Shown: piece by piece, positions 1 to 64,000 of the stretch
Numbering within the stretch: position 1 is the stretch's first letter
Layout: every line of letters starts with the position of its first letter
Assembly (NCBI GenBank): GCA_036881865.1
Contig: JBAJNM010000002.1
Coordinates: 1 to 64,000, forward strand
Direction of reading: 5' to 3'
Source of the DNA: Parvularculales bacterium
GTDB lineage: Bacteria > Pseudomonadota > Alphaproteobacteria > JAPOUT01 > JBAJNM01
DNA length: 64,000 nt
Notes under the pieces: generated by a model
Seen by the model: only the letters and a program-made list of their open reading frames with translations
Databases searched by the model: none
What the model was told of the DNA's origin: nothing
Position numbers and translations under genes: made by a program

Positions 1-1011
1 CCAGCTTATCAGCGCCGGCACACGAATACCGCCCTCCAGAACAGAGCCCTTGCCGCCCCGCAAATCACCATTATCAGCCGCCCCGTCATACATATTGGTG
101 CGCATGAATTCCATAAAGCGCACGGGCAGGGGAACGCCAAACAGTGATTGCATGCCATTGACAAACTGATAAGCAAACCGCGGCAAGAGTTCATGTCCGG
201 TCAAACCTCCATTGTCGCTCATGAATAAAATGAGCGTGTCTTTTGTCATTTTCTGCGCCTTAAGTTCGTCCAGAACGCGCCCGATGCCCTTATCCATTTC
301 ACTGACCATGGCGGCATGGATGCGCCTTTTTTCCGATTCAATAGCCGCATAAGGTGCTAGCGCTTCGGGCGGAGCTTCATTGGGTAAATGCGGCGCCCCA
401 AAAGCAATATAAAGAAACAGGGGTTTGGCCTTATCGCGTTGGCGTAAGACCCGCACCGCCTCATCGGCCAGCAAATGGGTCGTATAGCCTTCATCCCGCG
501 CGGTCACACCGTCGCGTTGCCAATCATAATGGCCGCCATGCACATGATCCCAGTAACCGACACCGCCAGTCAGATGACCGTAAAAACTGTCAAAGCCGCG
601 ATTGTTCGGGAGATGGGCTTTTTTGCGCGGCCCCAGATGCCATTTTCCGGCCAATGCCGTCTGATATCCGTGCTGTTTCAGAAATTCAGGCAAGAGCGTG
701 CGGTCAAGCGGCAGGCCATTGGGATTGAGCTTGGAATAGGGACGCGTGACACCGAGACGCAAAGCCGATTGTCCGGTCAGCAACGACGCCCGTGTCGGGC
801 TACAGGTCGGATGCGCATAAAAGCGCGTCAGCTGTTTACCATTGGCGGCCAACCGGTCAAGGTTTGGTGTCCTGATCTCGCTGCCGTTAAAGCCGACATC
901 CTGCCAGCCCAAATCATCGGCCAGAATGAAAATGATATCAGGCAGTCCGGCCGCCCCGGCCCAACCTGTGGGAAACCCCATAAGAGTAGCGAGTAAGATT
1001 AAAAAACGCAT
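1..1011 (-). CDS. Exported type I sulfatase, 3' end cut by window edge
   Basis: Formylglycine-dependent sulfatase of the alkaline-phosphatase superfamily, hydrolysing sulfate esters, probably in the periplasm. The 337 visible residues start with a signal peptide (about residues 1-21, hydrophobic, ending near WAGAAG). They hold the metal-binding ADDLGW motif, the CSPTR signature with the modifiable cysteine at residue 70, GKWHLG, and SDNGG. All core active-site motifs up to the edge are intact, so the gene looks functional and lacks only its C-terminus. The ATG start puts the signal peptide at the N-terminus. It is last in a leftward unit behind cytochrome b561 (23-nt gap) and a GST, which share a promoter region and palindromic operator with the aromatic-catabolism genes. 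An aryl-sulfate substrate is inferred from context only. A maturase (FGE or anSME) is not in the window. Confidence 0.93.
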   Translation of the reverse strand, partial: MRFLILLATLMGFPTGWAGAAGLPDIIFILADDLGWQDVGFNGSEIRTPNLDRLAANGKQLTRFYAHPTCSPTRASLLTGQSALRLGVTRPYSKLNPNGLPLDRTLLPEFLKQHGYQTALAGKWHLGPRKKAHLPNNRGFDSFYGHLTGGVGYWDHVHGGHYDWQRDGVTARDEGYTTHLLADEAVRVLRQRDKAKPLFLYIAFGAPHLPNEAPPEALAPYAAIESEKRRIHAAMVSEMDKGIGRVLDELKAQKMTKDTLILFMSDNGGLTGHELLPRFAYQFVNGMQSLFGVPLPVRFMEFMRTNMYDGAADNGDLRGGKGSVLEGGIRVPALISW

Positions 1012-1034
1012 GGTCCCTGCAATTCCACAAGCGG

Positions 1035-1604
1035 TCAGAGCTGCGTTTTTTTCCAAAATAGCAGCATGCGGAGCATGGTTCTATCGCGAACAATAAAATG
1101 ATGATATAGCGCTGCGACGATATGAATGACGATGAGGGCGATAATCAAATTGGTGCACGTTTCATGGACTAACCGCACCGACTGGAAAAAACTTTCATCA
1201 GCCGCGCCAAAAGCCGCGTCAAAAAAGCCGAAAATAACAATCGGCTGGCTGGCCGCACTGGCAGTAATAATACCGCTGAGTAAAAGTACTCCCATGAGCA
1301 CATACAAGCCTATATGACCCGCATGTGCGGCGAGCACCTGCCAGCGTGGCATGCCGGAGGGGAGTTCAGCACCGCCATGGCGATGCCGGAAATACAGCCG
1401 TAACACAAACAGAGTGGCCAAAATATAGCCCATGGTCGCATGGTCGGCGAGCGAGGCGAAACGGGTTTCATCATAGTAGGCAATGAACCCGTCAGGATCA
1501 CCGATAAAATCGCCGAATTTCTGGGCAATAAACAAATCAAGAATGATAAAAATACCCATGATCCAGTGAATGACTTTCTGGACAATAGCGTAATCTTTTT
1601 GCAT
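1035..1604 (-). CDS. Cytochrome b561 family membrane protein
   Basis: Four-helix membrane di-haem cytochrome of the bacterial b561 (CybB/YodB) type, 189 aa, the usual family size. Hydrophobic segments lie near residues 13-28, 53-72, 95-115 and 150-170. Candidate haem-ligand histidines are H13, H55, H147 and H161, matching the family pattern. The family moves electrons between quinol and periplasmic or membrane partners. The start has an AGGAG-type ribosome site in the 25-nt gap after the upstream GST, and the sulfatase follows 23 nt downstream, so the three genes are probably co-transcribed. Its partner here is unknown. It could feed or drain electrons for a redox step in the neighbouring catabolic pathway, but nothing in the sequence proves that. 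Confidence 0.9.
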   Translation of the reverse strand: MQKDYAIVQKVIHWIMGIFIILDLFIAQKFGDFIGDPDGFIAYYDETRFASLADHATMGYILATLFVLRLYFRHRHGGAELPSGMPRWQVLAAHAGHIGLYVLMGVLLLSGIITASAASQPIVIFGFFDAAFGAADESFFQSVRLVHETCTNLIIALIVIHIVAALYHHFIVRDRTMLRMLLFWKKTQL

Positions 1605-1629
1605 CCGGCGCTCCTATTCTATTTTCTTT

Positions 1630-2493
1630 TCAGGAAATGAAAGTTTGGATATGCCTTCGTCCGGCGCGATGTGCCAGACGGGTTGCGGCGGAAATGAGTT
1701 TGACCGGTAGCGGCGTCTTCACCTCGTTGCGGAACAATGGCCTTTTGTGCAGGCCATCAAACCATGCGCCGACATGCGGGTGCAGTGTGGCCAGCGGGTA
1801 GCCTGCGCCGATCAGCCGGTTGGCGTAAATATACCAGGCAATATCCACAACGCTCAGCGTATTGCCCAGCAAATAGGGCTGCTTTCGGAGGGTAGCCTCA
1901 TGCGTTTCCAGCGCGGTGCGTAAGGCCGTGACTGCTGCTTGCGCCCGCGCATCCGGAATTCCGTTGTGGGCTTTCATATCCTGCCAGAAGGCCAATTCCC
2001 CGGCTTTATGGTCATCGGGCCGGCCGCAGACCTGACCGGAACCTGCTTTCTCATAGTGCGCCAATTGTTCGTCACTGCGTTGCGCCATGGCAGACGGCAC
2101 GAAAAACCGCATGGTGATGGCGCGCAAATCCATATGCAAGCGGTCTTCAAAATCCAGCAGTTCGCTCACTTCCTCGGCCTGTCCGTCCGGTATCAGTTCC
2201 GGTGTAGGGAATTTGTTTTCCAGATAGGTGATGATGTCATTGCTTTCAATGATGACTTTACCATCATCAATCAGGGTCGGCACCAACCCGCGCGGATTGA
2301 TGCCCATATACCAATCAGTCTGGTTTTCACGTTTGACCAGATTTACAGGGTGCAGGGTGAGTTCAATATTTTTCAGCCGCACGTAAATCCGCAATTTTTG
2401 CGAGCATGACGAGCCGGAGAAATGAAACAGATGCAGACCCTGCCAGTGCAAAACCTCTCTGGTCAGGACATCAAATTCAGCCAGTTCTACCAA
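1630..2493 (-). CDS. Glutathione S-transferase family protein (zeta-like SSCS motif)
   Basis: Thioredoxin-fold N-terminal domain (about residues 20-100) and helical C-terminal domain, 287 aa. The active-site stretch at residues 28-31 is SSCS, as in zeta-class maleylacetoacetate and maleylpyruvate isomerases and in PcpC-type reductive dehalogenases. The conserved cis-proline segment (LVPTLIDDG) and the glutathione-contacting ESNDI segment follow. It heads the leftward unit GST-cytochrome b561-sulfatase. The chosen start is TTG: there is no in-frame ATG close by, and a purine-rich AGGGAGA precedes it. A palindromic TetR-type operator lies in the gap to the divergent tetR gene. The reaction (isomerase, dehalogenase or ether cleavage) cannot be settled from sequence alone. 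Confidence 0.85.
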   Translation of the reverse strand: MVELAEFDVLTREVLHWQGLHLFHFSGSSCSQKLRIYVRLKNIELTLHPVNLVKRENQTDWYMGINPRGLVPTLIDDGKVIIESNDIITYLENKFPTPELIPDGQAEEVSELLDFEDRLHMDLRAITMRFFVPSAMAQRSDEQLAHYEKAGSGQVCGRPDDHKAGELAFWQDMKAHNGIPDARAQAAVTALRTALETHEATLRKQPYLLGNTLSVVDIAWYIYANRLIGAGYPLATLHPHVGAWFDGLHKRPLFRNEVKTPLPVKLISAATRLAHRAGRRHIQTFIS

Positions 2494-2557
2494 GGCCCAT
2501 TCTCCCTGCCATTTTACACGAAATATCCGTATTCCTTCGATTCAAGCTAAAAATAGA

Positions 2558-2574
2558 ATTGACAGTATGTCAAT
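2558..2574. promoter_or_regulatory. 17-bp palindromic operator 1 (ATTGACA-N3-TGTCAAT)
   Basis: Perfect inverted repeat ATTGACA GTA TGTCAAT between the divergent GST and tetR genes. Each arm contains TTGACA, so the operator could overlap a -35 element in both directions, but no convincing -10 was found. The same arms recur at 4891-4907. Position, symmetry and adjacency to a TetR gene point to autoregulation and control of the leftward sulfatase unit (inference). Confidence 0.8.
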
Positions 2575-2611
2575 ACTCTTTTTAGCCTATCCGACGTAAA
2601 AGAAAGTATCC

Positions 2612-3250
2612 ATGCCAGCCAGCCAGACCAAGACAGAACTGACCCAAAAGGTAAAAGACACGCCCGGCAAAGGTGCGCGGGCACGTGAGGCGCTGATGGA
2701 TGCGGGATTGGAATTATTGGGTGAAATTTCGCTGCGCGAGTTAACGGTGGGCAAAATATGCGCCGCCGCACAGATGAAGCGGCCAAGTTTTTATACTTAT
2801 TTCGACTCCGTTGATGATTTACTTGACGCGATGATACGGCGTGAAATTGACAGGGTGGAAGCGCTTTATGAGGCGCATGAAACCGAAGATAAAAGTGCGC
2901 TGCACCGCTTGGCGCGCATTCCACTCAGTCTGGTTAAGATGGGCTTGCGTGATAAAAACCGCAGGAAGGCGATTGTGAAACTGATGGGTTCAGACCCCGC
3001 CTTCACCCATATACGCATGCAGAATTTGCGCCGCGATATCAAGGCAGCGATTGCCGAGGGAAGTTTGACCCTCGAGGAGAAACAGATTGATATTTTTATG
3101 CAAATTTATGTTGCCGGTATTTTGAGTCTGGTTGCACGCCATGCCGATGATGCCGTGCCCTCGCATGAAGCGGTCAGCACCTTGCAAATTTTATTGCGCG
3201 GGGCGGGTGGCGATCCGGCCATGCTAAAAGAGATTTTAAGCGCACCGTAA
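2612..3250 (+). CDS. TetR family transcriptional regulator
   Basis: DNA-binding repressor of the TetR/AcrR family, 212 aa, a typical size. The N-terminal helix-turn-helix spans about residues 43-68 (ELTVGKICAAAQMKRPSFY and the following YFDSVDDLL), the canonical tetR_N pattern. The C-terminal ligand-binding half is not assignable to a ligand. It lies divergent to the GST unit and 13 nt before a flavin hydroxylase, with which it is probably co-transcribed. Two identical-arm 17-bp palindromes, one before this gene and one before the FAH gene, are its likely operators. The ligand is presumably a pathway substrate or intermediate. The start ATG has only a weak ribosome site. Confidence 0.93.
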   Translation: MPASQTKTELTQKVKDTPGKGARAREALMDAGLELLGEISLRELTVGKICAAAQMKRPSFYTYFDSVDDLLDAMIRREIDRVEALYEAHETEDKSALHRLARIPLSLVKMGLRDKNRRKAIVKLMGSDPAFTHIRMQNLRRDIKAAIAEGSLTLEEKQIDIFMQIYVAGILSLVARHADDAVPSHEAVSTLQILLRGAGGDPAMLKEILSAP

Positions 3251-3263
3251 GGAGGACTACCCG

Positions 3264-4862
3264 TTGCGTGATTATGATGTGGTGATTGCCGGATTTGGAC
3301 CGACCGGTGCTCTGGCGGCCAATTTGCTTGGTAAGTACGGTATCCGCACGCTGGTGGTTGACCCGCAACCGGCGATTTATGACATTCCGCGCGGTGTGCA
3401 TTTTGATGGCGAGACGATGAGGATTTTCCAGTCGGTCGGTCTGGCTGATGCTATTTTTGCCCAGAGTGCATGCAACAAATCTCTGAATTTCGTCAATAGC
3501 CGTGGCTTATCGCTTATGCGGGTGGAGTTGGATGGTTTGCCGCAAACTACCGGCTGGCCGGCAAGTATATTCTTCCGCCAGCCGTTGGTGGAAAAACACC
3601 TGCGTGATCATTTGAGCCACTTTGACAGCGTCACCGAAAATCCGGGCTGGGCATTGCGGGAGCTGATGCAAGATGAAGACGGCGTAGAGTTGACACTGCA
3701 AGATGTTGAAAGCGGCGAAGCAAAGAAGATCAGGGCGGCTTACCTCATCGGCGCTGACGGGGCCGATAGCACAGTGCGCCAATTGCTGGATATTCCGCTT
3801 GAAGATATGCAATGCGATGAACCCTGGCTGGTGGTTGATTGGGAGCTTGAGCCGGATATCACGTTTAATCATGATGTTTACCAGTTTTGCGATCCGGCAC
3901 GGCCCGGCACTTTAGTTCCCTGCGCCGGTCAGCACATTCGCTGGGAATTTATGATTAACCCGGGTGATGATTATGATGCGATGGAAGAGGAAGATGCCGT
4001 GCGTGCCATGATGGCACCTTATCTGCACCATTTATCACCCCATATTCGCCCCGATCAGGGGCAGATATTACGCTCTAAAGTCTATCAGTTTCATGGCCTG
4101 CTGGCTGAGCGCATGCGTGCCGGAAGAGTGTTTTTGATGGGCGATGCGGCACATCAAATGCCGCCTTTTCTGGGTCAGGGCATGTGCGCCGGTTTGCGTG
4201 ATGCCGAAAATCTCATATGGAAACTGGCCGGCGTTTTGGGTGGGCGCTATGAAGCCCATATTCTCAGCAGCTATCACAGTGAACGGCATGCGCATGTCCG
4301 GGCGGTTATAAAACAGGCCGTGAAAATTGGTGAAATTATCCAGACACGAAACCGACTGAAAGCCATTATGCGCGATACTTTTCTGCGCCTCGGCAAGCTG
4401 CTGCCGAAACTGCTTAGCGGCATTGAATTCGGTCAGACCTGGCGGCTCGGTAGCGGTCTTTTTTCGGGTGATCCGGCCTCCGGCCGGCAAATTCCGCAAC
4501 CGCTTGTGCATCACCCCAATACGCCTGACAAAACGGAAAAGCTTGATGCGTTTTTGCCGGAGGGATTTTGCCTGCTGGCCCTGCACAATACCGGTAAAGC
4601 CGATTTCCAGAGAGTCAGTGATGCCTATCCGCAACTCGATTGTAAAATTCTGGTGTTGGGAGATGATTTGGTAGAAACCGATGGATTGCTCTCAGTCATG
4701 GCCGGACAACATCGGCTGAGCGGGTTTTTATTAAGGCCAGACCGGCAAATTTATGCCGCTTTGAAAGAGGGCGGCCCACCGTTGCCACACCAGTTGGAAG
4801 AGCATTTGGCAACTTTATCGCAACATCTTTTTGCCAACGGAAAAAAATTGCCTGCAGAATGA
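3264..4862 (+). CDS. FAD-dependent aromatic hydroxylase, MhpA-like
   Basis: Class A flavoprotein monooxygenase, 532 aa, that would use NAD(P)H and O2 to hydroxylate a phenolic ring. It has the N-terminal Rossmann dinucleotide motif GFGPTG (residues 10-15), the VDGADS-type middle motif seen as GADGADSTVR, and the FAD-binding GDAAHQMPPFLGQG near residue 293. That last motif in this form is typical of 3-(3-hydroxyphenyl)propionate hydroxylase (MhpA) and relatives. The C-terminal thioredoxin-like domain expected in the family occupies roughly the last 130 residues. The start is TTG, well placed 8 nt after GGAGG, directly behind tetR. The true substrate may differ from MhpA's, since no other mhp gene is present. 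Confidence 0.9.
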   Translation: MRDYDVVIAGFGPTGALAANLLGKYGIRTLVVDPQPAIYDIPRGVHFDGETMRIFQSVGLADAIFAQSACNKSLNFVNSRGLSLMRVELDGLPQTTGWPASIFFRQPLVEKHLRDHLSHFDSVTENPGWALRELMQDEDGVELTLQDVESGEAKKIRAAYLIGADGADSTVRQLLDIPLEDMQCDEPWLVVDWELEPDITFNHDVYQFCDPARPGTLVPCAGQHIRWEFMINPGDDYDAMEEEDAVRAMMAPYLHHLSPHIRPDQGQILRSKVYQFHGLLAERMRAGRVFLMGDAAHQMPPFLGQGMCAGLRDAENLIWKLAGVLGGRYEAHILSSYHSERHAHVRAVIKQAVKIGEIIQTRNRLKAIMRDTFLRLGKLLPKLLSGIEFGQTWRLGSGLFSGDPASGRQIPQPLVHHPNTPDKTEKLDAFLPEGFCLLALHNTGKADFQRVSDAYPQLDCKILVLGDDLVETDGLLSVMAGQHRLSGFLLRPDRQIYAALKEGGPPLPHQLEEHLATLSQHLFANGKKLPAE

Positions 4863-4890
4863 AAGAACCCCATGCACCAAAGATCCGAAA

Positions 4891-4907
4891 ATTGACAAAG
4901 TGTCAAT
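4891..4907. promoter_or_regulatory. 17-bp palindromic operator 2 (ATTGACA-N3-TGTCAAT)
   Basis: Perfect inverted repeat ATTGACA AAG TGTCAAT, with the same 7-bp arms as the site at 2558-2574 and only the 3-bp spacer different. It lies in the 103-bp gap between the MhpA-like gene and the FAH gene, where the nine-gene unit would start. Probably bound by the TetR protein encoded at 2612-3250. Confidence 0.8.
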
Positions 4908-4912
4908 AACTC

Positions 4913-4946
4913 ATTGACAGACGTTTGAAAATTTCGGACAGTCAAT
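4913..4946. promoter_or_regulatory. Additional operator half-sites upstream of the FAH gene
   Basis: ATTGACA at 4913-4919 and the opposed GTCAAT at 4941-4946 repeat the operator arms 6 bp beyond operator 2, but with a 22-bp interval between the ATTGAC and GTCAAT cores. They could be a second weaker binding site, or part of a promoter whose -35 is TTGACA at 4914. No good -10 is visible at 16-18 bp spacing. Confidence 0.45.
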
Positions 4947-4965
4947 TGAACAAGAGGAGGGATTT

Positions 4966-5844
4966 ATGAGACTGGTTACATTTACACAAGATGGCACAAT
5001 GCGTATTGGCGTTTTGAATGGTGAAAGCATCACCGATTTGTCCCGCGCCAAACCGGATTTACCGTGCGAGATGAACGCATTTTTACGCGCCGGTGATGCG
5101 GCTGTACAGGTTGCACGTGCCGCAAAAGGTGATGATTTTGCACTAAACGACGTCAAGCTCCTCTCGCCTGTTTCGCAGCCCGGTAAAATTCTGGCCGTTG
5201 CCCTGAATTATTCCGATCATCTGAAAGAAGTGCAGGAAGCCATGCCGGATTTTCCGGCACCCAAAATACCGATGTTGTTCACCAAGCAAAACTCCTCCGT
5301 CACCGGCCCCTATGACCCGATTTATCTGCCACCGGAATCCGAGCAACTGGATTATGAAGCCGAACTTGCCATTGTTATCGGCAAAACCTGCCGCCGGGTC
5401 CCTAAAGAGCGTGCGCACGAGGTCATTGCCGGTGGCATGGCCGCCAATGATGTCTCCATTCGCGACTGGCAAATGGCCTCGCAAACCATGACGATGGGTA
5501 AGAGCTGGGACAGTCATTGCCCAATGGGGCCGGCACTGGTGACGCCGGATGAACTTGATTTTGCCGATATTGATTTCACCTGTCTGGTGAATGGCGAAGT
5601 ACGCCAAAGCTCCAATACCGGTCTTCTGGTGTTTGATATTCCGACCCTCATCAACCATTTATCAACGGTATGTACTTTGCATCCGGGTGATATCATCCTG
5701 ACCGGGACAACCTCGGGCGTGGCGCTCTGGATGGAAGGCCAGCCCTGGCTGAAGCCCGGTGATGTCGTCACCTGTAATTTCGGTCCGCTCGGCACAATCG
5801 AAAACATTGTCGAAAAAGATCCGGTCGGTACCGTTATAGAATAG
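4966..5844 (+). CDS. Fumarylacetoacetate hydrolase family protein
   Basis: C-C bond hydrolase or decarboxylase of the FAH superfamily, 292 aa, the usual length for bacterial two-part FAH proteins. The catalytic domain shows N81-Y82 and H85 (ALNYSDH), the metal-binding E131 and E133 (DYEAEL), N161-D162, K179 and D182. These residues are intact, so an active Mg2+ or Mn2+ enzyme is expected, for example acting on fumarylpyruvate, an acylpyruvate, or a 2-hydroxydienoate after ring cleavage. GAGGAGGG precedes the ATG. It is first in a closely spaced unit that runs to 12163 and lies behind operator 2. Together with the downstream zeta-like GST and dioxygenase it fits a gentisate- or hydroquinone-like route (inference). 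Confidence 0.92.
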   Translation: MRLVTFTQDGTMRIGVLNGESITDLSRAKPDLPCEMNAFLRAGDAAVQVARAAKGDDFALNDVKLLSPVSQPGKILAVALNYSDHLKEVQEAMPDFPAPKIPMLFTKQNSSVTGPYDPIYLPPESEQLDYEAELAIVIGKTCRRVPKERAHEVIAGGMAANDVSIRDWQMASQTMTMGKSWDSHCPMGPALVTPDELDFADIDFTCLVNGEVRQSSNTGLLVFDIPTLINHLSTVCTLHPGDIILTGTTSGVALWMEGQPWLKPGDVVTCNFGPLGTIENIVEKDPVGTVIE

Positions 5845-5860
5845 GGCAGATGGATAGAAG

Positions 5861-6757
5861 ATGATCCCGCATGAGGCAGAATTCGAACTCTATCATTATG
5901 GCGAGTCCCTGTGCTCGCAAATGGTGCGTCTGGCGTTGGAGGAAAAGCAGATTGCCTATAAGTCACACCACATGCATCTGGAACTGACCGGCGAAAACCT
6001 GTCGCGTGCTTATAAGAAAATCAATCCAAATGTGGTTGTCCCGGTGCTCGTGCATAACGGCACGCCGATTTATAATAGTTGGGAAATTTTGCGCTATCTG
6101 GATGATTATGCGCCGCAACAGGGCACGCCACTTTTGCCGAAAACGGCGGAAGGTCTGGCTGCACTGGACAGTTTAGTGCATGAAAATGCGCTCCGCGGTG
6201 ATGTAGAACTGGGTGAAAATTTCGGCACATCAATTGCCGGTGCCAGCACTTATATCCTTGCCAATATATTAAAGCGCCGTCCGGTACCGGCGGTGATGTG
6301 GGATTATTTGACCAAACATCCGGACCGCATGCGCAAAGTCGCTTTTTGTGTGCTGCGTTTGCGTGGCGGGCTGCCCAAGCCGCTTTATGAAAAATTCATC
6401 CGCCGTCTCGCACGGGGTCTGGCCGATAGCGAGCAGCGGCTGTCTGACGGCCGTGATTACATGTTTGGCGATTATTCGCTACTTGATGTGATGATGACGT
6501 CACATTTTCACCGGCTGGAAGATGTGCATCTCGATATGATCTTCACCACCGGCCGCCTGCCATATCTTACTGCCTATTGGCAACGCGTACGGGCACGGCC
6601 CAGCTATGAACCGGCAATAACCGGGTTTCACAGTTGGGAATGGCGTGCCGCCATAGATGAGATTTACAAAGGCCGGCCTTCACCCTTCCTGCCGCTTCTG
6701 GCAAGTGAAGTGGATAAGCATCTGGCCGCCCAAAAGCAAGGAAAGGACGCCGCATGA
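5861..6757 (+). CDS. Glutathione S-transferase family protein (SLCS motif)
   Basis: Second GST of the locus, 298 aa, with thioredoxin-like N-terminal half and all-helical C-terminal half. The active-site stretch is SLCS at residues 16-19, close to the S-x-C-S of zeta-class isomerases and of tetrachlorohydroquinone reductive dehalogenase PcpC. The cis-proline region (VVVPVLVHNG) and the NSWEI glutathione-binding segment are intact. It is larger than standard zeta GSTs (about 210-230 aa) because of an extended helical domain. It starts 16 nt after the FAH gene and its stop overlaps the next start (ATGA). Within the operon a glutathione-dependent cis-trans isomerisation of a ring-cleavage product is the favoured role. 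Dehalogenation is the alternative. Confidence 0.88.
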   Translation: MIPHEAEFELYHYGESLCSQMVRLALEEKQIAYKSHHMHLELTGENLSRAYKKINPNVVVPVLVHNGTPIYNSWEILRYLDDYAPQQGTPLLPKTAEGLAALDSLVHENALRGDVELGENFGTSIAGASTYILANILKRRPVPAVMWDYLTKHPDRMRKVAFCVLRLRGGLPKPLYEKFIRRLARGLADSEQRLSDGRDYMFGDYSLLDVMMTSHFHRLEDVHLDMIFTTGRLPYLTAYWQRVRARPSYEPAITGFHSWEWRAAIDEIYKGRPSPFLPLLASEVDKHLAAQKQGKDAA

Positions 6758-7137
6758 GTTATGAAATTGATGAAGAAAAAATGGCTGCGGGTGCAGCCAT
6801 TGTTGAAAAACTGGGTTTGCTGTCAAAGGCCGGTCCGGCGCTGAGCGATGATTTACGTGCGCATACGCTCCAGGCCCTGTTTGGTACTATATGGACGCGC
6901 GACGGGCTGGAATTGAAGCAACGCAGCCTTATCACCCTGACAACGTTGATTGCACTAAATCGCGAGCATGAGCTGGTTTTGCATTTCCGCGGCGCGCGCA
7001 ACCTCGGCATAGAACGTGAGACCATTGAGGAAGTGATCCTGCATGTGGCCCATTATGCAGGCTGGCCTGTGGCCGTCACCGCCAGTTCCATACTGGATGA
7101 TGTCTGGAAAGAAATGGATGAGGAGATGGCCCAATGA
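6754..7137 (+). CDS. Carboxymuconolactone decarboxylase-like protein
   Basis: Small all-helical protein of the CMD/AhpD superfamily, 127 aa. The segment ELKQRSLITLTTLIAL, followed by EHELVLHFRGA and EEVILHVAHYAGWP, is the standard gamma-carboxymuconolactone decarboxylase pattern. There is no CxxC, so it is not an AhpD-type peroxidase. Family members decarboxylate a lactone in the protocatechuate pathway, but many operon-linked paralogues have unknown lactonase, isomerase or decarboxylase roles. It overlaps its neighbours by 4 nt on both sides (ATGA), so translational coupling with the GST and the dioxygenase is likely. No other protocatechuate-branch gene is present, so PcaC itself is not claimed. 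Confidence 0.88.
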   Translation: MSYEIDEEKMAAGAAIVEKLGLLSKAGPALSDDLRAHTLQALFGTIWTRDGLELKQRSLITLTTLIALNREHELVLHFRGARNLGIERETIEEVILHVAHYAGWPVAVTASSILDDVWKEMDEEMAQ

Positions 7138-8219
7138 CCCGACCGGTTGCAAAAGTTTCTGATGTCATTTTTGTGCGGTTTCAGTTGCGCGACCTCAAGG
7201 CGCAAGCCGATTATCTGGAAGATTTTGGCATGATTGCCGTCACCAGAGACAATGAGTCAATTTACTATCGTGGCACCGGCACCGATGCGTATATTTATGC
7301 CGCTGAAAAAGGCGGGGCAGATGCTTTTATTGCCGCAGGTTATGAAGTCAACACAATGGACGAACTGGACGCTCTGGCTTCTGCACAAGGCGTTGAGGTT
7401 GAAGACGGCGATGCACTGATGGGCGGTAAAATGGTGCGCTTTAAAGATCCCGACGGTCTGGGCGTTGAAGTCTATCATGGCGTCAATAAATCCAGCCCGA
7501 TTGATGAAAGCGTGCCGGTATTGAACTCCGGCAAGCAGAAAAAACGACTGAATGAACCCCAGCGTTTCGGGCGCGGTGCGGATGAGTGGGAAATCGACAG
7601 TGAGGGTAATATGCGCTACGCCCTGCCGAGCAGCGTCATGCGGCTGGGTCATACCGCCATCAATGTGAAAGACGGGCAGGCCAGCATACAGTGGTATCAT
7701 GATGTGCTGGGCATGATTGTCTCCGATAATATCATCGGGCCGGACGGTAATGTCGGCGGGGCTTTCATTCGCTGCGATAATGGCGAAATGCCGAGCGATC
7801 ACCATACATTAAATGTGGTGGCCCTGCCGCCTGAAGCCGAACCGTTTCACGGCACATTCGGCCATGCCGGCTTCGAGCTGGAAAAATCGATGGATGATTT
7901 GCTGGCCGGTCACTTTCATATGAAAACCACCGGCAAATACACCCACGAATGGGGTATCGGGCGTCATCTTCTGGGGAGCCAACTGTATGATTACTGGCGT
8001 GACACAGCCGGTTTTATTCTTGAGCACTGGACTGATGGCGATCTGGTAACCGCCGATCAGCCACCGCAGGATGTACCCTTCATCAATGTGGTGAAGGGGC
8101 AATATGGGCCGACTCCTCATTCCAGCTTTAATCTGCCGATGCCGCCTGAGGCACTGGACGATTTCCGTGAAGCCGTGCCAGGTCTGGTCGATATCATTGT
8201 CAAAGGCGCCCCCCGCTAA
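7134..8219 (+). CDS. VOC-fold extradiol-type ring-cleavage dioxygenase
   Basis: Two-module vicinal-oxygen-chelate protein of 361 aa. The N-terminal module (about 1-120) contains no evident metal set. The C-terminal module (about 165-305) has the type I extradiol pattern: H173 in LGHTAINV, H244 in FGHAGFEL, and E297 in FILEHWTDGD, a likely 2-His-1-Glu Fe(II) site. Such enzymes open catechols, or hydroquinones in the LinE/PcpA branch, next to the hydroxyls. The length exceeds the common 290-310 aa, mainly through a linker near residues 121-165 and a C-terminal tail. It follows the CMD gene with a 4-nt overlap and precedes a flavin hydroxylase. It is the only ring-cleavage candidate in the locus, so it probably sets the pathway type. 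Confidence 0.85.
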   Translation: MTRPVAKVSDVIFVRFQLRDLKAQADYLEDFGMIAVTRDNESIYYRGTGTDAYIYAAEKGGADAFIAAGYEVNTMDELDALASAQGVEVEDGDALMGGKMVRFKDPDGLGVEVYHGVNKSSPIDESVPVLNSGKQKKRLNEPQRFGRGADEWEIDSEGNMRYALPSSVMRLGHTAINVKDGQASIQWYHDVLGMIVSDNIIGPDGNVGGAFIRCDNGEMPSDHHTLNVVALPPEAEPFHGTFGHAGFELEKSMDDLLAGHFHMKTTGKYTHEWGIGRHLLGSQLYDYWRDTAGFILEHWTDGDLVTADQPPQDVPFINVVKGQYGPTPHSSFNLPMPPEALDDFREAVPGLVDIIVKGAPR

Positions 8220-8236
8220 AATCAGAGACAAGTGCG

Positions 8237-9883
8237 ATGTCGGAAACCGGCAACAATGATGCGGACGTTATCATTATCGGGGCGGGCCCTGCCGGCATGC
8301 TGGCAGCACTTCTCCTGGCCAGGCACGGACTGAGTAGCCATATTGTTGAGCGGCGCAGAAAAATTGCGGAAACACCACGCGCTCATGCGGTAAACGGCAA
8401 AACAATTGAAATTAGCAGCACGGCCGGTATTCCCGCCGAAGAGATTTACGTCGCCGGTATGCCTGTGAGGCGCGGCGGTATGGTTAATTTCTGGTCGACC
8501 CTGTCGGGCACTTATCTCGGCGGGTTGCCTTATGAACGTCAGGATGATGCGGTTCTGGAACTTGCTCCCTACAGGCTGGTCAATATTTCACAACCACGCT
8601 TTGAAGCGATCTTGGAAAACCATGTGACGGCCAATCCCGGAATCAGCCTGTCACGCGGGATGCAATGCACCGGTTTTAGTCAGGACGATAGAGGCGTGAC
8701 GGCGATTGTGCAGAGCGGGGAGGGCAGGGAAGAAACCCTTAAGGGTGATTATCTGATTGCCGCCGATGGCGCCGGATCTCCTCTGCGCCGGCAAATGGGC
8801 ATTGAGATGGAAGGGCCGGACGCGCTGCAACATTTTATGACGATTCATTTTCATGCCGATTTGTCGGAACTGATCGGCGACAAGCCCGGTATTCTGCATT
8901 GGATTATGGAGCCAACGGCAGCGGCTGCGCTGATCTCTTATGATGATGGTCAAAACTGGGTTCTGATGCATAATTGCCCGCCCGATGGGGAAGATCCGGC
9001 ACTTTATGATGAAGTACGCTGCCGCGGTTTGGTGGCGGCGGCGCTGGGACGGAATGACGTTGAGTTTACCATTCACACTATTGACCCCTGGGTGATGACG
9101 GCACAAGTGGCGGTGCAATACCGCAAGCACCGGGCCTTTTTGGTTGGTGATGCGGCGCACCGGTTTCCTCCGGCCGGCGGGCTGGGGCTGAATACCGGCG
9201 TTGGTGACGCGCAAAATCTGGCGTGGAAGCTGGCAGCCGTTAAAAAGGGTGTTGCCGGACCGGTTTTGCTGGACAGTTATGAGGCCGAGCGTAAACCGGT
9301 GGCCGAAACCAACAGCGCCCAAAGCCTTGAAAACGCCATGCGGATGATTGAATTGATCGGGTTTTTGCTTGGGCCCGATCCGGAAAATATGCAAACGCAT
9401 TTTGACACCATTTGCCAACATGCCGAAAGTTCGACTGAACTGGCCGGTGCCATAGCGGCGCAAAAGCTCCATTTCGACAGTCTGCGCCTGCAAATAGGCT
9501 ATAGTTATGGCGGTCACGACGATACCGCGCTCGGTATTGATGATTACCGCCCGCAATTCCGCATTGGCGATTGCCTGCCGCATTGTGCCGTCAACCATAA
9601 ACAAGCAACACTACCGCTTATTGAACTGGTTCAGAGCGGGCACTTTACCCTGCTGTTGCGCGATAATCAGGAAGTCCCCCCAATATCCGATGAGCGACTG
9701 GATATTATGCGGGACGGAATTGATTTTACCGGCAACTGGAGTGAGCAACTGGCCGCGTGGGATGATAATCTGGCGGCTCTGCTTGTGCGGCCTGACGGGC
9801 ACATTGCTGCTCATTTTTTAGCCGGTAGCGTGAGTGAGAAAAATGTCAGCGCGGCTATAGCCCGTGTGCTGGCCAATCAATAG
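8237..9883 (+). CDS. FAD-dependent monooxygenase, phenol hydroxylase-like
   Basis: Second class A flavin hydroxylase, 548 aa. It has GAGPAG in the N-terminal Rossmann motif, the DGAGSPLRR middle motif, and GDAAHRFPPAGGLGLNTG for the FAD ribityl side, a version common in PheA/TfdB/PcpB-like phenol hydroxylases and clearly different from the MhpA-like paralogue at 3264-4862. The C-terminal thioredoxin-like domain occupies roughly the last 140 residues. It begins 17 nt behind the dioxygenase. Having two flavin hydroxylases suggests two ring oxidations, or hydroxylation plus displacement of a substituent, before cleavage (inference). The substrate cannot be read from sequence. Confidence 0.9.
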   Translation: MSETGNNDADVIIIGAGPAGMLAALLLARHGLSSHIVERRRKIAETPRAHAVNGKTIEISSTAGIPAEEIYVAGMPVRRGGMVNFWSTLSGTYLGGLPYERQDDAVLELAPYRLVNISQPRFEAILENHVTANPGISLSRGMQCTGFSQDDRGVTAIVQSGEGREETLKGDYLIAADGAGSPLRRQMGIEMEGPDALQHFMTIHFHADLSELIGDKPGILHWIMEPTAAAALISYDDGQNWVLMHNCPPDGEDPALYDEVRCRGLVAAALGRNDVEFTIHTIDPWVMTAQVAVQYRKHRAFLVGDAAHRFPPAGGLGLNTGVGDAQNLAWKLAAVKKGVAGPVLLDSYEAERKPVAETNSAQSLENAMRMIELIGFLLGPDPENMQTHFDTICQHAESSTELAGAIAAQKLHFDSLRLQIGYSYGGHDDTALGIDDYRPQFRIGDCLPHCAVNHKQATLPLIELVQSGHFTLLLRDNQEVPPISDERLDIMRDGIDFTGNWSEQLAAWDDNLAALLVRPDGHIAAHFLAGSVSEKNVSAAIARVLANQ

Positions 9884-9896
9884 GAGGCAGTTCATA

Positions 9897-10676
9897 ATGG
9901 ATCTCGGATTAACAGGTAAAAAAGCAGTGGTCTGTGCATCATCGCGCGGGCTTGGTTATGCCTGCGCTGCCGCGCTGGCGCGCGAGGGCGCACATGTTAT
10001 CATTAACGGGCGCAACGCCGAGACACTGACGGCGGCTGAAAACGAGATTAGAAAACTGAAAGCAGGCGCGGTCAGTTCAGTGGTGGCGGATCTGGACAGC
10101 GAAGACGGGCGTGCGGCACTTCTGGAGTCATGCGATGCGCCCGATATTCTGGTGACCAATAATGGCGGCCCTCCGCCCGGCACTTATCAGCAATGGGATG
10201 AAGCCATGTGGCGTGATGCTTTCACTGCCAATATGATTGCGCCGGCACTGCTTATCCGTGCTGTGGTGGACGGTATGCGCGAACGCAAATTCGGTCGCAT
10301 CGTCAACATAACCTCAGCCATGGTTAAATCGCCCCACCCCAATATGGGGCTTTCAAATTCGGCCCGTTCGGCTTTGACGGCCTTTTCGAAAGGCTTATCC
10401 AAAGAGGTCGCGAAAGATAATGTGACGATTAATAATTTGCTACCCGAGCGTTTTGACACGCAACGCCAGCAGCAAATGGCCGAACTGGCCATGGCACTAA
10501 AGAAGATTTCATACGAGGAAGCGTGGGCCGAGATGGAAGCCAGCATTGCCGCCGGCCGCCTCGGACAACCGGAGGAATTAGGTGATGCCTGTGCCTTTTT
10601 ATGTTCCGAGCAGGCCGGATTTATTTCCGGTCAAAATCTGCAATTGGATGGCGGTTCTTATTCCGGATTGATTTGA
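9897..10676 (+). CDS. Atypical short-chain dehydrogenase/reductase
   Basis: Rossmann-fold SDR of 259 aa. The cofactor loop reads ASSRGLG (residues 14-20), NNGG lies at 88-91, and the active-site Ser is S140 in NITS. The usual YxxxK is absent: the aligned stretch is GLSNSARSALTAFSK, with Leu152 in place of the catalytic Tyr and Arg where Lys is expected. This is known in a divergent SDR subgroup resembling beta-ketoacyl-ACP reductases (cd05344-like), so it is a lineage feature and not damage. The ATG at 9897 was chosen over an upstream in-frame ATG because GGAGG sits 9 nt before it and the upstream option would run into the preceding gene. Its role in the operon is uncertain, and it may not be a classical dehydrogenase. 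Confidence 0.88.
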   Translation: MDLGLTGKKAVVCASSRGLGYACAAALAREGAHVIINGRNAETLTAAENEIRKLKAGAVSSVVADLDSEDGRAALLESCDAPDILVTNNGGPPPGTYQQWDEAMWRDAFTANMIAPALLIRAVVDGMRERKFGRIVNITSAMVKSPHPNMGLSNSARSALTAFSKGLSKEVAKDNVTINNLLPERFDTQRQQQMAELAMALKKISYEEAWAEMEASIAAGRLGQPEELGDACAFLCSEQAGFISGQNLQLDGGSYSGLI

Positions 10677-10686
10677 GGAGAGACAA

Positions 10687-11103
10687 ATGGTTGTGAATTT
10701 AATTGCTCATGGGTTCGTCAGCCTTGTCGCCGTGATGATCATGATTGGCCCGGTGTTTGCCGATTTTAACAAGACCCATGCTACCAATCCTTTATGGACA
10801 CCCCATGCGCGCTTTCATGTTGTCTGGCAAGTGCTGACCAATTCGGCACTGGCGCTGTTAACCTTGTATTTCATCTGGGGAATGGACAATCTCGTGCTCG
10901 GTGCTTTGATGAATTATATCTGGATTGCCACTTTTTTTGCGACAATGGCCGCCATGCCTATGTTTGAAGGGGCACTAGCCGATGTAAACGGTATCAAGCC
11001 GTTTGTCTGGAAGTTCGGAAACAAGGTTGTGAAAGTCGATACCAATTTGTTCGGCGCCTCCATCATGACAATTTTCAACACGACCGGCCTCGTATTGGCC
11101 TAA
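10687..11103 (+). CDS. Small integral membrane protein, function unknown
   Basis: Unrecognised 138-aa protein with about four hydrophobic segments (near residues 3-24, 47-65, 68-92 and 118-138). The loop after the first segment is rich in His, Asn and Pro (THATNPLWTPHARFH) and looks like the most conserved part. That kind of loop could bind a metal or haem, but this is a guess. GAGGAG precedes the ATG, 10 nt after the SDR stop, and the next gene starts 4 nt after its own stop. Its position between an SDR and a membrane-anchored FAH protein suggests a membrane scaffold, carrier or transport accessory for the pathway. Confidence 0.75.
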   Translation: MVVNLIAHGFVSLVAVMIMIGPVFADFNKTHATNPLWTPHARFHVVWQVLTNSALALLTLYFIWGMDNLVLGALMNYIWIATFFATMAAMPMFEGALADVNGIKPFVWKFGNKVVKVDTNLFGASIMTIFNTTGLVLA

Positions 11104-11107
11104 GGGT

Positions 11108-12163
11108 ATGAGAATGGCATTGCAAATAACCGCCCTTATTCTCCTCATTGCGGTTACCGCTTTTGTTGGCCGCAGTCTTTATGTTTCACAGCCACTCTTC
11201 AAAGAGCATTTGAGTGAAGCACCGGAGGCCGCTTTCACCCTTGCGCCGGTGGAAAAAGCATTGAGTTTTGCCCGCACGCCGGATGGCCGAAGTCTTCTGG
11301 TAACAGAGATGAGCCGCAACGGTGTGACGGCCGTTGATCTTGCCGCTGCTACCGGCTCACAAAAATCCGAACCACTGGACTATTTCAGGGCGCTTGGTGA
11401 AGAGGGATTGATGCCGCTGATCGGCGGTGAAAGCAAAAACTATGGCTGGCAAGACCTCGGCGTGCCGTTTGATACGCAAACCACCATTATCGCCGCCGGC
11501 ACCAACTTCAAAGCCCATGCCGAAGAAGTCGGCTTGGAGGACGGACCGTTTCTGTTTCCGAAATTATCAGAGCCGACCGCATGGCAGGTACCTGTGGTCC
11601 AGCGCACCAGACTGGATTATGAGGTTGAACTATGCGCGGTTGCCATTGACGACATCGCGTCCGGACAAAAAGGACGTTTTGCATACGTGTTGTGTAATGA
11701 TCTGACTGACCGATGGGCTTTGCTAAGAAACATTAGTCTTAAAACCCCGCTTGGCCGCACCGGCTTTCCGGAAGGCAAGGGCGGTGAAGGTATGCTGCCT
11801 GTTGGCGCTATTTTGACCGTTCCCAAACAGGCTGAATTTTACAATGAAATTGAACTGGGCCTCAGTGTTAACGGTCGTCTGCGCCAGCGTGCCGGTGCGG
11901 CTCTGATGATCTGGGATGCAGATGCCATTGCCCAAAAGGCTCTTTCAATTTGCGGTGAGGATTTTTATTTGCACAAAGAGATCCTGAAAATCGCCGAATG
12001 CGATGGCCTGAAACGCGGCACGGCGGTTCTGCTTGGTACACCGGAAGGGGTAGCGTTCCAATTGCCCAATATATGGATGCCATGGGCCTATTTGCGCAAA
12101 GGCGACATGATTTTGACCTACGGCACCCATCTGGGCATTCTGGAAACCCGCATCGGAAAATAA
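11108..12163 (+). CDS. FAH-family hydrolase with N-terminal membrane anchor
   Basis: Second fumarylacetoacetate hydrolase superfamily member, 351 aa. Residues 5-21 form a hydrophobic helix (ALQITALILLIAVTAFV) not normal for this soluble family, followed by about 100 residues before the catalytic fold. Active-site landmarks are present: N133 and H137 (GTNFKAH), E172 and E174 (LDYEVEL), and the NDLTDR segment near 197-202. It is the last gene of the rightward unit, 4 nt after the small membrane protein. The helix could be an uncleaved anchor, with the enzyme on either face, or a poor signal peptide. The sequence to the first FAH protein is clearly divergent, so the two probably act on different intermediates. 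Confidence 0.85.
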   Translation: MRMALQITALILLIAVTAFVGRSLYVSQPLFKEHLSEAPEAAFTLAPVEKALSFARTPDGRSLLVTEMSRNGVTAVDLAAATGSQKSEPLDYFRALGEEGLMPLIGGESKNYGWQDLGVPFDTQTTIIAAGTNFKAHAEEVGLEDGPFLFPKLSEPTAWQVPVVQRTRLDYEVELCAVAIDDIASGQKGRFAYVLCNDLTDRWALLRNISLKTPLGRTGFPEGKGGEGMLPVGAILTVPKQAEFYNEIELGLSVNGRLRQRAGAALMIWDADAIAQKALSICGEDFYLHKEILKIAECDGLKRGTAVLLGTPEGVAFQLPNIWMPWAYLRKGDMILTYGTHLGILETRIGK

Positions 12164-12248
12164 CAGTCAATGGGTAAACAGGACTATAATTTCCCTATTT
12201 TAGCGGATTCTGACTGCGGTGTTCACTTAAGACTCCAGAAGGGGCGTC

Positions 12249-12614
12249 ATGGCGGTTAGTGCAGAATATAAAGAAATGGTGTGCGAACTGCTTGAAGGAC
12301 TCGGGGCGGTGCGCATTAAAAATATGTTCGGCGGGGGAGGGGTCTATTGTGAAGAGGTGATGTTTGCCCTCATCGCCGATGAAACGCTTTATTTTAAAGT
12401 TAATGAGACTACGATCCCCTCATATGAGGCGGAAGGATGCAGCCCGTTTGTTTTTGAAATGGCCAATGGCCGTAGCGCGACCATGTCGTACTGGTCTTTG
12501 CCGGACTATCTTTATGACGACCCTGAAGAGGCCGCCGTGTGGGCCCGCCGTGCTTTAGATGTTGCCCATGCGGCTAAAGCCGCCAAGCCTGCCCGCACAA
12601 AAAAACGCCGCTAA
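12249..12614 (+). CDS. TfoX N-terminal domain protein
   Basis: Single-domain TfoX_N protein, 121 aa. The fold signature is visible as VRIKNMFGGGGVYCEEVMFALI, the LYFKVN strand, and the MSYWSLPDYLYDD segment before the terminal helix. The C-terminus is short and basic (KPARTKKRR). Homologues of this small form are widespread in Alphaproteobacteria and lack the second domain of the competence regulator TfoX/Sxy, so a role in competence should not be assumed. Its stop overlaps the convergent SLAM-like gene by 4 nt. It lies 85 nt behind the catabolic operon, with no visible link to it. Confidence 0.88.
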   Translation: MAVSAEYKEMVCELLEGLGAVRIKNMFGGGGVYCEEVMFALIADETLYFKVNETTIPSYEAEGCSPFVFEMANGRSATMSYWSLPDYLYDDPEEAAVWARRALDVAHAAKAAKPARTKKRR

Positions 12615-14002
12615 AACTGACGAACAACTCTCATTTCAGCGCGGGTCCGGCGGTAGTCGTAGAGCTGCGCGTTTGACGAGCGCACTTCGCGGGCAACGAA
12701 AAGTTGAGGACTAAAGCCGCCTATGGTGAAAGCCCTGTTAAAAAGGGATATATCCAGTTGCCAGATGCTGTCTCTGCGGGATGAGCCATCCAATACGAAA
12801 GGAAGCCACTGGCCCTTATACCGTACCCGCTGTATTTCACCGCCGATGCCCAGTGTAAATCCCCGCGGCAGGGCTATTGATGTCCCCAGCCGAAACCGGC
12901 GGGTAGCATTGCGCCATCTTTCCGCTTCGGTCTGCTCCCAGATATAGTTTGCCATGCCCTCAAGGCGCACGGTGGGGGATGCAATGTATGTGCCACCCAG
13001 TCCAAGGACCGTTTGATATCCGTCAAGATGTTTTTGCGTCCGAAAAGAACGCTCATACCGGGAGAGGCGCCCGTCAATCTGAAGGCTCCGGGTGGGGCGG
13101 TGAATAATTTCAAGAGAGGGCCCGGTTTCCCGGTTGTAACGTCGACCGGCCGTCAGGTTCATACGGACGTTGGCCAGTATGCTGAATTCCGTATCCGGAC
13201 CGGTAAGCAGGCGCGGCCCGATATGGGCGGAGATTGTGGTTCTGTCAAAACTTTTGGCGGCATAATCCTGACGTGAAATCGAACCGCCGGTTCGCAATCT
13301 GATCTTGTCGCCCAGAGGATACTGATATTCCCCTCCTGTCCAGATATTAACACCGATTCCTGATTTTGAGCCGGATTCTTCACCAAAGCGGAAAGGCAGC
13401 CCGAAAATATATACTGTGTCGTTCTCCGATGCGGCATTGATATTGGTGCTGGGTGCCAGAGAGATGCCGAAATAACTACTCCAGCGTCTGCGTTGCCGTA
13501 TCAAGGTTAAAAAGTACCGGATATTGGCAGCGACAACCGGAGGCGGATTGCCCGCCAGAGCACGTTCAAAGTTTTCACGGGACAAATCATCGTCGCCTTT
13601 CAGAAAAAAAGCACGTGCCAATTCGAGCCGTACCCGCACAAGACCCGGATTGTTTGTCAAAATTGACCGGAAGGCGGTAATGGTCTGATCGAGTAAAGCA
13701 TTTTTCCTGTCTTCTGCCGTTTCCCGACTGGCTACTTCCAGAGACGTCAACCCCAACAGAAACAGGGCCTCTATGGTGCTGAGGTCACCGGGTGGCAGGG
13801 ATTGCAGTATTTTTAGAGCCTCCTCAAAGCGCCCCGTGTCAATGAGCCTTTGGGCGTATGCCATAGAGGCGCCGGAGGAGGACAGGGAAGGAGTTACAGG
13901 GTCAGCTATGGACTCAGCCATAACCGAAACTGGGGACAGGGCAAAAATAACAACAGCGGCCAGTGCTATTAAAGTGGCTCTTGAGGGTAAGGTTTTAATC
14001 AT
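12611..14002 (-). CDS. SLAM-like outer-membrane protein (TPR plus DUF560 barrel)
   Basis: 463 aa with a signal peptide (about 1-29, ending near SVMAES), a TPR-like helical region (about 45-175: AQRLIDTGRFEEALKIL and FLKGDDDLSRENFERAL), and a C-terminal beta-barrel of alternating strands from about 185 ending in a terminal Phe (VVRQF). This architecture matches surface lipoprotein assembly modulators, which move lipoproteins or other small proteins through the outer membrane. The usual partner, a barrel lipoprotein or haemophilin-like cargo gene next door, was not found: the neighbours are a convergent TfoX-N gene and an enoyl-CoA hydratase. It stands alone with its own upstream region (14003-14188). 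The cargo is unknown. Confidence 0.82.
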   Translation of the reverse strand: MIKTLPSRATLIALAAVVIFALSPVSVMAESIADPVTPSLSSSGASMAYAQRLIDTGRFEEALKILQSLPPGDLSTIEALFLLGLTSLEVASRETAEDRKNALLDQTITAFRSILTNNPGLVRVRLELARAFFLKGDDDLSRENFERALAGNPPPVVAANIRYFLTLIRQRRRWSSYFGISLAPSTNINAASENDTVYIFGLPFRFGEESGSKSGIGVNIWTGGEYQYPLGDKIRLRTGGSISRQDYAAKSFDRTTISAHIGPRLLTGPDTEFSILANVRMNLTAGRRYNRETGPSLEIIHRPTRSLQIDGRLSRYERSFRTQKHLDGYQTVLGLGGTYIASPTVRLEGMANYIWEQTEAERWRNATRRFRLGTSIALPRGFTLGIGGEIQRVRYKGQWLPFVLDGSSRRDSIWQLDISLFNRAFTIGGFSPQLFVAREVRSSNAQLYDYRRTRAEMRVVRQF

Positions 14003-14188
14003 TTCTAATCATTGTTATTTCTATAGGAAAACCCTCAGGTACGAGAGGAGCATCGCTGTCTATCCCGACGTCACCATCGTACTATTGTCTGAACCCGCCC
14101 CGCCATATTTTCTTTGCGATGATTGAGAGTCCGCCACAGGCCGGAAGACGCGGAGAGACCGGAGATTCAAGTGTGTTGAGAGAGTTGT

Positions 14189-14980
14189 TTAATGGCCCTT
14201 GAACTGTGCCGGGCGTTTTTCAAGAAAAGCCTTGACCCCTTCGCGGAAATCGCCGCTGCGTCCGGCCTGTCTTTGTGACTGGCGTTCCAGATTCAATTGT
14301 TCTTCATAAGAATTGTCCGGGCTTTCCCAAAAAGCGCGGCGGATGAGACCAAGAGCCCGGGTCGGCCCCTGAGCCATTTCATGGCCCAGTTTAATCGCTT
14401 CCTCCATCAAAGCCTCATCATCATAGACCCTGTTAATGAGACCCCATTCAAGAGCCTTTTCGGCCGGTAATTTTTCACCCATCAGAGCGAGTTCCCTGGC
14501 ACGGGCCATACCCACCAACCGGGGGAGGAGCCAGGTTGAACCGCCATCGGGCACCAGGCCAATCCGCCGAAAAGCCTGCAGAAAATAAGCCGACCGTCCT
14601 GCCAAAACCATGTCGCCCATCAGCGCAAAACTCATGCCGACACCGGCAGCCGGGCCGTTAACCGCCGTCAAAAACGGTACGGGCAGATTGCGCAAACGGC
14701 GCAGGATCGGATGATAGCCGGTCTCTAACGCAGAACCGGCATCATTGGCACCTTCTCTATTATCACCGCGCCCTGACAGATTTGCCCCCGTACAAAAGCC
14801 GCGCCCTTCGCCTGTCATTAACAGGCAACGAAACCCGTTGTCAGACGTCTCTACATAATCCAGAACCTCCGATAATCCCTCCAGCATTTCCGGAGAGACG
14901 GCATTCATAACTTCCGGATGGTTAAGGGTGATAATACCCAACTGGCCATCACTATCCAGCTTGACACGATTAAATTCCAC
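14189..14980 (-). CDS. Enoyl-CoA hydratase/isomerase, PaaG-like
   Basis: Crotonase-fold enzyme of 263 aa acting on acyl-CoA thioesters. The oxyanion-hole segments are FCTGANLSGRG (around residue 65) and NGPAAGVGMS (around 110). The acid/base position reads FRRIGLVPDGG, with Asp instead of the two Glu of true hydratases. That is the pattern of PaaG-type 2-(1,2-epoxyphenyl)acetyl-CoA isomerase and other isomerases. The C-terminal helix (FREGVKAFLEKRPAQFKG) is standard. It is divergently arranged with the aldehyde dehydrogenase at 15245, sharing a 264-bp upstream region. No other paa gene is present, so a general CoA-ester isomerase or hydratase is as likely as a phenylacetate function. Confidence 0.9.
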   Translation of the reverse strand: MEFNRVKLDSDGQLGIITLNHPEVMNAVSPEMLEGLSEVLDYVETSDNGFRCLLMTGEGRGFCTGANLSGRGDNREGANDAGSALETGYHPILRRLRNLPVPFLTAVNGPAAGVGMSFALMGDMVLAGRSAYFLQAFRRIGLVPDGGSTWLLPRLVGMARARELALMGEKLPAEKALEWGLINRVYDDEALMEEAIKLGHEMAQGPTRALGLIRRAFWESPDNSYEEQLNLERQSQRQAGRSGDFREGVKAFLEKRPAQFKGH

Positions 14981-15244
14981 CGACTCTACTCCTGCTTGAT
15001 TAACTTTTGTGTCTCATGGGCTCATTCCGGAAGCCCATCCTGACGGGGCGTCATGCTAGCCCTCAAAGGGATTGTTTTCAAGAGCATGAGAAATCCCCCA
15101 ATTTCTCCCGTTAACCGGATTTTTTTGGGGAGCTTTGCCGGTTTGTTATGGGGTTTCCCGTTGCGCAAGCATGAGGTTGTGCTACCATGAGGCTGTGCAC
15201 CCGTGAGAGGGTACGGCCGCATGAGTTAAGAGGAGGATAATGTT

Positions 15245-16714
15245 ATGAGTGTTGCAGAAGACAGACTTAATGTAGTCGCCACACCTACGGGGCAGACCGG
15301 CGAAACTATGCAAAATATACTTGAGCGCCAAAAACAGGCTCACAGGGAGGCTGGCCCCCCGAGCGTCGAGAAACGTATTGAGTGGATTGACCGGGCTATT
15401 GCATTACTGGTGGATAATCAGTCCGAGATTGCCGAAGCTATTTCCTCTGACTTTGGTCACCGCAGTTCAGAGATGAGTTTACTGACCGATGTTATGGGTT
15501 CTGTCGGTCCGTTGAAGCACGCCAAAGAAAATATTCACCGGTGGGTAAAACCGGAAAAGAGAAAGCCTCAATTTCCCTTAAACCTGATGGGAGCCAAGGC
15601 GCGGGTTGAATATCAGCCGTTAGGGTGTATTGGTGTTATTAGCCCGTGGAATTTTCCCGTTAATCTTACATTTGCGCCGTTGGCGGGTATTTTTGCAGCC
15701 GGTAACCGTTGTATGATCAAGCCGTCCGAATACACGCCGGCAAGTTCTGAACTGATGAGGCGCATGTTCAGTGAAGCCTATGATGAAACGGAAGTCACCG
15801 TCATTACGGGTGGTCCGGAAACAGGCGAGGCCTTTAGCCGTTTGCCCTTTGACCATCTTTTGTTTACGGGTGCTACCTCCGTTGCACGCCATGTTATGCG
15901 GGCGGCATCAGAAAATCTGGTGCCGGTTACGCTGGAACTTGGTGGTAAATCCCCCGTGATTATTTCCGACAGTGCGGACATGGAGGACGCTGCGGCACGA
16001 GTCATGAACGGCAAAACCATGAATGCGGGGCAGATCTGTTTAGCGCCGGACTATGTTTTTGTGCCAAAAGGAGAGGGAGACAATTTCGTGCGTGAGGCAA
16101 CCCGCTCTGTGGAATCCATGTTTCCAACTCTGAAAGATAATCCGGATTATACGTCTGTTATCAATCAGCGGCATTATGACCGCTTGCGGGGCTATCTTGA
16201 AGATGCTGACAGCAAGGGTGCTAAACTCGTCGAGATTAATCCGGCGAAGGAAGATTTCAGCCAGCAGGCAACCCACAAGATTCCACCTACCATTGTGCTT
16301 AATCCTACCGATGACATGAAAGTCATGCAGGATGAAATTTTTGGTCCCGTTTTGCCGGTTAAGGAATATCAATCGGTGGATGAGGCCATTGATTATGTCA
16401 ATGATCATGATCGGCCTCTCGGGCTTTATTACTTTGGCCGGAATGAAACCGAGGAGCGTAAACTGCTGGACAGAACAACCTCCGGTGGAGTCACCCTCAA
16501 TGACGTGATTATGCATGTCTCCATGGAGGATTTACCGTTTGGAGGTGTCGGCCCCAGCGGTATGGGGTCGTATCATGGTGTTGACGGCTTCCATACTTTC
16601 AGCCACGCCAAGGCGGTTTATGTGCAGTCAAAGTTCAAGATGGTAGCGGAGATGTTCCGTCCACCATACGGAGAAAAGACCCGGAAACGGATTGCAACCG
16701 GCATTAAAAAGTAG
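15245..16714 (+). CDS. Coniferyl aldehyde dehydrogenase-type aldehyde dehydrogenase
   Basis: NAD(P)-dependent aldehyde dehydrogenase, 489 aa. The catalytic cysteine is C265 (GQICLAPDY) and the general base E231 (LELGGKSP). PWNFPVNLTFAPLAG and FGPVLPV are cofactor-fold motifs. The form GQICLAPDY and the C-terminal membrane-proximal basic end (PYGEKTRKRI) are typical of the short class 3-like branch that contains coniferyl aldehyde dehydrogenase. Members oxidise aromatic or long-chain aldehydes to acids. A strong AGAGGAGG ribosome site precedes the ATG. It stands alone, divergent to the PaaG-like gene. A link to the aromatic locus 3 kb to the left is possible but not shown, as no operator palindrome lies upstream. 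Confidence 0.88.
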   Translation: MSVAEDRLNVVATPTGQTGETMQNILERQKQAHREAGPPSVEKRIEWIDRAIALLVDNQSEIAEAISSDFGHRSSEMSLLTDVMGSVGPLKHAKENIHRWVKPEKRKPQFPLNLMGAKARVEYQPLGCIGVISPWNFPVNLTFAPLAGIFAAGNRCMIKPSEYTPASSELMRRMFSEAYDETEVTVITGGPETGEAFSRLPFDHLLFTGATSVARHVMRAASENLVPVTLELGGKSPVIISDSADMEDAAARVMNGKTMNAGQICLAPDYVFVPKGEGDNFVREATRSVESMFPTLKDNPDYTSVINQRHYDRLRGYLEDADSKGAKLVEINPAKEDFSQQATHKIPPTIVLNPTDDMKVMQDEIFGPVLPVKEYQSVDEAIDYVNDHDRPLGLYYFGRNETEERKLLDRTTSGGVTLNDVIMHVSMEDLPFGGVGPSGMGSYHGVDGFHTFSHAKAVYVQSKFKMVAEMFRPPYGEKTRKRIATGIKK

Positions 16715-16949
16715 GAGCTTATACGCTAGCTTTTCCTCTAAAAGCAGCCGGGAATCAGACCCGCCGGCTTTGCCATGCGCCATCGGCACCAATTGTCAAG
16801 ACATCAGGTCAGGCCGGTCCTCACCTGATGCCTGTCTCTTCTGCTTGCTCTCCTGTCTGGTGTTCTTAATTTCATGTGATAACATCATGGCACCGCAAAA
16901 GGCGGTTCCCGGAACCACTATGCCTAAAACCGGTTAATGGCGTCTCTTC

Positions 16950-17342
16950 CTACCGGGCGCGCAAAACGAAACTTACAGGGGCATCTTTCCCACAATCGCC
17001 CGTGCGCAGATCAAGGACAACGCCGCGCGCATTGAACCATTCTCCCAAGGCCTGCAAACGGTTTTCATGAAGTTTTCTGACGGCCTCGTCCCCAAAAACA
17101 CCCATCGCGACTATCGGATGGCAATGATCAAGCACTAACCGGCCCCTTCGGGCAAGACCTGCCTGAAGCGCCGCATCAAGATCATTGGGTCCGGCCTGTG
17201 GGTCGGCACTTTGCGGATCGAAAACAATTTTCCATGACTGTTGCTGAATATCCTCAGCAACAACTGAAACCGGAGTATCCCTCGAGGTGCACCCGATGAG
17301 TAAGGACCCCAGTACAACAGTTGCCAGAATTGCTTTATTCAT
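16950..17342 (-). CDS. Small lipoprotein of unknown function
   Basis: 130-aa protein with a lipoprotein signal peptide: MNKAILATVVLGSLLIGC, with the lipobox cysteine at residue 18, so it should be diacylated and membrane-attached. The mature part has two further cysteines (HCHP near residue 74 and GDCG near 117) that could form a disulphide. The segment KLHENRLQALGEWFNARGVVLD is faintly reminiscent of the helix-strand part of OmpA-like domains, but too short to assign. It is transcribed alone, between an aldehyde dehydrogenase and RhlE. No function is proposed. The 235 bp between 16714 and 16950 show nothing recognisable. Confidence 0.65.
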   Translation of the reverse strand: MNKAILATVVLGSLLIGCTSRDTPVSVVAEDIQQQSWKIVFDPQSADPQAGPNDLDAALQAGLARRGRLVLDHCHPIVAMGVFGDEAVRKLHENRLQALGEWFNARGVVLDLRTGDCGKDAPVSFVLRAR

Positions 17343-17476
17343 TTTTTGATACCTCTATACTTGACTTGTTTACCCATAGCCGGTTTCCAGAGAGATTAAT
17401 ATAAACTAACGGCAGATCAAAAGGTAGGGTTGGAAGAAAACGGAGCCGGCCTGACCCCTAAACCGGTCAGGGTGAC

Positions 17477-18865
17477 TTACCCGCTGTTTGTAGGAATGGG
17501 TGGCCTGAGCAGAAAGTCAGGCAGATGGGCGTTGCTTTCAGGCTCATCCGGGACTTCTTTTTGCCCCTGAGCGTTGGCCCGTTGCCGCCTGTCATCCTTT
17601 TTAGGCCGATTGCCTTTTTTGGCAGATGTCTTCTTTTGCCCGCTGCGGCCTTCCGGGTCAGGAGAAGTCTGTTGGCGTTTTGCAGCCTGTGCACGCCCCC
17701 GACTGCGTTTGCGGGGTTGTGTCTCCTCCGTGCCGGCATCTTTATCAATATTGTGTCCTGTGTGAGAGTCAATTTTGCGGCCAATAAGAGTTTCAATAGC
17801 TTCAATATATTTGATATCGCGGGGGGTAACGAGAATGAAGGCACGTCCCGTTCGTCCAGCCCGGCCCGTACGGCCTATGCGGTGAATGTAATCTTCCGCA
17901 TGGGTTGGTACGTCAAAATTAAAGACATGGCTAACCTCGGGGATATCCAGCCCGCGGGCGGCTACATCGCTGGCTACCAGAAGGGTTGTTTCGCCGTTTC
18001 TAAATTTATTGAGGGTCTGTAGACGGATGTGCTGGTGCATATCACCGTGCAGAGCGCCGATATTGAAATTGCTCTTTTCGAGAGTACGTTGAAGAGATGA
18101 GACATCGCGTTTGCGGTTACAGAAAATAAGGCCGCTTTCTATCTTTTCTTCCCGCAAGATTTTTTCAAGAGCGCGGTTCTTATTGTCTGTCCCTACGGTA
18201 ATCATAAACTGCGTAATGGTGCTTGCCGCAGATGTCGGGGGTGAAACTTCAATACGCTCAGCGCCCTGCAAAAAATTCTCCGACAAACGCTGAATCTCCG
18301 GTGGCATAGTCGCCGAAAAAAGAAGCGTCTGGCGGGTAAAAGGTATTTTTTTGCAAATCTCTTCAATGTCCGGAATGAAGCCCATGTCCAGCATCCGGTC
18401 AGCTTCATCAATAACCAAAATCTGAACTCCATTGAGCATCACCTTGCCACGCTGGAAGTGATCCAACAGCCGGCCGGGTGTGGCAATAAGAACATCAACG
18501 CCCCGGTCCAGATTTCTGTCCTGTTCAGTAAATGACACACCTCCGATGAGGAGGGCCATGGTGAGTTTGTGGTTTTTTCCATATTTTTCGAAATTTTCGG
18601 AAACCTGAACGGCCAACTCGCGTGTTGGCTCCAGAATAAGCGACCGGGGCATACGGGCCCGGGCGCGGCCACGTGCCAGCCGGTCAATAATCGGTAGAGT
18701 AAAAGAAGCCGTTTTTCCCGTACCGGTCTGAGCAATCCCCAAAACATCGCGTCCTTTCAGGATGGTAGGAATGGCGTTTTCCTGAATGGGGGTCGGGGTC
18801 GTATAGCCAGCCGTTTCAATGGCGTCTAAAAGGGCGCTATCCAATCCGAGTTCTTTGAATGTCAT
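17477..18865 (-). CDS. rhlE: DEAD-box ATP-dependent RNA helicase RhlE
   Basis: Cytoplasmic RNA helicase of 462 aa, in the RhlE/DeaD group by overall order. It has the Q motif (GYTTPTPIQENAIP), motif I AQTGTGKT (45-52), PTRELA, the DEAD box (VIDEADRML), motif III SAT, and motif VI HRIGRTGRAG. After the two RecA-like domains (to about 370) there is a basic, low-complexity tail rich in Arg, Lys and Gln, common in RhlE proteins and used to hold RNA. Such helicases assist ribosome assembly and RNA turnover, especially in the cold. It stands alone. The 250 bp upstream to parE (18866-19115) contain no recognisable gene and presumably its promoter. Confidence 0.92.
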   Translation of the reverse strand: MTFKELGLDSALLDAIETAGYTTPTPIQENAIPTILKGRDVLGIAQTGTGKTASFTLPIIDRLARGRARARMPRSLILEPTRELAVQVSENFEKYGKNHKLTMALLIGGVSFTEQDRNLDRGVDVLIATPGRLLDHFQRGKVMLNGVQILVIDEADRMLDMGFIPDIEEICKKIPFTRQTLLFSATMPPEIQRLSENFLQGAERIEVSPPTSAASTITQFMITVGTDNKNRALEKILREEKIESGLIFCNRKRDVSSLQRTLEKSNFNIGALHGDMHQHIRLQTLNKFRNGETTLLVASDVAARGLDIPEVSHVFNFDVPTHAEDYIHRIGRTGRAGRTGRAFILVTPRDIKYIEAIETLIGRKIDSHTGHNIDKDAGTEETQPRKRSRGRAQAAKRQQTSPDPEGRSGQKKTSAKKGNRPKKDDRRQRANAQGQKEVPDEPESNAHLPDFLLRPPIPTNSG

Positions 18866-19115
18866 ATTGATTGAAAGGGCTACAGTGCGCTCAAGAGCGG
18901 TTTTGCGCTACGATGGCGCATACGAAAAAACATATTCTCTTATACCAGAGTAGAACTCTTATCGAGTGGTTGAGCAGATCTCTATTATCAGAGTTCCTGT
19001 TTAGCGGGAAGGCCTAAGCCTGTACCGGTAAATGTAGCAGATTCTATTTTTATGTCAAGGTGCCACGGTGAAGACGTTTTACCGGTCATTAATTTGTTAG
19101 TCATTAATATTGTGT

Positions 19116-21254
19116 TCAGATATCAAGGCCGTCGGCAAAAGCAGCGCGTTCCTGTATGAATGCAAACCGGTGTTCCGGCTTAACGCCCATCAGATGATTA
19201 ATAAGCGTGTTTGTGTTTTTGCGGTGCCGGTCGGGCGTTGTAACGCGCAATAAAGTGCGGGTTTCCGGACTCATGGTCGTTTCCCGAAGCTGGGCCGGAA
19301 GCATTTCACCAAGTCCTTTAAAGCGGCCGATATCTACGTTCCTGCGCTTGTCAAAGGCTGTCTCCAGTAATTCATCCTTGTGAGTGTCATCTCTGGCGTA
19401 GGCCGTGCGGGCCCCCTGAGAAAGGCGGTAGAGAGGCGGGACGGCAAGGTAAAGATGCCCGTTGTTAATTAAATCCGGCGTCTGGGTGTAAAAGAAGGTC
19501 ATCAACAAAGAAGCAATATGAGCGCCGTCCACATCGGCATCCGTCATAATGACGACTTTTTCATAGCGCAACGCGCCTTCTTTATAGTTGCGTCCCACGC
19601 CACAACCCAATGCTAAAACAAGGTCGGCAATTTGCTGGTTCTGGTGCAGTTTACTCTCGCCGGCGCTGACAACATTAAGGATTTTGCCACGCAGGGGAAG
19701 CACCGCCTGAGTATGGCGGTTGCGTGCCTGTTTGGCTGATCCTCCGGCACTGTCACCTTCCACAATAAAAATCTCAGCCCCTTCCGCTTCATTGATAGCG
19801 CAGTCGGCAAGTTTACCGGGCAAGCGTAATTTGCGGGTGGCCGACTGGCGGTTGACTTCACGCTCTTTACGGGAACGCAACCGCTCTTCCATGCGCTCAA
19901 CAACCCATTCCAGCAAACTGTCCGCCTGACCCGGGGCTGCCGTAAGCCAGTGCTCAAAATGATCACGGATGGTGTTTTCAACGAGGCGGGTGGCTTCGGC
20001 ACTGACCAGTTTTTCTTTGGTTTGCCCCTGAAATACAGGTTCCTGAATGAAGATCGATAAAATGGCGCTCGCTGTGCCAAGAACATCATCGGCTGTAATC
20101 CTGGCGGCGCGTTTATGGCCGGAAAGATCTCCGTAGGCCCGCAACCCTTTTGCCAGGGCCGTGCGTAACCCTTGTTCATGGGAACCACCTGCGGGTGTTG
20201 GAATGGTATTGCAGTAAGAGTGCAGAGCATTGTTTGTATCACTGACCCAGGCAATGGCCCATTCTACAGCACCGCCGCCTTTTGGTTTATCGATGCGTCC
20301 GCAAAACGGAGCGGCGGTGACCGTTGTCTTGCCGCCTAATAAGGCTGCCAGATAATCCTGCAGGCCGTTGGGAAAATGAAGCTGCGCTTTGGCCGGCGTA
20401 TCACCGTGCTGTTGTGGGCATTGCCAGTTAATTTTTACATTGCCAAACAGATAAGCCTTGTCGCGAGCCGTGTGATAAAGGGCGGTCGAATTAAAACGTG
20501 CCGTCTTACCAAAAATCTCCGGGTCCGGATGAAACCTAATGGCGGTGCCGCGCCGGTTGCCGGTTTTTCCCTTTTTGCTTAAGGAGGATGTTGGTTGACC
20601 CCGTTTATAACGTTGCTGATAGAGCGTCTTATTGCGTATAACTTCTACCTCAAGCCAGTCGGACAGGGCGCTAACGACAGAAACCCCCACACCATGGAGG
20701 CCACCGCTAGTTTCATAAGCGTTACCGTTAAATTTTCCACCAGCGTGGAGAGTAGTCATGATCACTTCAAGGGCGGATTTCTTTTTGTAGCGGGGGTGAG
20801 CATCCACCGGAATACCCCGGCCATTATCAACAATTGTTAAGGAACCGTCTTTATGGAGGGTTATGTCTATGCGGGAAGCATGATGGGCAATGACCTCATC
20901 CATGGCATTGTCCAGAACTTCGGCAAAAAGATGATGAAGCCCCCGTTCATCGGTTCCTCCGATATACATGCCGGGCCGGCGGCGAACCGGCTCCAGCCCT
21001 TCCAGAACTTCGATATCACGTGCGTCATAAGAGGAGGAGGATGCAGAACTGCCGGTTTTACGTGTGTTCCCGGTTTTTTTTGCCGTTCTGACTGACGTTT
21101 TTTTAGTAGCGGTCTTTTTAGTTTTAACTTTAGATGCAGATTTGCGAGATGCGGGTTTGCGCGTGCTCTGAGACGCAAAAAGGTCAAGGTTTTTTTGAGC
21201 AGGAGCTTTAGAGGCTTTAGACGTTTTAGATGTTCTGGTTTTGCGTGTCGGCAT
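19116..21254 (-). CDS. parE: DNA topoisomerase IV subunit B with basic N-terminal extension
   Basis: ATPase subunit of topoisomerase IV (decatenation), 712 aa. The GHKL ATPase motifs are EVLDNAMDE, DNGRGIPV and GLHGVGVSVVSAL. The transducer follows, then the TOPRIM domain with EGDSAGGSAKQARNR and DADVDGAHI, and the C-terminal KGLGEM stretch. The ParE rather than GyrB call rests on the short form without a TOPRIM insertion and on similarity to alphaproteobacterial ParE. Residues 1-75 are an unusual low-complexity Lys/Ala/Thr/Ser extension (for example KTKKTATKKTSVRTAKKTG) resembling a histone H1 tail, ahead of the normal start at YDARDIEVLEGLEPVR. parC is not in the window. Confidence 0.93.
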   Translation of the reverse strand: MPTRKTRTSKTSKASKAPAQKNLDLFASQSTRKPASRKSASKVKTKKTATKKTSVRTAKKTGNTRKTGSSASSSSYDARDIEVLEGLEPVRRRPGMYIGGTDERGLHHLFAEVLDNAMDEVIAHHASRIDITLHKDGSLTIVDNGRGIPVDAHPRYKKKSALEVIMTTLHAGGKFNGNAYETSGGLHGVGVSVVSALSDWLEVEVIRNKTLYQQRYKRGQPTSSLSKKGKTGNRRGTAIRFHPDPEIFGKTARFNSTALYHTARDKAYLFGNVKINWQCPQQHGDTPAKAQLHFPNGLQDYLAALLGGKTTVTAAPFCGRIDKPKGGGAVEWAIAWVSDTNNALHSYCNTIPTPAGGSHEQGLRTALAKGLRAYGDLSGHKRAARITADDVLGTASAILSIFIQEPVFQGQTKEKLVSAEATRLVENTIRDHFEHWLTAAPGQADSLLEWVVERMEERLRSRKEREVNRQSATRKLRLPGKLADCAINEAEGAEIFIVEGDSAGGSAKQARNRHTQAVLPLRGKILNVVSAGESKLHQNQQIADLVLALGCGVGRNYKEGALRYEKVVIMTDADVDGAHIASLLMTFFYTQTPDLINNGHLYLAVPPLYRLSQGARTAYARDDTHKDELLETAFDKRRNVDIGRFKGLGEMLPAQLRETTMSPETRTLLRVTTPDRHRKNTNTLINHLMGVKPEHRFAFIQERAAFADGLDI

Positions 21255-21401
21255 GAAGAAGCTCAGGGTGACTCCCGGGGCGAATCAAAGAATGGTTCCG
21301 GCAGTTTAAAGGGGCAGGGAGTATCCCCCAAGAACTGTCTTGCAAATTTACCGTTTTTTGTCATTCTTGAGGATATAGAGACAAGAACGGGGATATTGAC
21401 C

Positions 21402-22700
21402 ATGACACTGATTGCTTCTTCTTTAAGACTGCCGTGTGGTGCCGTTTTGAAAAACCGGTTGGCGAAGGCTGCCATGACAGAAGGGTTGGCAGACCCGCTC
21501 AACAGGGCTACGGCACGCCATGTAAACTTGTATCATCGTTGGTCTACCGGAGGAGCGGGGATGCTTTTAACGGGGAATGTGCAGGTAGACCGGCGGTATC
21601 TGGAGCGCCCCGGCAATGTTGCTATTGACGGACAGCAGGCTAATGAGGCCATGGAGGCCCTGCGGCTCTTTGCGGCGGCCGGCACGGCGGCCGGCAATCA
21701 TTGCTGGATGCAAATAAGTCATGCCGGCCGTCAGACACCGGCATCGGTCAATCCGGAACCTGTCGGTCCCTCTGACATTGGCCTTTCGATGCCGGGCGGG
21801 CAGTTTGGTAAACCCCGTGCCCTTAAGAATACGGAGATTGAAGAGGTCATAGAGCGTTTTGCCTCTGCAGCCCGTGTAGCACGGGATACAGGATTTACAG
21901 GTGTTCAAATTCATGGCGCTCATGGTTATCTGATCAGCGAGTTTCTTTCACCTGATGTCAATGTTCGTGATGATGAGTGGGGCGGGTCTTTAGAAAACCG
22001 GGCACGCCTGTTGCTGTCCGTTGTACGGGCCGTGCGGGATGCCGTGGGCGCAGACTTTCCGGTAGCTCTCAAACTCAATTCGGCAGATTTTCAAAAGGGC
22101 GGTTTTGCTCCGGAAGACTCCCTGCAAGTTGTGCGCTGGCTCAATGATGAAGGCATAGATTTATTAGAAATATCCGGTGGTACTTACGAGCAACCACGCA
22201 TGGTGGGCAGTGACTCGATGACCCTTAATCCGGAACTTAGTGAAACCCGTCGTGAAAGCACCCTTGCCCGTGAGGCGTATTTTCTGGAATATGCCAAAGA
22301 CATTCGCGAGGTAGCCGGCATGCCATTAATGGTAACCGGAGGTTTTCGCACCAAGGGGGCCATGGAGGCGGCCCTTGAGGCCGATGCTCTTGATGTTATC
22401 GGGATCGGGCGGCCTCTTTGTGTAGATCCTTCTTTTCCTAACAGACTCCTGAACGGGTCGGTTACGGAAGGACCCCGTTTTGAGAAAAGTTTACGGATTG
22501 GCCCGGGCTTTTTAGGCCCGAATAGTTCTGTCAATCTGATTAAAGCTCTCAATGGCTGGGGAGCACAGGGATGGTTCTGCCTTCAACTTATCCGCATGGG
22601 AGACGGCAAAAACCCGGACATCAAAATGGGCGCGTTACGCGCTTTTATAAATTATCAGAAAAACGAAACGGCTACAGCAAAGGCGCTATTGCAAGAATAA
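21402..22700 (+). CDS. NADH:flavin oxidoreductase (Old Yellow Enzyme family)
   Basis: FMN-binding TIM-barrel oxidoreductase, 432 aa, without the Fe-S/FAD extension of full-length 2,4-dienoyl-CoA reductase. Landmarks are the N-terminal LPCGAVLKNRLAKAAM, QISHAGRQ, the active-site HGAHGYLISEFLSPDVN with its His pair, EWGGSLENRARLL, and a phosphate-binding MVTGGF with GIGRPL. Members reduce activated C=C bonds of enones and related compounds. The ATG at 21402 was chosen because the frame extends upstream into parE's start region without family similarity, and MTLIASSLRLPCG is the normal N-terminus. The physiological substrate is unknown. Confidence 0.9.
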   Translation: MTLIASSLRLPCGAVLKNRLAKAAMTEGLADPLNRATARHVNLYHRWSTGGAGMLLTGNVQVDRRYLERPGNVAIDGQQANEAMEALRLFAAAGTAAGNHCWMQISHAGRQTPASVNPEPVGPSDIGLSMPGGQFGKPRALKNTEIEEVIERFASAARVARDTGFTGVQIHGAHGYLISEFLSPDVNVRDDEWGGSLENRARLLLSVVRAVRDAVGADFPVALKLNSADFQKGGFAPEDSLQVVRWLNDEGIDLLEISGGTYEQPRMVGSDSMTLNPELSETRRESTLAREAYFLEYAKDIREVAGMPLMVTGGFRTKGAMEAALEADALDVIGIGRPLCVDPSFPNRLLNGSVTEGPRFEKSLRIGPGFLGPNSSVNLIKALNGWGAQGWFCLQLIRMGDGKNPDIKMGALRAFINYQKNETATAKALLQE

Positions 22701-22732
22701 CGCAAACCAAAAAAGGCGTTATTGCAAGACTA
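22679..22732 (+). repeat. Imperfect 21-bp direct repeat at the end of the OYE gene
   Basis: The last codons and stop of the oxidoreductase (22679-22699) are repeated 33 bp later (22712-22732) with two mismatches: AAAGGCGCTATTGCAAGAATA versus the same with T and C. Between the copies AATAACGC and GCGTTATT (22696-22703 and 22717-22724) can pair as an 8-bp hairpin. No T-run follows on the plus strand, so it is at best a weak bidirectional terminator for this gene and glnA. Confidence 0.5.
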
Positions 22733-22747
22733 AACCGTTAACCAACC

Positions 22748-24157
22748 CTAGACGGAATAGTACATATCAAACTCAACAGGATGAGGCGTCATCTTATAGC
22801 GTTCCGCTTCTTCTTTCTTGAGTTCAAGGTAACTGTCTATCTGACCGTCCGTGAAGACGTCGCCTTGTTTCAAAAACTCGCGATCCTCGTCCAACGCATC
22901 ACAGGCCTGTCGTAGCGAAGCGCATACGTGCGGCATCAGGTCCAGTTCTCTTTTGGATAAGAAGTACAGATTTTTGTCTGAAGGTTCACCCGGGTCAATT
23001 TTGTTGACAATCCCATCGAGCCCCGCCATCAACATAGCAGAGAACGCCAAATAGGGATTGGCCGCAGGGTCGGGGAAGCGGATTTCAATCCGCTTACCGG
23101 ACGGCGAATGGGAAACCGGAATACGGCAGGATGCCGACCGGTTATGAGCGGAATAAGTCAGCAACACCGGTGCTTCATATCCGGCCACCAAACGCTTGTA
23201 GCTATTGGTCGTGGGATTTGCGAAGGCGTTAATGGCGCGGGCGTGTTTGATAATACCGCCGATGTAATAAAGACATTCTTGTGAAAGCCCGGCGTATTGG
23301 TCTCCGGCAAACAAAGGCTTACCGCCTTTCCAGATCGATTGATGACAATGCATGCCGGTTCCATTGTCGCCGTAAACGGGTTTAGGCATGAAGGTTGCCG
23401 TCTTGCCGAAAGAGTGCGCTACGTTATGCACTACATATTTGTATTTCTGGACGTCATCGGCAATGTTCGTCAGTGTGTTAAAGGTAATGCCTAGTTCATG
23501 CTGCCCGGCAGCCACTTCATGGTGATGTTTTTCTACCGATACACCCATTTCGGTCATAACGCTCAGCATTTCGGAACGTAAATCCTGTTCTGCATCGACA
23601 GGAGGTGTCGGGAAATATCCGCCTTTCGTGCGGGGGCGATGCCCCATGTTGCCGGTTTCATAGGGAGTGTCCATATTGCTGGGTAATTCTCTGCCGTCCA
23701 GCATAAAACCCGTGTTGTAGGGATCTACCGAGAAGAGAACACTATCAAAGATAAAAAACTCAGGTTCCGGACCGAAAAAAACCTGATCGCCTATACCGGT
23801 CTCTTTGAGGTATTCTTCAGCCGCTTTAGCCGTATTGCGGGGGTCACGATCATAAGGTTTCGTATTGCCGGGTTCGAAAATGTCGCACATCAGCACAAGA
23901 GTAGGCTGGGCGAAGAAAGGATCAACCACGGCACTTTCCGCATCAGGCATGAGCAACATGTCTGATTTGTCAATGCTACGCCAGCCGGCAATGGAGGAGC
24001 CGTCAAAAGGAATCCCGTTTTTGAAGGCGCTGGCATCCATCATAGAGGCGTCCATGGTGAGATGCTGCCATTTACCGCGTGGATCGGTAAAACGGATGTC
24101 AACGAATTTGATGCCCTTCTCCTTGATTGTTTTCTGAATGGTATCCACAGCCGCCAT
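22748..24157 (-). CDS. glnA: Glutamine synthetase type I
   Basis: Dodecameric ATP-dependent ammonia-assimilating enzyme, 469 aa, exactly the usual GSI length. Visible motifs are [12 protein letters not shown], the catalytic [24 protein letters not shown] (ATP/glutamate site), the [12 protein letters not shown] loop and [15 protein letters not shown] near residue 397 carries the tyrosine modified by adenylyltransferase GlnE. The ATG at 24157 (AAGGATAATCGCC before it) gives the standard MAAVDTIQK start; an in-frame extension upstream lacks family support. glnB (PII), which commonly precedes glnA in Alphaproteobacteria, is not adjacent: the upstream neighbour is a divergent thiolase-like gene. 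Confidence 0.97.
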
Positions 24158-24342
24158 GGCGATTATCCTTTTTTTATGATGGGTACGGTTGACCCGCAAT
24201 CAGGGCTCTATTTGGCACGATATGAGCATTCTGTAAAGGGTTTTGAGGTCATTTATAGCATTTTGTTCTATCCGGCAGTCCTGATAAACTCACTCAGGGA
24301 GCCGATGTAATCTCACGGAAAGAAAGAGAGAAGAGGGAAAGT

Positions 24343-25920
24343 ATGCCGGATAAAAAGATGATGCCAGATAGGTTGATTGATGAGCGGACACCGGTTCTGG
24401 TGGGCTGTGGGCAGCGGGTTCAGAAGGGTGGGGCGTTGGAGGAAGCAAAATCACCTCTCACGCTTATGTCCGAGGCCGCCCGGTTGGCGGCTAAAGATAG
24501 TGGTCTGGGCGACAGGCTCCGGGGTGAGGTGGACAGCGTGTGTGTGGTGCGATTTATCATAGATTCACCCGGCGTACGTGAGTTTCCTTTCGGGCGTTAC
24601 ACCAACCCTCCGGCGACGTTGGCAAGACTGACGGGAACCAAACCGGACAGGTTGTTCTACGGACCAACCGGTGGAAACTCACCGCAATATCTCATTAATG
24701 CCATGGCTGACCGTATCGCCGAAGGAGAGGTGAACGTCGCTCTCGTGGGAGGGGGCGAATGTTTTTTCAGTTTCATGAAGGCTATGGGCAAGGGGATAAC
24801 GCTGGATTGGGGAGATGATCCGGGAGGTGATTGCATTAACCTCGGGGTTGAACGGGATGGGGTGAGTACGGTTGAGCGTACCCATGGATTGCAGTTTCCG
24901 GTCAATGCTTATCCGTTATTCGAGAATGGCATCCGGCATCACAAAAAACGTAAGAGTGAAGCCCACCGGTTCAAGTTGGGAGAGTTGTTTGCGCCCTTCT
25001 CCGAGGTTGCTGCCCATCATCCACAAGCGTGGTTTCCGGTAGCGCGCAGCGCGGAGGAAATTGCAACCCCCGGACCGGATAACCGCTATGTGGGTTTTCC
25101 TTATACGAAATATATGAACGCCGTCATGCAGGTAGACCAGGCAGCCTGCGTTGTGATGATGGCCTATGGTGTGGCGCAGGCTTTGAATATTCCTAAAGAG
25201 AAATACGTGTTTCTCCACGGGGGGGCAGAAGCCAATGACATCTGGCATGTAACGGAAAGAGTGAACTATCACAGTTCTCCGGCCATTCGCACCATAGGAC
25301 GCAAGGCGCTGGATATGGCCGGGTGGCGTATTGATGATGTTGATTATTTTGATATCTATTCGTGTTTTCCCTCGGCCGTTCAAATTGCCCGGGAAGCATT
25401 GGGCATTGCCGATGATGACCTACGCTCCTTAACGGTAACAGGCGGTTTGCCTTATTTTGGGGGTGCGGGAAACAGTTACGTTATGCACTCGGTAGCAACC
25501 ATGATGGACAGGCTCCGCGCCAAACCCGGCTCCCGGGGAATATGCACGGCCAACGGGTGGCATCTGACCAAGCATGCCATCGGGCTTTACTCAACAACGC
25601 CGAGGGAAGGCACGTGGCAACGTGAGGAGGCCTCTACTTATCAGGCCGAGATTGACAATGAACCCCATCCGGTAGCAGTGGACCATCCTCGGGGCGCTGC
25701 CCGTGTGGAAACCTATACGGTCGTACACAACCGAAACGGTCCTCATATCGGCCTTGTTATCGGACGGCTGGAAGATGGCAACGGACGTTTTATTGCCCAT
25801 ACGCCATCAGAGCCCGGGATGTGGTCTGACATGATGACCCGTGACTGGTTTGACCTCCCCGGTCATGTCGGGGCCGGTGAAGATGGCCGCAATATCTTTA
25901 CACCGGGTGGCAGTGCGTGA
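24343..25920 (+). CDS. Thiolase-superfamily (acetyl-CoA acetyltransferase-like) protein
   Basis: 525-aa member of the SCP-x/thiolase-like family. The thiolase fold is seen in PVLVGCGQRV, the ALVGGGECF strand, YFDIYSCFPSAVQ and GLPYFGGAGNSYVMH. The position of the N-terminal nucleophilic cysteine reads GPTGGNSPQ, with no Cys, while the C-terminal region keeps ICTANGWHLTKHAIG. This non-canonical active site is typical of the subfamily annotated as acetyl-CoA acetyltransferase, so ordinary thiolysis is doubtful. The C-terminal 100 residues form an extra beta-rich domain. It starts a closely packed group: histidine phosphatase, NAD(P)HX repair enzyme and GNAT follow with gaps of a few tens of nt or overlap. 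Confidence 0.85.
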   Translation: MPDKKMMPDRLIDERTPVLVGCGQRVQKGGALEEAKSPLTLMSEAARLAAKDSGLGDRLRGEVDSVCVVRFIIDSPGVREFPFGRYTNPPATLARLTGTKPDRLFYGPTGGNSPQYLINAMADRIAEGEVNVALVGGGECFFSFMKAMGKGITLDWGDDPGGDCINLGVERDGVSTVERTHGLQFPVNAYPLFENGIRHHKKRKSEAHRFKLGELFAPFSEVAAHHPQAWFPVARSAEEIATPGPDNRYVGFPYTKYMNAVMQVDQAACVVMMAYGVAQALNIPKEKYVFLHGGAEANDIWHVTERVNYHSSPAIRTIGRKALDMAGWRIDDVDYFDIYSCFPSAVQIAREALGIADDDLRSLTVTGGLPYFGGAGNSYVMHSVATMMDRLRAKPGSRGICTANGWHLTKHAIGLYSTTPREGTWQREEASTYQAEIDNEPHPVAVDHPRGAARVETYTVVHNRNGPHIGLVIGRLEDGNGRFIAHTPSEPGMWSDMMTRDWFDLPGHVGAGEDGRNIFTPGGSA

Positions 25921-25924
25921 CCTC

Positions 25925-26512
25925 ATGCCAAGAATAATTATGGTACGACATGGACGTGCGGCCGCTCACTGGACGCAAGACCGTGACCCGGGGCTGGACG
26001 AGCATGGCCATGCACAGGCCGGGCAAGCCGTAGCAACCATTGAGGGTTTATTGATTGCTTCCCCACCGGAGGTATCTGTGCTGACAAGTCCTTTATTAAG
26101 GTGCCGTGAAACGGCAGCTCCTCTGGAGCGGCATTGGCAGACAGAGGCAACGGTATGTGCGGGGGTTTCTGAAATACCGTCACCGGACAATCTTTCTCTG
26201 GAGAGCAGGGGACCCTGGCTACAGCGCATTATGAGCGGCAGCTGGCAGGATGCCAACTCTGATCCCGACAGTAAAGGGATAGCGTTATCCCGGTGGCGGA
26301 GCGGTGTTATAAAGGTCCTTACGGGTTGTACTGCGGACGCTGTCATCTTTAGTCATTTTGTGGCTATCAACGTAGCAGCAGGTTTTGCCCGGGGAATCGA
26401 TGATGTTGTCTCCTTTCGGCCCGACAACGGGTCATGCACGGTTTTTGAAAGTGACGGAAGTGCTTTGCATCTCGTGAAGCAGGGGCATGAGGCGCAAACG
26501 CAAGTTAACTGA
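25925..26512 (+). CDS. Histidine phosphatase family protein
   Basis: Phosphoglycerate-mutase-like phosphatase of 195 aa. The catalytic RHG motif is MVRHGRAAAHW, with the phospho-accepting His at residue 9. The second conserved segment SPLLRCRETAAPL is present, and IFSHFVAINVAAG supplies the later catalytic His. ATG at 25925 is used. A GTG 12 nt upstream, overlapping the thiolase-like stop, is equally possible. The substrate (a phosphorylated metabolite or phosphoprotein) cannot be predicted. The tight spacing with the flanking genes suggests one transcript. Confidence 0.85.
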   Translation: MPRIIMVRHGRAAAHWTQDRDPGLDEHGHAQAGQAVATIEGLLIASPPEVSVLTSPLLRCRETAAPLERHWQTEATVCAGVSEIPSPDNLSLESRGPWLQRIMSGSWQDANSDPDSKGIALSRWRSGVIKVLTGCTADAVIFSHFVAINVAAGFARGIDDVVSFRPDNGSCTVFESDGSALHLVKQGHEAQTQVN

Positions 26513-26542
26513 TTGACAGAAATTGACGGGAAAGGGTTCCCC

Positions 26543-28054
26543 ATGACTGCTGTTTTGACGTGTGAGCAAATGAGTAAGGCGGACCGCCTAGCCGTAGAGC
26601 AGGGGGTGTCCGGTCTGACCCTGATGGAAAATGCCGGACAAGCCGTTGCACAGTCACTTATGGAGACGTTTGATAAGTCAGTGCCGGTTAAGGTCTTGTG
26701 CGGGCCGGGTAATAATGGGGGAGACGGATTTGTAGCTGCACGTCATTTGCGCGAGGGAGGCTGGATGGTAGATGTATATCTTTCAGGCAGCCCGGAAAAC
26801 TTGGCGGGTGATGCGGCCGAAATGGCACGGCGCTGGATGAATGAAGGGGGAGGGGATGAAACGTCCTCTATTAAGTCCCTGAGAGATTTAACCGGTGAAG
26901 GTGCCGGCCCGGATAATGTCATTGTGGATGCTTTGTTTGGTGCCGGACTCGTGCGGGATATAACCGGAGAAGCGGCCGACGCCATAAACATTGTACGGGA
27001 GTGCGGTGCGCCGGTCATTGCCGTTGATATGCCGAGCGGCATTGATGGTGATGGAGGTTTTGTCAGGGGGTATGCACTGCGGGCGGTGCGGACGGTGACT
27101 TTTTTTCGTCCCAAGCCGGCACACTTTTTAATGCCCGGGCGGCATTATTGCGGGCAGATTACCGTCGCCGATATCGGTATCCCCCCCTCAGTATTGGAAA
27201 GCATAAACCCATCCCTGCATTACAATGAAGCAAAATTGTGGAGCAAGGTCATGCCACACGCCGCTGTCGGGGGGCATAAATATGAGCGCGGTCATGTGGT
27301 TGTCATATCGGGCGGGCCGCTTTCGACAGGTGCCGCACGTCTTGCAGCACGCGGTGCTCTCCGGACCGGTGCCGGTGTTGTAACCGTGGCCGGTGCGCCG
27401 GATGCGGCACTGGTTAATGCTTCTCATCTGACATCTATCATGGTAGAGGCTTTTGATGACACCTCCGTGCTGGAGAGATTACTTCAGGACCGGCGTAAAA
27501 ATGTCATTGTCATTGGGCCGGGTAACGGAGCGGGAGAAGAAACCAGAACAAGAGTGGCGTGCGTTCTTGCCTCACAAGCGGCTGTGGTGCTGGACGCTGA
27601 CGGGTTGACCTCGTGGGCGGAAGAGGCACCGCGTTTATTTGCCCTTATTGCCGAACGCGAAGGGGCTGTGGTTCTCACACCCCATGAAGGCGAGTTTGCA
27701 CGGTTATTTCCTGATATAAACCATGTTTCCAAAACAGCCCGCGCCTGTGAAGCCGCCCGTAGATCGGGGGCCGTTGTTATTCTCAAAGGGGCTGATAGTG
27801 TCATTGCAACACCGCAAGGGACCTGTGCCCTGAATGATAACGGACCACCGTTTTTAGCTACGGCCGGGTCAGGTGATGTTTTGGCGGGTATGGTCGGCGG
27901 ACTATTGGCACAAGCCATGCCCGCCTTTGAGGCGGCGGCCATGGCGGTATGGATGCACGGGGCGGCGGCGGACTCTTTTGGCGGTCCCGGGCTGATTGCC
28001 GAAGATTTGCCCGATAGAATACCCTCCGTTTATGAATGGCTGGACCACAGATAA
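26543..28054 (+). CDS. nnr: Bifunctional NAD(P)H-hydrate epimerase / ADP-dependent dehydratase
   Basis: Metabolite-repair enzyme that restores damaged NADHX and NADPHX, 503 aa. The N-terminal YjeF_N epimerase domain (about 1-210) has LMENAGQAVAQ, GPGNNGGDGFVAARHL and the DALFGAGLVRD and DMPSGIDGD segments. The C-terminal YjeF_C/NnrD kinase-like domain (about 225-500) has LDADGL, LTPHEGEFARLFP and TAGSGDVLAGMVGG. The ATG at 26543 gives the usual MTAVLTCEQMSKADRLAVEQ N-terminus. In Alphaproteobacteria this gene often sits near glnB-glnA, and here glnA is 2.4 kb away, on the opposite strand. Confidence 0.95.
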   Translation: MTAVLTCEQMSKADRLAVEQGVSGLTLMENAGQAVAQSLMETFDKSVPVKVLCGPGNNGGDGFVAARHLREGGWMVDVYLSGSPENLAGDAAEMARRWMNEGGGDETSSIKSLRDLTGEGAGPDNVIVDALFGAGLVRDITGEAADAINIVRECGAPVIAVDMPSGIDGDGGFVRGYALRAVRTVTFFRPKPAHFLMPGRHYCGQITVADIGIPPSVLESINPSLHYNEAKLWSKVMPHAAVGGHKYERGHVVVISGGPLSTGAARLAARGALRTGAGVVTVAGAPDAALVNASHLTSIMVEAFDDTSVLERLLQDRRKNVIVIGPGNGAGEETRTRVACVLASQAAVVLDADGLTSWAEEAPRLFALIAEREGAVVLTPHEGEFARLFPDINHVSKTARACEAARRSGAVVILKGADSVIATPQGTCALNDNGPPFLATAGSGDVLAGMVGGLLAQAMPAFEAAAMAVWMHGAAADSFGGPGLIAEDLPDRIPSVYEWLDHR

Positions 28055-28605
28055 TTAGCGGACCAATGACACAGTCCTTTTCCGCATCCCTTGCTACCAT
28101 AAATGACAGATGCGTCATTCGTCACGGACACCCCTCTGACCTGAGCAGCCTCGTTGATATCTACAATCACTATATTCGCGAAACGGCGATCACTTTTGAT
28201 ATCACCCCCTACACAATAGAAGAACGGCGGGCATCATGGTTTGAGTCGTTTGAAGAGGAAGGACGCTATCAATGCCTCGTGGCAGAAGAAGATCACCGCA
28301 TTGTGGGTTATGGGTGCAGCACAAAATTTCGCCCTAAAGCGGCTTATGGCCTGTCGGTGGAAACCAGCATCTATCTTGATCCTCAATATTGTCATCAAGG
28401 GTACGGGCCACCTCTTTATGACTCTCTTTTGGCACGATTGTCTGCAACGGGTGTTCATCGTGCATACGCGGGGATTACCCTGCCCAATCCGGCCTCCGTG
28501 GCTCTTCATCAGAGTCTCGGGTTCAGACCCTGTGGTCTGTTTCGGGAGGTAGGCTTCAAGTTTGAGCAATATTGGGATGTGGCATGGTTTGAAAAAACTT
28601 TCTGA
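28036..28605 (+). CDS. GNAT N-acetyltransferase, phosphinothricin acetyltransferase-like
   Basis: Acetyl-CoA-dependent N-acetyltransferase, 189 aa. The sequence order VDIYNHYIRETAITFD, then the YLDPQYCHQGYGPPLYDSLL acetyl-CoA loop, then NPASVALHQSLGFRPCGLFREVGFKF and the closing WDVAWFEK, is characteristic of the PAT/Bar and YncA (methionine sulfone/sulfoximine) group. These detoxify glutamine-synthetase inhibitors and related amino acids. The ATG at 28036 overlaps the nnr stop. A second ATG at 28066 would give a 179-aa protein and is also plausible. A GC-rich hairpin after the stop (about 28618-28636) has no T-run. Confidence 0.88.
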   Translation: MAGPQIISGPMTQSFSASLATINDRCVIRHGHPSDLSSLVDIYNHYIRETAITFDITPYTIEERRASWFESFEEEGRYQCLVAEEDHRIVGYGCSTKFRPKAAYGLSVETSIYLDPQYCHQGYGPPLYDSLLARLSATGVHRAYAGITLPNPASVALHQSLGFRPCGLFREVGFKFEQYWDVAWFEKTF

Positions 28606-28704
28606 TAAGCCTTCGGTCTCTCCGGGAGAGGGACTGGCGCTTGGGCGTTGTGGCTGCTATAGAGCGGGGCTACGCACAACAGCAGAGGGGTCAATGACCC
28701 AAAA

Positions 28705-28789
28705 GCGGGCGTGGTGAAATTGGTAGACACGCAGGCTTTAGGTGCCTGTGCCGCAAGGCATGGGGGTTCAAGTCCCTCCGCCCGCACCA
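28705..28789 (+). tRNA. tRNA-Leu(UAG)
   Basis: 85-nt class II tRNA including encoded CCA. The acceptor arms GCGGGCG and CGCCCGC pair fully, the anticodon loop is CTTTAGG with TAG, a long variable arm is present, and the T-arm has GTTCAAGTC. It lies between the GNAT gene and tig. A palindrome CCAATATTGG and a perfect TATAAT (28799-28804) follow directly, but no -35 fits the latter. Confidence 0.97.
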
Positions 28790-28843
28790 ATATTGGGTTA
28801 TAATTGTTATGGTTTGGATTAGTTGATGAAATGAGTGGGTCTC

Positions 28844-30361
28844 ATGCAGGTAACAGAAACAGAATCTGACGGGCTAAAACGCGCCTTTAAAATTGTTGTG
28901 GAGAGTGCAGACCTTAGTGGCCGGCTGGATAAGCGGCTGGAGGAGGCAAAGTCTCAGGTTAATCTGAAAGGATTTCGCCCGGGCAAGGTTCCGGTTGGTC
29001 ATTTACGTAAAGTCTTTGGCCGCCAGTTTATGAGCGAGATTGTCCAGCAAGTTATTGGAGAAACCAGTGTGCAGGCGTTGGAGGAGCGCTCTTTGCGCCC
29101 CGTGCAGCGACCTCATATTCATATTGAGGGGGATGCGGAGGCGGTTATGGCCGGTGAGGCGGATTTGGCATACTCCATGGAGTTTGAATTTCGTCCTGAC
29201 ATAGAAATCATGGATTTATCGACTCTTGCAGTAGAGAGAGAGACGGTTGCGGTAACGGAAGAGGCCATTGATGAGGCGGTTGGGCGGTTGGCGGCCAATC
29301 AGAAAAATTACGGGGATGCACCTGAAAAAACCAAGGCTGAAGAAGGGCACAGGCTAACCGTTGATTTTGTAGGACGTATCAACGGAGAGTCTTTTGAAGG
29401 GGGTACGGCAGAGGATGCGCATCTTGAGCTAGGGTCCGGTCAGTTTATTCCGGGTTTTGAAAATCAGCTGATAGGGAGTTCGGTGGGGGATACGCCGGAG
29501 GTGACGGTGACATTTCCGGATGATTATCCGGCCGAGCACCTCAAGGGCAAAACGGCTGTCTTTGAGGTCACCGTGAAGGGTGTTGCGGTGCCGCAGGAGG
29601 TGGTCGTTAATGATGAGTTTGCCAAGAATTTCGGTATGGAAAGTCTGGCCCGGTTGAGAGATGAGATGGGAAAGCAGATTGCAAGAGATTATGAGACTCT
29701 TGCCCGCAGCAAAGTCAAGCGGCTGCTGCTGGACGAGATCGATCAACACTACAGTTTTGATTTACCGCCGAGTCTGGTTAGCCATGAGTTTGATCAACTC
29801 TGGAAGCAGGTTCAGGCTCAAAATCAGGCACAAGCTCAGGAAGTTCAAGGAGGGGAAGAAGCATCAGAGGCTCCGGAACCGGAAAAACAGGACCAAGAAA
29901 ATGCGGAGGATGATGCCCTCAAGGCAGAATATCAGGGGATGGCGGAAAGGCGGGTGCGCCTCGGGCTGGTGTTGGCGGAAATCGGAGAAAAAAATAATAT
30001 CGACGTTGAAGAAGGGGAGATCCAGCAGGCTCTGGCTAATCATGTCCGGCAATTTCCGGGTCAGGAGCAGAAGGTTTTTGACCTGTACAAAGAGCGGCCT
30101 GATCTGATGGATCAAATCCGCATGCCGCTTTTCGAGGAGAAGGTTGTTGATTTTATTCTGGAACGGGTGCAGGTCACAGACCGGCAGGTAACGCCGGAAG
30201 AATTGCGGCGTGATCCTGACGAGGAGGGCGGGGCGTCATCCCGTGTGACGGGTAAGACGGCCAAAAAAGCATCCGCCAAAAAGACTGCCGCTAAGAAAAA
30301 GACGGGTGCCAAAAAAACGGCGGCAAAGAAAAAGGCCACCGCTAAAAAGACCTCAAAGTGA
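28844..30361 (+). CDS. tig: Trigger factor with acidic insert and histone-H1-like tail
   Basis: Ribosome-bound chaperone and peptidyl-prolyl isomerase, 505 aa from the ATG at 28844 (a GTG 9 nt upstream is also open). The N-terminal ribosome-docking domain has the GFRPGKVP signature. The FKBP-type domain runs from about 160 to 250 (VDFVGRINGESFEGG, FIPGFENQLIG). The C-terminal chaperone arms follow. Two features are odd for the usual 430-450 aa family. There is an acidic Glu-rich insert at about 326-357, and the last about 36 residues are Lys/Ala repeats (KKASAKKTAAKKKTGAKKTA), like a histone H1 tail. The gene is followed by an ankyrin gene, not directly by clpP. No strong ribosome site is visible. 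Confidence 0.96.
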   Translation: MQVTETESDGLKRAFKIVVESADLSGRLDKRLEEAKSQVNLKGFRPGKVPVGHLRKVFGRQFMSEIVQQVIGETSVQALEERSLRPVQRPHIHIEGDAEAVMAGEADLAYSMEFEFRPDIEIMDLSTLAVERETVAVTEEAIDEAVGRLAANQKNYGDAPEKTKAEEGHRLTVDFVGRINGESFEGGTAEDAHLELGSGQFIPGFENQLIGSSVGDTPEVTVTFPDDYPAEHLKGKTAVFEVTVKGVAVPQEVVVNDEFAKNFGMESLARLRDEMGKQIARDYETLARSKVKRLLLDEIDQHYSFDLPPSLVSHEFDQLWKQVQAQNQAQAQEVQGGEEASEAPEPEKQDQENAEDDALKAEYQGMAERRVRLGLVLAEIGEKNNIDVEEGEIQQALANHVRQFPGQEQKVFDLYKERPDLMDQIRMPLFEEKVVDFILERVQVTDRQVTPEELRRDPDEEGGASSRVTGKTAKKASAKKTAAKKKTGAKKTAAKKKATAKKTSK

Positions 30362-30365
30362 GCCT

Positions 30366-30409
30366 TTTGAAATAATATTAGGGGGTTTTGGGTTTGAAAT
30401 AATATTAGG
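30366..30409 (+). repeat. 17-bp perfect direct repeat after tig
   Basis: TTTGAAATAATATTAGG occurs at 30366-30382 and again at 30393-30409 (27-bp period), immediately after the tig stop codon. It lies within an AT-rich 195-bp stretch before the convergent ankyrin gene that otherwise shows nothing. It may be a replication-slippage duplication. Confidence 0.7.
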
Positions 30410-30556
30410 TGTTTTTGAATTCGTGTTCTATAATCAATATGTTGCACGAGGTTTTATATGTTATACATAAAGAGATTTATAAAATTCACCTGCCTTCTGA
30501 ATTTAGAGTGATTATACACAGTAGTAATCAAAGGCAATCTCCCACGATTCACTGTC

Positions 30557-31261
30557 CTACCGGTATTGAGCCTCGTTGAGCCGCCAATAGGCTTTGGTGT
30601 TCTTGAGGGCTTCGTCTTCCTTAGCGTACTCAAAAGGTGTTTTTCCTGTTTCCCCTAGCGCCGTACCGTCTGCCCCATAATCCAGCAACACTTCTACCAC
30701 CTCCGGTGTTTGGCTAAACATCGCAGCCCAATGCAGGGGCGTGTTGCCATACGTATTGCGGGCCTCTATATCGGCTCCATGGTCCAGTAACAACTTCACC
30801 ACCTCCGGTGTTGGATCTAAGACAGCCGCCCAATGTAGGGGCGTTTCTCCATCCTTAGTGCGGGTCTCTATATTGGCTCCGTGGTCCAGTAAAGCTTTCA
30901 CCACCGCCGGTGTTTGGTTATCCCTCGCAGCCCAATGTAGAGGCGTGAAGCCTAACTCATGGCGGGCCTCTATATCGGCGCCGTGGGCTAGTAACAATTC
31001 CACCACCATCGGTGTTCTGCTATAGCGCACCGCAAAATGCAGGGGTGTTAGCCCATTCTTAGTTCGGGTACTGACATCCGCTCCCCCTTTGAGGGCGGAC
31101 TTAACCTCCTCCACGGTGGCCGTTTCCCAGAATTTCCCGTCCAACAGCACATTGTCCTGCGTCTGCATTGCGGTAGCGCTCGGGCTCTGGGCCGCCAGAG
31201 AGGAGTGCAAAACTGAAAGTAAAAACAAACACCCTAGAAAGATATCCGTTTTTGTTCTCAT
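30557..31261 (-). CDS. Exported ankyrin-repeat protein
   Basis: 234-aa protein with a signal peptide (about 1-24: MRTKTDIFLGCLFLLSVLHS then SLAA), followed by a partial repeat, four nearly identical 34-residue ankyrin repeats (residues 69-204, each with TPLHWAA-type helices and HGADIEAR loops), and a degenerate fifth. Canonical ankyrin units are 33 residues; the extra residue is in the xTPxVV turn. The mature protein is probably a periplasmic or secreted interaction scaffold; no catalytic domain is present. It is inverted with respect to tig and clpP, splitting a normally adjacent group, and has no obvious operon partner. Its origin by insertion is plausible, but no mobility gene is seen. Confidence 0.88.
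   Translation of the reverse strand: MRTKTDIFLGCLFLLSVLHSSLAAQSPSATAMQTQDNVLLDGKFWETATVEEVKSALKGGADVSTRTKNGLTPLHFAVRYSRTPMVVELLLAHGADIEARHELGFTPLHWAARDNQTPAVVKALLDHGANIETRTKDGETPLHWAAVLDPTPEVVKLLLDHGADIEARNTYGNTPLHWAAMFSQTPEVVEVLLDYGADGTALGETGKTPFEYAKEDEALKNTKAYWRLNEAQYR
30650..31057 (-). repeat. Four 102-bp tandem repeats encoding ankyrin units
   Basis: In-frame array of four 102-bp units inside the ankyrin gene, similar at DNA level (recurrent segments such as CACCACCTCCGGTGTT on the plus strand). Such arrays expand and contract by slippage or recombination, so the copy number may vary among strains. Confidence 0.8.
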
Positions 31262-31519
31262 GGCGTATTCCCTTTCTGTTCACTTCGTTCCAGAGCACCT
31301 TCGGTGATGCCATAGGTTGCGTTTCTCAATGACCGCTAGCATATCCGCCTAGAAAACAGGCAGGCTAAAAACTGCCGTTACACCATATGTCTGATTTTGG
31401 ATTTTGGAGATTATCGTATATAAGCCCCTTTATCTATGTTGATCTATATTGGGTGAGAGATAGCAGAATCCTCTATAAAGCCCTATATTAAGGTAAGAAT
31501 AAGCAGGGAAGTGACGATC

Positions 31520-32173
31520 ATGGCAGATATGGAAAATCCGGCTGATATTTATATGAACACTCTTGTCCCTATGGTGGTGGAGCAAACTAATAGGGGTGAG
31601 CGGGCCTTTGATATCTATTCGCGGCTACTCAAGGAACGCATCATTTTTCTCACCGGCGGGATTGATGATATGGTGGGCAGTCTGATCACAGCGCAATTGC
31701 TGTATCTGGAAGCCGAAAATCCCAAAAAAGAAATCTCCATGTATATTAATTCGCCGGGAGGAATTGTGACGTCCGGTCTGGCGATTTACGATACGATGCA
31801 GTATATCCGCCCTCCGGTTTCTACTTTGTGCGTCGGGCAGGCGGGGTCTATGGGGTCGCTCTTGCTGGCGGCGGGAGAGAGCGGTATGCGCTTTTCCCTG
31901 CCTAATGCCCGGGTCATGGTGCATCAGCCCTCGGGAGGGTTTCAGGGGCAAGCCTCAGATGTAGAACGCCATGCCCGCGAGATTCTTGATATGCGCCGCC
32001 GTCTCAATGAAATCTACGTCCATCACACCGGCCAGCCCTTAGAGGCCATAGAGGAGGCGCTGGAGAGGGACAATTTCATGACGGCAGAAGCAGCCAAAGA
32101 GTTCGGCATTGTTGATGAGGTGGTGAATCAACGCCCTGAACCGGATAGTTCCAGCCTTGATAGTGCGGCATAG
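31520..32173 (+). CDS. clpP: ATP-dependent Clp protease proteolytic subunit
   Basis: Tetradecameric serine protease core, 217 aa. Catalytic triad: S110 (GQAGSMGS), H135 ([11 protein letters not shown]) and D184 (ERDNF). The substrate-groove INSPGG segment is present. The N-terminal propeptide-like part ends before [23 protein letters not shown], which is standard. ATG at 31520 is preferred because AGGGAAG stands before it. A GTG 9 nt upstream and an ATG at 31529 are alternatives. clpX follows 236 bp downstream, with an intervening region large enough for a separate clpX promoter. The 258 bp upstream separate it from the divergent ankyrin gene and must contain its promoter, which was not resolved. 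Confidence 0.97.
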
Positions 32174-32244
32174 AGCGACATAAAAAGTGGCGTAACCTTG
32201 CTTTTTTAAGAATTTTACGATGGATCAGTGCCACAATTTAGTCG

Positions 32245-32264
32245 TATGGCTCAGCCATATGGCT
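32245..32264. repeat. Nested palindromes between clpP and clpX
   Basis: TATGGC TCA GCCATA (32245-32259) overlaps the perfect 12-bp palindrome AGCCATATGGCT (32253-32264), so the arm AGCCAT/ATGGCT occurs three times in 20 bp. No T-run follows, arguing against a terminator. A dimeric regulator site or RNA hairpin is possible. Confidence 0.45.
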
Positions 32265-32409
32265 TTAATTCCGGTAATGTGGGAAATATCCTCTTGATAT
32301 GATTAGAGATAATATGCTCCCATAACCCGCGATTCTGATTAAACGAGGGATAACAGTCGGGTAAAGCACAAATAGTACGGATTATAAGGACAAATTAAGG
32401 ACTGATAAA

Positions 32410-33666
32410 GTGAGTAGCGGTGATTCAAAGAATACCCTTTATTGTTCTTTCTGCGGAAAGAGCCAGCATGAAGTGCGTAAACTGATTGCGGGGCCGACGG
32501 TATTTATCTGCGATGAATGCGTTGAACTGTGCATGGATATTATCCGTGAGGAAAACCGCAGTTCCACGGTCAAGGTGTCCGATGGGGTGCCAACCCCAAC
32601 CGAAATTAACAGTACCCTTGATGATTATGTTATAGGGCAGAGTCACGCCAAGCGGGTTCTGTCAGTGGCGGTGCATAATCACTACAAACGCCTTGACCAT
32701 AGCAGTGAAAACGGTGGGGTAGAATTGGCGAAGTCCAACATTTTACTGGTTGGTCCCACAGGATGCGGCAAGACACTGCTTGCTCAAACTCTGGCACGTA
32801 TTCTGGAAGTACCCTTTACCATGGCTGATGCTACGGCATTAACGGAGGCTGGTTATGTGGGCGAGGATGTAGAGAATATTATCCTCAAATTACTCCAGGC
32901 GGCAGATTATAACGTAGAGCGCGCCCAACGGGGTATCGTCTATATTGACGAGGTTGATAAAATCGGCCGTAAGTCTGACAACCCCTCCATCACGCGGGAT
33001 GTGTCGGGGGAAGGTGTGCAGCAGGCTCTGCTGAAAATTATGGAAGGCACGATTGCCTCTGTCCCGCCTCAGGGGGGCCGCAAGCACCCCCAACAGGAGT
33101 TCCTACAAGTCAACACTACCAATATATTGTTTGTTTGTGGCGGAGCATTTTCGGGTCTGGAGAAAATTATTTCAAAGCGTGGGAAAGATACGTCTATTGG
33201 CTTTGGGGCTGCTATACAGGCTGATGATGAGCGCAAGACTGGTGAAATCCTAAAAGGGTTAGAGCCGGAAGATTTATTGCAGTTTGGTCTTATTCCCGAG
33301 TTTGTAGGACGGGTTCCTGTGTTAGCGACGTTAGAAGATTTAGACGAGGATGCTTTGGTTCAAATTTTAACAGAGCCGAAAAATGCGCTTACCAAACAAT
33401 ATGAACGCCTGTTTGAAATGGAAAACACTAAATTGAAGTTTTCCGGCGATGCATTGCGCAAAATTGCCAAGAAGGCTATTGAGCGTAAAACCGGTGCGCG
33501 GGGCCTACGCTCTATTTTGGAAAACATATTGCTGGATACCATGTTTGATTTGCCGGAGTTAGAAGAAGTGGAAGAGGTTGTGGTTAGCGGTGAGGTTGTA
33601 GATGGGAATGCAGCGCCTTTGCTTACCTATTCTGACCTTAATCGTGAGGTAGAGACGTCTGCGTGA
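32410..33666 (+). CDS. clpX: ATP-dependent Clp protease ATP-binding subunit
   Basis: AAA+ unfoldase partner of ClpP, 418 aa, standard length. The N-terminal zinc-binding domain has C12, C15, C34 and C37 (YCSFCGK and [10 protein letters not shown]). Walker A is GPTGCGKT near residue 115, Walker B is [11 protein letters not shown], the pore loop is [11 protein letters not shown], and the sensor/[11 protein letters not shown] arginine motif is present. The ClpP-contacting IGF-type loop appears as SIGFGA near 258. The start is GTG. It lies between clpP and lon, a common alphaproteobacterial order, and is probably transcribed with or just after clpP. Confidence 0.98.
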
Positions 33667-33711
33667 TTGGCTTTTAGTTTTTTTGGACTCTCTTTAACAT
33701 TGCGGGGCACT

Positions 33712-33739
33712 CTTGAAATAAGGTAATCAACGCCCATTT
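33712..33739 (+). promoter_or_regulatory. Heat-shock (RpoH-type) promoter before lon
   Basis: CTTGAAA at 33712-33718 and GCCCATTT at 33732-33739 are separated by 13 bp. This is close to the sigma-32 consensus CTTGAAA-N11-16-CCCCATNT. It ends 38 bp before the lon start, in the 111-bp clpX-lon gap. lon is a known heat-shock gene in many bacteria, which supports the call. Confidence 0.65.
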
Positions 33740-33777
33740 ACTCAGAGGTAACAGAATAACAGGATAAATAAGATCAG

Positions 33778-36252
33778 ATGGCTATAGACGATGATACAGT
33801 AGGCAGTGCGGATATTTCTTCTGATCTCTCTAAGGAGAGTCAAAAGGTTGAAACATTGCCGGTTTTGCCTTTGAGGGATGTTGTTGTCTTCCCTCACATG
33901 GTTGTGCCGTTGTTTGTCGGGCGGGAGAAATCTGTTCGGGCGCTGGAAAAAGCCATGGAAGGTGATCATCGTGCCTTTTTGGTTACTCAAAAAGATCCGG
34001 GGCAAGATAATCCAGCCCGTGATGACCTTTATGATGTTGGTGTGGTTGCTTCCATTCTTCAATTATTGAAATTGCCTGATGGTGCCGTCAAGATACTTGT
34101 GGAGGGTGTCGAGCGGGCGCGTATTGAGCGTTTTGATGACGGTGAGGCTTGTATGGAAGCTCAAGTGGCCCCTGTCCCGGATGTTATTGAGGATGCTGAA
34201 CATATTGAGGGTTTAGCCCGCTCTGCACGTCGTCGTTTTGAAAATTACGTTAAATTGAGCAAGAAGATCTCGTCGGATGTATTGGAGGTCATTGCCCGCG
34301 TTGATGATGTTGCATTGCTGGCTGATACCATGGCGGCGCATATTCAGGCCAAGCTGAGCGAACGTCAAGAGATGTTAGAGATTATATCTCTAACTGATCG
34401 GTTGGAGAAAATTTACATCTATATGGAAAAAGAAATTGGTGTTCTTCAGGTAGAGAAGAAAATTCGAGGCCGCGTAAAACATCAGATGGAGAAAAATCAG
34501 CGCGAGTATTATCTCAATGAGCAAATGAAGGCAATACAAAAGGAACTCGGGGAGAGCGAAGATGGTAAGGATGATATTGCCGAGCTGGAAGAGCGCATCG
34601 AAAAAGTGAAACTGACCAAAGCTGCCCGTGAAAAGGCGCGGGCGGAAATCAAAAAACTGCGTCAGATGAGTGGTATGTCAGCTGAATCATCCGTGGTGCG
34701 TAATTATCTGGATTGGATACTGTCGCTTCCCTGGGGTGCGAAGGGCCGCATAAAGAAAGATTTAAAGGCGGCTGAAAAAATACTTAACGAAGATCATTAT
34801 GGTCTGGAGAAGGTTAAAGAAAGAATTCTTGAGTATTTAGCGGTGCAACAGCGCACTAATAAGATAAAAGGCCCGATTTTGTGTCTGGTTGGTCCACCGG
34901 GGGTAGGTAAAACATCTCTGGGGCGGTCTATTGCTAGGGCAACAGGACGCGGGTTTGTGCGTATGTCTTTAGGTGGTGTGCGGGACGAGGCTGAAATCCG
35001 CGGTCATCGTCGTACGTATATTGGCTCCATGCCCGGGCGGGTATTGCAGTCTTTGAAGAAAGTGAAATACAACAATCCGCTTTTTCTGCTTGATGAAATT
35101 GACAAACTGGGTGCCGATTTTCGGGGCGACCCATCGGCGGCCCTTCTGGAGGTGCTAGATCCGGAACAAAATAATGCCTTTGCGGATCACTATCTGGAAC
35201 TGGATTACGATCTTAGCCATATCATGTTTGTGACGACAGCGAATACTCTTGATATTCCGCCTCCTCTGGCAGACCGTATGGAGATTATCCGGATTGCGGG
35301 ATACACCGAAGACGAGAAGATCGAAATTGCACGCAGGCATTTGCTTCCTAAGGTCGTTGAGGCCCATGGGTTGTGCGAAGGAGAATGGTCTCTTGATGAT
35401 GGTGCTCTGAAAGAACTGATCCGCACCTACACGAGAGAAGCGGGTGTGCGTAACCTTGAGAGAGAAATAAACAATTTAACCCGTAAGGCGGTGCGGAGTA
35501 TTTTGACGGATGGGGTTGAGTCAATAAACGTAAGCACAAACAATCTGGCGGATTATGCCGGTGTGCCTAAATACCGGCATGGTGAAGCAGAGGAAAAAGA
35601 TCAAGTCGGTGTTGTAACCGGGCTGGCTTGGACCGAGATGGGTGGTGAACTTCTAACCGTTGAGGGTGTTATAGCTCCCGGCAAAGGTAAGGTTACCATT
35701 ACGGGTAATTTACGTGATGTGATGAAAGAGTCTGTCACGGCGGCGAACTCTTATGTGAAGTCGCGGGCATGCTCATTTGGCATAGAGCCTTCTTTGTTTG
35801 AGAAAAATGATATTCACGTTCATGTACCGGAAGGGGCTACCCCCAAAGACGGCCCTTCGGCGGGGATTGCCATGGCGGTGGCCATAGCCTCTACAATGGC
35901 CCACATTCCTGTGCGGCGGGATATTGCCATGACGGGAGAAATTACCCTGCGTGGCCGGGTGTTACCTATCGGCGGATTAAAGGAAAAATTGCTGGCCGCT
36001 TTGCGGGGAGGCATCAACACGGTACTTATCCCTCAGGAGAATGCCAGAGATTTACCTGATATTCCGGAGAAGGTCAAAGAGGCCCTTGAGATTATTCCGG
36101 TTGCCACGATGGATGATGTTATTGGTCGTGCTTTAACGAAAAAAGTGACCTCGCTCTCATCAGATGAGGGTGAGGGAGAACTCTATAATACACCGCAGGA
36201 GGCAACCGGTACGCCTCTTCAGGAAGCGGGCGAGACAATTATCGCTCACTGA
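33778..36252 (+). CDS. lon: ATP-dependent Lon protease
   Basis: Cytosolic AAA+ serine protease, 824 aa. The N-terminal substrate domain begins with [23 protein letters not shown]. Coiled regions are near 200-300. Walker A is [13 protein letters not shown], Walker B is [11 protein letters not shown], and the proteolytic domain has the catalytic Ser at about residue 694 ([12 protein letters not shown]) and the Lys of the dyad in [10 protein letters not shown]. The C-terminal extension after residue 785 is short and acidic. It is preceded by a heat-shock-like promoter and followed by a probable terminator, so it is likely a single-gene unit. Lon degrades misfolded and regulatory proteins. Confidence 0.98.
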
Positions 36253-36324
36253 TTCAGATCTTTAAATATTGCCCGGGTATATATTGTTCGGGTGATTTCT
36301 CCTGATTGGAGATTAATGGAGTCC

Positions 36325-36351
36325 GGAGACCATAATGGGGGTCTTTTTTTC
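36325..36351 (+). terminator. Probable rho-independent terminator after lon
   Basis: AGACC (36327-36331) pairs with GGTCT (36340-36344) around an AT-rich loop and is followed by a run of seven T. The stem can be extended by G-U pairs. It is about 75 bp after the lon stop. The stem is short, so efficiency is uncertain. Confidence 0.55.
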
Positions 36352-36510
36352 CCTTTTGTTGCGTTTCGTGCTTTCAGAGAAGGCACTGCGCCAAATATCC
36401 CCACTTTTGGCGCATATTTATGAAAGAGACAGTTTATTGTGCTTCTGCTGGATATATGGAATAGAATAGGGTGGTTGAGTGATTCTCCTACAAAACTCTT
36501 GCTTTTGGGT

Positions 36511-36539
36511 TTGACGAGGTAGAATTGAGTAGATAGACT
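36511..36539 (+). promoter_or_regulatory. Candidate sigma-70 promoter of hupB
   Basis: TTGACG (36511-36516), a 17-bp spacer and TAGACT (36534-36539) match the -35/-10 consensus at 5/6 and 4/6. It is about 55 bp before the GTG of hupB. Confidence 0.4.
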
Positions 36540-36593
36540 CCACTGAGTCTGGGACATTAGGTCCATTTCCATAACTTGAGGGAAGGCGAGACA

Positions 36594-36869
36594 GTGAATA
36601 AAAATGATTTAATCTCAGCACTGGCTGAAAAAAACAATATTTCCAAAACCGATTCAGCAAAGCTGGTTGACAGTATGCTGGAAACTATTACGGGTTGCCT
36701 GAAATCAGGTGGTGAAGTGAGGCTGGTTGGCTTTGGTACGTTTTCCGTGACAAACCGTGCTGCTTCTAAAGGGCGTAATCCGAGGACGGGAGAGGTGATT
36801 GACATCAAAGCCTCTAAACAAGCTAAGTTCCGTGCCGGTAAGGCTCTCAAGGACTCCCTTAATCCTTAA
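36594..36869 (+). CDS. hupB: DNA-binding protein HU
   Basis: Small nucleoid protein of 91 aa, normal HU length. The helical dimerisation part (NKNDLISALAEKNNISKTDSAKLVDSML) is followed by the DNA-binding arm with VRLVGFGTFSVTNRAASKGRNPRTGE and the ISIKASKQ-like end VIDIKASKQAKFRAGKALKD. The start is GTG at 36594 behind GGGAAGG. An in-frame upstream extension is not family-like. HU after lon is a frequent order in Proteobacteria. HU compacts and bends DNA and assists replication and repair. Confidence 0.97.
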   Translation: MNKNDLISALAEKNNISKTDSAKLVDSMLETITGCLKSGGEVRLVGFGTFSVTNRAASKGRNPRTGEVIDIKASKQAKFRAGKALKDSLNP

Positions 36870-37002
36870 CGGTTCTTCTCTTTAGTATTTTGTGTAGATT
36901 CTTAACCGGAATCCTTACTGGAATCTTTGGGGCAGGGCTTTTCGTGTCAGATGGGAGCGTGGCATGTAATAGCGGCCCCGTGTGACGGCTTGTTATGGCA
37001 AC

Positions 37003-37078
37003 GGGCGGTTAGCTCAGCTGGGAGAGCATTCGGTTTACACCCGAAAGGTCGGCAGTTCGATCCTGTCACCGCCCACCA
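37003..37078 (+). tRNA. tRNA-Val(UAC)
   Basis: 76 nt with encoded CCA. Acceptor GGGCGGT pairs with ACCGCCC, D-arm TAGCTCAGCTGGGAGAGCA, anticodon stem-loop TTCGG-TTTACAC-CCGAA with anticodon TAC, and T-loop GTTCGATC. Confidence 0.98.
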
Positions 37079-37217
37079 TGGGTGTCCAGTCTATCGGCTA
37101 TTCAGTCTATATTGAACTACAGACGGAAGGACGGCCTGTTAATCCTATTAAGGATCTATCCGCTGACCAAGACTATCATAGATCTCATTATGCAAGACTT
37201 AGTCAGGAGGGCTTTAC

Positions 37218-37246
37218 TTGACAGAGCCACGGTTGGTTGCGTAAAT
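37218..37246 (+). promoter_or_regulatory. Candidate promoter of tRNA-Asp
   Basis: A perfect TTGACA (37218-37223), a 17-bp spacer and a weak -10 GTAAAT (37241-37246) stand 20 bp before the mature tRNA-Asp 5' end. The 187-bp gap between the tRNAs contains nothing else recognisable. Confidence 0.35.
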
Positions 37247-37265
37247 CCACTGCCGTCAACACTGT

Positions 37266-37343
<78 letters not shown>

Positions 37344-37477
37344 TGTCGGTATATATTTAAGCCAGACGTGTGCCATGCTTTATCGGTGCCTGCTTGATAT
37401 ATTCTAGGCTATGAAAAGATGTAGCGGGAGCGTATAGTGTGGTAGCGATTGAGTGAAAAAAACTGGCGGTTGAGATA

Positions 37478-37843
37478 ATGGCTGAACTTGTAGCCACCTA
37501 TTTTCCGATACTTGTCTTTATGGGTTTGGCGGCAGGAATTGGCCTCGCCTTGATGCTATCTGCCTTTTTTATAGCACCCAGTAAGCCGGACCCTGTAAAA
37601 CTTATGGCTTATGAATGTGGCTTTGACCCTTTTGATAATGCGCGCATGAAATTTGATGTGCGGTTTTATCTCGTAGCGCTCTTGTTTATTATTTTTGACC
37701 TTGAGGTTGCGTTCTTGTTTCCCTGGGCTGTTTCTCTTGGACATATAGGTATAGCGGGCTTTTGGTCTATGATGGTGTTTCTTGGCATTTTGATAGTTGG
37801 TTTTGCTTACGAGTGGAAGAAGGGGGCGTTGGAATGGGATTAA
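37478..37843 (+). CDS. nuoA: NADH-quinone oxidoreductase subunit A
   Basis: Membrane subunit of respiratory complex I, 121 aa with three transmembrane helices (about 8-30, 65-85, 92-112). The conserved loop [43 protein letters not shown], of which the Cys of YECGF and the Glu of DLEVAF are key residues, is complete. It opens a fourteen-gene nuo operon, 134 bp after tRNA-Asp, and overlaps nuoB by 10 nt. The promoter was not resolved in the gap 37344-37477. Confidence 0.98.
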
Positions 37844-38388
37844 ATGAGGCAGGGCAGCCGGCAGGTGGGGTAGAGCTATCTGAAGATCGGATGACAACGG
37901 CGCTGTCTGATAATTTGGTGGATAATCTGGCAGACAGGGGCTTTTTTGTAACGGCCTCTGATGCGCTTATTAACTGGGCGCGCACGGGATCTTTGCATTG
38001 GATGACGTTTGGACTTGCTTGTTGCGCCATAGAGATGATGCAAAGTTCCATGCCGCGCTATGATCTGGAGCGTTTTGGTTTTGCACCGAGGGCGTCTCCG
38101 CGTCAATCTGACGTGATGATTGTAGCGGGCACATTGACCAATAAAATGGCACCGGCTTTGCGGCGGGTTTACGATCAAATGCCGGAGCCCCGTTACGTCA
38201 TCTCAATGGGGTCGTGCGCTAATGGAGGCGGATATTATCATTATTCTTACTCTGTGGTGCGGGGATGTGACCGTATTATCCCGGTAGATATTTACGTACC
38301 GGGGTGCCCTCCAACAGCCGAAGCACTGGTTTATGGGGTGATGCAGTTGCAAAAGAAGATACGTCGCACCGGCACTATTGACCGTTAA
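37834..38388 (+). CDS. nuoB: NADH-quinone oxidoreductase subunit B
   Basis: Peripheral-arm subunit carrying the terminal Fe-S cluster N2, 184 aa. The ligands are the adjacent cysteines of [11 protein letters not shown], the Cys of [11 protein letters not shown], and the Cys of [12 protein letters not shown]. The ATG at 37834 overlaps the end of nuoA and gives a normal N-terminus (MGLNEAGQ). The open frame extends further upstream but only through nuoA sequence in another frame. N2 passes electrons to quinone at the interface with NuoD and NuoH. Confidence 0.98.
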
Positions 38389-38405
38389 CGGACAGGACAG
38401 AATTT

Positions 38406-38990
38406 ATGGATGAGGCGTTAAGAGAACTTGAGGAGCACCTCGTTAATGTTTTAGGGGAACGGATTACGCAACGGGAAATAAGGCATGGCGAATTGACCGC
38501 TGTTACTGAGGCATCTCATATTATGAGCGTACTTAAGTTTTTGCGGGACGATGGGATGTGTCGGTTTACGGTTCTGCTGGATATATGTGGTGTGGATTAT
38601 CCGGGTCGCCAACGACGTTTCGACATTGTCTATCATTTACTCAGCATGACCCGCAATTTAAGGATACGGATTAAATTGCCGGTTGGAGAAGGAACTATGG
38701 TTCCCAGTGTGTGTTCACTTTTTCCAACGGCAAACTGGTATGAGAGGGAGGCATTTGATTTGTATGGGGTGTTGTTTTCAAATCACCCTGATTTACGGCG
38801 TCTGCTGACGGATTATGGATTTGAGGGACATCCGTTGCGTAAGGATTTTCCCCTCACCGGTTATGTGGAAGTACGCTACGATGATGAACAAAAGCGGGTG
38901 GTGTATGGGCCGGTTAAATTAGCACAAGAATATAGAAACTTTGATTTCATGAGTCCCTGGGAAGGTATGGGGGGATCTATTGTCCGGTGA
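38406..38990 (+). CDS. nuoC: NADH-quinone oxidoreductase subunit C
   Basis: 30-kDa-type peripheral subunit, 194 aa, without cofactors. The family signature [19 protein letters not shown], followed by [21 protein letters not shown], is intact. It is a separate gene, not fused to nuoD as in enterobacteria, which is the alphaproteobacterial arrangement. The C-terminal stretch [18 protein letters not shown] is standard. It lies 17 nt after nuoB, with a 55-nt gap to nuoD. Confidence 0.97.
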
Positions 38991-39045
38991 TGTGAAGAGC
39001 GGTGATGCCTCCCTGTTGTCCGGTCAGGATAAATAGATAGGCCCG

Positions 39046-40224
39046 ATGCAAGATACGGAACAGCGTACGTTCAGCATTAATTTTGGGCCTCAGCATCCTG
39101 CGGCTCATGGCGTGTTGCGTCTGGTGATGGAGTTAGACGGCGAGGTTGTTGAGAGAATAGACCCTCATATTGGCCTATTGCACCGCGGTACAGAAAAACT
39201 GATTGAACATAAGACGTATCTTCAGGCAGTACCATATTTTGATCGGCTTGATTATGTGGCCCCCATGAATCAAGAGCATGCATTTGCATTGGCTACAGAG
39301 CGGTTGTTGGGTATAACGCCACCCCCGCGGGGACAATATATAAGGGTGTTGTATAGCGAGATAGGGCGCTTGTTGAGTCATATACTCAACATTACGACAC
39401 AGGCGTTGGATGTGGGCTCTTTAACGCCGCCTCTATGGGGGTTTGAAGAGCGGGAAAAACTGATGGTATTTTACGAGCGTGCCAGTGGTTCCCGTATGCA
39501 TGCAGCGTATGTTCGCCCGGGAGGTGTTCATCAGGATTTGCCGCCGGATTTACTAGAGGATATTTACACCTTTTGTGATCCTTGCGAGCGAACGTTAGAT
39601 GACATTGAGGAATTGCTGACGGAGAACCGTATTTTCAAACAACGCAATGTGGATATTGGCATTGTCTCAGCGGTTGAAGCCGAAGCATGGGGTTTTTCAG
39701 GTGTCATGGTGCGGGGCTCCGGTTTGGCGTGGGATTTACGCCGCTCGCAACCTTATGAGTGCTATAATGAGTTGGATTTTGATGTTCCGGTCGGTAAAAA
39801 CGGCGACTGTTACGACCGCTATCTTGTGCGTGTGGAGGAATGTCGTCAGTCTCTAGGTATTATAAAGCAATGTATAGAGAAAATGCCGGGAGGGCCAGTT
39901 ACAACCCAAAACGGTAAAATTGCCCCTCCCTCCCGGTCTGAAATGAAGCAATCTATGGAATCTCTCATACATCACTTCAAATTATATACGGAGGGTTATC
40001 ATGTACCTGCCGGTGAAGTGTATGCTGCTGTAGAAGCGCCTAAAGGAGAGTTTGGCGTTTATTTGGTATCAGATGGAACCAATAAACCCTACCGGTGTAA
40101 AATTCGTGCACCTGGGTTTGCCCATCTGCAGGCTATGGATTTTTTGGGTAAGGGGCATTTACTGGCGGATGTCTCTGCTATATTGGGATCTCTGGACATT
40201 GTGTTTGGTGAAGTGGACCGCTAA
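39046..40224 (+). CDS. nuoD: NADH-quinone oxidoreductase subunit D
   Basis: 49-kDa-type subunit related to hydrogenase large subunits and forming the quinone pocket with NuoB, 392 aa. [21 protein letters not shown] contains the quinone-contacting His, followed by [30 protein letters not shown] and the C-terminal DIVFGEVDR that ends the family. Hydrogenase metal ligands are absent, as expected. Its stop overlaps the nuoE start by one base (TAATG), indicating translational coupling. Confidence 0.98.
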
Positions 40225-40811
40225 TGGTTGTAAGGCGACTTGACCCTGTACAACCGGCAAGCTTTGAGTTTACGCCGGAAAATAAAGCATGGGCGAAAGA
40301 GCAATTAGATAAATATCCCAAGGGACGGGAGAGCAGTGTTGTTGTCCCTTTGTTATGGCGCGCTCAGAAACAACACAGAGGCTGGTTATCGGAACCTGCT
40401 ATTCGTTATGTGGCTGGTTTTTTGTCTATGTCGTACATCAGGGTTTATGAGGTCGCAACTTTTTATAGCATGTTTAGTTTGTCACCTGTAGGCGAGTATT
40501 TTGTACAACTGTGTGGCACGACGCCGTGCTGGTTGCGGGATACGGACACATTAAAAGACGCATGCCGTGAGGTGATAGGTCCGGAAAGGGCCGTCTCGGC
40601 AGACGGTAAGTTTAGCTGGTTGGAAGTGGAGTGCTTAGGGGCCTGTGTTAATGGACCGGTGGTACAAATCAACGATGACTATTATGAAGATCTTGACGGC
40701 AAAAAACTCACTGACATCTTGGTAGCATTGAGGCAAGGACAGGCTGTAGAGCCCGGGCCGCAAAGTGGACGTCATTCTTCTGAACCGGAACCAGAAGAGG
40801 AAAAAGTTTAA
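40224..40811 (+). CDS. nuoE: NADH-quinone oxidoreductase subunit E
   Basis: 24-kDa-type subunit of the NADH-dehydrogenase module, 195 aa, with a thioredoxin-like [2Fe-2S] domain (cluster N1a). The four cysteines are in [12 protein letters not shown] and [16 protein letters not shown]. The N-terminal helical part ([17 protein letters not shown]) is typical. The acidic C-terminal tail (EPEPEEEKV) is variable in the family. It overlaps nuoD and nuoF by one base each. Confidence 0.97.
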
Positions 40812-42112
40812 TGCTATCGCAAGAAAACCGTATTTTTACCAATCTCTACGGGTTTGACGATTGGGGACTTAAAGGAGCGCAAGCACGTGGCGATTGGGAT
40901 AATACGTCTTACATTGTGGCTATGGGTTCTGAGCAGATTATTGATGCCGTCAAGGCATCCGGCTTGCGCGGGCGGGGCGGGGCAGGGTTCCCAACCGGTC
41001 TTAAGTGGTCATTTATGCCTAAGCAGACTGGAGAGCGGCCTCATTATCTGGTGGTGAATGCAGACGAGTCCGAGCCGGGTACCTGCAAAGATCGCGATAT
41101 CATGCGTCACGAGCCTCACAAACTGATTGAGGGGTGTCTGATTGCGGGCGCTACTATGAATGCTCACACGGGTTACATCTACATACGTGGTGAGTTTGTC
41201 CGTGAGCGTGAGATATTAGAGGCCGCCATCGCTCAAGCTTATGAAGCGGGTTTGTTAGGGGTGAATGCAGCAGAATCGGGGTTTCATTTTGACCTTTATG
41301 TGCACCACGGAGCCGGGGCTTATATTTGCGGTGAAGAGACAGCCCTTCTGGAAAGTCTGGAGGGCAAAAAAGGAATGCCCCGTATGAAACCGCCATTTCC
41401 GGCTAATGTAGGGCTTTATGGGTGTCCGACCACTGTCAATAATGTTGAGAGTATTGCAGTTGTGCCTACTATTTTGCGCCGGGGCAGCGAATGGTTTGCC
41501 AGCCTTGGACGTCCCAATAACACGGGCACCAAGATATTTTGTATCTCAGGTCATGTGAATAGGCCTTGCAATGTAGAAGAGGAGATGGGTATTCCCCTTA
41601 AATTGCTGATTGAAGAACACGCTGGCGGCGTGCGGGGTGGTTGGGATAATCTGTTGGCGGTTATTCCCGGAGGCTCATCAGTACCTTTATTGCCCAAGAG
41701 TATTTGCGACCATGTGTATATGGATTTTGACTCGTTAAGTGACGTTCAATCGGGTCTTGGTACAGCAGCAGTAATTGTGATGGATAAAAGTACGGATATT
41801 ATTAAGGCGGTTGCCCGCCTAGCTGCCTTCTATAAACATGAAAGTTGTGGTCAGTGTACGCCCTGCCGGGAGGGAACGGGTTGGATGTGGCGGGTTCTTG
41901 AGCGCATGGTGCGGGGTAAAGCTTCGGCATCGGAAATTGATTTGCTATTGGATGTCACCTATCAGGTAGAAGGGCATACGATTTGTGCTCTTGGAGATGC
42001 GGCTGCATGGCCGGTTCAGGGGTTAATCAGACATTTTCGTCCTGAGATTGAAGAAAGGATTGCAGTCCGTGGCGGGCAGGTTGAATCTAAACCTGCCCGG
42101 ACGGCGGAATAG
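40811..42112 (+). CDS. nuoF: NADH-quinone oxidoreductase subunit F
   Basis: 51-kDa-type subunit, the site of NADH oxidation, 433 aa. It binds NADH ([20 protein letters not shown]) and FMN ([18 protein letters not shown] and the [19 protein letters not shown] loop), and holds [4Fe-4S] cluster N3 through [14 protein letters not shown] plus a later Cys in [13 protein letters not shown]. All motifs are complete. Electrons go from FMN through N3 to NuoG. Confidence 0.98.
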
Positions 42113-42127
42113 AATGGTTGAGGGCTA

Positions 42128-44200
42128 ATGCCAAAACTTACCGTAGATGGCATAGAGGTTGAAGTTGCCGAAGGTGAGACGTTGCTTCACGCTTGTGAAG
42201 AGGCGGGCGCTGAGATACCCCGCTTTTGTTATCATGAACGTCTTTCGGTTGCCGGAAATTGCCGCATGTGTCTGGTGGAGGTTGAAAAATCCCCCAAGCC
42301 GATTGCCAGTTGCGCCATGCCTGTAGCAGACGGCATGGTGGTTCATACTAAAACGCCAACCGTTATTAAAGCCCGAAAGGGTGTGATGGAGTTTCTCCTG
42401 ATTAATCACCCCTTAGATTGCCCTATATGCGACCAAGGCGGTGAGTGTGATTTGCAAGATCAAGCCATGGCCTACGGCGTTGATACCAGCCGTTTTGGAG
42501 AAAACAAGCGAGCGGTAGAAGATAAATATATGGGACCCTTGGTCAAGACCATTATGACGCGCTGTATTCATTGTACACGATGTGTACGTTTTGTTGCTGA
42601 AGTGGGAGGAGTGGATGATTTGGGTGCTATAGGTCGTGGTGAGGATATGGAGATTTCCACGTGGCTGGAGAAATCCATCAACTCAGAGTTATCCGGCAAC
42701 ATTATCGACCTTTGCCCTGTGGGAGCACTTACGGCTAAGCCTTATGCGTTTACGGCACGGCCTTGGGAGCTGCGCAAGACGGAAACCATTGATGTCATGG
42801 ATGCAGCGGGTTCTAACATACGGATTGATGCCCGTGGCCGTGAGGTGATGCGTATTTTGCCCCGGGTCAATGATGAGGTAAATGAGGAGTGGATTTCTGA
42901 CAAAACCCGATTTGTATGGGATGGTTTGAAAAACCAGCGTCTTGACCAACCCTATGTGCGGGATGATGGTGTTTTGCGGCCCACCAGTTGGGGAGAGGCT
43001 TTTGAGCGGATTGCACATCATGCAGGGCGAGCGAAACCTGATGCCATTGCGGCTTTAGCGGGCGATATGGTATGTGGCGAGTCTGTTAAGGCGTTAAAAG
43101 ATCTGATGGTCGCTCTGGGTTCACCTCATCGGGATTGCCGTCAGGATGGTGCCAAAATTGGCGGTAACCGTGCCAATTATCTTTTTAATAGCACCATTGC
43201 CGGTATAGAAAAGGCAGATGCCTTGCTTTTAGTAGGTAGTAATCCCCGCTATGAAGCCCCTGTTATCAATGCGCGCCTTCGTAAGCGTTGGCGGTCCGGA
43301 CCCTTTCCCGTGAGCATTATCGGGGGGCCGTTTGATCTAACTTATGAGGCGAGTTTGTTGGGGGCCGGACCGGAAGCATTGGACTATGTAGTTTCCGGCA
43401 CACATTCTTTTTATGAAGTATTGAAGCGGGCCGAGCGCCCCATGATAATTTTAGGAATGGGTGCTCTGGCAAGAGCCGATGGAGCGGCCGTCTTTAATAA
43501 AGCAGTGGCCCTCGCTCATGAAACTGGCGTCATTAGTCAAGACTGGAACGGCTTTAATGTTCTGCATACGGCAGCGGGGCGGGTTACGGGCCTTGATTTA
43601 GGATTCTTACCGGGCGAAGGCGGGCGCGATACGCAACAGATTATTGCGGCTGCACAAGAGGGTGCTCTTGATCTGGTTTATCTGCTAGGCGTTGATGAAA
43701 TTGACATGGAGGATTTTGACAAGACGTTTGTGATTTATCAAGGCAGTCATGGTGACAGAGGCGCCCATGGGGCAGATGTTATACTGCCAGGGGTTGCCTA
43801 TACGGAAAAAGATGCCATCTGGGTAAACACTGAGGGCCGCGTTCAATATGGTAAACGTGCTGTTTCTCCCCCGGGAGAGGCGCGCGAAGACTGGCGTATC
43901 CTCCGTACCTTATCTGAGGTTCTGGGGCATAAATTGCCTTATGACACACAGGCATCACTACGAGATTCTATAATTGAGGATGCCCCTCATTTTGCTTTTG
44001 ACGGGATTATTACAACACCGGAGCATCCCGTTCAGCCGATTCCTGACACAATCACCGCGTCAGGGTTAGAGCCTTTTGTGTCCCCCATAGTGGATTTTTA
44101 TTTTACTAACCCTATAGCGCGGGCCAGTGTAACGATGTCTGAATGTAGCAGGGTTGCTCTAGAAGTGCTGCAGGACGAACAGCGCAAGACGGCGCTTTAA
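42128..44200 (+). CDS. nuoG: NADH-quinone oxidoreductase subunit G
   Basis: 75-kDa-type Fe-S subunit, 690 aa. The N-terminal ferredoxin domain binds [2Fe-2S] N1b (CRMCLVEVEKSPKPIASC). Cluster N5 uses His plus cysteines in HPLDCPICDQGGECDLQ, and N4 uses CIHCTRCVRF with the later CPVGALT. The large C-terminal molybdopterin-like domain lacks a molybdenum site, as in all complex I. The length fits the alphaproteobacterial and mitochondrial form and is shorter than the E. coli protein. It lies 15 nt after nuoF and 3 nt before nuoH. Confidence 0.98.
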   Translation: MPKLTVDGIEVEVAEGETLLHACEEAGAEIPRFCYHERLSVAGNCRMCLVEVEKSPKPIASCAMPVADGMVVHTKTPTVIKARKGVMEFLLINHPLDCPICDQGGECDLQDQAMAYGVDTSRFGENKRAVEDKYMGPLVKTIMTRCIHCTRCVRFVAEVGGVDDLGAIGRGEDMEISTWLEKSINSELSGNIIDLCPVGALTAKPYAFTARPWELRKTETIDVMDAAGSNIRIDARGREVMRILPRVNDEVNEEWISDKTRFVWDGLKNQRLDQPYVRDDGVLRPTSWGEAFERIAHHAGRAKPDAIAALAGDMVCGESVKALKDLMVALGSPHRDCRQDGAKIGGNRANYLFNSTIAGIEKADALLLVGSNPRYEAPVINARLRKRWRSGPFPVSIIGGPFDLTYEASLLGAGPEALDYVVSGTHSFYEVLKRAERPMIILGMGALARADGAAVFNKAVALAHETGVISQDWNGFNVLHTAAGRVTGLDLGFLPGEGGRDTQQIIAAAQEGALDLVYLLGVDEIDMEDFDKTFVIYQGSHGDRGAHGADVILPGVAYTEKDAIWVNTEGRVQYGKRAVSPPGEAREDWRILRTLSEVLGHKLPYDTQASLRDSIIEDAPHFAFDGIITTPEHPVQPIPDTITASGLEPFVSPIVDFYFTNPIARASVTMSECSRVALEVLQDEQRKTAL

Positions 44201-44203
44201 TCT

Positions 44204-45214
44204 ATGATTGAATTCTGGACAGAATATGGCTTGCCATTAGTTTGGACGATTATTCACAGTCTGGCTGTGGTTGTTGTCTTGTTAGTGTCGTTAGCCTTTG
44301 TTATGTATGCTGACCGTAAAATATGGGCGGCGGTTCAGATGCGGCGTGGGCCTAATGTTGTAGGGCCATGGGGGTTGCTGCAATCTTTTGCTGATCTTCT
44401 CAAATATGTCTTTAAGGAAGTCGTTATTCCGTCCAGAGCCAACAGAGGGGTCTTTTTGTTGGCCCCTTTTGTTACGTTCTTTCTGGCCATAAGCGCCTGG
44501 GCAGTTATCCCCGCTAATGACGGATGGGCTGTGGCCGATATCAATGTAGGCGTACTTTATATATTCGCTATTTCATCCCTATCCGTTTACGGCATTATTA
44601 TGGGGGGTTGGGCATCCAATTCAAAGTATCCCTTTTTGGGAGCTTTGCGGTCGGCAGCGCAGATGGTGTCTTATGAAGTATCAATCGGCTTTGTTATTAT
44701 CACTGTGTTGTTATGTGCAGGGTCATTAAACTTATCCGAAATTGTGCTGGCACAAAAAAACGTCTGGTTTTTTATTCCTCTCTTTCCAATGTTCATTGTG
44801 TTTTTTATTTCGGCTCTGGCAGAGACCAACCGTCCACCTTTTGACTTGCCTGAAGCCGAATCAGAACTTGTCGCAGGCTTTATGGTTGAATACTCCTCAA
44901 CGCCATTTCTACTATTTATGATCGGAGAACTCGCTAACGTCATTTTAATGTGCGCCCTGGGAACTATTTTGTTTCTGGGGGGTTGGTTGCCACCCGTAGA
45001 TATAGCTCCCTTTAATTGGTTATCCGGGGTGGGGTGGTTCTTTTTAAAGGTCATCTTTCTGTTTTTTATGATATCTATGGTAAAGGCCATCGTGCCCCGA
45101 TATCGTTATGACCAGCTGATGCGTTTGGGGTGGAAGGTATTTTTACCCTTAACGTTATTTTATGTCATCGCTACGGCAGGTGTATTAGTTTTCTTTGATA
45201 TTCTACCGGCGTAA
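44204..45214 (+). CDS. nuoH: NADH-quinone oxidoreductase subunit H
   Basis: Membrane subunit that closes the quinone channel, 336 aa with about eight helices. Conserved segments are [34 protein letters not shown] and the charged loop [26 protein letters not shown], which couples quinone reduction to proton pumping, and the C-terminal [17 protein letters not shown]. Nothing is missing relative to family. Confidence 0.98.
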
Positions 45215-45260
45215 AGATCAAAATAGTGAGTAGGGTAGCAACAATGAAAGATACAAATAA

Positions 45261-45752
45261 ATGCTATCTATAGTGCGTGTTATAAAACCTCTGTTGCTTA
45301 AAGAATTCTGGGGTGCTTTGGCATTAGGGTTGCGCTATTTTGTGCAACCTAAGGCTACTCTTAATTATCCACATGAAAAAGGGCCGCTCTCGCCGCGTTT
45401 TAGAGGCGAGCATGCTCTACGGCGTTATCCTAACGGAGAAGAACGCTGTATTGCCTGTAAATTGTGTGAAGCCATTTGCCCTGCTCAGGCGATTACTATA
45501 GAAGCAGCGCCACGTAATGAAGACGGAACGCGTCGTACTATCCGGTATGACATTGATATGGTTAAATGTATTTATTGTGGTTTTTGTCAGGAGGCCTGTC
45601 CGGTAGATGCTATTGTAGAAGGGCCTAATTTTGAGTTTGCTGTTGAAACACGTGAGGAACTTCTCTACGACAAGGAGCGATTGTTGGACAATGGTGATCG
45701 CTGGGAGCGCTCTATTGCCGAAAATTTAGCCAAAGACGCACCATATCGGTAG
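45261..45752 (+). CDS. nuoI: NADH-quinone oxidoreductase subunit I
   Basis: TYKY-type ferredoxin-like subunit, 163 aa, with clusters N6a and N6b. The two binding motifs are [16 protein letters not shown] and [16 protein letters not shown], both with complete CxxCxxCxxxCP. The N-terminal amphipathic part ([20 protein letters not shown]) attaches it to the membrane arm. A 46-nt gap separates it from nuoH. Confidence 0.98.
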
Positions 45753-45774
45753 AATTATCGCGAGGGGATTTGGT

Positions 45775-46389
45775 GTGATCATTTACGAACTGGCCTTTTA
45801 TGTATTTTCCACCGTAGTGGTGGGGTCAGGCTTTATGGTGATTGCCGCACGTAATCCGGTGCATTCCGTTCTTTTCCTTATTATGGCGTTTTTCAGCGCG
45901 GCGGGGTTATTTATTTTAGCAGGCGCGGAGTTTTTAGCATTTATTTTGATTGTAGTTTACGTAGGGGCTGTTGCGGTCTTGTTTTTGTTTGTTGTCATGA
46001 TGTTGGATGTTGACTTTGCTAAACTAAAACGAGGATTCTTGCAATACCTACCGACAGGCAGTCTTGTGGGCATTATTTTGCTGGTTGAACTTGTTTTGGT
46101 GCTAGGAAGTTGGGGGGTGCGTCCAGAAACTTTGTCGGGTATCGCTACGCCTGTACCTGAACCGGCAACGTTGACAAACACTGAAGCGATTGGTGCGATC
46201 CTCTATACAAATTACATATATTTTTTTCAAGCGGCGGGTCTTATTTTGCTGGTTGCTATGATTGGTGCCATCACCCTTACCCTGCGCCACAGAGACCGGG
46301 TGCGTCGGCAAGTAATATATGAACAGGTTGCCCGAAAACCTAAAGAGGCGGTTGCACTCAAAAACATAAAACCCGGGGATGGTGTTTGA
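45775..46389 (+). CDS. nuoJ: NADH-quinone oxidoreductase subunit J
   Basis: Hydrophobic subunit of the membrane arm, 204 aa with five helices. NPVHSVLFLIMAFFSAAGLFIL and the third helix FLAFILIVVYVGAVAVLFLFVVMML, where the functional pi-bulge lies, are well conserved. The start is GTG at 45775 with GAGGGGATTTG before it. The hydrophilic C-terminus (RRQVIYEQVARKPKEAV) is typical for Alphaproteobacteria. Confidence 0.97.
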   Translation: MIIYELAFYVFSTVVVGSGFMVIAARNPVHSVLFLIMAFFSAAGLFILAGAEFLAFILIVVYVGAVAVLFLFVVMMLDVDFAKLKRGFLQYLPTGSLVGIILLVELVLVLGSWGVRPETLSGIATPVPEPATLTNTEAIGAILYTNYIYFFQAAGLILLVAMIGAITLTLRHRDRVRRQVIYEQVARKPKEAVALKNIKPGDGV

Positions 46390-46392
46390 ATC

Positions 46393-46701
46393 ATGCTTGT
46401 AGGGTTAGGACATTTTCTTACTGTTGGAGCTATTCTTTTTGCTCTTGGCATTTTTGGTATTTTTCTTAATCGAAAAAACGTCCTTATTATTTTGATGTCG
46501 ATCGAGCTAATAATGCTGGCAGTGAATATCAATCTGGTAGCTTTTTCGGCCGCTCTGGGAGATTTAACCGGACAGATATTTGCACTCTTAGCCCTCACGG
46601 TAGCCGCCGCAGAAGCGGCGATTGGTCTGGCCATTTTGGTGACCTATTTCCGCAACCGCGGCACTATTGCCGTGGAAGATATTAATCTTATGAAGGGGTA
46701 A
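46393..46701 (+). CDS. nuoK: NADH-quinone oxidoreductase subunit K
   Basis: Three-helix membrane subunit (ND4L type), 102 aa. The channel glutamates are in [17 protein letters not shown] and in [17 protein letters not shown], both at the expected places in helices 2 and 3. It starts 3 nt after nuoJ and stops 5 nt before nuoL. Confidence 0.97.
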
Positions 46702-46706
46702 CAAGA

Positions 46707-48632
46707 GTGGCACAGGCAGTTTTGTTTCTCCCTCTCGTGGGTGCTTTAATTGCAGGTCTGGGTCATCGTTGGATTGGTGACCGTGGGGCTATGGCTTTCA
46801 CTACAGTGCTGCTTGTTATCTCGGCAACGCTGTCATTGATTATTTTTTATCAGGTAGGTTTTGAAGGGGCGGTTATTTATGATTTTATTTTCCCTTGGAT
46901 AAATGTGGGTGATGTTATCACTGAGTGGGCTATTTATGTAGATACACTTACCGCTGTCATGCTGGTAGTGGTCACCGGTATTTCAAGCCTAGTGCATATA
47001 TATTCCATAGGCTATATGTCTCACGACCCTCACCGGGCACGGTTTTTTGCCTATCTGTCACTGTTCACCTTCATGATGCTGGCGTTGGTTACGGCGGATA
47101 ATTTTTTACAGCTGTTTTTTGGATGGGAAGGAGTGGGGTTAGCCTCTTATTTATTAATTGGCTTTTGGTACAAAAAACCTTCTGCCAATGCGGCAGCTAT
47201 TAAGGCTTTTGTTGTTAACCGTATTGGTGATTTTGGATTGTTGTTAGGGATTTGCGCTATCTTTTATCTGTTTGGTTCTCTTGATTATAATATCGTTTTC
47301 GAAAAAGCGTCGGATATGGAGCGTGAAAATTTTCTCCTTTTTGGACAAGAGTTCAACGCTATCACCGTGATTTGCCTACTCTTGTTCATGGGTGCCATGG
47401 GTAAGTCTGCACAGTTTTTTCTTCATACATGGTTACCAGATGCTATGGAGGGGCCAACGCCAGTCTCAGCTCTTATTCATGCGGCTACTATGGTAACAGC
47501 GGGTGTGTTTTTGGTAGCGCGGTGTTCGCCACTTTTTTCTTTGTCTCCGGATGCCTTGATGGTTGTTACCGTGATAGGTGCAACAACAGCTTTTTTTGCT
47601 GCCACGGTGGCTGTTACCCAGAACGATATTAAACGTGTGGTGGCATATTCCACTTGCTCCCAGCTGGGGTATATGTTTGTAGCGCTTGGATTAGGTGCTT
47701 ATGAAGCAGGAATTTTTCATCTTTTTACTCATGCTTTCTTTAAGGCTCTTTTATTTTTAAGTGCCGGGTCTGTTATTCATGCCTTGTCTGATGAACAAGA
47801 CATGCAACGTATGGGGGGTGTTAAATCTCTGCTTCCTGCTACATATACCATGATGCTTATTGGTGTTTTGGCCCTGACAGGACTACCCCTAACGGCAGGA
47901 TATTTCTCTAAGGATGTGATTATTGAAGCCGCCTATATGTCGCACTCTGCTGCTCATGCCTATGCCTTTACTCTTACTCTTGTAGCCGCATTCTTAACGG
48001 CATTTTATTCATGGCGATTAATTTTTCTTACTTTTCATGGTGAAATGCGCACCGATGCGGGATCTCTTTCTCATGTCCATGAAAGTTCTCCCGTTATGTT
48101 GATACCACTTCTTATATTGGCGATAGGGTCTCTGTTTACGGGAATATTGTTTGTTGAGTTTTTTGTGGGAGAAGAGCGCAATATTTTTTGGCGAACGTCT
48201 ATTGTAGTTCAAACTGGTAATGAGGTTTTAAATGAGATTCATGATGCACCATCCTGGGTTGTGTGGAGTCCGACCCTTGCTCTTGTTTTAGGGTTTGTGC
48301 TGGCGTGGTACCTCTACATACGCAAACCTGATATACCTTCTTCCCTAGCCCGTGCCCATGATATCATATACCGCTTTTTGCTTAATAAGTGGTACTTTGA
48401 TGAAATCTATGATGCGCTTTTTACACGTCCGGCGCTGCGATTAGGGAGGCTTTTATGGAAACAGGGTGATGGTGCTTTAATTGATGGCCTGGGGCCAGAT
48501 GGCATTGCGGCGCGTGTTTTGACTATCACACGTAGTGTTGTCAGGTTGCAGACGGGCTATCTCTATCATTATGCCTTTATTATGCTGATTGGGATTGCCG
48601 CCCTTATTACTTGGTTTATGGTGCAAGGGTAG
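46707..48632 (+). CDS. nuoL: NADH-quinone oxidoreductase subunit L
   Basis: Distal antiporter-like proton-pumping subunit (ND5 type), 641 aa. The core is seen in [49 protein letters not shown] and [19 protein letters not shown]. These contain the Glu and Lys residues of the proton channel. The C-terminal lateral helix follows from about residue 550. The start is GTG at 46707. The upstream spacing is 5 nt. Confidence 0.98.
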
Positions 48633-48637
48633 GGGGC

Positions 48638-50122
48638 GTGTCATCTAATTTTATTCTTTCTCTTATGACGTTCCTGCCATTGGCGGGAACGCTTGTTATT
48701 CTCACCATACGGGGAGAAGAAGAGATCGTTGCCCGCAATGCGCGTCATGTGGCGTTGTGGACAACGCTGGCGACGTTATTGATTGCTCTTGGTATTTGGG
48801 CAAATTTTGACCCCAGCACACCAGATTTTCAATTTGTAGAGCGGCGTGCATGGTTAGGGGGCAGTATCACCTATCACATGGGTGTGGATGGCATATCGCT
48901 TCTCCTCGTCGTGCTTACGGCTTTTCTAACTCCTTTATGTATTCTAGCGAGTTGGATATCCATCACCAAGCAGGTCAGGAATTATATGATTGCCTTTTTG
49001 GTGCTGGAAACATTGATGATTGGTGTTTTCTGTTCTCTTGATCTGGTGTTGTTTTATTTATTCTTTGAAGGAGGGCTTATCCCCATGTTCCTTATTATAG
49101 GAGTATGGGGGGGAGAACGGCGCGTTTATGCCAGCTTTAAATTTTTTCTTTATACACTTCTGGGTTCTATCCTCATGCTGTTGGCCATCATGGTCATGTA
49201 TTGGCAAGCTGGTACAACTGATATTATTGCGCTGTTATCGCACGATTTTCCGCCCGCAATACAAACCTGGTTATGGCTCGCTTTTTTTGCCTCTTTTGCC
49301 GTAAAATTGCCTATGTGGCCCGTGCATACGTGGTTGCCAGACGCTCACGTTGAGGCTCCAACTGCTGGCTCTGTTATTTTAGCAGGTGTGCTTCTTAAAA
49401 TGGGCGGTTATGGTTTTTTACGCTTTTCGCTACCGATGTTTCCTCTGGCTAGCGATTATTTTGCGCCATTGGTTTATGCCCTGAGCGTGATTGCCATTAT
49501 CTATACATCACTGGTTGCTCTTGCACAGGAGGATATCAAAAAGCTTATCGCGTACTCATCGGTAGCACACATGGGGTTTGTTACTATAGGTGTGTTTAGC
49601 CTAACTGAACAGGGGATGCAGGGAGGATTATTTCAAATGCTCTCTCATGGTTGGGTTTCGGGGGCTCTATTTTTGTGTGTGGGCATTGTGTACGATAGGA
49701 TTCACACTAGGAAAATCGCGGACTATGGGGGGTTGGCTAACAGAATGCCTATTTATGCCTTCTGTTTTATGTTGTTTACGCTGGCTAATGTGGGTTTGCC
49801 GGGAACCAGTGGTTTTGTGGGTGAATTTTTATCCATTATAGGTGTCTTCCAGATTGAACCCGTGGTTGCCGTTTTGGCTACAACGGGCATTATTTTAAGT
49901 GCAGTGTATGCGCTTTTCTTATATCGGCGTATTGTTTTCGGGGAGCTTGAGCGAGAAAATTTAAAAGATATTCTTGATATGAATCACCGCGAAATTATTA
50001 CTATTGCCCCTTTACTCGTAGCAGTTTTGTTTTTTGGTCTTTATCCGGAGGCGATATTTTCGGTAACAGCGGTTTCGGTTGAAAACCTTATAAGCGGATA
50101 CAGAGACGCGCTAGCGCGATAG
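48638..50122 (+). CDS. nuoM: NADH-quinone oxidoreductase subunit M
   Basis: Antiporter-like proton-pumping subunit (ND4 type), 494 aa. Key segments are [22 protein letters not shown] (channel Glu), [34 protein letters not shown] and [20 protein letters not shown] at 48638, 5 nt after the nuoL stop and behind AGGGGGC, gives the expected hydrophobic N-terminus. The longer open frame would overlap nuoL. Confidence 0.97.
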
Positions 50123-50151
50123 TAGAGCAGGTTAGAGGAAATACAGGTAAT

Positions 50152-51609
50152 ATGAACGTTTATTCGCCAGAATCATGGATACCAATTATCGTCTTACCGG
50201 AGATTATTCTGGCTTGTGGAGCCATGATTTTGTTGTTGGTCGGCGCCTATATGGGGGGGCGTACGATGTTGCGTGCGATTTCCTATGGCGCGTTAGGGAT
50301 GTTGGCGCTGACAGCGGCTGTTTTACTGGCTTTGCCTGCTGAGCGGATTACAGCCTTTGGTAATGCTTATGTTATGGATGGTTTTGCCTGGTTGATGAAA
50401 CTTCTGGTGCTGGCAGCCTCCGGTGCGGCTATTGTTATTTCTTTGGCATGGCTTGAAGAGGAAAAAGCGGAACAGTTTGAGTTCCCCATTTTGATTTTAA
50501 TTGCCACCATTGGCATGTTCATGATGATCTCGGCCAATGACCTTATTGCCATGTACATGGGGCTTGAATTGCAAAGCCTTCCTCTTTATGTGCTAGCCGC
50601 TTTTCAACGGGATTCGGTGCGTTCTACAGAATCTGGTTTGAAATATTTTGTTTTGGGGGCTTTGTCATCAGGTATGCTGTTGTATGGCTGTTCGTTGGTT
50701 TATGGCTTTAGCGGGACAACGGGTTTTGATAATTTAACTGCCACTTTGAATGCACACGGGGGGTCGGCAGGGCTTACGGTAGGGTTGGTATTTATTTTAG
50801 CAGGTCTGTCTTTCAAGATATCAGCCGTACCGTTTCATATGTGGACACCGGACGTTTATGAAGGTGCCCCCACACCTGTTACCGCGTTTTTCTCCAGTGC
50901 GCCAAAAATTGCAGCTATGGCATTATTCATGCGGGTCGTTATGGACGGGTTTTTTCCCTATGAAAATAACTGGCAGCAGATAGTTATTCTTGTCTCTGCC
51001 CTATCTATGATATTGGGCGCTTTTGCCGCTATTGGGCAAAGCAATATAAAACGTCTGATGGCATATAGTTCTATTGGGCATATGGGGTTCGCTCTGGTTG
51101 GTTTAGCGGCAGGCACACAAGTAGGGCTTCAGAGCGTTATTGTTTATCTAGTTATTTATATGATTATGAACATTGGGACTTTTTGTTGCATCCTTGGGAT
51201 GCGACATAGGGAGGGGGCAACAGAAGACATCAACGATCTTGCGGGTCTGGGTCAGCGTCAACCCGTGATGGCGTTTTATCTTTCTGTGTTTATGTTTTCG
51301 CTGGCGGGCATTCCACCTCTTGCGGGGTTTTTTGCTAAGTTTTACGTTTTTTTAGCGGCCATAGGAGCAGGGCTGTATGTTTTGGCCGTTCTTGGGGTTT
51401 TGGCAAGTGTTGTGGGAGCGTTTTACTATCTTCGTGTTATCAAAATCATTTGGTTTGATGAGCCAACTGAAGATTTTGTTAGCCCAATGCCGCGGGAGAT
51501 AAATTTTTTGATCGCAGCAATGGGAATACTGACCATCGTTTTTGTTCTTTACCCTGCGGTTATTCTTGTTCCTGCAGATACTGCAGCAATTGCTTTGTTT
51601 GTGCCATAA
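50152..51609 (+). CDS. nuoN: NADH-quinone oxidoreductase subunit N
   Basis: Third antiporter-like subunit (ND2 type), 485 aa. The core includes DLIAMYMGLELQSLPLYVLAAF (channel Glu), FKISAVPFHMWTPDVYEGAPTPVTAFFSSAPK and QSNIKRLMAYSSIGHMGFAL. It ends the nuo operon, and its stop overlaps the birA start by one base (TAATG), so transcription probably continues into birA and rnj. Confidence 0.98.
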   Translation: MNVYSPESWIPIIVLPEIILACGAMILLLVGAYMGGRTMLRAISYGALGMLALTAAVLLALPAERITAFGNAYVMDGFAWLMKLLVLAASGAAIVISLAWLEEEKAEQFEFPILILIATIGMFMMISANDLIAMYMGLELQSLPLYVLAAFQRDSVRSTESGLKYFVLGALSSGMLLYGCSLVYGFSGTTGFDNLTATLNAHGGSAGLTVGLVFILAGLSFKISAVPFHMWTPDVYEGAPTPVTAFFSSAPKIAAMALFMRVVMDGFFPYENNWQQIVILVSALSMILGAFAAIGQSNIKRLMAYSSIGHMGFALVGLAAGTQVGLQSVIVYLVIYMIMNIGTFCCILGMRHREGATEDINDLAGLGQRQPVMAFYLSVFMFSLAGIPPLAGFFAKFYVFLAAIGAGLYVLAVLGVLASVVGAFYYLRVIKIIWFDEPTEDFVSPMPREINFLIAAMGILTIVFVLYPAVILVPADTAAIALFVP

Positions 51610-52394
51610 TGAGTGTGCCTGATTTTGGGCATATGCCGGCAGGATATAATCTGCTGTATAGAGAGACTCTTGATAGCACCAATGAGGAGGCTCTTCGCTT
51701 AGGGCAGGCGGGAGAGGAGGGGCCGTTGTGGGTTGTGGCACGACGGCAAACGGCGGGACGGGGGCGTCGCGGACGGGCGTGGACCTCGCCGGAAGGAAAT
51801 TTGATGACCAGTCTGTTACTCTCTTTATCTGTTACGCCTATTGTTGCAGCACAATTATCATTTGTTGCCGGACTTGCAGTTTACGATATGATCGTAGAGT
51901 TATCGAGAGGGAAAAAAAATGTTGGTTTAAAGTGGCCTAATGATGTTTTGTTGGCGGATAAAAAAATAGCTGGTATTTTGCTGGAAGCATCAGGCACGGC
52001 AAACAAACGAATGCGTCTGATAATAGGCATTGGTATTAATCTGGTTCACTATCCGAAAGACACACCTTATCCGGCGGCATCTGTTGCCGCTTTTACAGGA
52101 GAGATTCATTCCATCAGTCAGGTACTACCTCTATTAGCACACAAGTTTTCTGTGCGGTTTCAGGAGTGGATTTATGGAGAAGGGTTTGAAACTACCCGTT
52201 TGGCATGGCTTGAGCGGGCAGCTGGCGTAGGGGAGAAGATAGAAGTGCGGTTACCTTCAACCATTCATAAGGGTATTTTTGCGGGATTAGATGAGCAGGG
52301 AGCCTTGATGTTGGCTCAGGGGCGGGGGAGAGTGTGTTCTATTCCGGCGGGGGATGTTTTCTTTCCAACACCATTAAAGCGTGATGCTTTATGA
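51609..52394 (+). CDS. birA: Biotin--[acetyl-CoA-carboxylase] ligase
   Basis: Monofunctional biotin protein ligase, 261 aa. It lacks the N-terminal helix-turn-helix of the E. coli repressor-ligase, so it should not bind DNA. The ligase motifs are RRQTAGRGRRGRAWTSPEGN (biotinyl-AMP loop) and LKWPNDVLLADKKIAGILLE (catalytic Lys), and the C-terminal SH3-like cap follows. It biotinylates the carboxyl carrier of acetyl-CoA carboxylase and related carboxylases. It overlaps nuoN by 1 nt and rnj by 4 nt (ATGA). The nuo-birA-rnj order is common in Alphaproteobacteria. Confidence 0.95.
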   Translation: MSVPDFGHMPAGYNLLYRETLDSTNEEALRLGQAGEEGPLWVVARRQTAGRGRRGRAWTSPEGNLMTSLLLSLSVTPIVAAQLSFVAGLAVYDMIVELSRGKKNVGLKWPNDVLLADKKIAGILLEASGTANKRMRLIIGIGINLVHYPKDTPYPAASVAAFTGEIHSISQVLPLLAHKFSVRFQEWIYGEGFETTRLAWLERAAGVGEKIEVRLPSTIHKGIFAGLDEQGALMLAQGRGRVCSIPAGDVFFPTPLKRDAL

Positions 52395-54106
52395 TGGTTA
52401 AAAAGAAACAAAAATCAATCGACGAGTTAATCTTTCTTCCTTTGGGGGGTGCCGGAGAGATTGGTATGAACCTCAATCTTTACGGCTTTGGTCCGGAGCA
52501 CGACCGACGCTGGCTTATGGTGGATTTAGGAGTCACCTTCACTCGCGGAGAGCCACCGGGGATTGACGTCATTACTCCCGATATCAGTTTTATTGAAGAA
52601 AAACGGGATGATTTAATGGGGCTTGTACTTACTCACGGGCATGAGGATCATATCGGGGCTGTGCCTTATTTGTGGTCTCATCTGAAATGTCCTGTTTATG
52701 CGACCTCGTTTACGGCCTCGTTGGTGAAAGGTAAACTTGTTCGTGAGGGGTTTGAAGAGGAAGCCGCAGAATATCTTCATGTTCTTCCCTTGAAAGGATC
52801 GCTAAACCTTGGGCCATTTGATATTGAATTGGTAACGCTAACGCATTCTATTGCCGAGCCGAATGGTCTTTTGATACGCACACCGTTGGGGAATATTTTT
52901 CACACGGGCGATTGGAAAATAGATCCTGACCCTCTGATTGGTGAGGCTATTGATGAAGATGCTCTCGGTAAAATAGGGGTGTCGGGGATAAGGGCATTGA
53001 TTTGCGATTCAACCAATGTTTTTGAAGAGGGGGTAGCCGGTTCAGAAGCCCAAATATTTAATGGGCTTTACGATTTAGTAAAATCTTGCACGGGACGCGT
53101 TGCTGTAACCACTTTCGCATCTAACATTGCGCGTCTTGGCACTATTGCGGAGGTTGCCAAGGCATGTGACAGGCACATTGTATTGGCGGGGCGTAGCATG
53201 CATCGCATGGTGGAAGCCGCACGGCAAAATGGATTTCTTACCAATGTACCCAAGTTTATAGAAGAGCATGAAGCACGGACTTTGCCGCCGGAGACAGTTT
53301 TGATTTTATGTACCGGCTCTCAAGGCGAGCCGCGGGCTGCTTTGATGCGTTTAGCGGAAGACAAACATCCCAGCTTGCGCTTAGAGGAGGGTGATACGGT
53401 TATTTTCAGCTCCCGTTCTATTCCCGGCAATGAGGTTGATATCAGTGATATGAAGAACATGCTGGTAGAACGTGGTATTGATATTATTACCAATCGGGGA
53501 GGAGAGATTCACGTATCCGGCCACCCTTGCAGGGATGAGTTGACCCACATGTATAGCTGGATCAAGCCGCAAGTGGCTATTCCCGTTCATGGCGAAGCCC
53601 GCCATTTAGCGGAGCACGCACGTCTGGCCCAAAGTTTGCAGGTTCCTGAGGTGATAACGGCCCGTAATGGCGATATGGTGCATCTTGCACCTGACAAGGC
53701 GCACATTACAGATCAAGTGCCTTACGGGCGGATTTATGTAGATGGTGATCTGTTGGTATCCGACGGTGACCCAGCGCTACATGCCCGTCGAACTTTGGCC
53801 AATGCCGGTGTGGTATTTGTGGCATTAGTCCTCAATAAAAAGGGGCAGTTGATTGAAGAGCCGGATGTTCACGCTCTGGGGCTTCCTGACGGCGAGAGCG
53901 ATGAACTGCCGGTGCGGGATATGGCCCGACAGGCAGCGCGGGAAGCGTTGGCCTCCCAGGGGTTTAAAAAGGTTTTGTCGCCGGACCGAATTGACGAGCG
54001 TCAAACAGGACGTATCAAAGACTTGGTGAGGCGGTATATAAGACAGGCAATTCAGGACTATTGGGGCAAGAAGCCGCTTATTGAGGTGAGTCTTGTTATA
54101 GTATAG
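52391..54106 (+). CDS. rnj: Ribonuclease J
   Basis: Metallo-beta-lactamase/beta-CASP endo- and 5'-3' exoribonuclease, 571 aa. The zinc ligands are in LTHGHEDHIGAVPYLW, HSIAEPNGLLI, and HTGDWKIDPDP. The beta-CASP motifs are CDSTNVFEEG, TCFASN-like TTFASNIARL and HVSGHPCRDEL. The C-terminal domain begins near residue 445. It acts in rRNA 5'-end maturation and mRNA turnover in Alphaproteobacteria. The gene is translationally coupled to birA. Confidence 0.97.
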   Translation: MMVKKKQKSIDELIFLPLGGAGEIGMNLNLYGFGPEHDRRWLMVDLGVTFTRGEPPGIDVITPDISFIEEKRDDLMGLVLTHGHEDHIGAVPYLWSHLKCPVYATSFTASLVKGKLVREGFEEEAAEYLHVLPLKGSLNLGPFDIELVTLTHSIAEPNGLLIRTPLGNIFHTGDWKIDPDPLIGEAIDEDALGKIGVSGIRALICDSTNVFEEGVAGSEAQIFNGLYDLVKSCTGRVAVTTFASNIARLGTIAEVAKACDRHIVLAGRSMHRMVEAARQNGFLTNVPKFIEEHEARTLPPETVLILCTGSQGEPRAALMRLAEDKHPSLRLEEGDTVIFSSRSIPGNEVDISDMKNMLVERGIDIITNRGGEIHVSGHPCRDELTHMYSWIKPQVAIPVHGEARHLAEHARLAQSLQVPEVITARNGDMVHLAPDKAHITDQVPYGRIYVDGDLLVSDGDPALHARRTLANAGVVFVALVLNKKGQLIEEPDVHALGLPDGESDELPVRDMARQAAREALASQGFKKVLSPDRIDERQTGRIKDLVRRYIRQAIQDYWGKKPLIEVSLVIV

Positions 54107-54142
54107 TGGTAGGAAGAACAGGAAACGAGAGGAGGCATACTC

Positions 54143-54547
54143 ATGATTGGACGATTAAACCACGTAGCGATTGCTGTCCCTGATATTCAGGTGGCGGCTG
54201 AGATATACCATAATACGCTGGGAGCCAACGTATCGGAAGCTCAGCCACAACCGGACCATGGTGTGACTACTGTTTTCGTGAAACTCCTTAATACAACCAT
54301 TGAACTCATAGAGCCTTTGGGGGATGCCTCGCCTATCAAAAGGTTTTTGGAAAAGAATCCCAAAGGCGGGATGCATCATCTCTGCTATGAGGTTGACGAT
54401 ATACTTAGTGCCCGCGATGAAATGATTGAGAAGGGTGCCAAAATCACCGGTGATGGTGAACCAAAGATTGGTGCTCATGGCAAGCCGGTTATTTTTATGC
54501 ATCCGGAAGGTTTTTGCGGCACTTTGATCGAGCTGGAGCAGGCGTAA
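54143..54547 (+). CDS. mce: Methylmalonyl-CoA epimerase
   Basis: VOC-fold metalloenzyme of 134 aa that interconverts (R)- and (S)-methylmalonyl-CoA in propionate metabolism. It has the N-terminal metal His in LNHVAIAVPDI, the GGMHHLCYEVDDI segment with the second His, and the C-terminal LIELEQ glutamate. AGAGGAGG precedes the ATG. Its position between rnj and the DUF1467 gene is conserved in Alphaproteobacteria. Methylmalonyl-CoA mutase is not in the window. Confidence 0.94.
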   Translation: MIGRLNHVAIAVPDIQVAAEIYHNTLGANVSEAQPQPDHGVTTVFVKLLNTTIELIEPLGDASPIKRFLEKNPKGGMHHLCYEVDDILSARDEMIEKGAKITGDGEPKIGAHGKPVIFMHPEGFCGTLIELEQA

Positions 54548-54561
54548 CAGGAGCGGGCGTC

Positions 54562-54840
54562 GTGGATTTAGTGTTGGCACTGGTTCTGTTTTGCATTACC
54601 TGGTCTGTTATCTTTTTTGCTGTTCTGCCATGGGGTATTACCACCTATGGCGATGCGGGAAGTGTTGAGACAGGCATGGCGGAAAGTGCACCTATACGTC
54701 CTCGCATTGGGTTTAAGGCAGTCTTGACGACAATCGTGACGGTATTTGTATGGGGGATACTGCTGGCTATTATCTATTGGTGGCCGGAGATTCGGGATTC
54801 CGTCAGTTTTCTGGCGAATCTTGAAAGAATATGGGAATAG
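54562..54840 (+). CDS. DUF1467-type small membrane protein
   Basis: 92-aa protein with two transmembrane helices (about 3-23 and 55-75) and the pattern [20 protein letters not shown], typical of the small DUF1467 family found between mce and proS in Alphaproteobacteria. GTG at 54562, behind AGGAGCGGG, is chosen; the open frame also runs further upstream into mce. Its function is unknown. Conserved location suggests a housekeeping membrane role. Confidence 0.82.
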
Positions 54841-54850
54841 AGAAGTCGTT

Positions 54851-56170
54851 ATGCGTCTATCGCGTTATTTTTTGCCGGTGCTAAAGGAAGATCCTGCAGA
54901 GGCGGAAATTATATCTCACCGGCTTATGTTAAGAGCCGGTTTGGTACGCCAAACCAGTGCAGGCATTTATGCCTGGCTGCCTTTAGGATTGCGAGTTTTA
55001 AAAAAAATTGAAGATATTGTGCGCGATGAGCAAACGCGGGCCGGAGCACTTGAAGCTCTTATGCCTACCATACAGTCAGCAGATTTGTGGAAGCAATCAG
55101 GTCGCTATGATGGCTATGGTCGGGAGATGCTTAGGATTACGGACCGTCACGACCGGGAAATGTTATACGGGCCAACAAACGAAGAAATGATAACGGATAT
55201 TTTCCGGAATGCGGTACGTTCTTATAGGGATTTGCCGGTTAATCTGTTTCATATTCAGTGGAAATTTCGCGATGAGATACGTCCCCGTTTTGGTGTTATG
55301 CGGGGGCGGGAGTTTCTTATGAAGGATGGCTATTCTTTTGATGTTAATGCTGAAGAAGGTCAACGTTCTTATCATCGCATGTTTGTTTCTTATCTACGAA
55401 CTTTTGATAGACTTGGACTGAGAGCTATTCCCATGGTTGCAGAAACCGGCCCCATCGGGGGTGATATGAGCCATGAGTTTATTATCTTAGCGGATACGGG
55501 AGAGTCCGAGATTTTTTGTCACGGGGATCTCCTGAGTATGCCGGCACCTGATGCATCGGTTGATTATGATGGTGATCTTAAGCCTATTATAGAGAACTGG
55601 ACTTCCCTTTATGCAGCGACTTCAGAAAAACATGACTCCGCCCGCTTTGAAGCCAACGTACCATCAGACAAACGTATTAAAGCACGGGGGATAGAGGGAG
55701 GGCATATTTTCTTCTTTGGCGATAAATACTCCAAGCCCATGGGTGCCGAGGTCGTATCAACTGATGGAAAGCAGGTGGCGGTGCAAAGCGGCTCTTATGG
55801 TATTGGCGTTTCCCGTCTGGTCGGAGGTATTATTGAAGCCTGTCATGATGATAAGGGTATCGTTTGGCCCGAGTCTGTTGCACCGTTTTTGATTGGTCTT
55901 GTTAATCTTAAAGCAGGGGATGAAGATAGCGATTCCGTATGTGAACGACTTTACCGGCGCATGAGTGATGCCGGGGTGGAGGTTCTTTATGATGATACGG
56001 ATGAGCGGGCCGGTGCCAAGTTTTCCACGATGGATCTTATTGGTTTACCCTGGCAAATTATCGTTGGTCCCCGTGGGTTAGCAGAAGGGGTGGCAGAGTT
56101 AAAGTGCCGGGCAACGGGTAGCAGTGAAATTTTAATTCCGGATGATATACTTTCTCGTTTCATAAATTAA
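54851..56170 (+). CDS. proS: Prolyl-tRNA synthetase, short alphaproteobacterial type
   Basis: Class II aminoacyl-tRNA synthetase, 439 aa. Motif 1 region [19 protein letters not shown], motif 2 [25 protein letters not shown], motif 3 [17 protein letters not shown], and the C-terminal anticodon-binding domain (about 345-439) are present. It lacks the roughly 180-residue INS editing domain of bacterial-type ProS, which is the known short form of Alphaproteobacteria and mitochondria. The ATG at 54851 follows the DUF1467 stop by 10 nt and yields [13 protein letters not shown]. Confidence 0.97.
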
Positions 56171-56201
56171 TTGTGAGAGTGAGAAAGTTCCGTGATATCT
56201 A

Positions 56202-57470
56202 ATGACATCTAAAACAAGCACACGCCCTTTTTCTGCTTTTGAATGGTCTGTGGCTCTGCGTTATTTGCGGGCGCGGCGTAAGGAGGGGTTTATTTCAGTT
56301 ATTGCGTGGTTTTCGCTCATCGGCATTGCACTGGGGGTGGCAACGCTGATTATAGTCATGGCGGTGATGAACGGTTTTCGAAGTGAACTTTTAGGCCGCA
56401 TTCTTGGTGTTAACGGTCATATTATGATCTATGGCGTGGAGGGGCGTATACCGGATTATAATCCACTTATTAAGCAAGTTCAGGGGGTGGACGGTGTTAT
56501 CGGTGCCGTACCTGTCGTTGAGGGTCAGGTACTACTTGCAACAGCGACCCATACTCAGGGGGTGTTGGTGCGTGGTATGCGGGAAGATGATTTGCGCTCT
56601 CTACCTCTTATTACCGATAACATCGTGGGCGGTTCTCTGAATGATTTTGATATAGGGAATGGTGTTTTAGTGGGCGCGCGTCTCGCCAAATCATTAAGAG
56701 TTAATGTTGGGGATAACGTGACCCTTTATGCACCACAAGGTACCTCAACACCTTTCGGAACTATGCCACGGGTAGGGAATTATCCTATCACGGGTCTGTT
56801 TGAGATAGGGATGTCCGACATTGATGGTGGTTTCATCTATATGTCCCTTGAGGAAGCCCAGTCGTTTTTTAATGCAGGAGCCTCAGCAGGCCGGGTGTCT
56901 GTCATGATTGATGATCCGGATCAGGTGAGTGTTCTCAGGGCCTCTATTGGAGAGGCAGTGGGTCCAAATTATTTCTTATCTGACTGGAAGCAGGCCAACT
57001 CAGCTTTATCCAGCGCTCTTGAGGTAGAGCGCAACGTTATGTTTCTCATCCTGACACTGATTATTGTCGTTGCCTCCCTGAATATTATATCGGGGCTTAT
57101 CATGTTGGTGAAAGATAAGGGGCGGGATATTGCCGTTTTGCGCTCTATGGGGGCGACGCAAGGCATGATTATGCGTATTTTCTTTCTGGCCGGCGCCAGT
57201 ATTGGTATCACCGGATCCGTAACCGGTTTTATTCTTGGGGTTACGTTCTGTCTGAATATAGAAACACTGCGCCAGTGGTTATCGCAGCTAAGCGGTACGG
57301 AGATTTTCTCTCCCGAAGTTTATTATTTGAGTAGTTTGCCCGCCGAGATGGACCCGGTGCAAGTCTTCTGGATTCTCACCATGGCTCTGGGACTTTCTTT
57401 TATGGCGACTCTTTATCCGGCCCGCCGCGCTGCCCGTTTAGACCCGGTTGAGGCTTTACGTTATGAATGA
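56202..57470 (+). CDS. lolC: Lipoprotein-releasing ABC transporter permease LolC/LolE
   Basis: Inner-membrane permease of the Lol system that extracts lipoproteins for delivery to LolA, 422 aa. It has the N-terminal helix (FISVIAWFSLIGIALGVATLIIVMAVMNGF), a large periplasmic domain (about 50-260), and three C-terminal helices with the FtsX-like LVKDKGRDIAVLRSMGAT coupling segment and the YPARRAARLDPVEALRYE end. A single LolC/E-type gene is followed directly by lolD, so it probably acts as a homodimer (LolF-like), as in many non-enteric bacteria. Confidence 0.95.
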   Translation: MTSKTSTRPFSAFEWSVALRYLRARRKEGFISVIAWFSLIGIALGVATLIIVMAVMNGFRSELLGRILGVNGHIMIYGVEGRIPDYNPLIKQVQGVDGVIGAVPVVEGQVLLATATHTQGVLVRGMREDDLRSLPLITDNIVGGSLNDFDIGNGVLVGARLAKSLRVNVGDNVTLYAPQGTSTPFGTMPRVGNYPITGLFEIGMSDIDGGFIYMSLEEAQSFFNAGASAGRVSVMIDDPDQVSVLRASIGEAVGPNYFLSDWKQANSALSSALEVERNVMFLILTLIIVVASLNIISGLIMLVKDKGRDIAVLRSMGATQGMIMRIFFLAGASIGITGSVTGFILGVTFCLNIETLRQWLSQLSGTEIFSPEVYYLSSLPAEMDPVQVFWILTMALGLSFMATLYPARRAARLDPVEALRYE

Positions 57471-58164
57471 GGGTGATGAGCGGGTTTTGGAGTTAACCCA
57501 TGTTGCTCGTACCTATATGCAGGGCGCGCAGACTTTGCCTGTCTTTGAAGATATTTCGCTTAATCTGAACAAAGGTGAACTGGTGGCTTTAGTTGGGTCA
57601 TCAGGGGCGGGCAAGTCATCTTTGCTTTATATTGCAGGGTTGCTGGAAAAACCCGATAGCGGTGAGGTTTCTATCCTTGGGGAGGCAACAAGAGGGCTGG
57701 GGGATCAGGTCCTGAGTTATATCCGGCGTGAACGGGTGGGTTTTGTTTATCAATTTCATCACTTGCTGGATGAGTTTACGGCGCTGGAAAATGTTATTAT
57801 TCCTCAACGCTTAGCCGGAAAAAACCGGCAAGAGGCGCGCCTCAAAGCGGCTGATTTACTGGCGGATATGGGGCTGGGAGAGCGGCTGGATCATCGTCCG
57901 GCGCAACTTTCCGGCGGTGAGCAGCAGCGTGTGGCCATAGCACGCGCTTTGGCCAATGACCCTGTTCTTTTGCTGGCTGACGAACCAACCGGCAACCTGG
58001 ACCACAAGACGGCTTTGTTGGTCTTTGAGCAGTTGCTGGCCCAGGCGCGGGAGCATGGGGTAGCCACTATTATTGCAACCCATAATCTGGAACTGGCCGC
58101 CCATATGGACCGTACATATACGCTTCATGAGGGAGTTTTGCAAGAATCTCCCGTTAATTGCTAA
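57463..58164 (+). CDS. lolD: Lipoprotein-releasing ABC transporter ATPase
   Basis: ATP-binding subunit of the Lol lipoprotein exporter, 233 aa. Walker A is GSSGAGKSS, the Q-loop is VYQFHHLLDEFTALENV with the LolD-typical HHLL, the signature is LSGGEQQRVAIARAL, and Walker B is LLLADEPTGNLD. ATG at 57463 overlaps the lolC stop by 8 nt, indicating coupling. The frame extends upstream only within lolC. Confidence 0.96.
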   Translation: MNEGDERVLELTHVARTYMQGAQTLPVFEDISLNLNKGELVALVGSSGAGKSSLLYIAGLLEKPDSGEVSILGEATRGLGDQVLSYIRRERVGFVYQFHHLLDEFTALENVIIPQRLAGKNRQEARLKAADLLADMGLGERLDHRPAQLSGGEQQRVAIARALANDPVLLLADEPTGNLDHKTALLVFEQLLAQAREHGVATIIATHNLELAAHMDRTYTLHEGVLQESPVNC

Positions 58165-58187
58165 TAAACTAATTCAGGAGGAAAAAT

Positions 58188-58805
58188 ATGTCTGAACTCG
58201 TCTACATCCTGACAAATCCAGTAATTCCCGATCTGGTAAAGATCGGCCGGGCAACAAATCTTGAAGAACGATTGAAGGATTTATCCCGTCCTTCTGGTGT
58301 CCCTGTACCTTTTGAGTGCTATTACTGTTGTGAGGTTGAGAACGCTTCGGACATTGAGAAACGTCTTCACTTCGGACTTGGGGATCACCGTATCAATCCT
58401 AAGCGGGAATTCTTTCGGATCAATCCTGAAAGGGCGAAAATTCTCCTTGAGGGATGGGCAATTAGAGAGGTGATCCTTGAGAAAGATGTTGTTGATAGTC
58501 AGGAAGAACAGGATTCCCTTAATCGTCAGCGTTCAATACAACCCGCCTTTACCTTCTCAATGGTAGACATTCCCATCGGATCTAAATTGACATTTCTCCG
58601 AGATGAGACAAGAGTATCGACGGTAACCGGAGAGCGTGAGATTGAATATGAAGGAGAAAAGGGTTCTCTCAGTAAATTTGCCCTAAATATACTCGTGACG
58701 CATTTTGGTAAAATAGGGACTGCCTGTAGGGGACCTGATTATTGGGTGTTTGAAAATGAAACCTTAACGGAAAGACGGATTCGTATGGAGACCTCGTCGA
58801 GCTGA
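58188..58805 (+). CDS. GIY-YIG (T5orf172-like) nuclease with RAMA-like C-terminal domain
   Basis: 205-aa two-part protein. Residues 4-80 form a GIY-YIG/T5orf172-type nuclease fold. LVYILTN and LVKIGRATNLEERLKDL supply the variant GIY and YIG strands with Arg21, and NPKREFF carries the probable metal-binding Glu74. Residues about 118-200 (IPIGSKLTFLRDE, EGEKGSLSKFAL, CRGPDYWVFENETL) resemble the RAMA domain associated with restriction and methylation systems. The gene sits between lolD and dnaE with its own AGGAGG ribosome site, in an otherwise conserved housekeeping order. A role in DNA processing or defence is inferred. No methylase is adjacent. Confidence 0.78.
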   Translation: MSELVYILTNPVIPDLVKIGRATNLEERLKDLSRPSGVPVPFECYYCCEVENASDIEKRLHFGLGDHRINPKREFFRINPERAKILLEGWAIREVILEKDVVDSQEEQDSLNRQRSIQPAFTFSMVDIPIGSKLTFLRDETRVSTVTGEREIEYEGEKGSLSKFALNILVTHFGKIGTACRGPDYWVFENETLTERRIRMETSSS

Positions 58806-58945
58806 TGGGCAAAATGAGTTAGATTGAAGCACTACCGGAGCTATCCCTGAGCGGATAGAGGGCCCCGTTTAGATATTAGCTTATGCTATAAACAGGTCCT
58901 GATAATACAGGCTAACATGCACAGATTGGACAAGGGCTAAAACCG

Positions 58946-61900
58946 GTGACAGGGCTAGTGGAAAGAAATACTGATAGTGAAAATGGTACACCATCAAGCA
59001 CAGCCTCGAATCACATACCGGCCGTAATTGAGACTACGGAAGATAAAAAATTAACATCGCCTGAATTTATTCACTTAAAAGTTCATACGGCTTATTCTCT
59101 TTTGGAAGGAGCGGTCCGGATTGATAAGATTGCGGATTTGTGTGAGCAAGAAAACATGCCGGCGGTGGCTGTCACGGATAGTGATAATCTGTTTGGGGCT
59201 CTGGAGTTTTCCGAAACTCTGGCAAGCAAGGGTATTCAACCCATAATCGGGTGCTCTTTGAGTTTCTATGATAATCAGGAAGAAGCCACCGATTCTACCC
59301 ATACCGTTTATGGAAAAGAAATGCCCGTTCTGGTCTTTATGGCGACCAATGAAACCGGCTATCAAAACCTTGTAAAACTGGCCAGCAGGGCCTATCTGGC
59401 GGAGAGCGACCATGTGCAAAAGCCGCATATCAGTTTTGAAGATTTGCATGCGTATGAAGAGGGACTTATTTGCCTAACGGGCGGTAAGGGGGGGCCGCTT
59501 AATCTTCTTTTGGAGCAAGGCCAGCGTCCGGCAGCGGAGGTCATGTTAACCCGATTATCAAACCTATTCGGTGACCGGCTTTATATAGAAATACAACGCC
59601 ATGGTCTGCGGGAAGAAGCACAAGTTGAAGACTCCCTCATAGGGCTTGCCTATGAACATGATATTCCTCTGGTGGCTACGAATGAGGTTTATTTTACCAC
59701 TCCCCAAGATTTTGAATCTCATGATGCACTGATCTGCATCGCTGGAGGGTCTTATATGGTGCAGGAAGACCGCAGACGTCTGACGCCCTTGAATCATTTC
59801 AGGGGAGTTGGAGAAATGACGAAATTGTTTGCGGATATTCCTGAAGCTCTTAGCAATACGGTTGAAATCGCCCGGCGATGCAGTTTTCGCCCTGAAACCC
59901 GCGCACCTATGTTACCACGCCTGGCCGGCACTCTGGAAGAAGAGGCAGAGGCCTTACGCCAACAGGCCAGGCAAGGGTTTGAAGAGCGTTTAAAAGACCT
60001 CACCCTTGTTGCAGAGGAGAGTGTGTACCGGGAGCGGTTGGAATTTGAGTTGGATGTTATTATTAAAATGCAATTTCCGGGGTATTTTCTGATTGTTGCC
60101 GATTTCGTGCAATGGGCACGTAAAAAAGGCATTCCCGTGGGGCCCGGGCGAGGGTCCGGCGCCGGTTCTCTGGTAGCGTATGCCCTGACTATTACAGATC
60201 TGGATCCTCTGCGTTTTAATCTTCTCTTTGAGCGCTTTTTAAATCCGGCACGCATCTCTATGCCGGATTTTGACATTGATTTTTGTCAAGAGCGTCGTGA
60301 CGAGGTCATTCGTTACGTTCAGGAAAAATATGGCAAGGACCGGGTTGCTCAGATCATTACTTTCGGAAAATTACAAGCCCGCGCCGTTATGAGAGATGTA
60401 GGGCGGGTTCTGCAAATGCCTTATGGTCAGGTGGACCGTTTGTGTAAAATGATACCTAACAATCCTGCCAATCCGGTTACTTTGACGGAGGCTATTGAGG
60501 GCGAGCCACGCCTTCAGGAAGCACGTCGCGAGGATGAGTTGGTGGAAAGAATGTTAAACATCAGCCTCAATCTGGAGGGTTTATACCGCCACGCTTCAAC
60601 CCATGCGGCGGGGGTGGTGATTGGCGAGGGGCCATTAGAAAAATTTGTACCTCTTTATAGAGATCCCCGCTCTGACATTCTGGTTACTCAATTCAATATG
60701 AAGTGGGTAGAACAGGCGGGGTTGGTTAAGTTTGATTTCTTAGGCTTAAAGACTCTAACTGTTTTGGAAAAAACAATGGGGCTTTTGCGGGAGCGGGGTA
60801 CAGATATAAAACTTGAAACTATTCCGCTGGATGATGCCAAAACTTACAGCATGTTAAGCCGGGGGGATACGGTAGGTGTGTTTCAGCTGGAAGGAACCGG
60901 GGTTCGCGATACATTACGGCGCATGGGGGTGGATCGCATAGAAGAGATAATTGCTCTTGTGGCTTTATACCGCCCGGGCCCGATGGATAATATTCCCAAA
61001 TATATTGCCTGTAAGCATGGCCGCGAAGATCCTGACTATTTGCATCCCTCACTTGAGTCCATTTTACGAGAGACATTCGGCGTTATTATTTATCAAGAGC
61101 AGGTCATGCAGATTGCCCAGAAATTGTCGGGTTATACCTTAAGTGAAGCCGATATATTGCGCCGTGCCATGGGTAAAAAAATACGTTCTGAAATGAATAA
61201 GCAAAAAAAGCGGTTCATATCGGGTGCGGTGGAAAACGGTGTTGATGAAAGGAAAGCGGAATCCATTTTTAATTTGGTCAATAAGTTTTCCGGTTATGGA
61301 TTTAATAAAAGCCATGCCGCAGCGTATGCATTGTTGGCTTATCAAACAGCATGGATGAAGTGTCACTATCCGGCGGAGTTTTTGGCCGCATCGATGACCC
61401 TTGACGTCAATAATACCGATAAATTAAGTGTCCTGCGGCAAGAGGCCGAGCGGATGAGTATTTTGGTTTTACCACCCTCTGTCATCATTTCTGATGATGT
61501 GTTTACAGTGACCGAAGACGGTAACATTGCCTATGCTTTGGGTGCCATTAAAAATGTCAGTCGAGGAGCAATGGCGGATTTGGTGGCAAATCGTCAAGAG
61601 CAGGGACCGTTTCAAAATCTATCAGATTTTGCAAACCGCCTGGATGCCGGCCGTCTGAATAAGCGGGCTATAGAAAGTCTAGCTCAGGCGGGGGCGTTTG
61701 ATGTACTTCATAATAACCGTGCGGAAGTATACGGTAGTGCAGACCGTATCCTGAGCCTATCCGCACGTGCTGCCGAGAACCGCCGTAGTCGGCAGCAGCA
61801 ATTGTTTGGTGAGGGTGATGATGCCGTAGATGAACTTACCCTGCCTGAGAAGGAAGACTGGTCTCAAGCGGAGCGGTTAACGTATGAAAATCAGGTTATC

Positions 61901-62491
61901 GGTTTTTATCTGTCTGGTCATCCGCTGGAAGATTATGGGGTCTTTCTAAAAGATGAACAAATCATGACGTATAGCGAGTTGGCAGAGAGTACGGTGACAC
62001 AAGGAAAAATTGCCGGTGCCGTAAAGGCCGTTCGGGAACGCCGAGCTAATAAAGGTAACAGATATGCTTTTGTTGAACTTTCTGATTTGTCTGGAGAGTT
62101 TGAGGCGGTTGTTTTCTCGGAGGCTCTTGAAAAAGCGGGAGACATTTTGGAGGCCGGACGTGCTGTGGTCCTTTATGTGGATATTGACCGGGAGGGGGAG
62201 GACATACGCCTTCGGGCACGCTCCATCCGCGCGTTTAATGACATGGTGAGTGATAAGGTTGATGATTTGCGTATTTTTATCAGTGTAGAGGCTGCCATAC
62301 AGGAAATTGAAGTATGTTTGAGTAAAGAAACCGGTAAAGGGCAAGTTTCCCTTGTTGTGCTATGTCAAAATCCGGATATGGAGGTAGAACTCACTCTGCC
62401 TGGTGGTTATGCCGTAACTCCTGAGAGATGCCGTGCTCTTAAAGCAATAAATGGTGTTGAGGCGGTGCAGGATATACCAGTTCCTAATTAA
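58946..62491 (+). CDS. dnaE: DNA polymerase III subunit alpha
   Basis: Replicative polymerase catalytic subunit, 1181 aa. The N-terminal PHP domain starts at FIHLKVHTAYSLLEGAV. The palm has GPGRGSGAGSLVAYALTITDLDPL and the catalytic aspartates in MPDFDIDF (near 441). HASTHAAGVVIG, DFLGLKTLTVL, GVFQLEGTGVRD and GYGFNKSHAAAYA follow. The tandem HhH region and a C-terminal OB domain (GKIAGAVKAVRERRANKG) close the protein. The start is a GTG, and the first roughly 40 residues are variable, so a slightly later start is possible. The PHP metal site looks retained at its first motif. Confidence 0.97.
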   Translation: MTGLVERNTDSENGTPSSTASNHIPAVIETTEDKKLTSPEFIHLKVHTAYSLLEGAVRIDKIADLCEQENMPAVAVTDSDNLFGALEFSETLASKGIQPIIGCSLSFYDNQEEATDSTHTVYGKEMPVLVFMATNETGYQNLVKLASRAYLAESDHVQKPHISFEDLHAYEEGLICLTGGKGGPLNLLLEQGQRPAAEVMLTRLSNLFGDRLYIEIQRHGLREEAQVEDSLIGLAYEHDIPLVATNEVYFTTPQDFESHDALICIAGGSYMVQEDRRRLTPLNHFRGVGEMTKLFADIPEALSNTVEIARRCSFRPETRAPMLPRLAGTLEEEAEALRQQARQGFEERLKDLTLVAEESVYRERLEFELDVIIKMQFPGYFLIVADFVQWARKKGIPVGPGRGSGAGSLVAYALTITDLDPLRFNLLFERFLNPARISMPDFDIDFCQERRDEVIRYVQEKYGKDRVAQIITFGKLQARAVMRDVGRVLQMPYGQVDRLCKMIPNNPANPVTLTEAIEGEPRLQEARREDELVERMLNISLNLEGLYRHASTHAAGVVIGEGPLEKFVPLYRDPRSDILVTQFNMKWVEQAGLVKFDFLGLKTLTVLEKTMGLLRERGTDIKLETIPLDDAKTYSMLSRGDTVGVFQLEGTGVRDTLRRMGVDRIEEIIALVALYRPGPMDNIPKYIACKHGREDPDYLHPSLESILRETFGVIIYQEQVMQIAQKLSGYTLSEADILRRAMGKKIRSEMNKQKKRFISGAVENGVDERKAESIFNLVNKFSGYGFNKSHAAAYALLAYQTAWMKCHYPAEFLAASMTLDVNNTDKLSVLRQEAERMSILVLPPSVIISDDVFTVTEDGNIAYALGAIKNVSRGAMADLVANRQEQGPFQNLSDFANRLDAGRLNKRAIESLAQAGAFDVLHNNRAEVYGSADRILSLSARAAENRRSRQQQLFGEGDDAVDELTLPEKEDWSQAERLTYENQVIGFYLSGHPLEDYGVFLKDEQIMTYSELAESTVTQGKIAGAVKAVRERRANKGNRYAFVELSDLSGEFEAVVFSEALEKAGDILEAGRAVVLYVDIDREGEDIRLRARSIRAFNDMVSDKVDDLRIFISVEAAIQEIEVCLSKETGKGQVSLVVLCQNPDMEVELTLPGGYAVTPERCRALKAINGVEAVQDIPVPN

Positions 62492-62693
62492 CCGGAGGGA
62501 GAACTGTGAGAAGGGGAGTTGCAAAACGGAGCATTTTTTCGTATATGGGTACTATTCCACACGCGGGCTAAGGCATGTTCTGTGAGAGACAGGGGTGGCT
62601 TCCGGTGCGGTGCTTTTTTCAGGTCTTTGGCTGATTAAGAGAGAAGCGCTGACATGGTTTGCGGAGGTATAACCGGAGTAAGGAGATAAAGGC

Positions 62694-63536
62694 ATGGCTT
62701 TGCCTGATTTTACGATGCGCCAACTGCTGGAAGTAGGCGCCCATTTTGGTCATCAGAAACATAGATGGAACCCACGTATGGCACCTTATCTGTTTGGGGT
62801 GCGCAACAATATTCATATCATTGACCTATCGCAGACCGTGCCCTTATTGCATCAGGCTCTTGTGGCGGTGCGGGACGTGGTTGCGGGCGGTGGCCGTCTT
62901 TTGATGGTAGGGACTAAACGTGTAGCTTCTCAACCGGTGATGGGGGCGGCTAAACAGTCGGCTCAGTATTATATTAATCACCACTGGCTCGGCGGTACGC
63001 TAACGAATTGGCAGACGATTACCAATTCCATCAAGCGGCTGGTTGAATTGGAGGGTATTCTGGAAAAGACGTCCGAGTCAGGCCTGACCAAGAAAGAACT
63101 TTTGAACCTCACCCGTGAGCGTGATCGTCTGGAGCGGGCGCTAGGGGGCATTCGGGATATGGGTGGTGTACCGGATATGATCTTTATCATTGATACCAAT
63201 AAGGAAGAAATTGCTGTCAAAGAGGCGCAAAAATTGGGTATTCCTATTGTTGCTATATTGGATAGCAATTCAAATTCCGATGGTATTGCATATCCTATAC
63301 CGGGCAACGATGATGCCAGCCGTGCGGTAGGGCTCTATTGCGATTTGATCGCACGAGCGGCGATTGATGGCTTGTCCATGAACCAGAGCGTTCTGGGGGA
63401 AGACCCGGGGAGTGCTGAAGACCCGATTGTTGAATCTTTGCCCTCTGATGAGGGCTCTCAATCTCCGGCAATGCCACAGGTAGCAGAAATATCAGGGTCG
63501 ATAACACCTGCTACTGCAGAGCAGGGAAAGGGGTAG
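62694..63536 (+). CDS. rpsB: 30S ribosomal protein S2
   Basis: 280 aa. Conserved features include [54 protein letters not shown] and [27 protein letters not shown]. The C-terminal extension of about 45 residues (acidic, Ser/Pro rich) beyond the E. coli length is common in Alphaproteobacteria. AAGGAGATAAAGGC precedes the ATG. The 202-bp region after dnaE should contain the promoter and an S2-responsive leader, but no convincing element was resolved. tsf follows after 5 nt. Confidence 0.98.
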
Positions 63537-63541
63537 TTGCC

Positions 63542-64000
63542 ATGGTGTCCGTACAAACGGTTAAGGAACTGCGGCAAAAAACCGGTGCAGGGATGATGGA
63601 CTGCAAGAATGCCCTTAAGGAAAACAACAACGATATGGAAGCTGCTATAGATTGGTTGCGTACGCGAGGATTGGCAAAGGCGGCGAAAAAAGCGGGTCGT
63701 ACTGCCGCAGAAGGGCTTATTGGCGTGGCGGTTGAGGGTAATCGTGGGGCTATTGTTGAAATTAATGCAGAGACGGATTTTGTTGCCCGTAACGAGCAGT
63801 TTCAGAATATGGTAACACTTGTAGTCCAAACGGCTCTTGATACCAGCAGCGATACGGAGACTCTCCTTGGGAAAACGATTAGTCAGGAAAATACAATCGT
63901 AAGCGATTATGTTGCCGGTACGGCAGGCTCTATTGGTGAAAATATATCACTGCGGCGCTCAACCTCTCTAGCCGTTAAGGAGGGTGTTGTCTGTTCTTAT
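63542..64000 (+). CDS. tsf: Elongation factor Ts, 3' end cut by window edge
   Basis: Guanine-nucleotide exchange factor for EF-Tu. The visible 153 residues have the N-terminal UBA-like domain (VKELRQKTGAGMMDCKNAL) and the core signature ETDFVARNEQFQ that contacts EF-Tu, followed by the start of the second subdomain. It is directly behind rpsB (5-nt gap), the universal bacterial rpsB-tsf pair. The C-terminal half lies beyond the window. Confidence 0.98.
   Translation, partial: MVSVQTVKELRQKTGAGMMDCKNALKENNNDMEAAIDWLRTRGLAKAAKKAGRTAAEGLIGVAVEGNRGAIVEINAETDFVARNEQFQNMVTLVVQTALDTSSDTETLLGKTISQENTIVSDYVAGTAGSIGENISLRRSTSLAVKEGVVCSY

Follow-up and report, generated by a model that had tools for sequence, protein, structure and literature searches.

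The locus described here raises the question of why a gene for a putatively exported sulfatase lies among genes for the hydroxylation and cleavage of aromatic rings. It occupies positions 1–12163 of the window, a stretch of 64,000 nucleotides from the 2.33 Mb genome of a Parvularculales bacterium, and comprises 13 genes in three transcription units (Table 1). Profile searches recovered every gene named in an earlier note on this DNA, with the families stated there; the right-hand unit, counted in that note as nine genes, has eight, and a TfoX_N gene follows 85 nt beyond. Spacing within the units ranges from -22 to +25 nt, the divergent promoter takes up 118 nt, and 103 nt lie ahead of fah1. 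The short-chain dehydrogenase (SDR) gene most likely starts at the ATG at 9897, judging from an AGGAGG box directly upstream. The sulfatase reading frame is truncated solely by the start of the contig and window, and contig C48, through an exact overlap of 141 nt, completes the protein to 501 aa.

Table 1. Genes and predicted operators of the locus, with positions in the window.
Feature	Positions	Strand	Evidence
S1-type sulfatase, N-terminal hydrophobic signal segment and CSPTR formylglycine motif	1..1056	-	PF00884 195.9 bits
Cytochrome b561-family membrane protein	1035..1604	-	PF01292 83.5 bits
Glutathione transferase 1 (gst1), zeta-like N-terminal domain, SSCS motif	1630..2493	-	maiA 73.9 bits, under cut-off
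Predicted operator ATTGACAGTATGTCAAT, divergent promoter gst1-b561-sulf // tetR-mhpA	2558..2574		conserved at L061:3402, L063:5360
TetR-family regulator	2612..3250	+	PF00440 34.8 bits
MhpA-like group A flavin hydroxylase	3264..4862	+	NF004829 449.8 bits, cut-off 390 exceeded
Predicted operator ATTGACAAAGTGTCAAT, ahead of fah1 unit	4891..4907		conserved at L061:5770, L062:213, L063:7731
FAH-family hydrolase 1 (fah1)	4966..5844	+	PF01557 226.4 bits
Glutathione transferase 2 (gst2)	5861..6757	+	homologue adjoins dioxygenase in 13/13 full-length loci
Carboxymuconolactone decarboxylase-like protein (CMD)	6754..7137	+	PF02627 66.3 bits
VOC-fold extradiol dioxygenase, long form, 361 aa	7134..8219	+	H173, H244, E297 metal ligands; H224, H278, Y287 second shell
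Second flavin hydroxylase (FMO2), module 2	8237..9883	+	PF01494 277.7 bits; homologue beside VOC and SDR in L054, L136
Short-chain dehydrogenase (SDR), module 2	9897..10676	+	identity 66% L054, 63% L136, 53% L162
DUF6640 small membrane protein, module 2	10687..11103	+	PF20345; homologues in L069, L070, L072, L162, L164
FAH-family protein 2 (FAH2), N-terminal hydrophobic segment, module 2	11108..12163	+	PF01557 59 bits; 37% homologue in L136

We propose that the locus is probably a catabolic island under TetR control whose enzymes open a sulfated aromatic compound, and from the gene content we infer the following substrate, steps and order. The exported, FGE-activated sulfatase would strip the sulfate in the periplasm, and the freed phenol would pass to the cytoplasm, where the MhpA-like flavoprotein would hydroxylate it next to the hydroxyl group to give a catechol. 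The VOC dioxygenase would then open the ring in extradiol (meta) fashion, one or both glutathione transferases (GSTs) may use glutathione to convert the ring-fission product, by isomerisation or in some other way, and FAH1 would cut a C–C bond to release central metabolites. CMD and an add-on module of FMO2, SDR, DUF6640 and FAH2 may handle a side chain or a second ring, and would vary between organisms. By binding two operators, TetR would keep all three units repressed until it is itself bound by the substrate or an intermediate.

The two predicted operators share the pattern ATTGACA-N3-TGTCAAT, and at both sites the arms are identical without a single mismatch, as the earlier note had described. 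They are the only copies with zero or one mismatch in the 2.33 Mb genome (0.008 expected by chance per genome), so that the same predicted operator stands at the regulated promoters of the cluster and nowhere else. In related loci the operators recur at the matching promoters, both of them in L061 and L063 and the one ahead of fah1 in L062, within flanks that have diverged. A further conserved ATTGACA just past the second operator (4913–4919) could be a half-site or a -35 box. The uniqueness of the operators in the genome and their conservation in relatives support the proposal of a single TetR regulon. The alphaproteobacterial operator is absent from the gammaproteobacterial loci, which carry their own: in L064, from Porticoccaceae, the motif TAGYCA-N2-TGRCTA occurs at every promoter region, including that of the sulfatase, and was found 0 times in shuffled sequences.

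The active site of the sulfatase itself is intact. The CSPTR motif noted earlier is intact, as CSPTRASLLTG, and across 18 sequences it is invariant together with the D, D, K, H, H, D, N and K positions of a formylglycine-dependent S1 sulfatase. An FGE gene adjoins the sulfatase gene in L063, and the host genome has one elsewhere. The closest solved structures are GalNAc-4-sulfatase and carrageenan sulfatases, followed by the Pseudomonas arylsulfatase, and by these comparisons the protein is no closer to arylsulfatases than to carbohydrate sulfatases. Because of this we treat an aryl sulfate as a putative substrate only, and since the nearest solved relatives are carbohydrate sulfatases first, an alkyl or sugar sulfate is also possible. 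The enzyme could then act on such a sulfate of a larger aromatic conjugate, for example a sulfated glycoside or a meroterpenoid, with the aromatic genes treating the released aglycone. We consider this unlikely: the annotated genes shared between the clusters include no glycoside hydrolase, and at 25–30% identity likeness to a subfamily does not fix the substrate.

If the sulfatase belongs to the same pathway as the ring-cleavage genes, the two should stay together in other genomes. Full-length relatives of the dioxygenase are found in other Alphaproteobacteria, in Porticoccaceae and in SAR86, and 11 of the 12 full-length loci where this can be judged have a sulfatase orthologue at most about 10 kb away; among 151 SAR86 genomes all nine with the dioxygenase have a sulfatase 0.7–6.5 kb from the VOC gene, although related genomes in such counts are not independent samples. 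These orthologues share 37–56% identity, against 24–28% for the organism's own paralogues. The sulfatase, flavin hydroxylase, VOC, GST and FAH genes have thus stayed linked over the long term, and the sulfatase remains near the dioxygenase across Alpha- and Gammaproteobacteria despite differing gene orders. A second SAR86 type, L162, has the compact operon SDR-GST-VOC-SULF-FMO-FAH-DUF6640, and L164 has the identical order minus the leading SDR. The earlier note had placed the sulfatase in the same pathway, and both the linkage across two classes and the separate operator of L064 argue for this. It had also held that homologous loci consistently without a sulfatase would count against the idea; that pattern does not appear in the close full-length clade but does hold for most of the distant short-type relatives, where only about 8 of 87 loci have a sulfatase nearby. 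L073 (54% VOC identity) has fah1-gst2-cmd-voc and lacks a sulfatase in the surrounding 10 kb; the core can thus function without one, and several sulfatase orthologues in SAR86 (L163, L165–L169) are remote from any dioxygenase. The long dioxygenase was found in the seed genome alone among 195 genomes in the order-level search with the Porticoccaceae genome, and is therefore rare in that order. The matches on plasmids are remote VOC genes, none of which reaches 60% identity, and neither of the two plasmid regions inspected has an annotated sulfatase. In the order of the host genome, represented by four genomes, no second copy was found.

Sulfatases often serve in sulfur scavenging, and the gene could simply be a neighbour for sulfur supply that shares only the regulator. 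This seems very improbable, as sulfatase and ring-cleavage genes stay together in two classes and under several different arrangements. In addition, a SAR86 genome study reports that, apart from a putative permease, these genomes lack support for the incorporation of sulfate (PMC11582366), and a sulfur role therefore makes little sense in SAR86. For the host genome, sulfur assimilation was checked with PF01507, a family that also covers CysD-type proteins.

The nature of the ring cleavage can be judged from the dioxygenase. The predicted structure (AF2 pLDDT 89, pTM 0.88) has the two-domain VOC fold, and its best PDB match is the catechol 2,3-dioxygenase 1mpy (E 3.4e-21). The 2-His-1-Glu metal site and the three second-shell residues are invariant in 23 sequences and align to 1han, so that all six residues of the BphC catechol site are present and the active site is complete for a BphC/catechol 2,3-dioxygenase-type enzyme. 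This favours meta-cleavage over the gentisate- or hydroquinone-type route suggested in the earlier note; the cluster encodes no cupin gentisate or homogentisate dioxygenase, and its sole dioxygenase is of the VOC fold. In such a route the hydroxylase would form a hydroquinone, cleavage would occur beside the side chain, a zeta-like GST would isomerise the maleyl product and FAH would split it. An SSCS-motif GST and FAH do accompany the dioxygenase in most close loci, and a BphC-family enzyme whose gene adjoins FAH and nitroreductase genes is described as acting on 2-isopropylhydroquinone in the text available (PMC12442392). The best 50 fold matches, however, are enzymes for catechol, homoprotocatechuate, dihydroxynaphthalene or biphenyl diols, HsaC enzymes, and one glyoxalase-named entry. 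The GSTs also fit poorly: the description as zeta-like stands for their N-terminal domains but not beyond them, and at 74 and 69 bits against a maiA cut-off of 171 neither reaches the equivalog level of a maleylacetoacetate/maleylpyruvate isomerase. We give the gentisate-like route a low probability and prefer meta-cleavage. A zeta-like GST would have an unusual role in a meta-cleavage route, which counts against our main explanation.

The enzyme classes of the cluster also resemble the logic of the Pcp pathway, with dehalogenation by a flavin monooxygenase (PcpB), reductive dehalogenation by a GST (PcpC) and cleavage by a VOC enzyme (PcpA). The substrates would then be sulfated bromophenols, and the gammaproteobacterial clusters add a nitroreductase to the three matching classes. 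With no PcpA-like dioxygenase among the VOC matches listed, this halophenol route has very little probability. Degradation of a steroid sulfate was set aside; the cluster contains no recognisable homologue of HsaA, KstD, KshA or HsaD, and the match of the VOC protein to HsaC amounts to only 39 bits.

Several known systems share parts of the meta-cleavage scheme that we favour. In the mhp pathway for 3-hydroxyphenylpropionate the MhpA hydroxylase feeds extradiol cleavage, as proposed here, but the pathway uses the LigB-type MhpB and the MhpC hydrolase where the present cluster has a VOC-fold dioxygenase, FAH and GST. The flavonoid A-ring clusters fde of Herbaspirillum seropedicae SmR1 and ifc of Variovorax likewise combine an FAD hydroxylase with a subsequent glyoxalase-family (VOC) ring-cleaving dioxygenase (FdeE/FdeC, IfcA/IfcB), a likeness to our FMO and VOC pair at the level of enzyme description (PMC11069340, PMC11303751). 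In contrast to the genes of the present cluster, the available parts of those papers mention neither a sulfatase nor b561, DUF6640 or a pair of zeta-like GSTs. The ipp cluster for 2-isopropylphenol in Rhodococcus sp. D-6 resembles the gammaproteobacterial clusters in its monooxygenase, BphC-family extradiol dioxygenase, and FAH-family and nitroreductase genes; as far as the source's available text goes, it differs in having a two-component monooxygenase, a dioxygenase of 211 aa and no sulfatase among its genes (PMC12442392). For SAR86, the same organisms as in the comparisons above, catechol 2,3-dioxygenases, GSTs, arylsulfatase A and TonB receptors have been recorded in a paper whose accessible text assigns the sulfatase to sulfolipids and does not tie sulfatase and dioxygenase into one cluster (PMC11582366). 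In a search of open-licence papers for gene clusters that degrade aryl sulfates or sulfated phenolics, and for sulfatases of SAR86, no account of the present enzyme combination was found.

SAR86 is one of the most abundant groups of ocean bacteria, and in one of its genomes (G385, 1.2 Mb) the single sulfatase lies in the cluster. We tentatively suggest, as a possibility somewhat short of even, an undescribed family of pathways for sulfated aromatics common to SAR86, Porticoccaceae and marine Alphaproteobacteria, in which the sulfatase serves carbon and not sulfur supply and leads to extradiol cleavage. This would imply a sulfated aromatic common enough in surface seawater to merit a dedicated operon even in streamlined genomes of 1.2 Mb. 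If so, SAR86 would gain a concrete, testable substrate class, it would be clear why bacteria that reportedly lack sulfate assimilation have a sulfatase, and attention would turn to sulfated aromatics as a separate fraction of the dissolved organic matter of the sea. The two defined types of TetR operator could provide biosensors for finding the compound.

The FMO2-SDR-DUF6640-FAH2 tail is absent from the nearest relatives, L061 and L063, and on comparison of the loci appears to be a separable module. Homologues of gst1 are found in L061, L066 and L068–L070, and a cytochrome b561 homologue adjoins the cluster in L061, L067, L069 and L070.

Judged from sequence, the combination of a sulfatase with a flavin hydroxylase (FMO), a VOC-fold extradiol dioxygenase, a glutathione transferase (GST) and a FAH-family protein is a conserved, co-regulated unit, for which we found no description in the open-licence literature. 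The genes that the earlier note listed at the start of the window are borne out, except that the last of the three units holds eight genes rather than nine (Table). Spacing within units is between -22 and +25 nt, which makes them tight, and placing the SDR start at 9897 removes the fmo2/sdr overlap. The host draft genome comprises 2.33 Mb in 89 contigs and the window begins at a contig edge, past which the sulfatase frame continues; the remainder lies on a second contig, the terminus of which is an exact copy of the window's first 141 nt, giving a full protein of 501 aa. Core-chromosome genes lie downstream (parE, lon, nuo, dnaE and trigger factor), and the cluster is therefore a chromosomal island rather than an obvious piece of a plasmid or phage. 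A SlipAM (PF04575) outer-membrane protein with TPR repeats adjoins it on the opposite strand and is not operon-linked.

Positions and loci of the features discussed (window positions unless a locus is named)
Feature	Position or locus	Context
gst1, b561, sulfatase	within 1-12163	leftward unit
tetR, mhpA-like	within 1-12163	rightward unit
fah1, gst2, cmd, voc, fmo2, sdr, DUF6640, fah2	within 1-12163	rightward; eight-gene unit
SlipAM protein	12611-14002	adjoins cluster
TAGYCA-N2-TGRCTA	L064, 927	upstream of sulfatase
TAGYCA-N2-TGRCTA	L064, 1733	between tetR and hydrolase
TAGYCA-N2-TGRCTA	L064, 4733	between FMO and aldehyde dehydrogenase
TAGYCA-N2-TGRCTA, two copies	L064, 6566 and 6581	upstream of TonB receptor-GST-VOC unit
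Long-form clade, Alphaproteobacteria	L061-L063, L073	
Long-form clade, recorded as Porticoccaceae or Cellvibrionales	L064, L065, L067	
Long-form clade, Gammaproteobacteria	L066	
Long-form clade, SAR86	L068-L072	
fah1-gst2-cmd-voc	L073:7821-11068	Rhodobiaceae FE80
Alternative tail after voc	L062:3635-5876	
SAR86 cluster sulfatase	L070:17563-19134	

Identical-arm operators had been claimed at both regulated promoters, and this holds: the genome contains just two copies of the predicted operator ATTGACA-N3-TGTCAAT, one at the divergent promoter and one upstream of fah1, against a chance expectation of 0.008 per genome, and no further copies at one mismatch. It is kept with at most one mismatch at the same places in L061, L063 and L062 (in the last, before fah1), where the flanking DNA has diverged (dioxygenase identity to the window: L061 84%; L063 and L062 79%). 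The window, L061 and L063 each have an extra ATTGACA a few bases past the second operator, which could represent a half-site or a -35 box. The gammaproteobacterial clusters carry a different palindrome, TAGYCA-N2-TGRCTA, found in L064 and additionally in L065-L069, L150 and L153, absent from L070, L152, L154, L162 and L164, and essentially nil in shuffled sequences.

A dioxygenase profile search of 84,980 species genomes gave, among the best 80 of the matches listed, a long-form clade (~360 aa) and many short-form enzymes at ~40% identity. The sulfatase is not consistently missing from the gene set in other genomes, lying within about 10 kb in 11 of the 12 testable long-form loci (in the thirteenth, L062, the sequence ends too near), versus a clear sulfatase near only 8 of ~87 short-type loci and a weak match in a few more (Fisher p = 7e-9, ignoring kinship and a few duplicate loci). 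The relatives' cluster sulfatases share 37-56% identity with that of the window; for the host genome's four remaining full-length sulfatases the figure is 24-28%. The tie between sulfatase and ring cleavage is well supported. The exception, L073, retains fah1-gst2-cmd-voc (54-71% identical) with no sulfatase within 10 kb, so this core may also serve non-sulfated substrates.

The dioxygenase has the full BphC catechol site (H173, H224, H244, H278, Y287 and E297), and its AF2 model (pLDDT 89) has catechol 2,3-dioxygenase as top fold match. Together these favour meta-cleavage of a catechol that the MhpA-like hydroxylase would produce, without settling it, since hydroquinone cleavage by a BphC-family enzyme is reported in PMC12442392. 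The gammaproteobacterial clusters additionally encode a CoA-acylating semialdehyde dehydrogenase, a malonic-semialdehyde-reductase-type nitroreductase and an alpha/beta hydrolase, plausibly lower-pathway enzymes.

In the right-hand unit a conserved core seems to be followed by an exchangeable tail, because fmo2-sdr-(DUF6640)-fah2 is missing from L061 and L063 but reappears in L136 (as voc-fmo2-sdr-fah2) and in L054 (as voc-fmo2-sdr). The tail in L062 differs: it consists of a 3-hydroxybenzoate 6-monooxygenase-like FMO and a CitE/RipC-like (citrate-lyase-like) protein, possibly a sign of a methylated C4 product.

Among 151 SAR86 genomes drawn evenly from the order, nine have the long dioxygenase, all with the orthologous sulfatase 0.7-6.5 kb away; in one of the SAR86 genomes, G385, the cluster sulfatase is the only sulfatase. 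Genomes lacking the long dioxygenase can also have a sulfatase orthologue, several in related clusters. L162 and L164 have compact GST-VOC-SULF-FMO-FAH-DUF6640 operons (with a leading SDR in L162) adjoining divergent TonB receptors, with intergenic distances from VOC to DUF6640 of at most ~40 nt. Sulfatase, FAH, GST and a small VOC protein occur together with an FMO in L156 and L159, and with no clear FMO match in L155 and L157. Because the set stays together although gene order differs, the case for joint function is stronger than a single inherited block would make it. No recognised ring-cleavage genes lie beside the sulfatase orthologues of L158, L160, L161, L163 and L165-L169. In L158, L160 and L161 the orthologue has TonB receptors on both sides and a VTT-domain protein; in L165-L168 its pairing with a GST is conserved, and its other neighbour is an alpha/beta hydrolase-cluster gene. 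The accessible part of PMC11582366 reports SAR86 dioxygenases and arylsulfatase A separately, assigning the latter to sulfolipids.

The window's sulfatase has all catalytic residues. Its closest solved relatives, compared using a model of the L061 protein (pLDDT 71.5), are GalNAc-4-sulfatase and S1_19 carrageenan sulfatases; Pseudomonas arylsulfatase ranks lower. Paper titles record sulfated phenolics from seagrass and from marine macroalgae. The SAR86 cluster sulfatase of L070 and its orthologues share a conserved hydrophobic C-terminal segment, suggestive of a membrane anchor, that the alphaproteobacterial and Porticoccaceae (L065) proteins lack.
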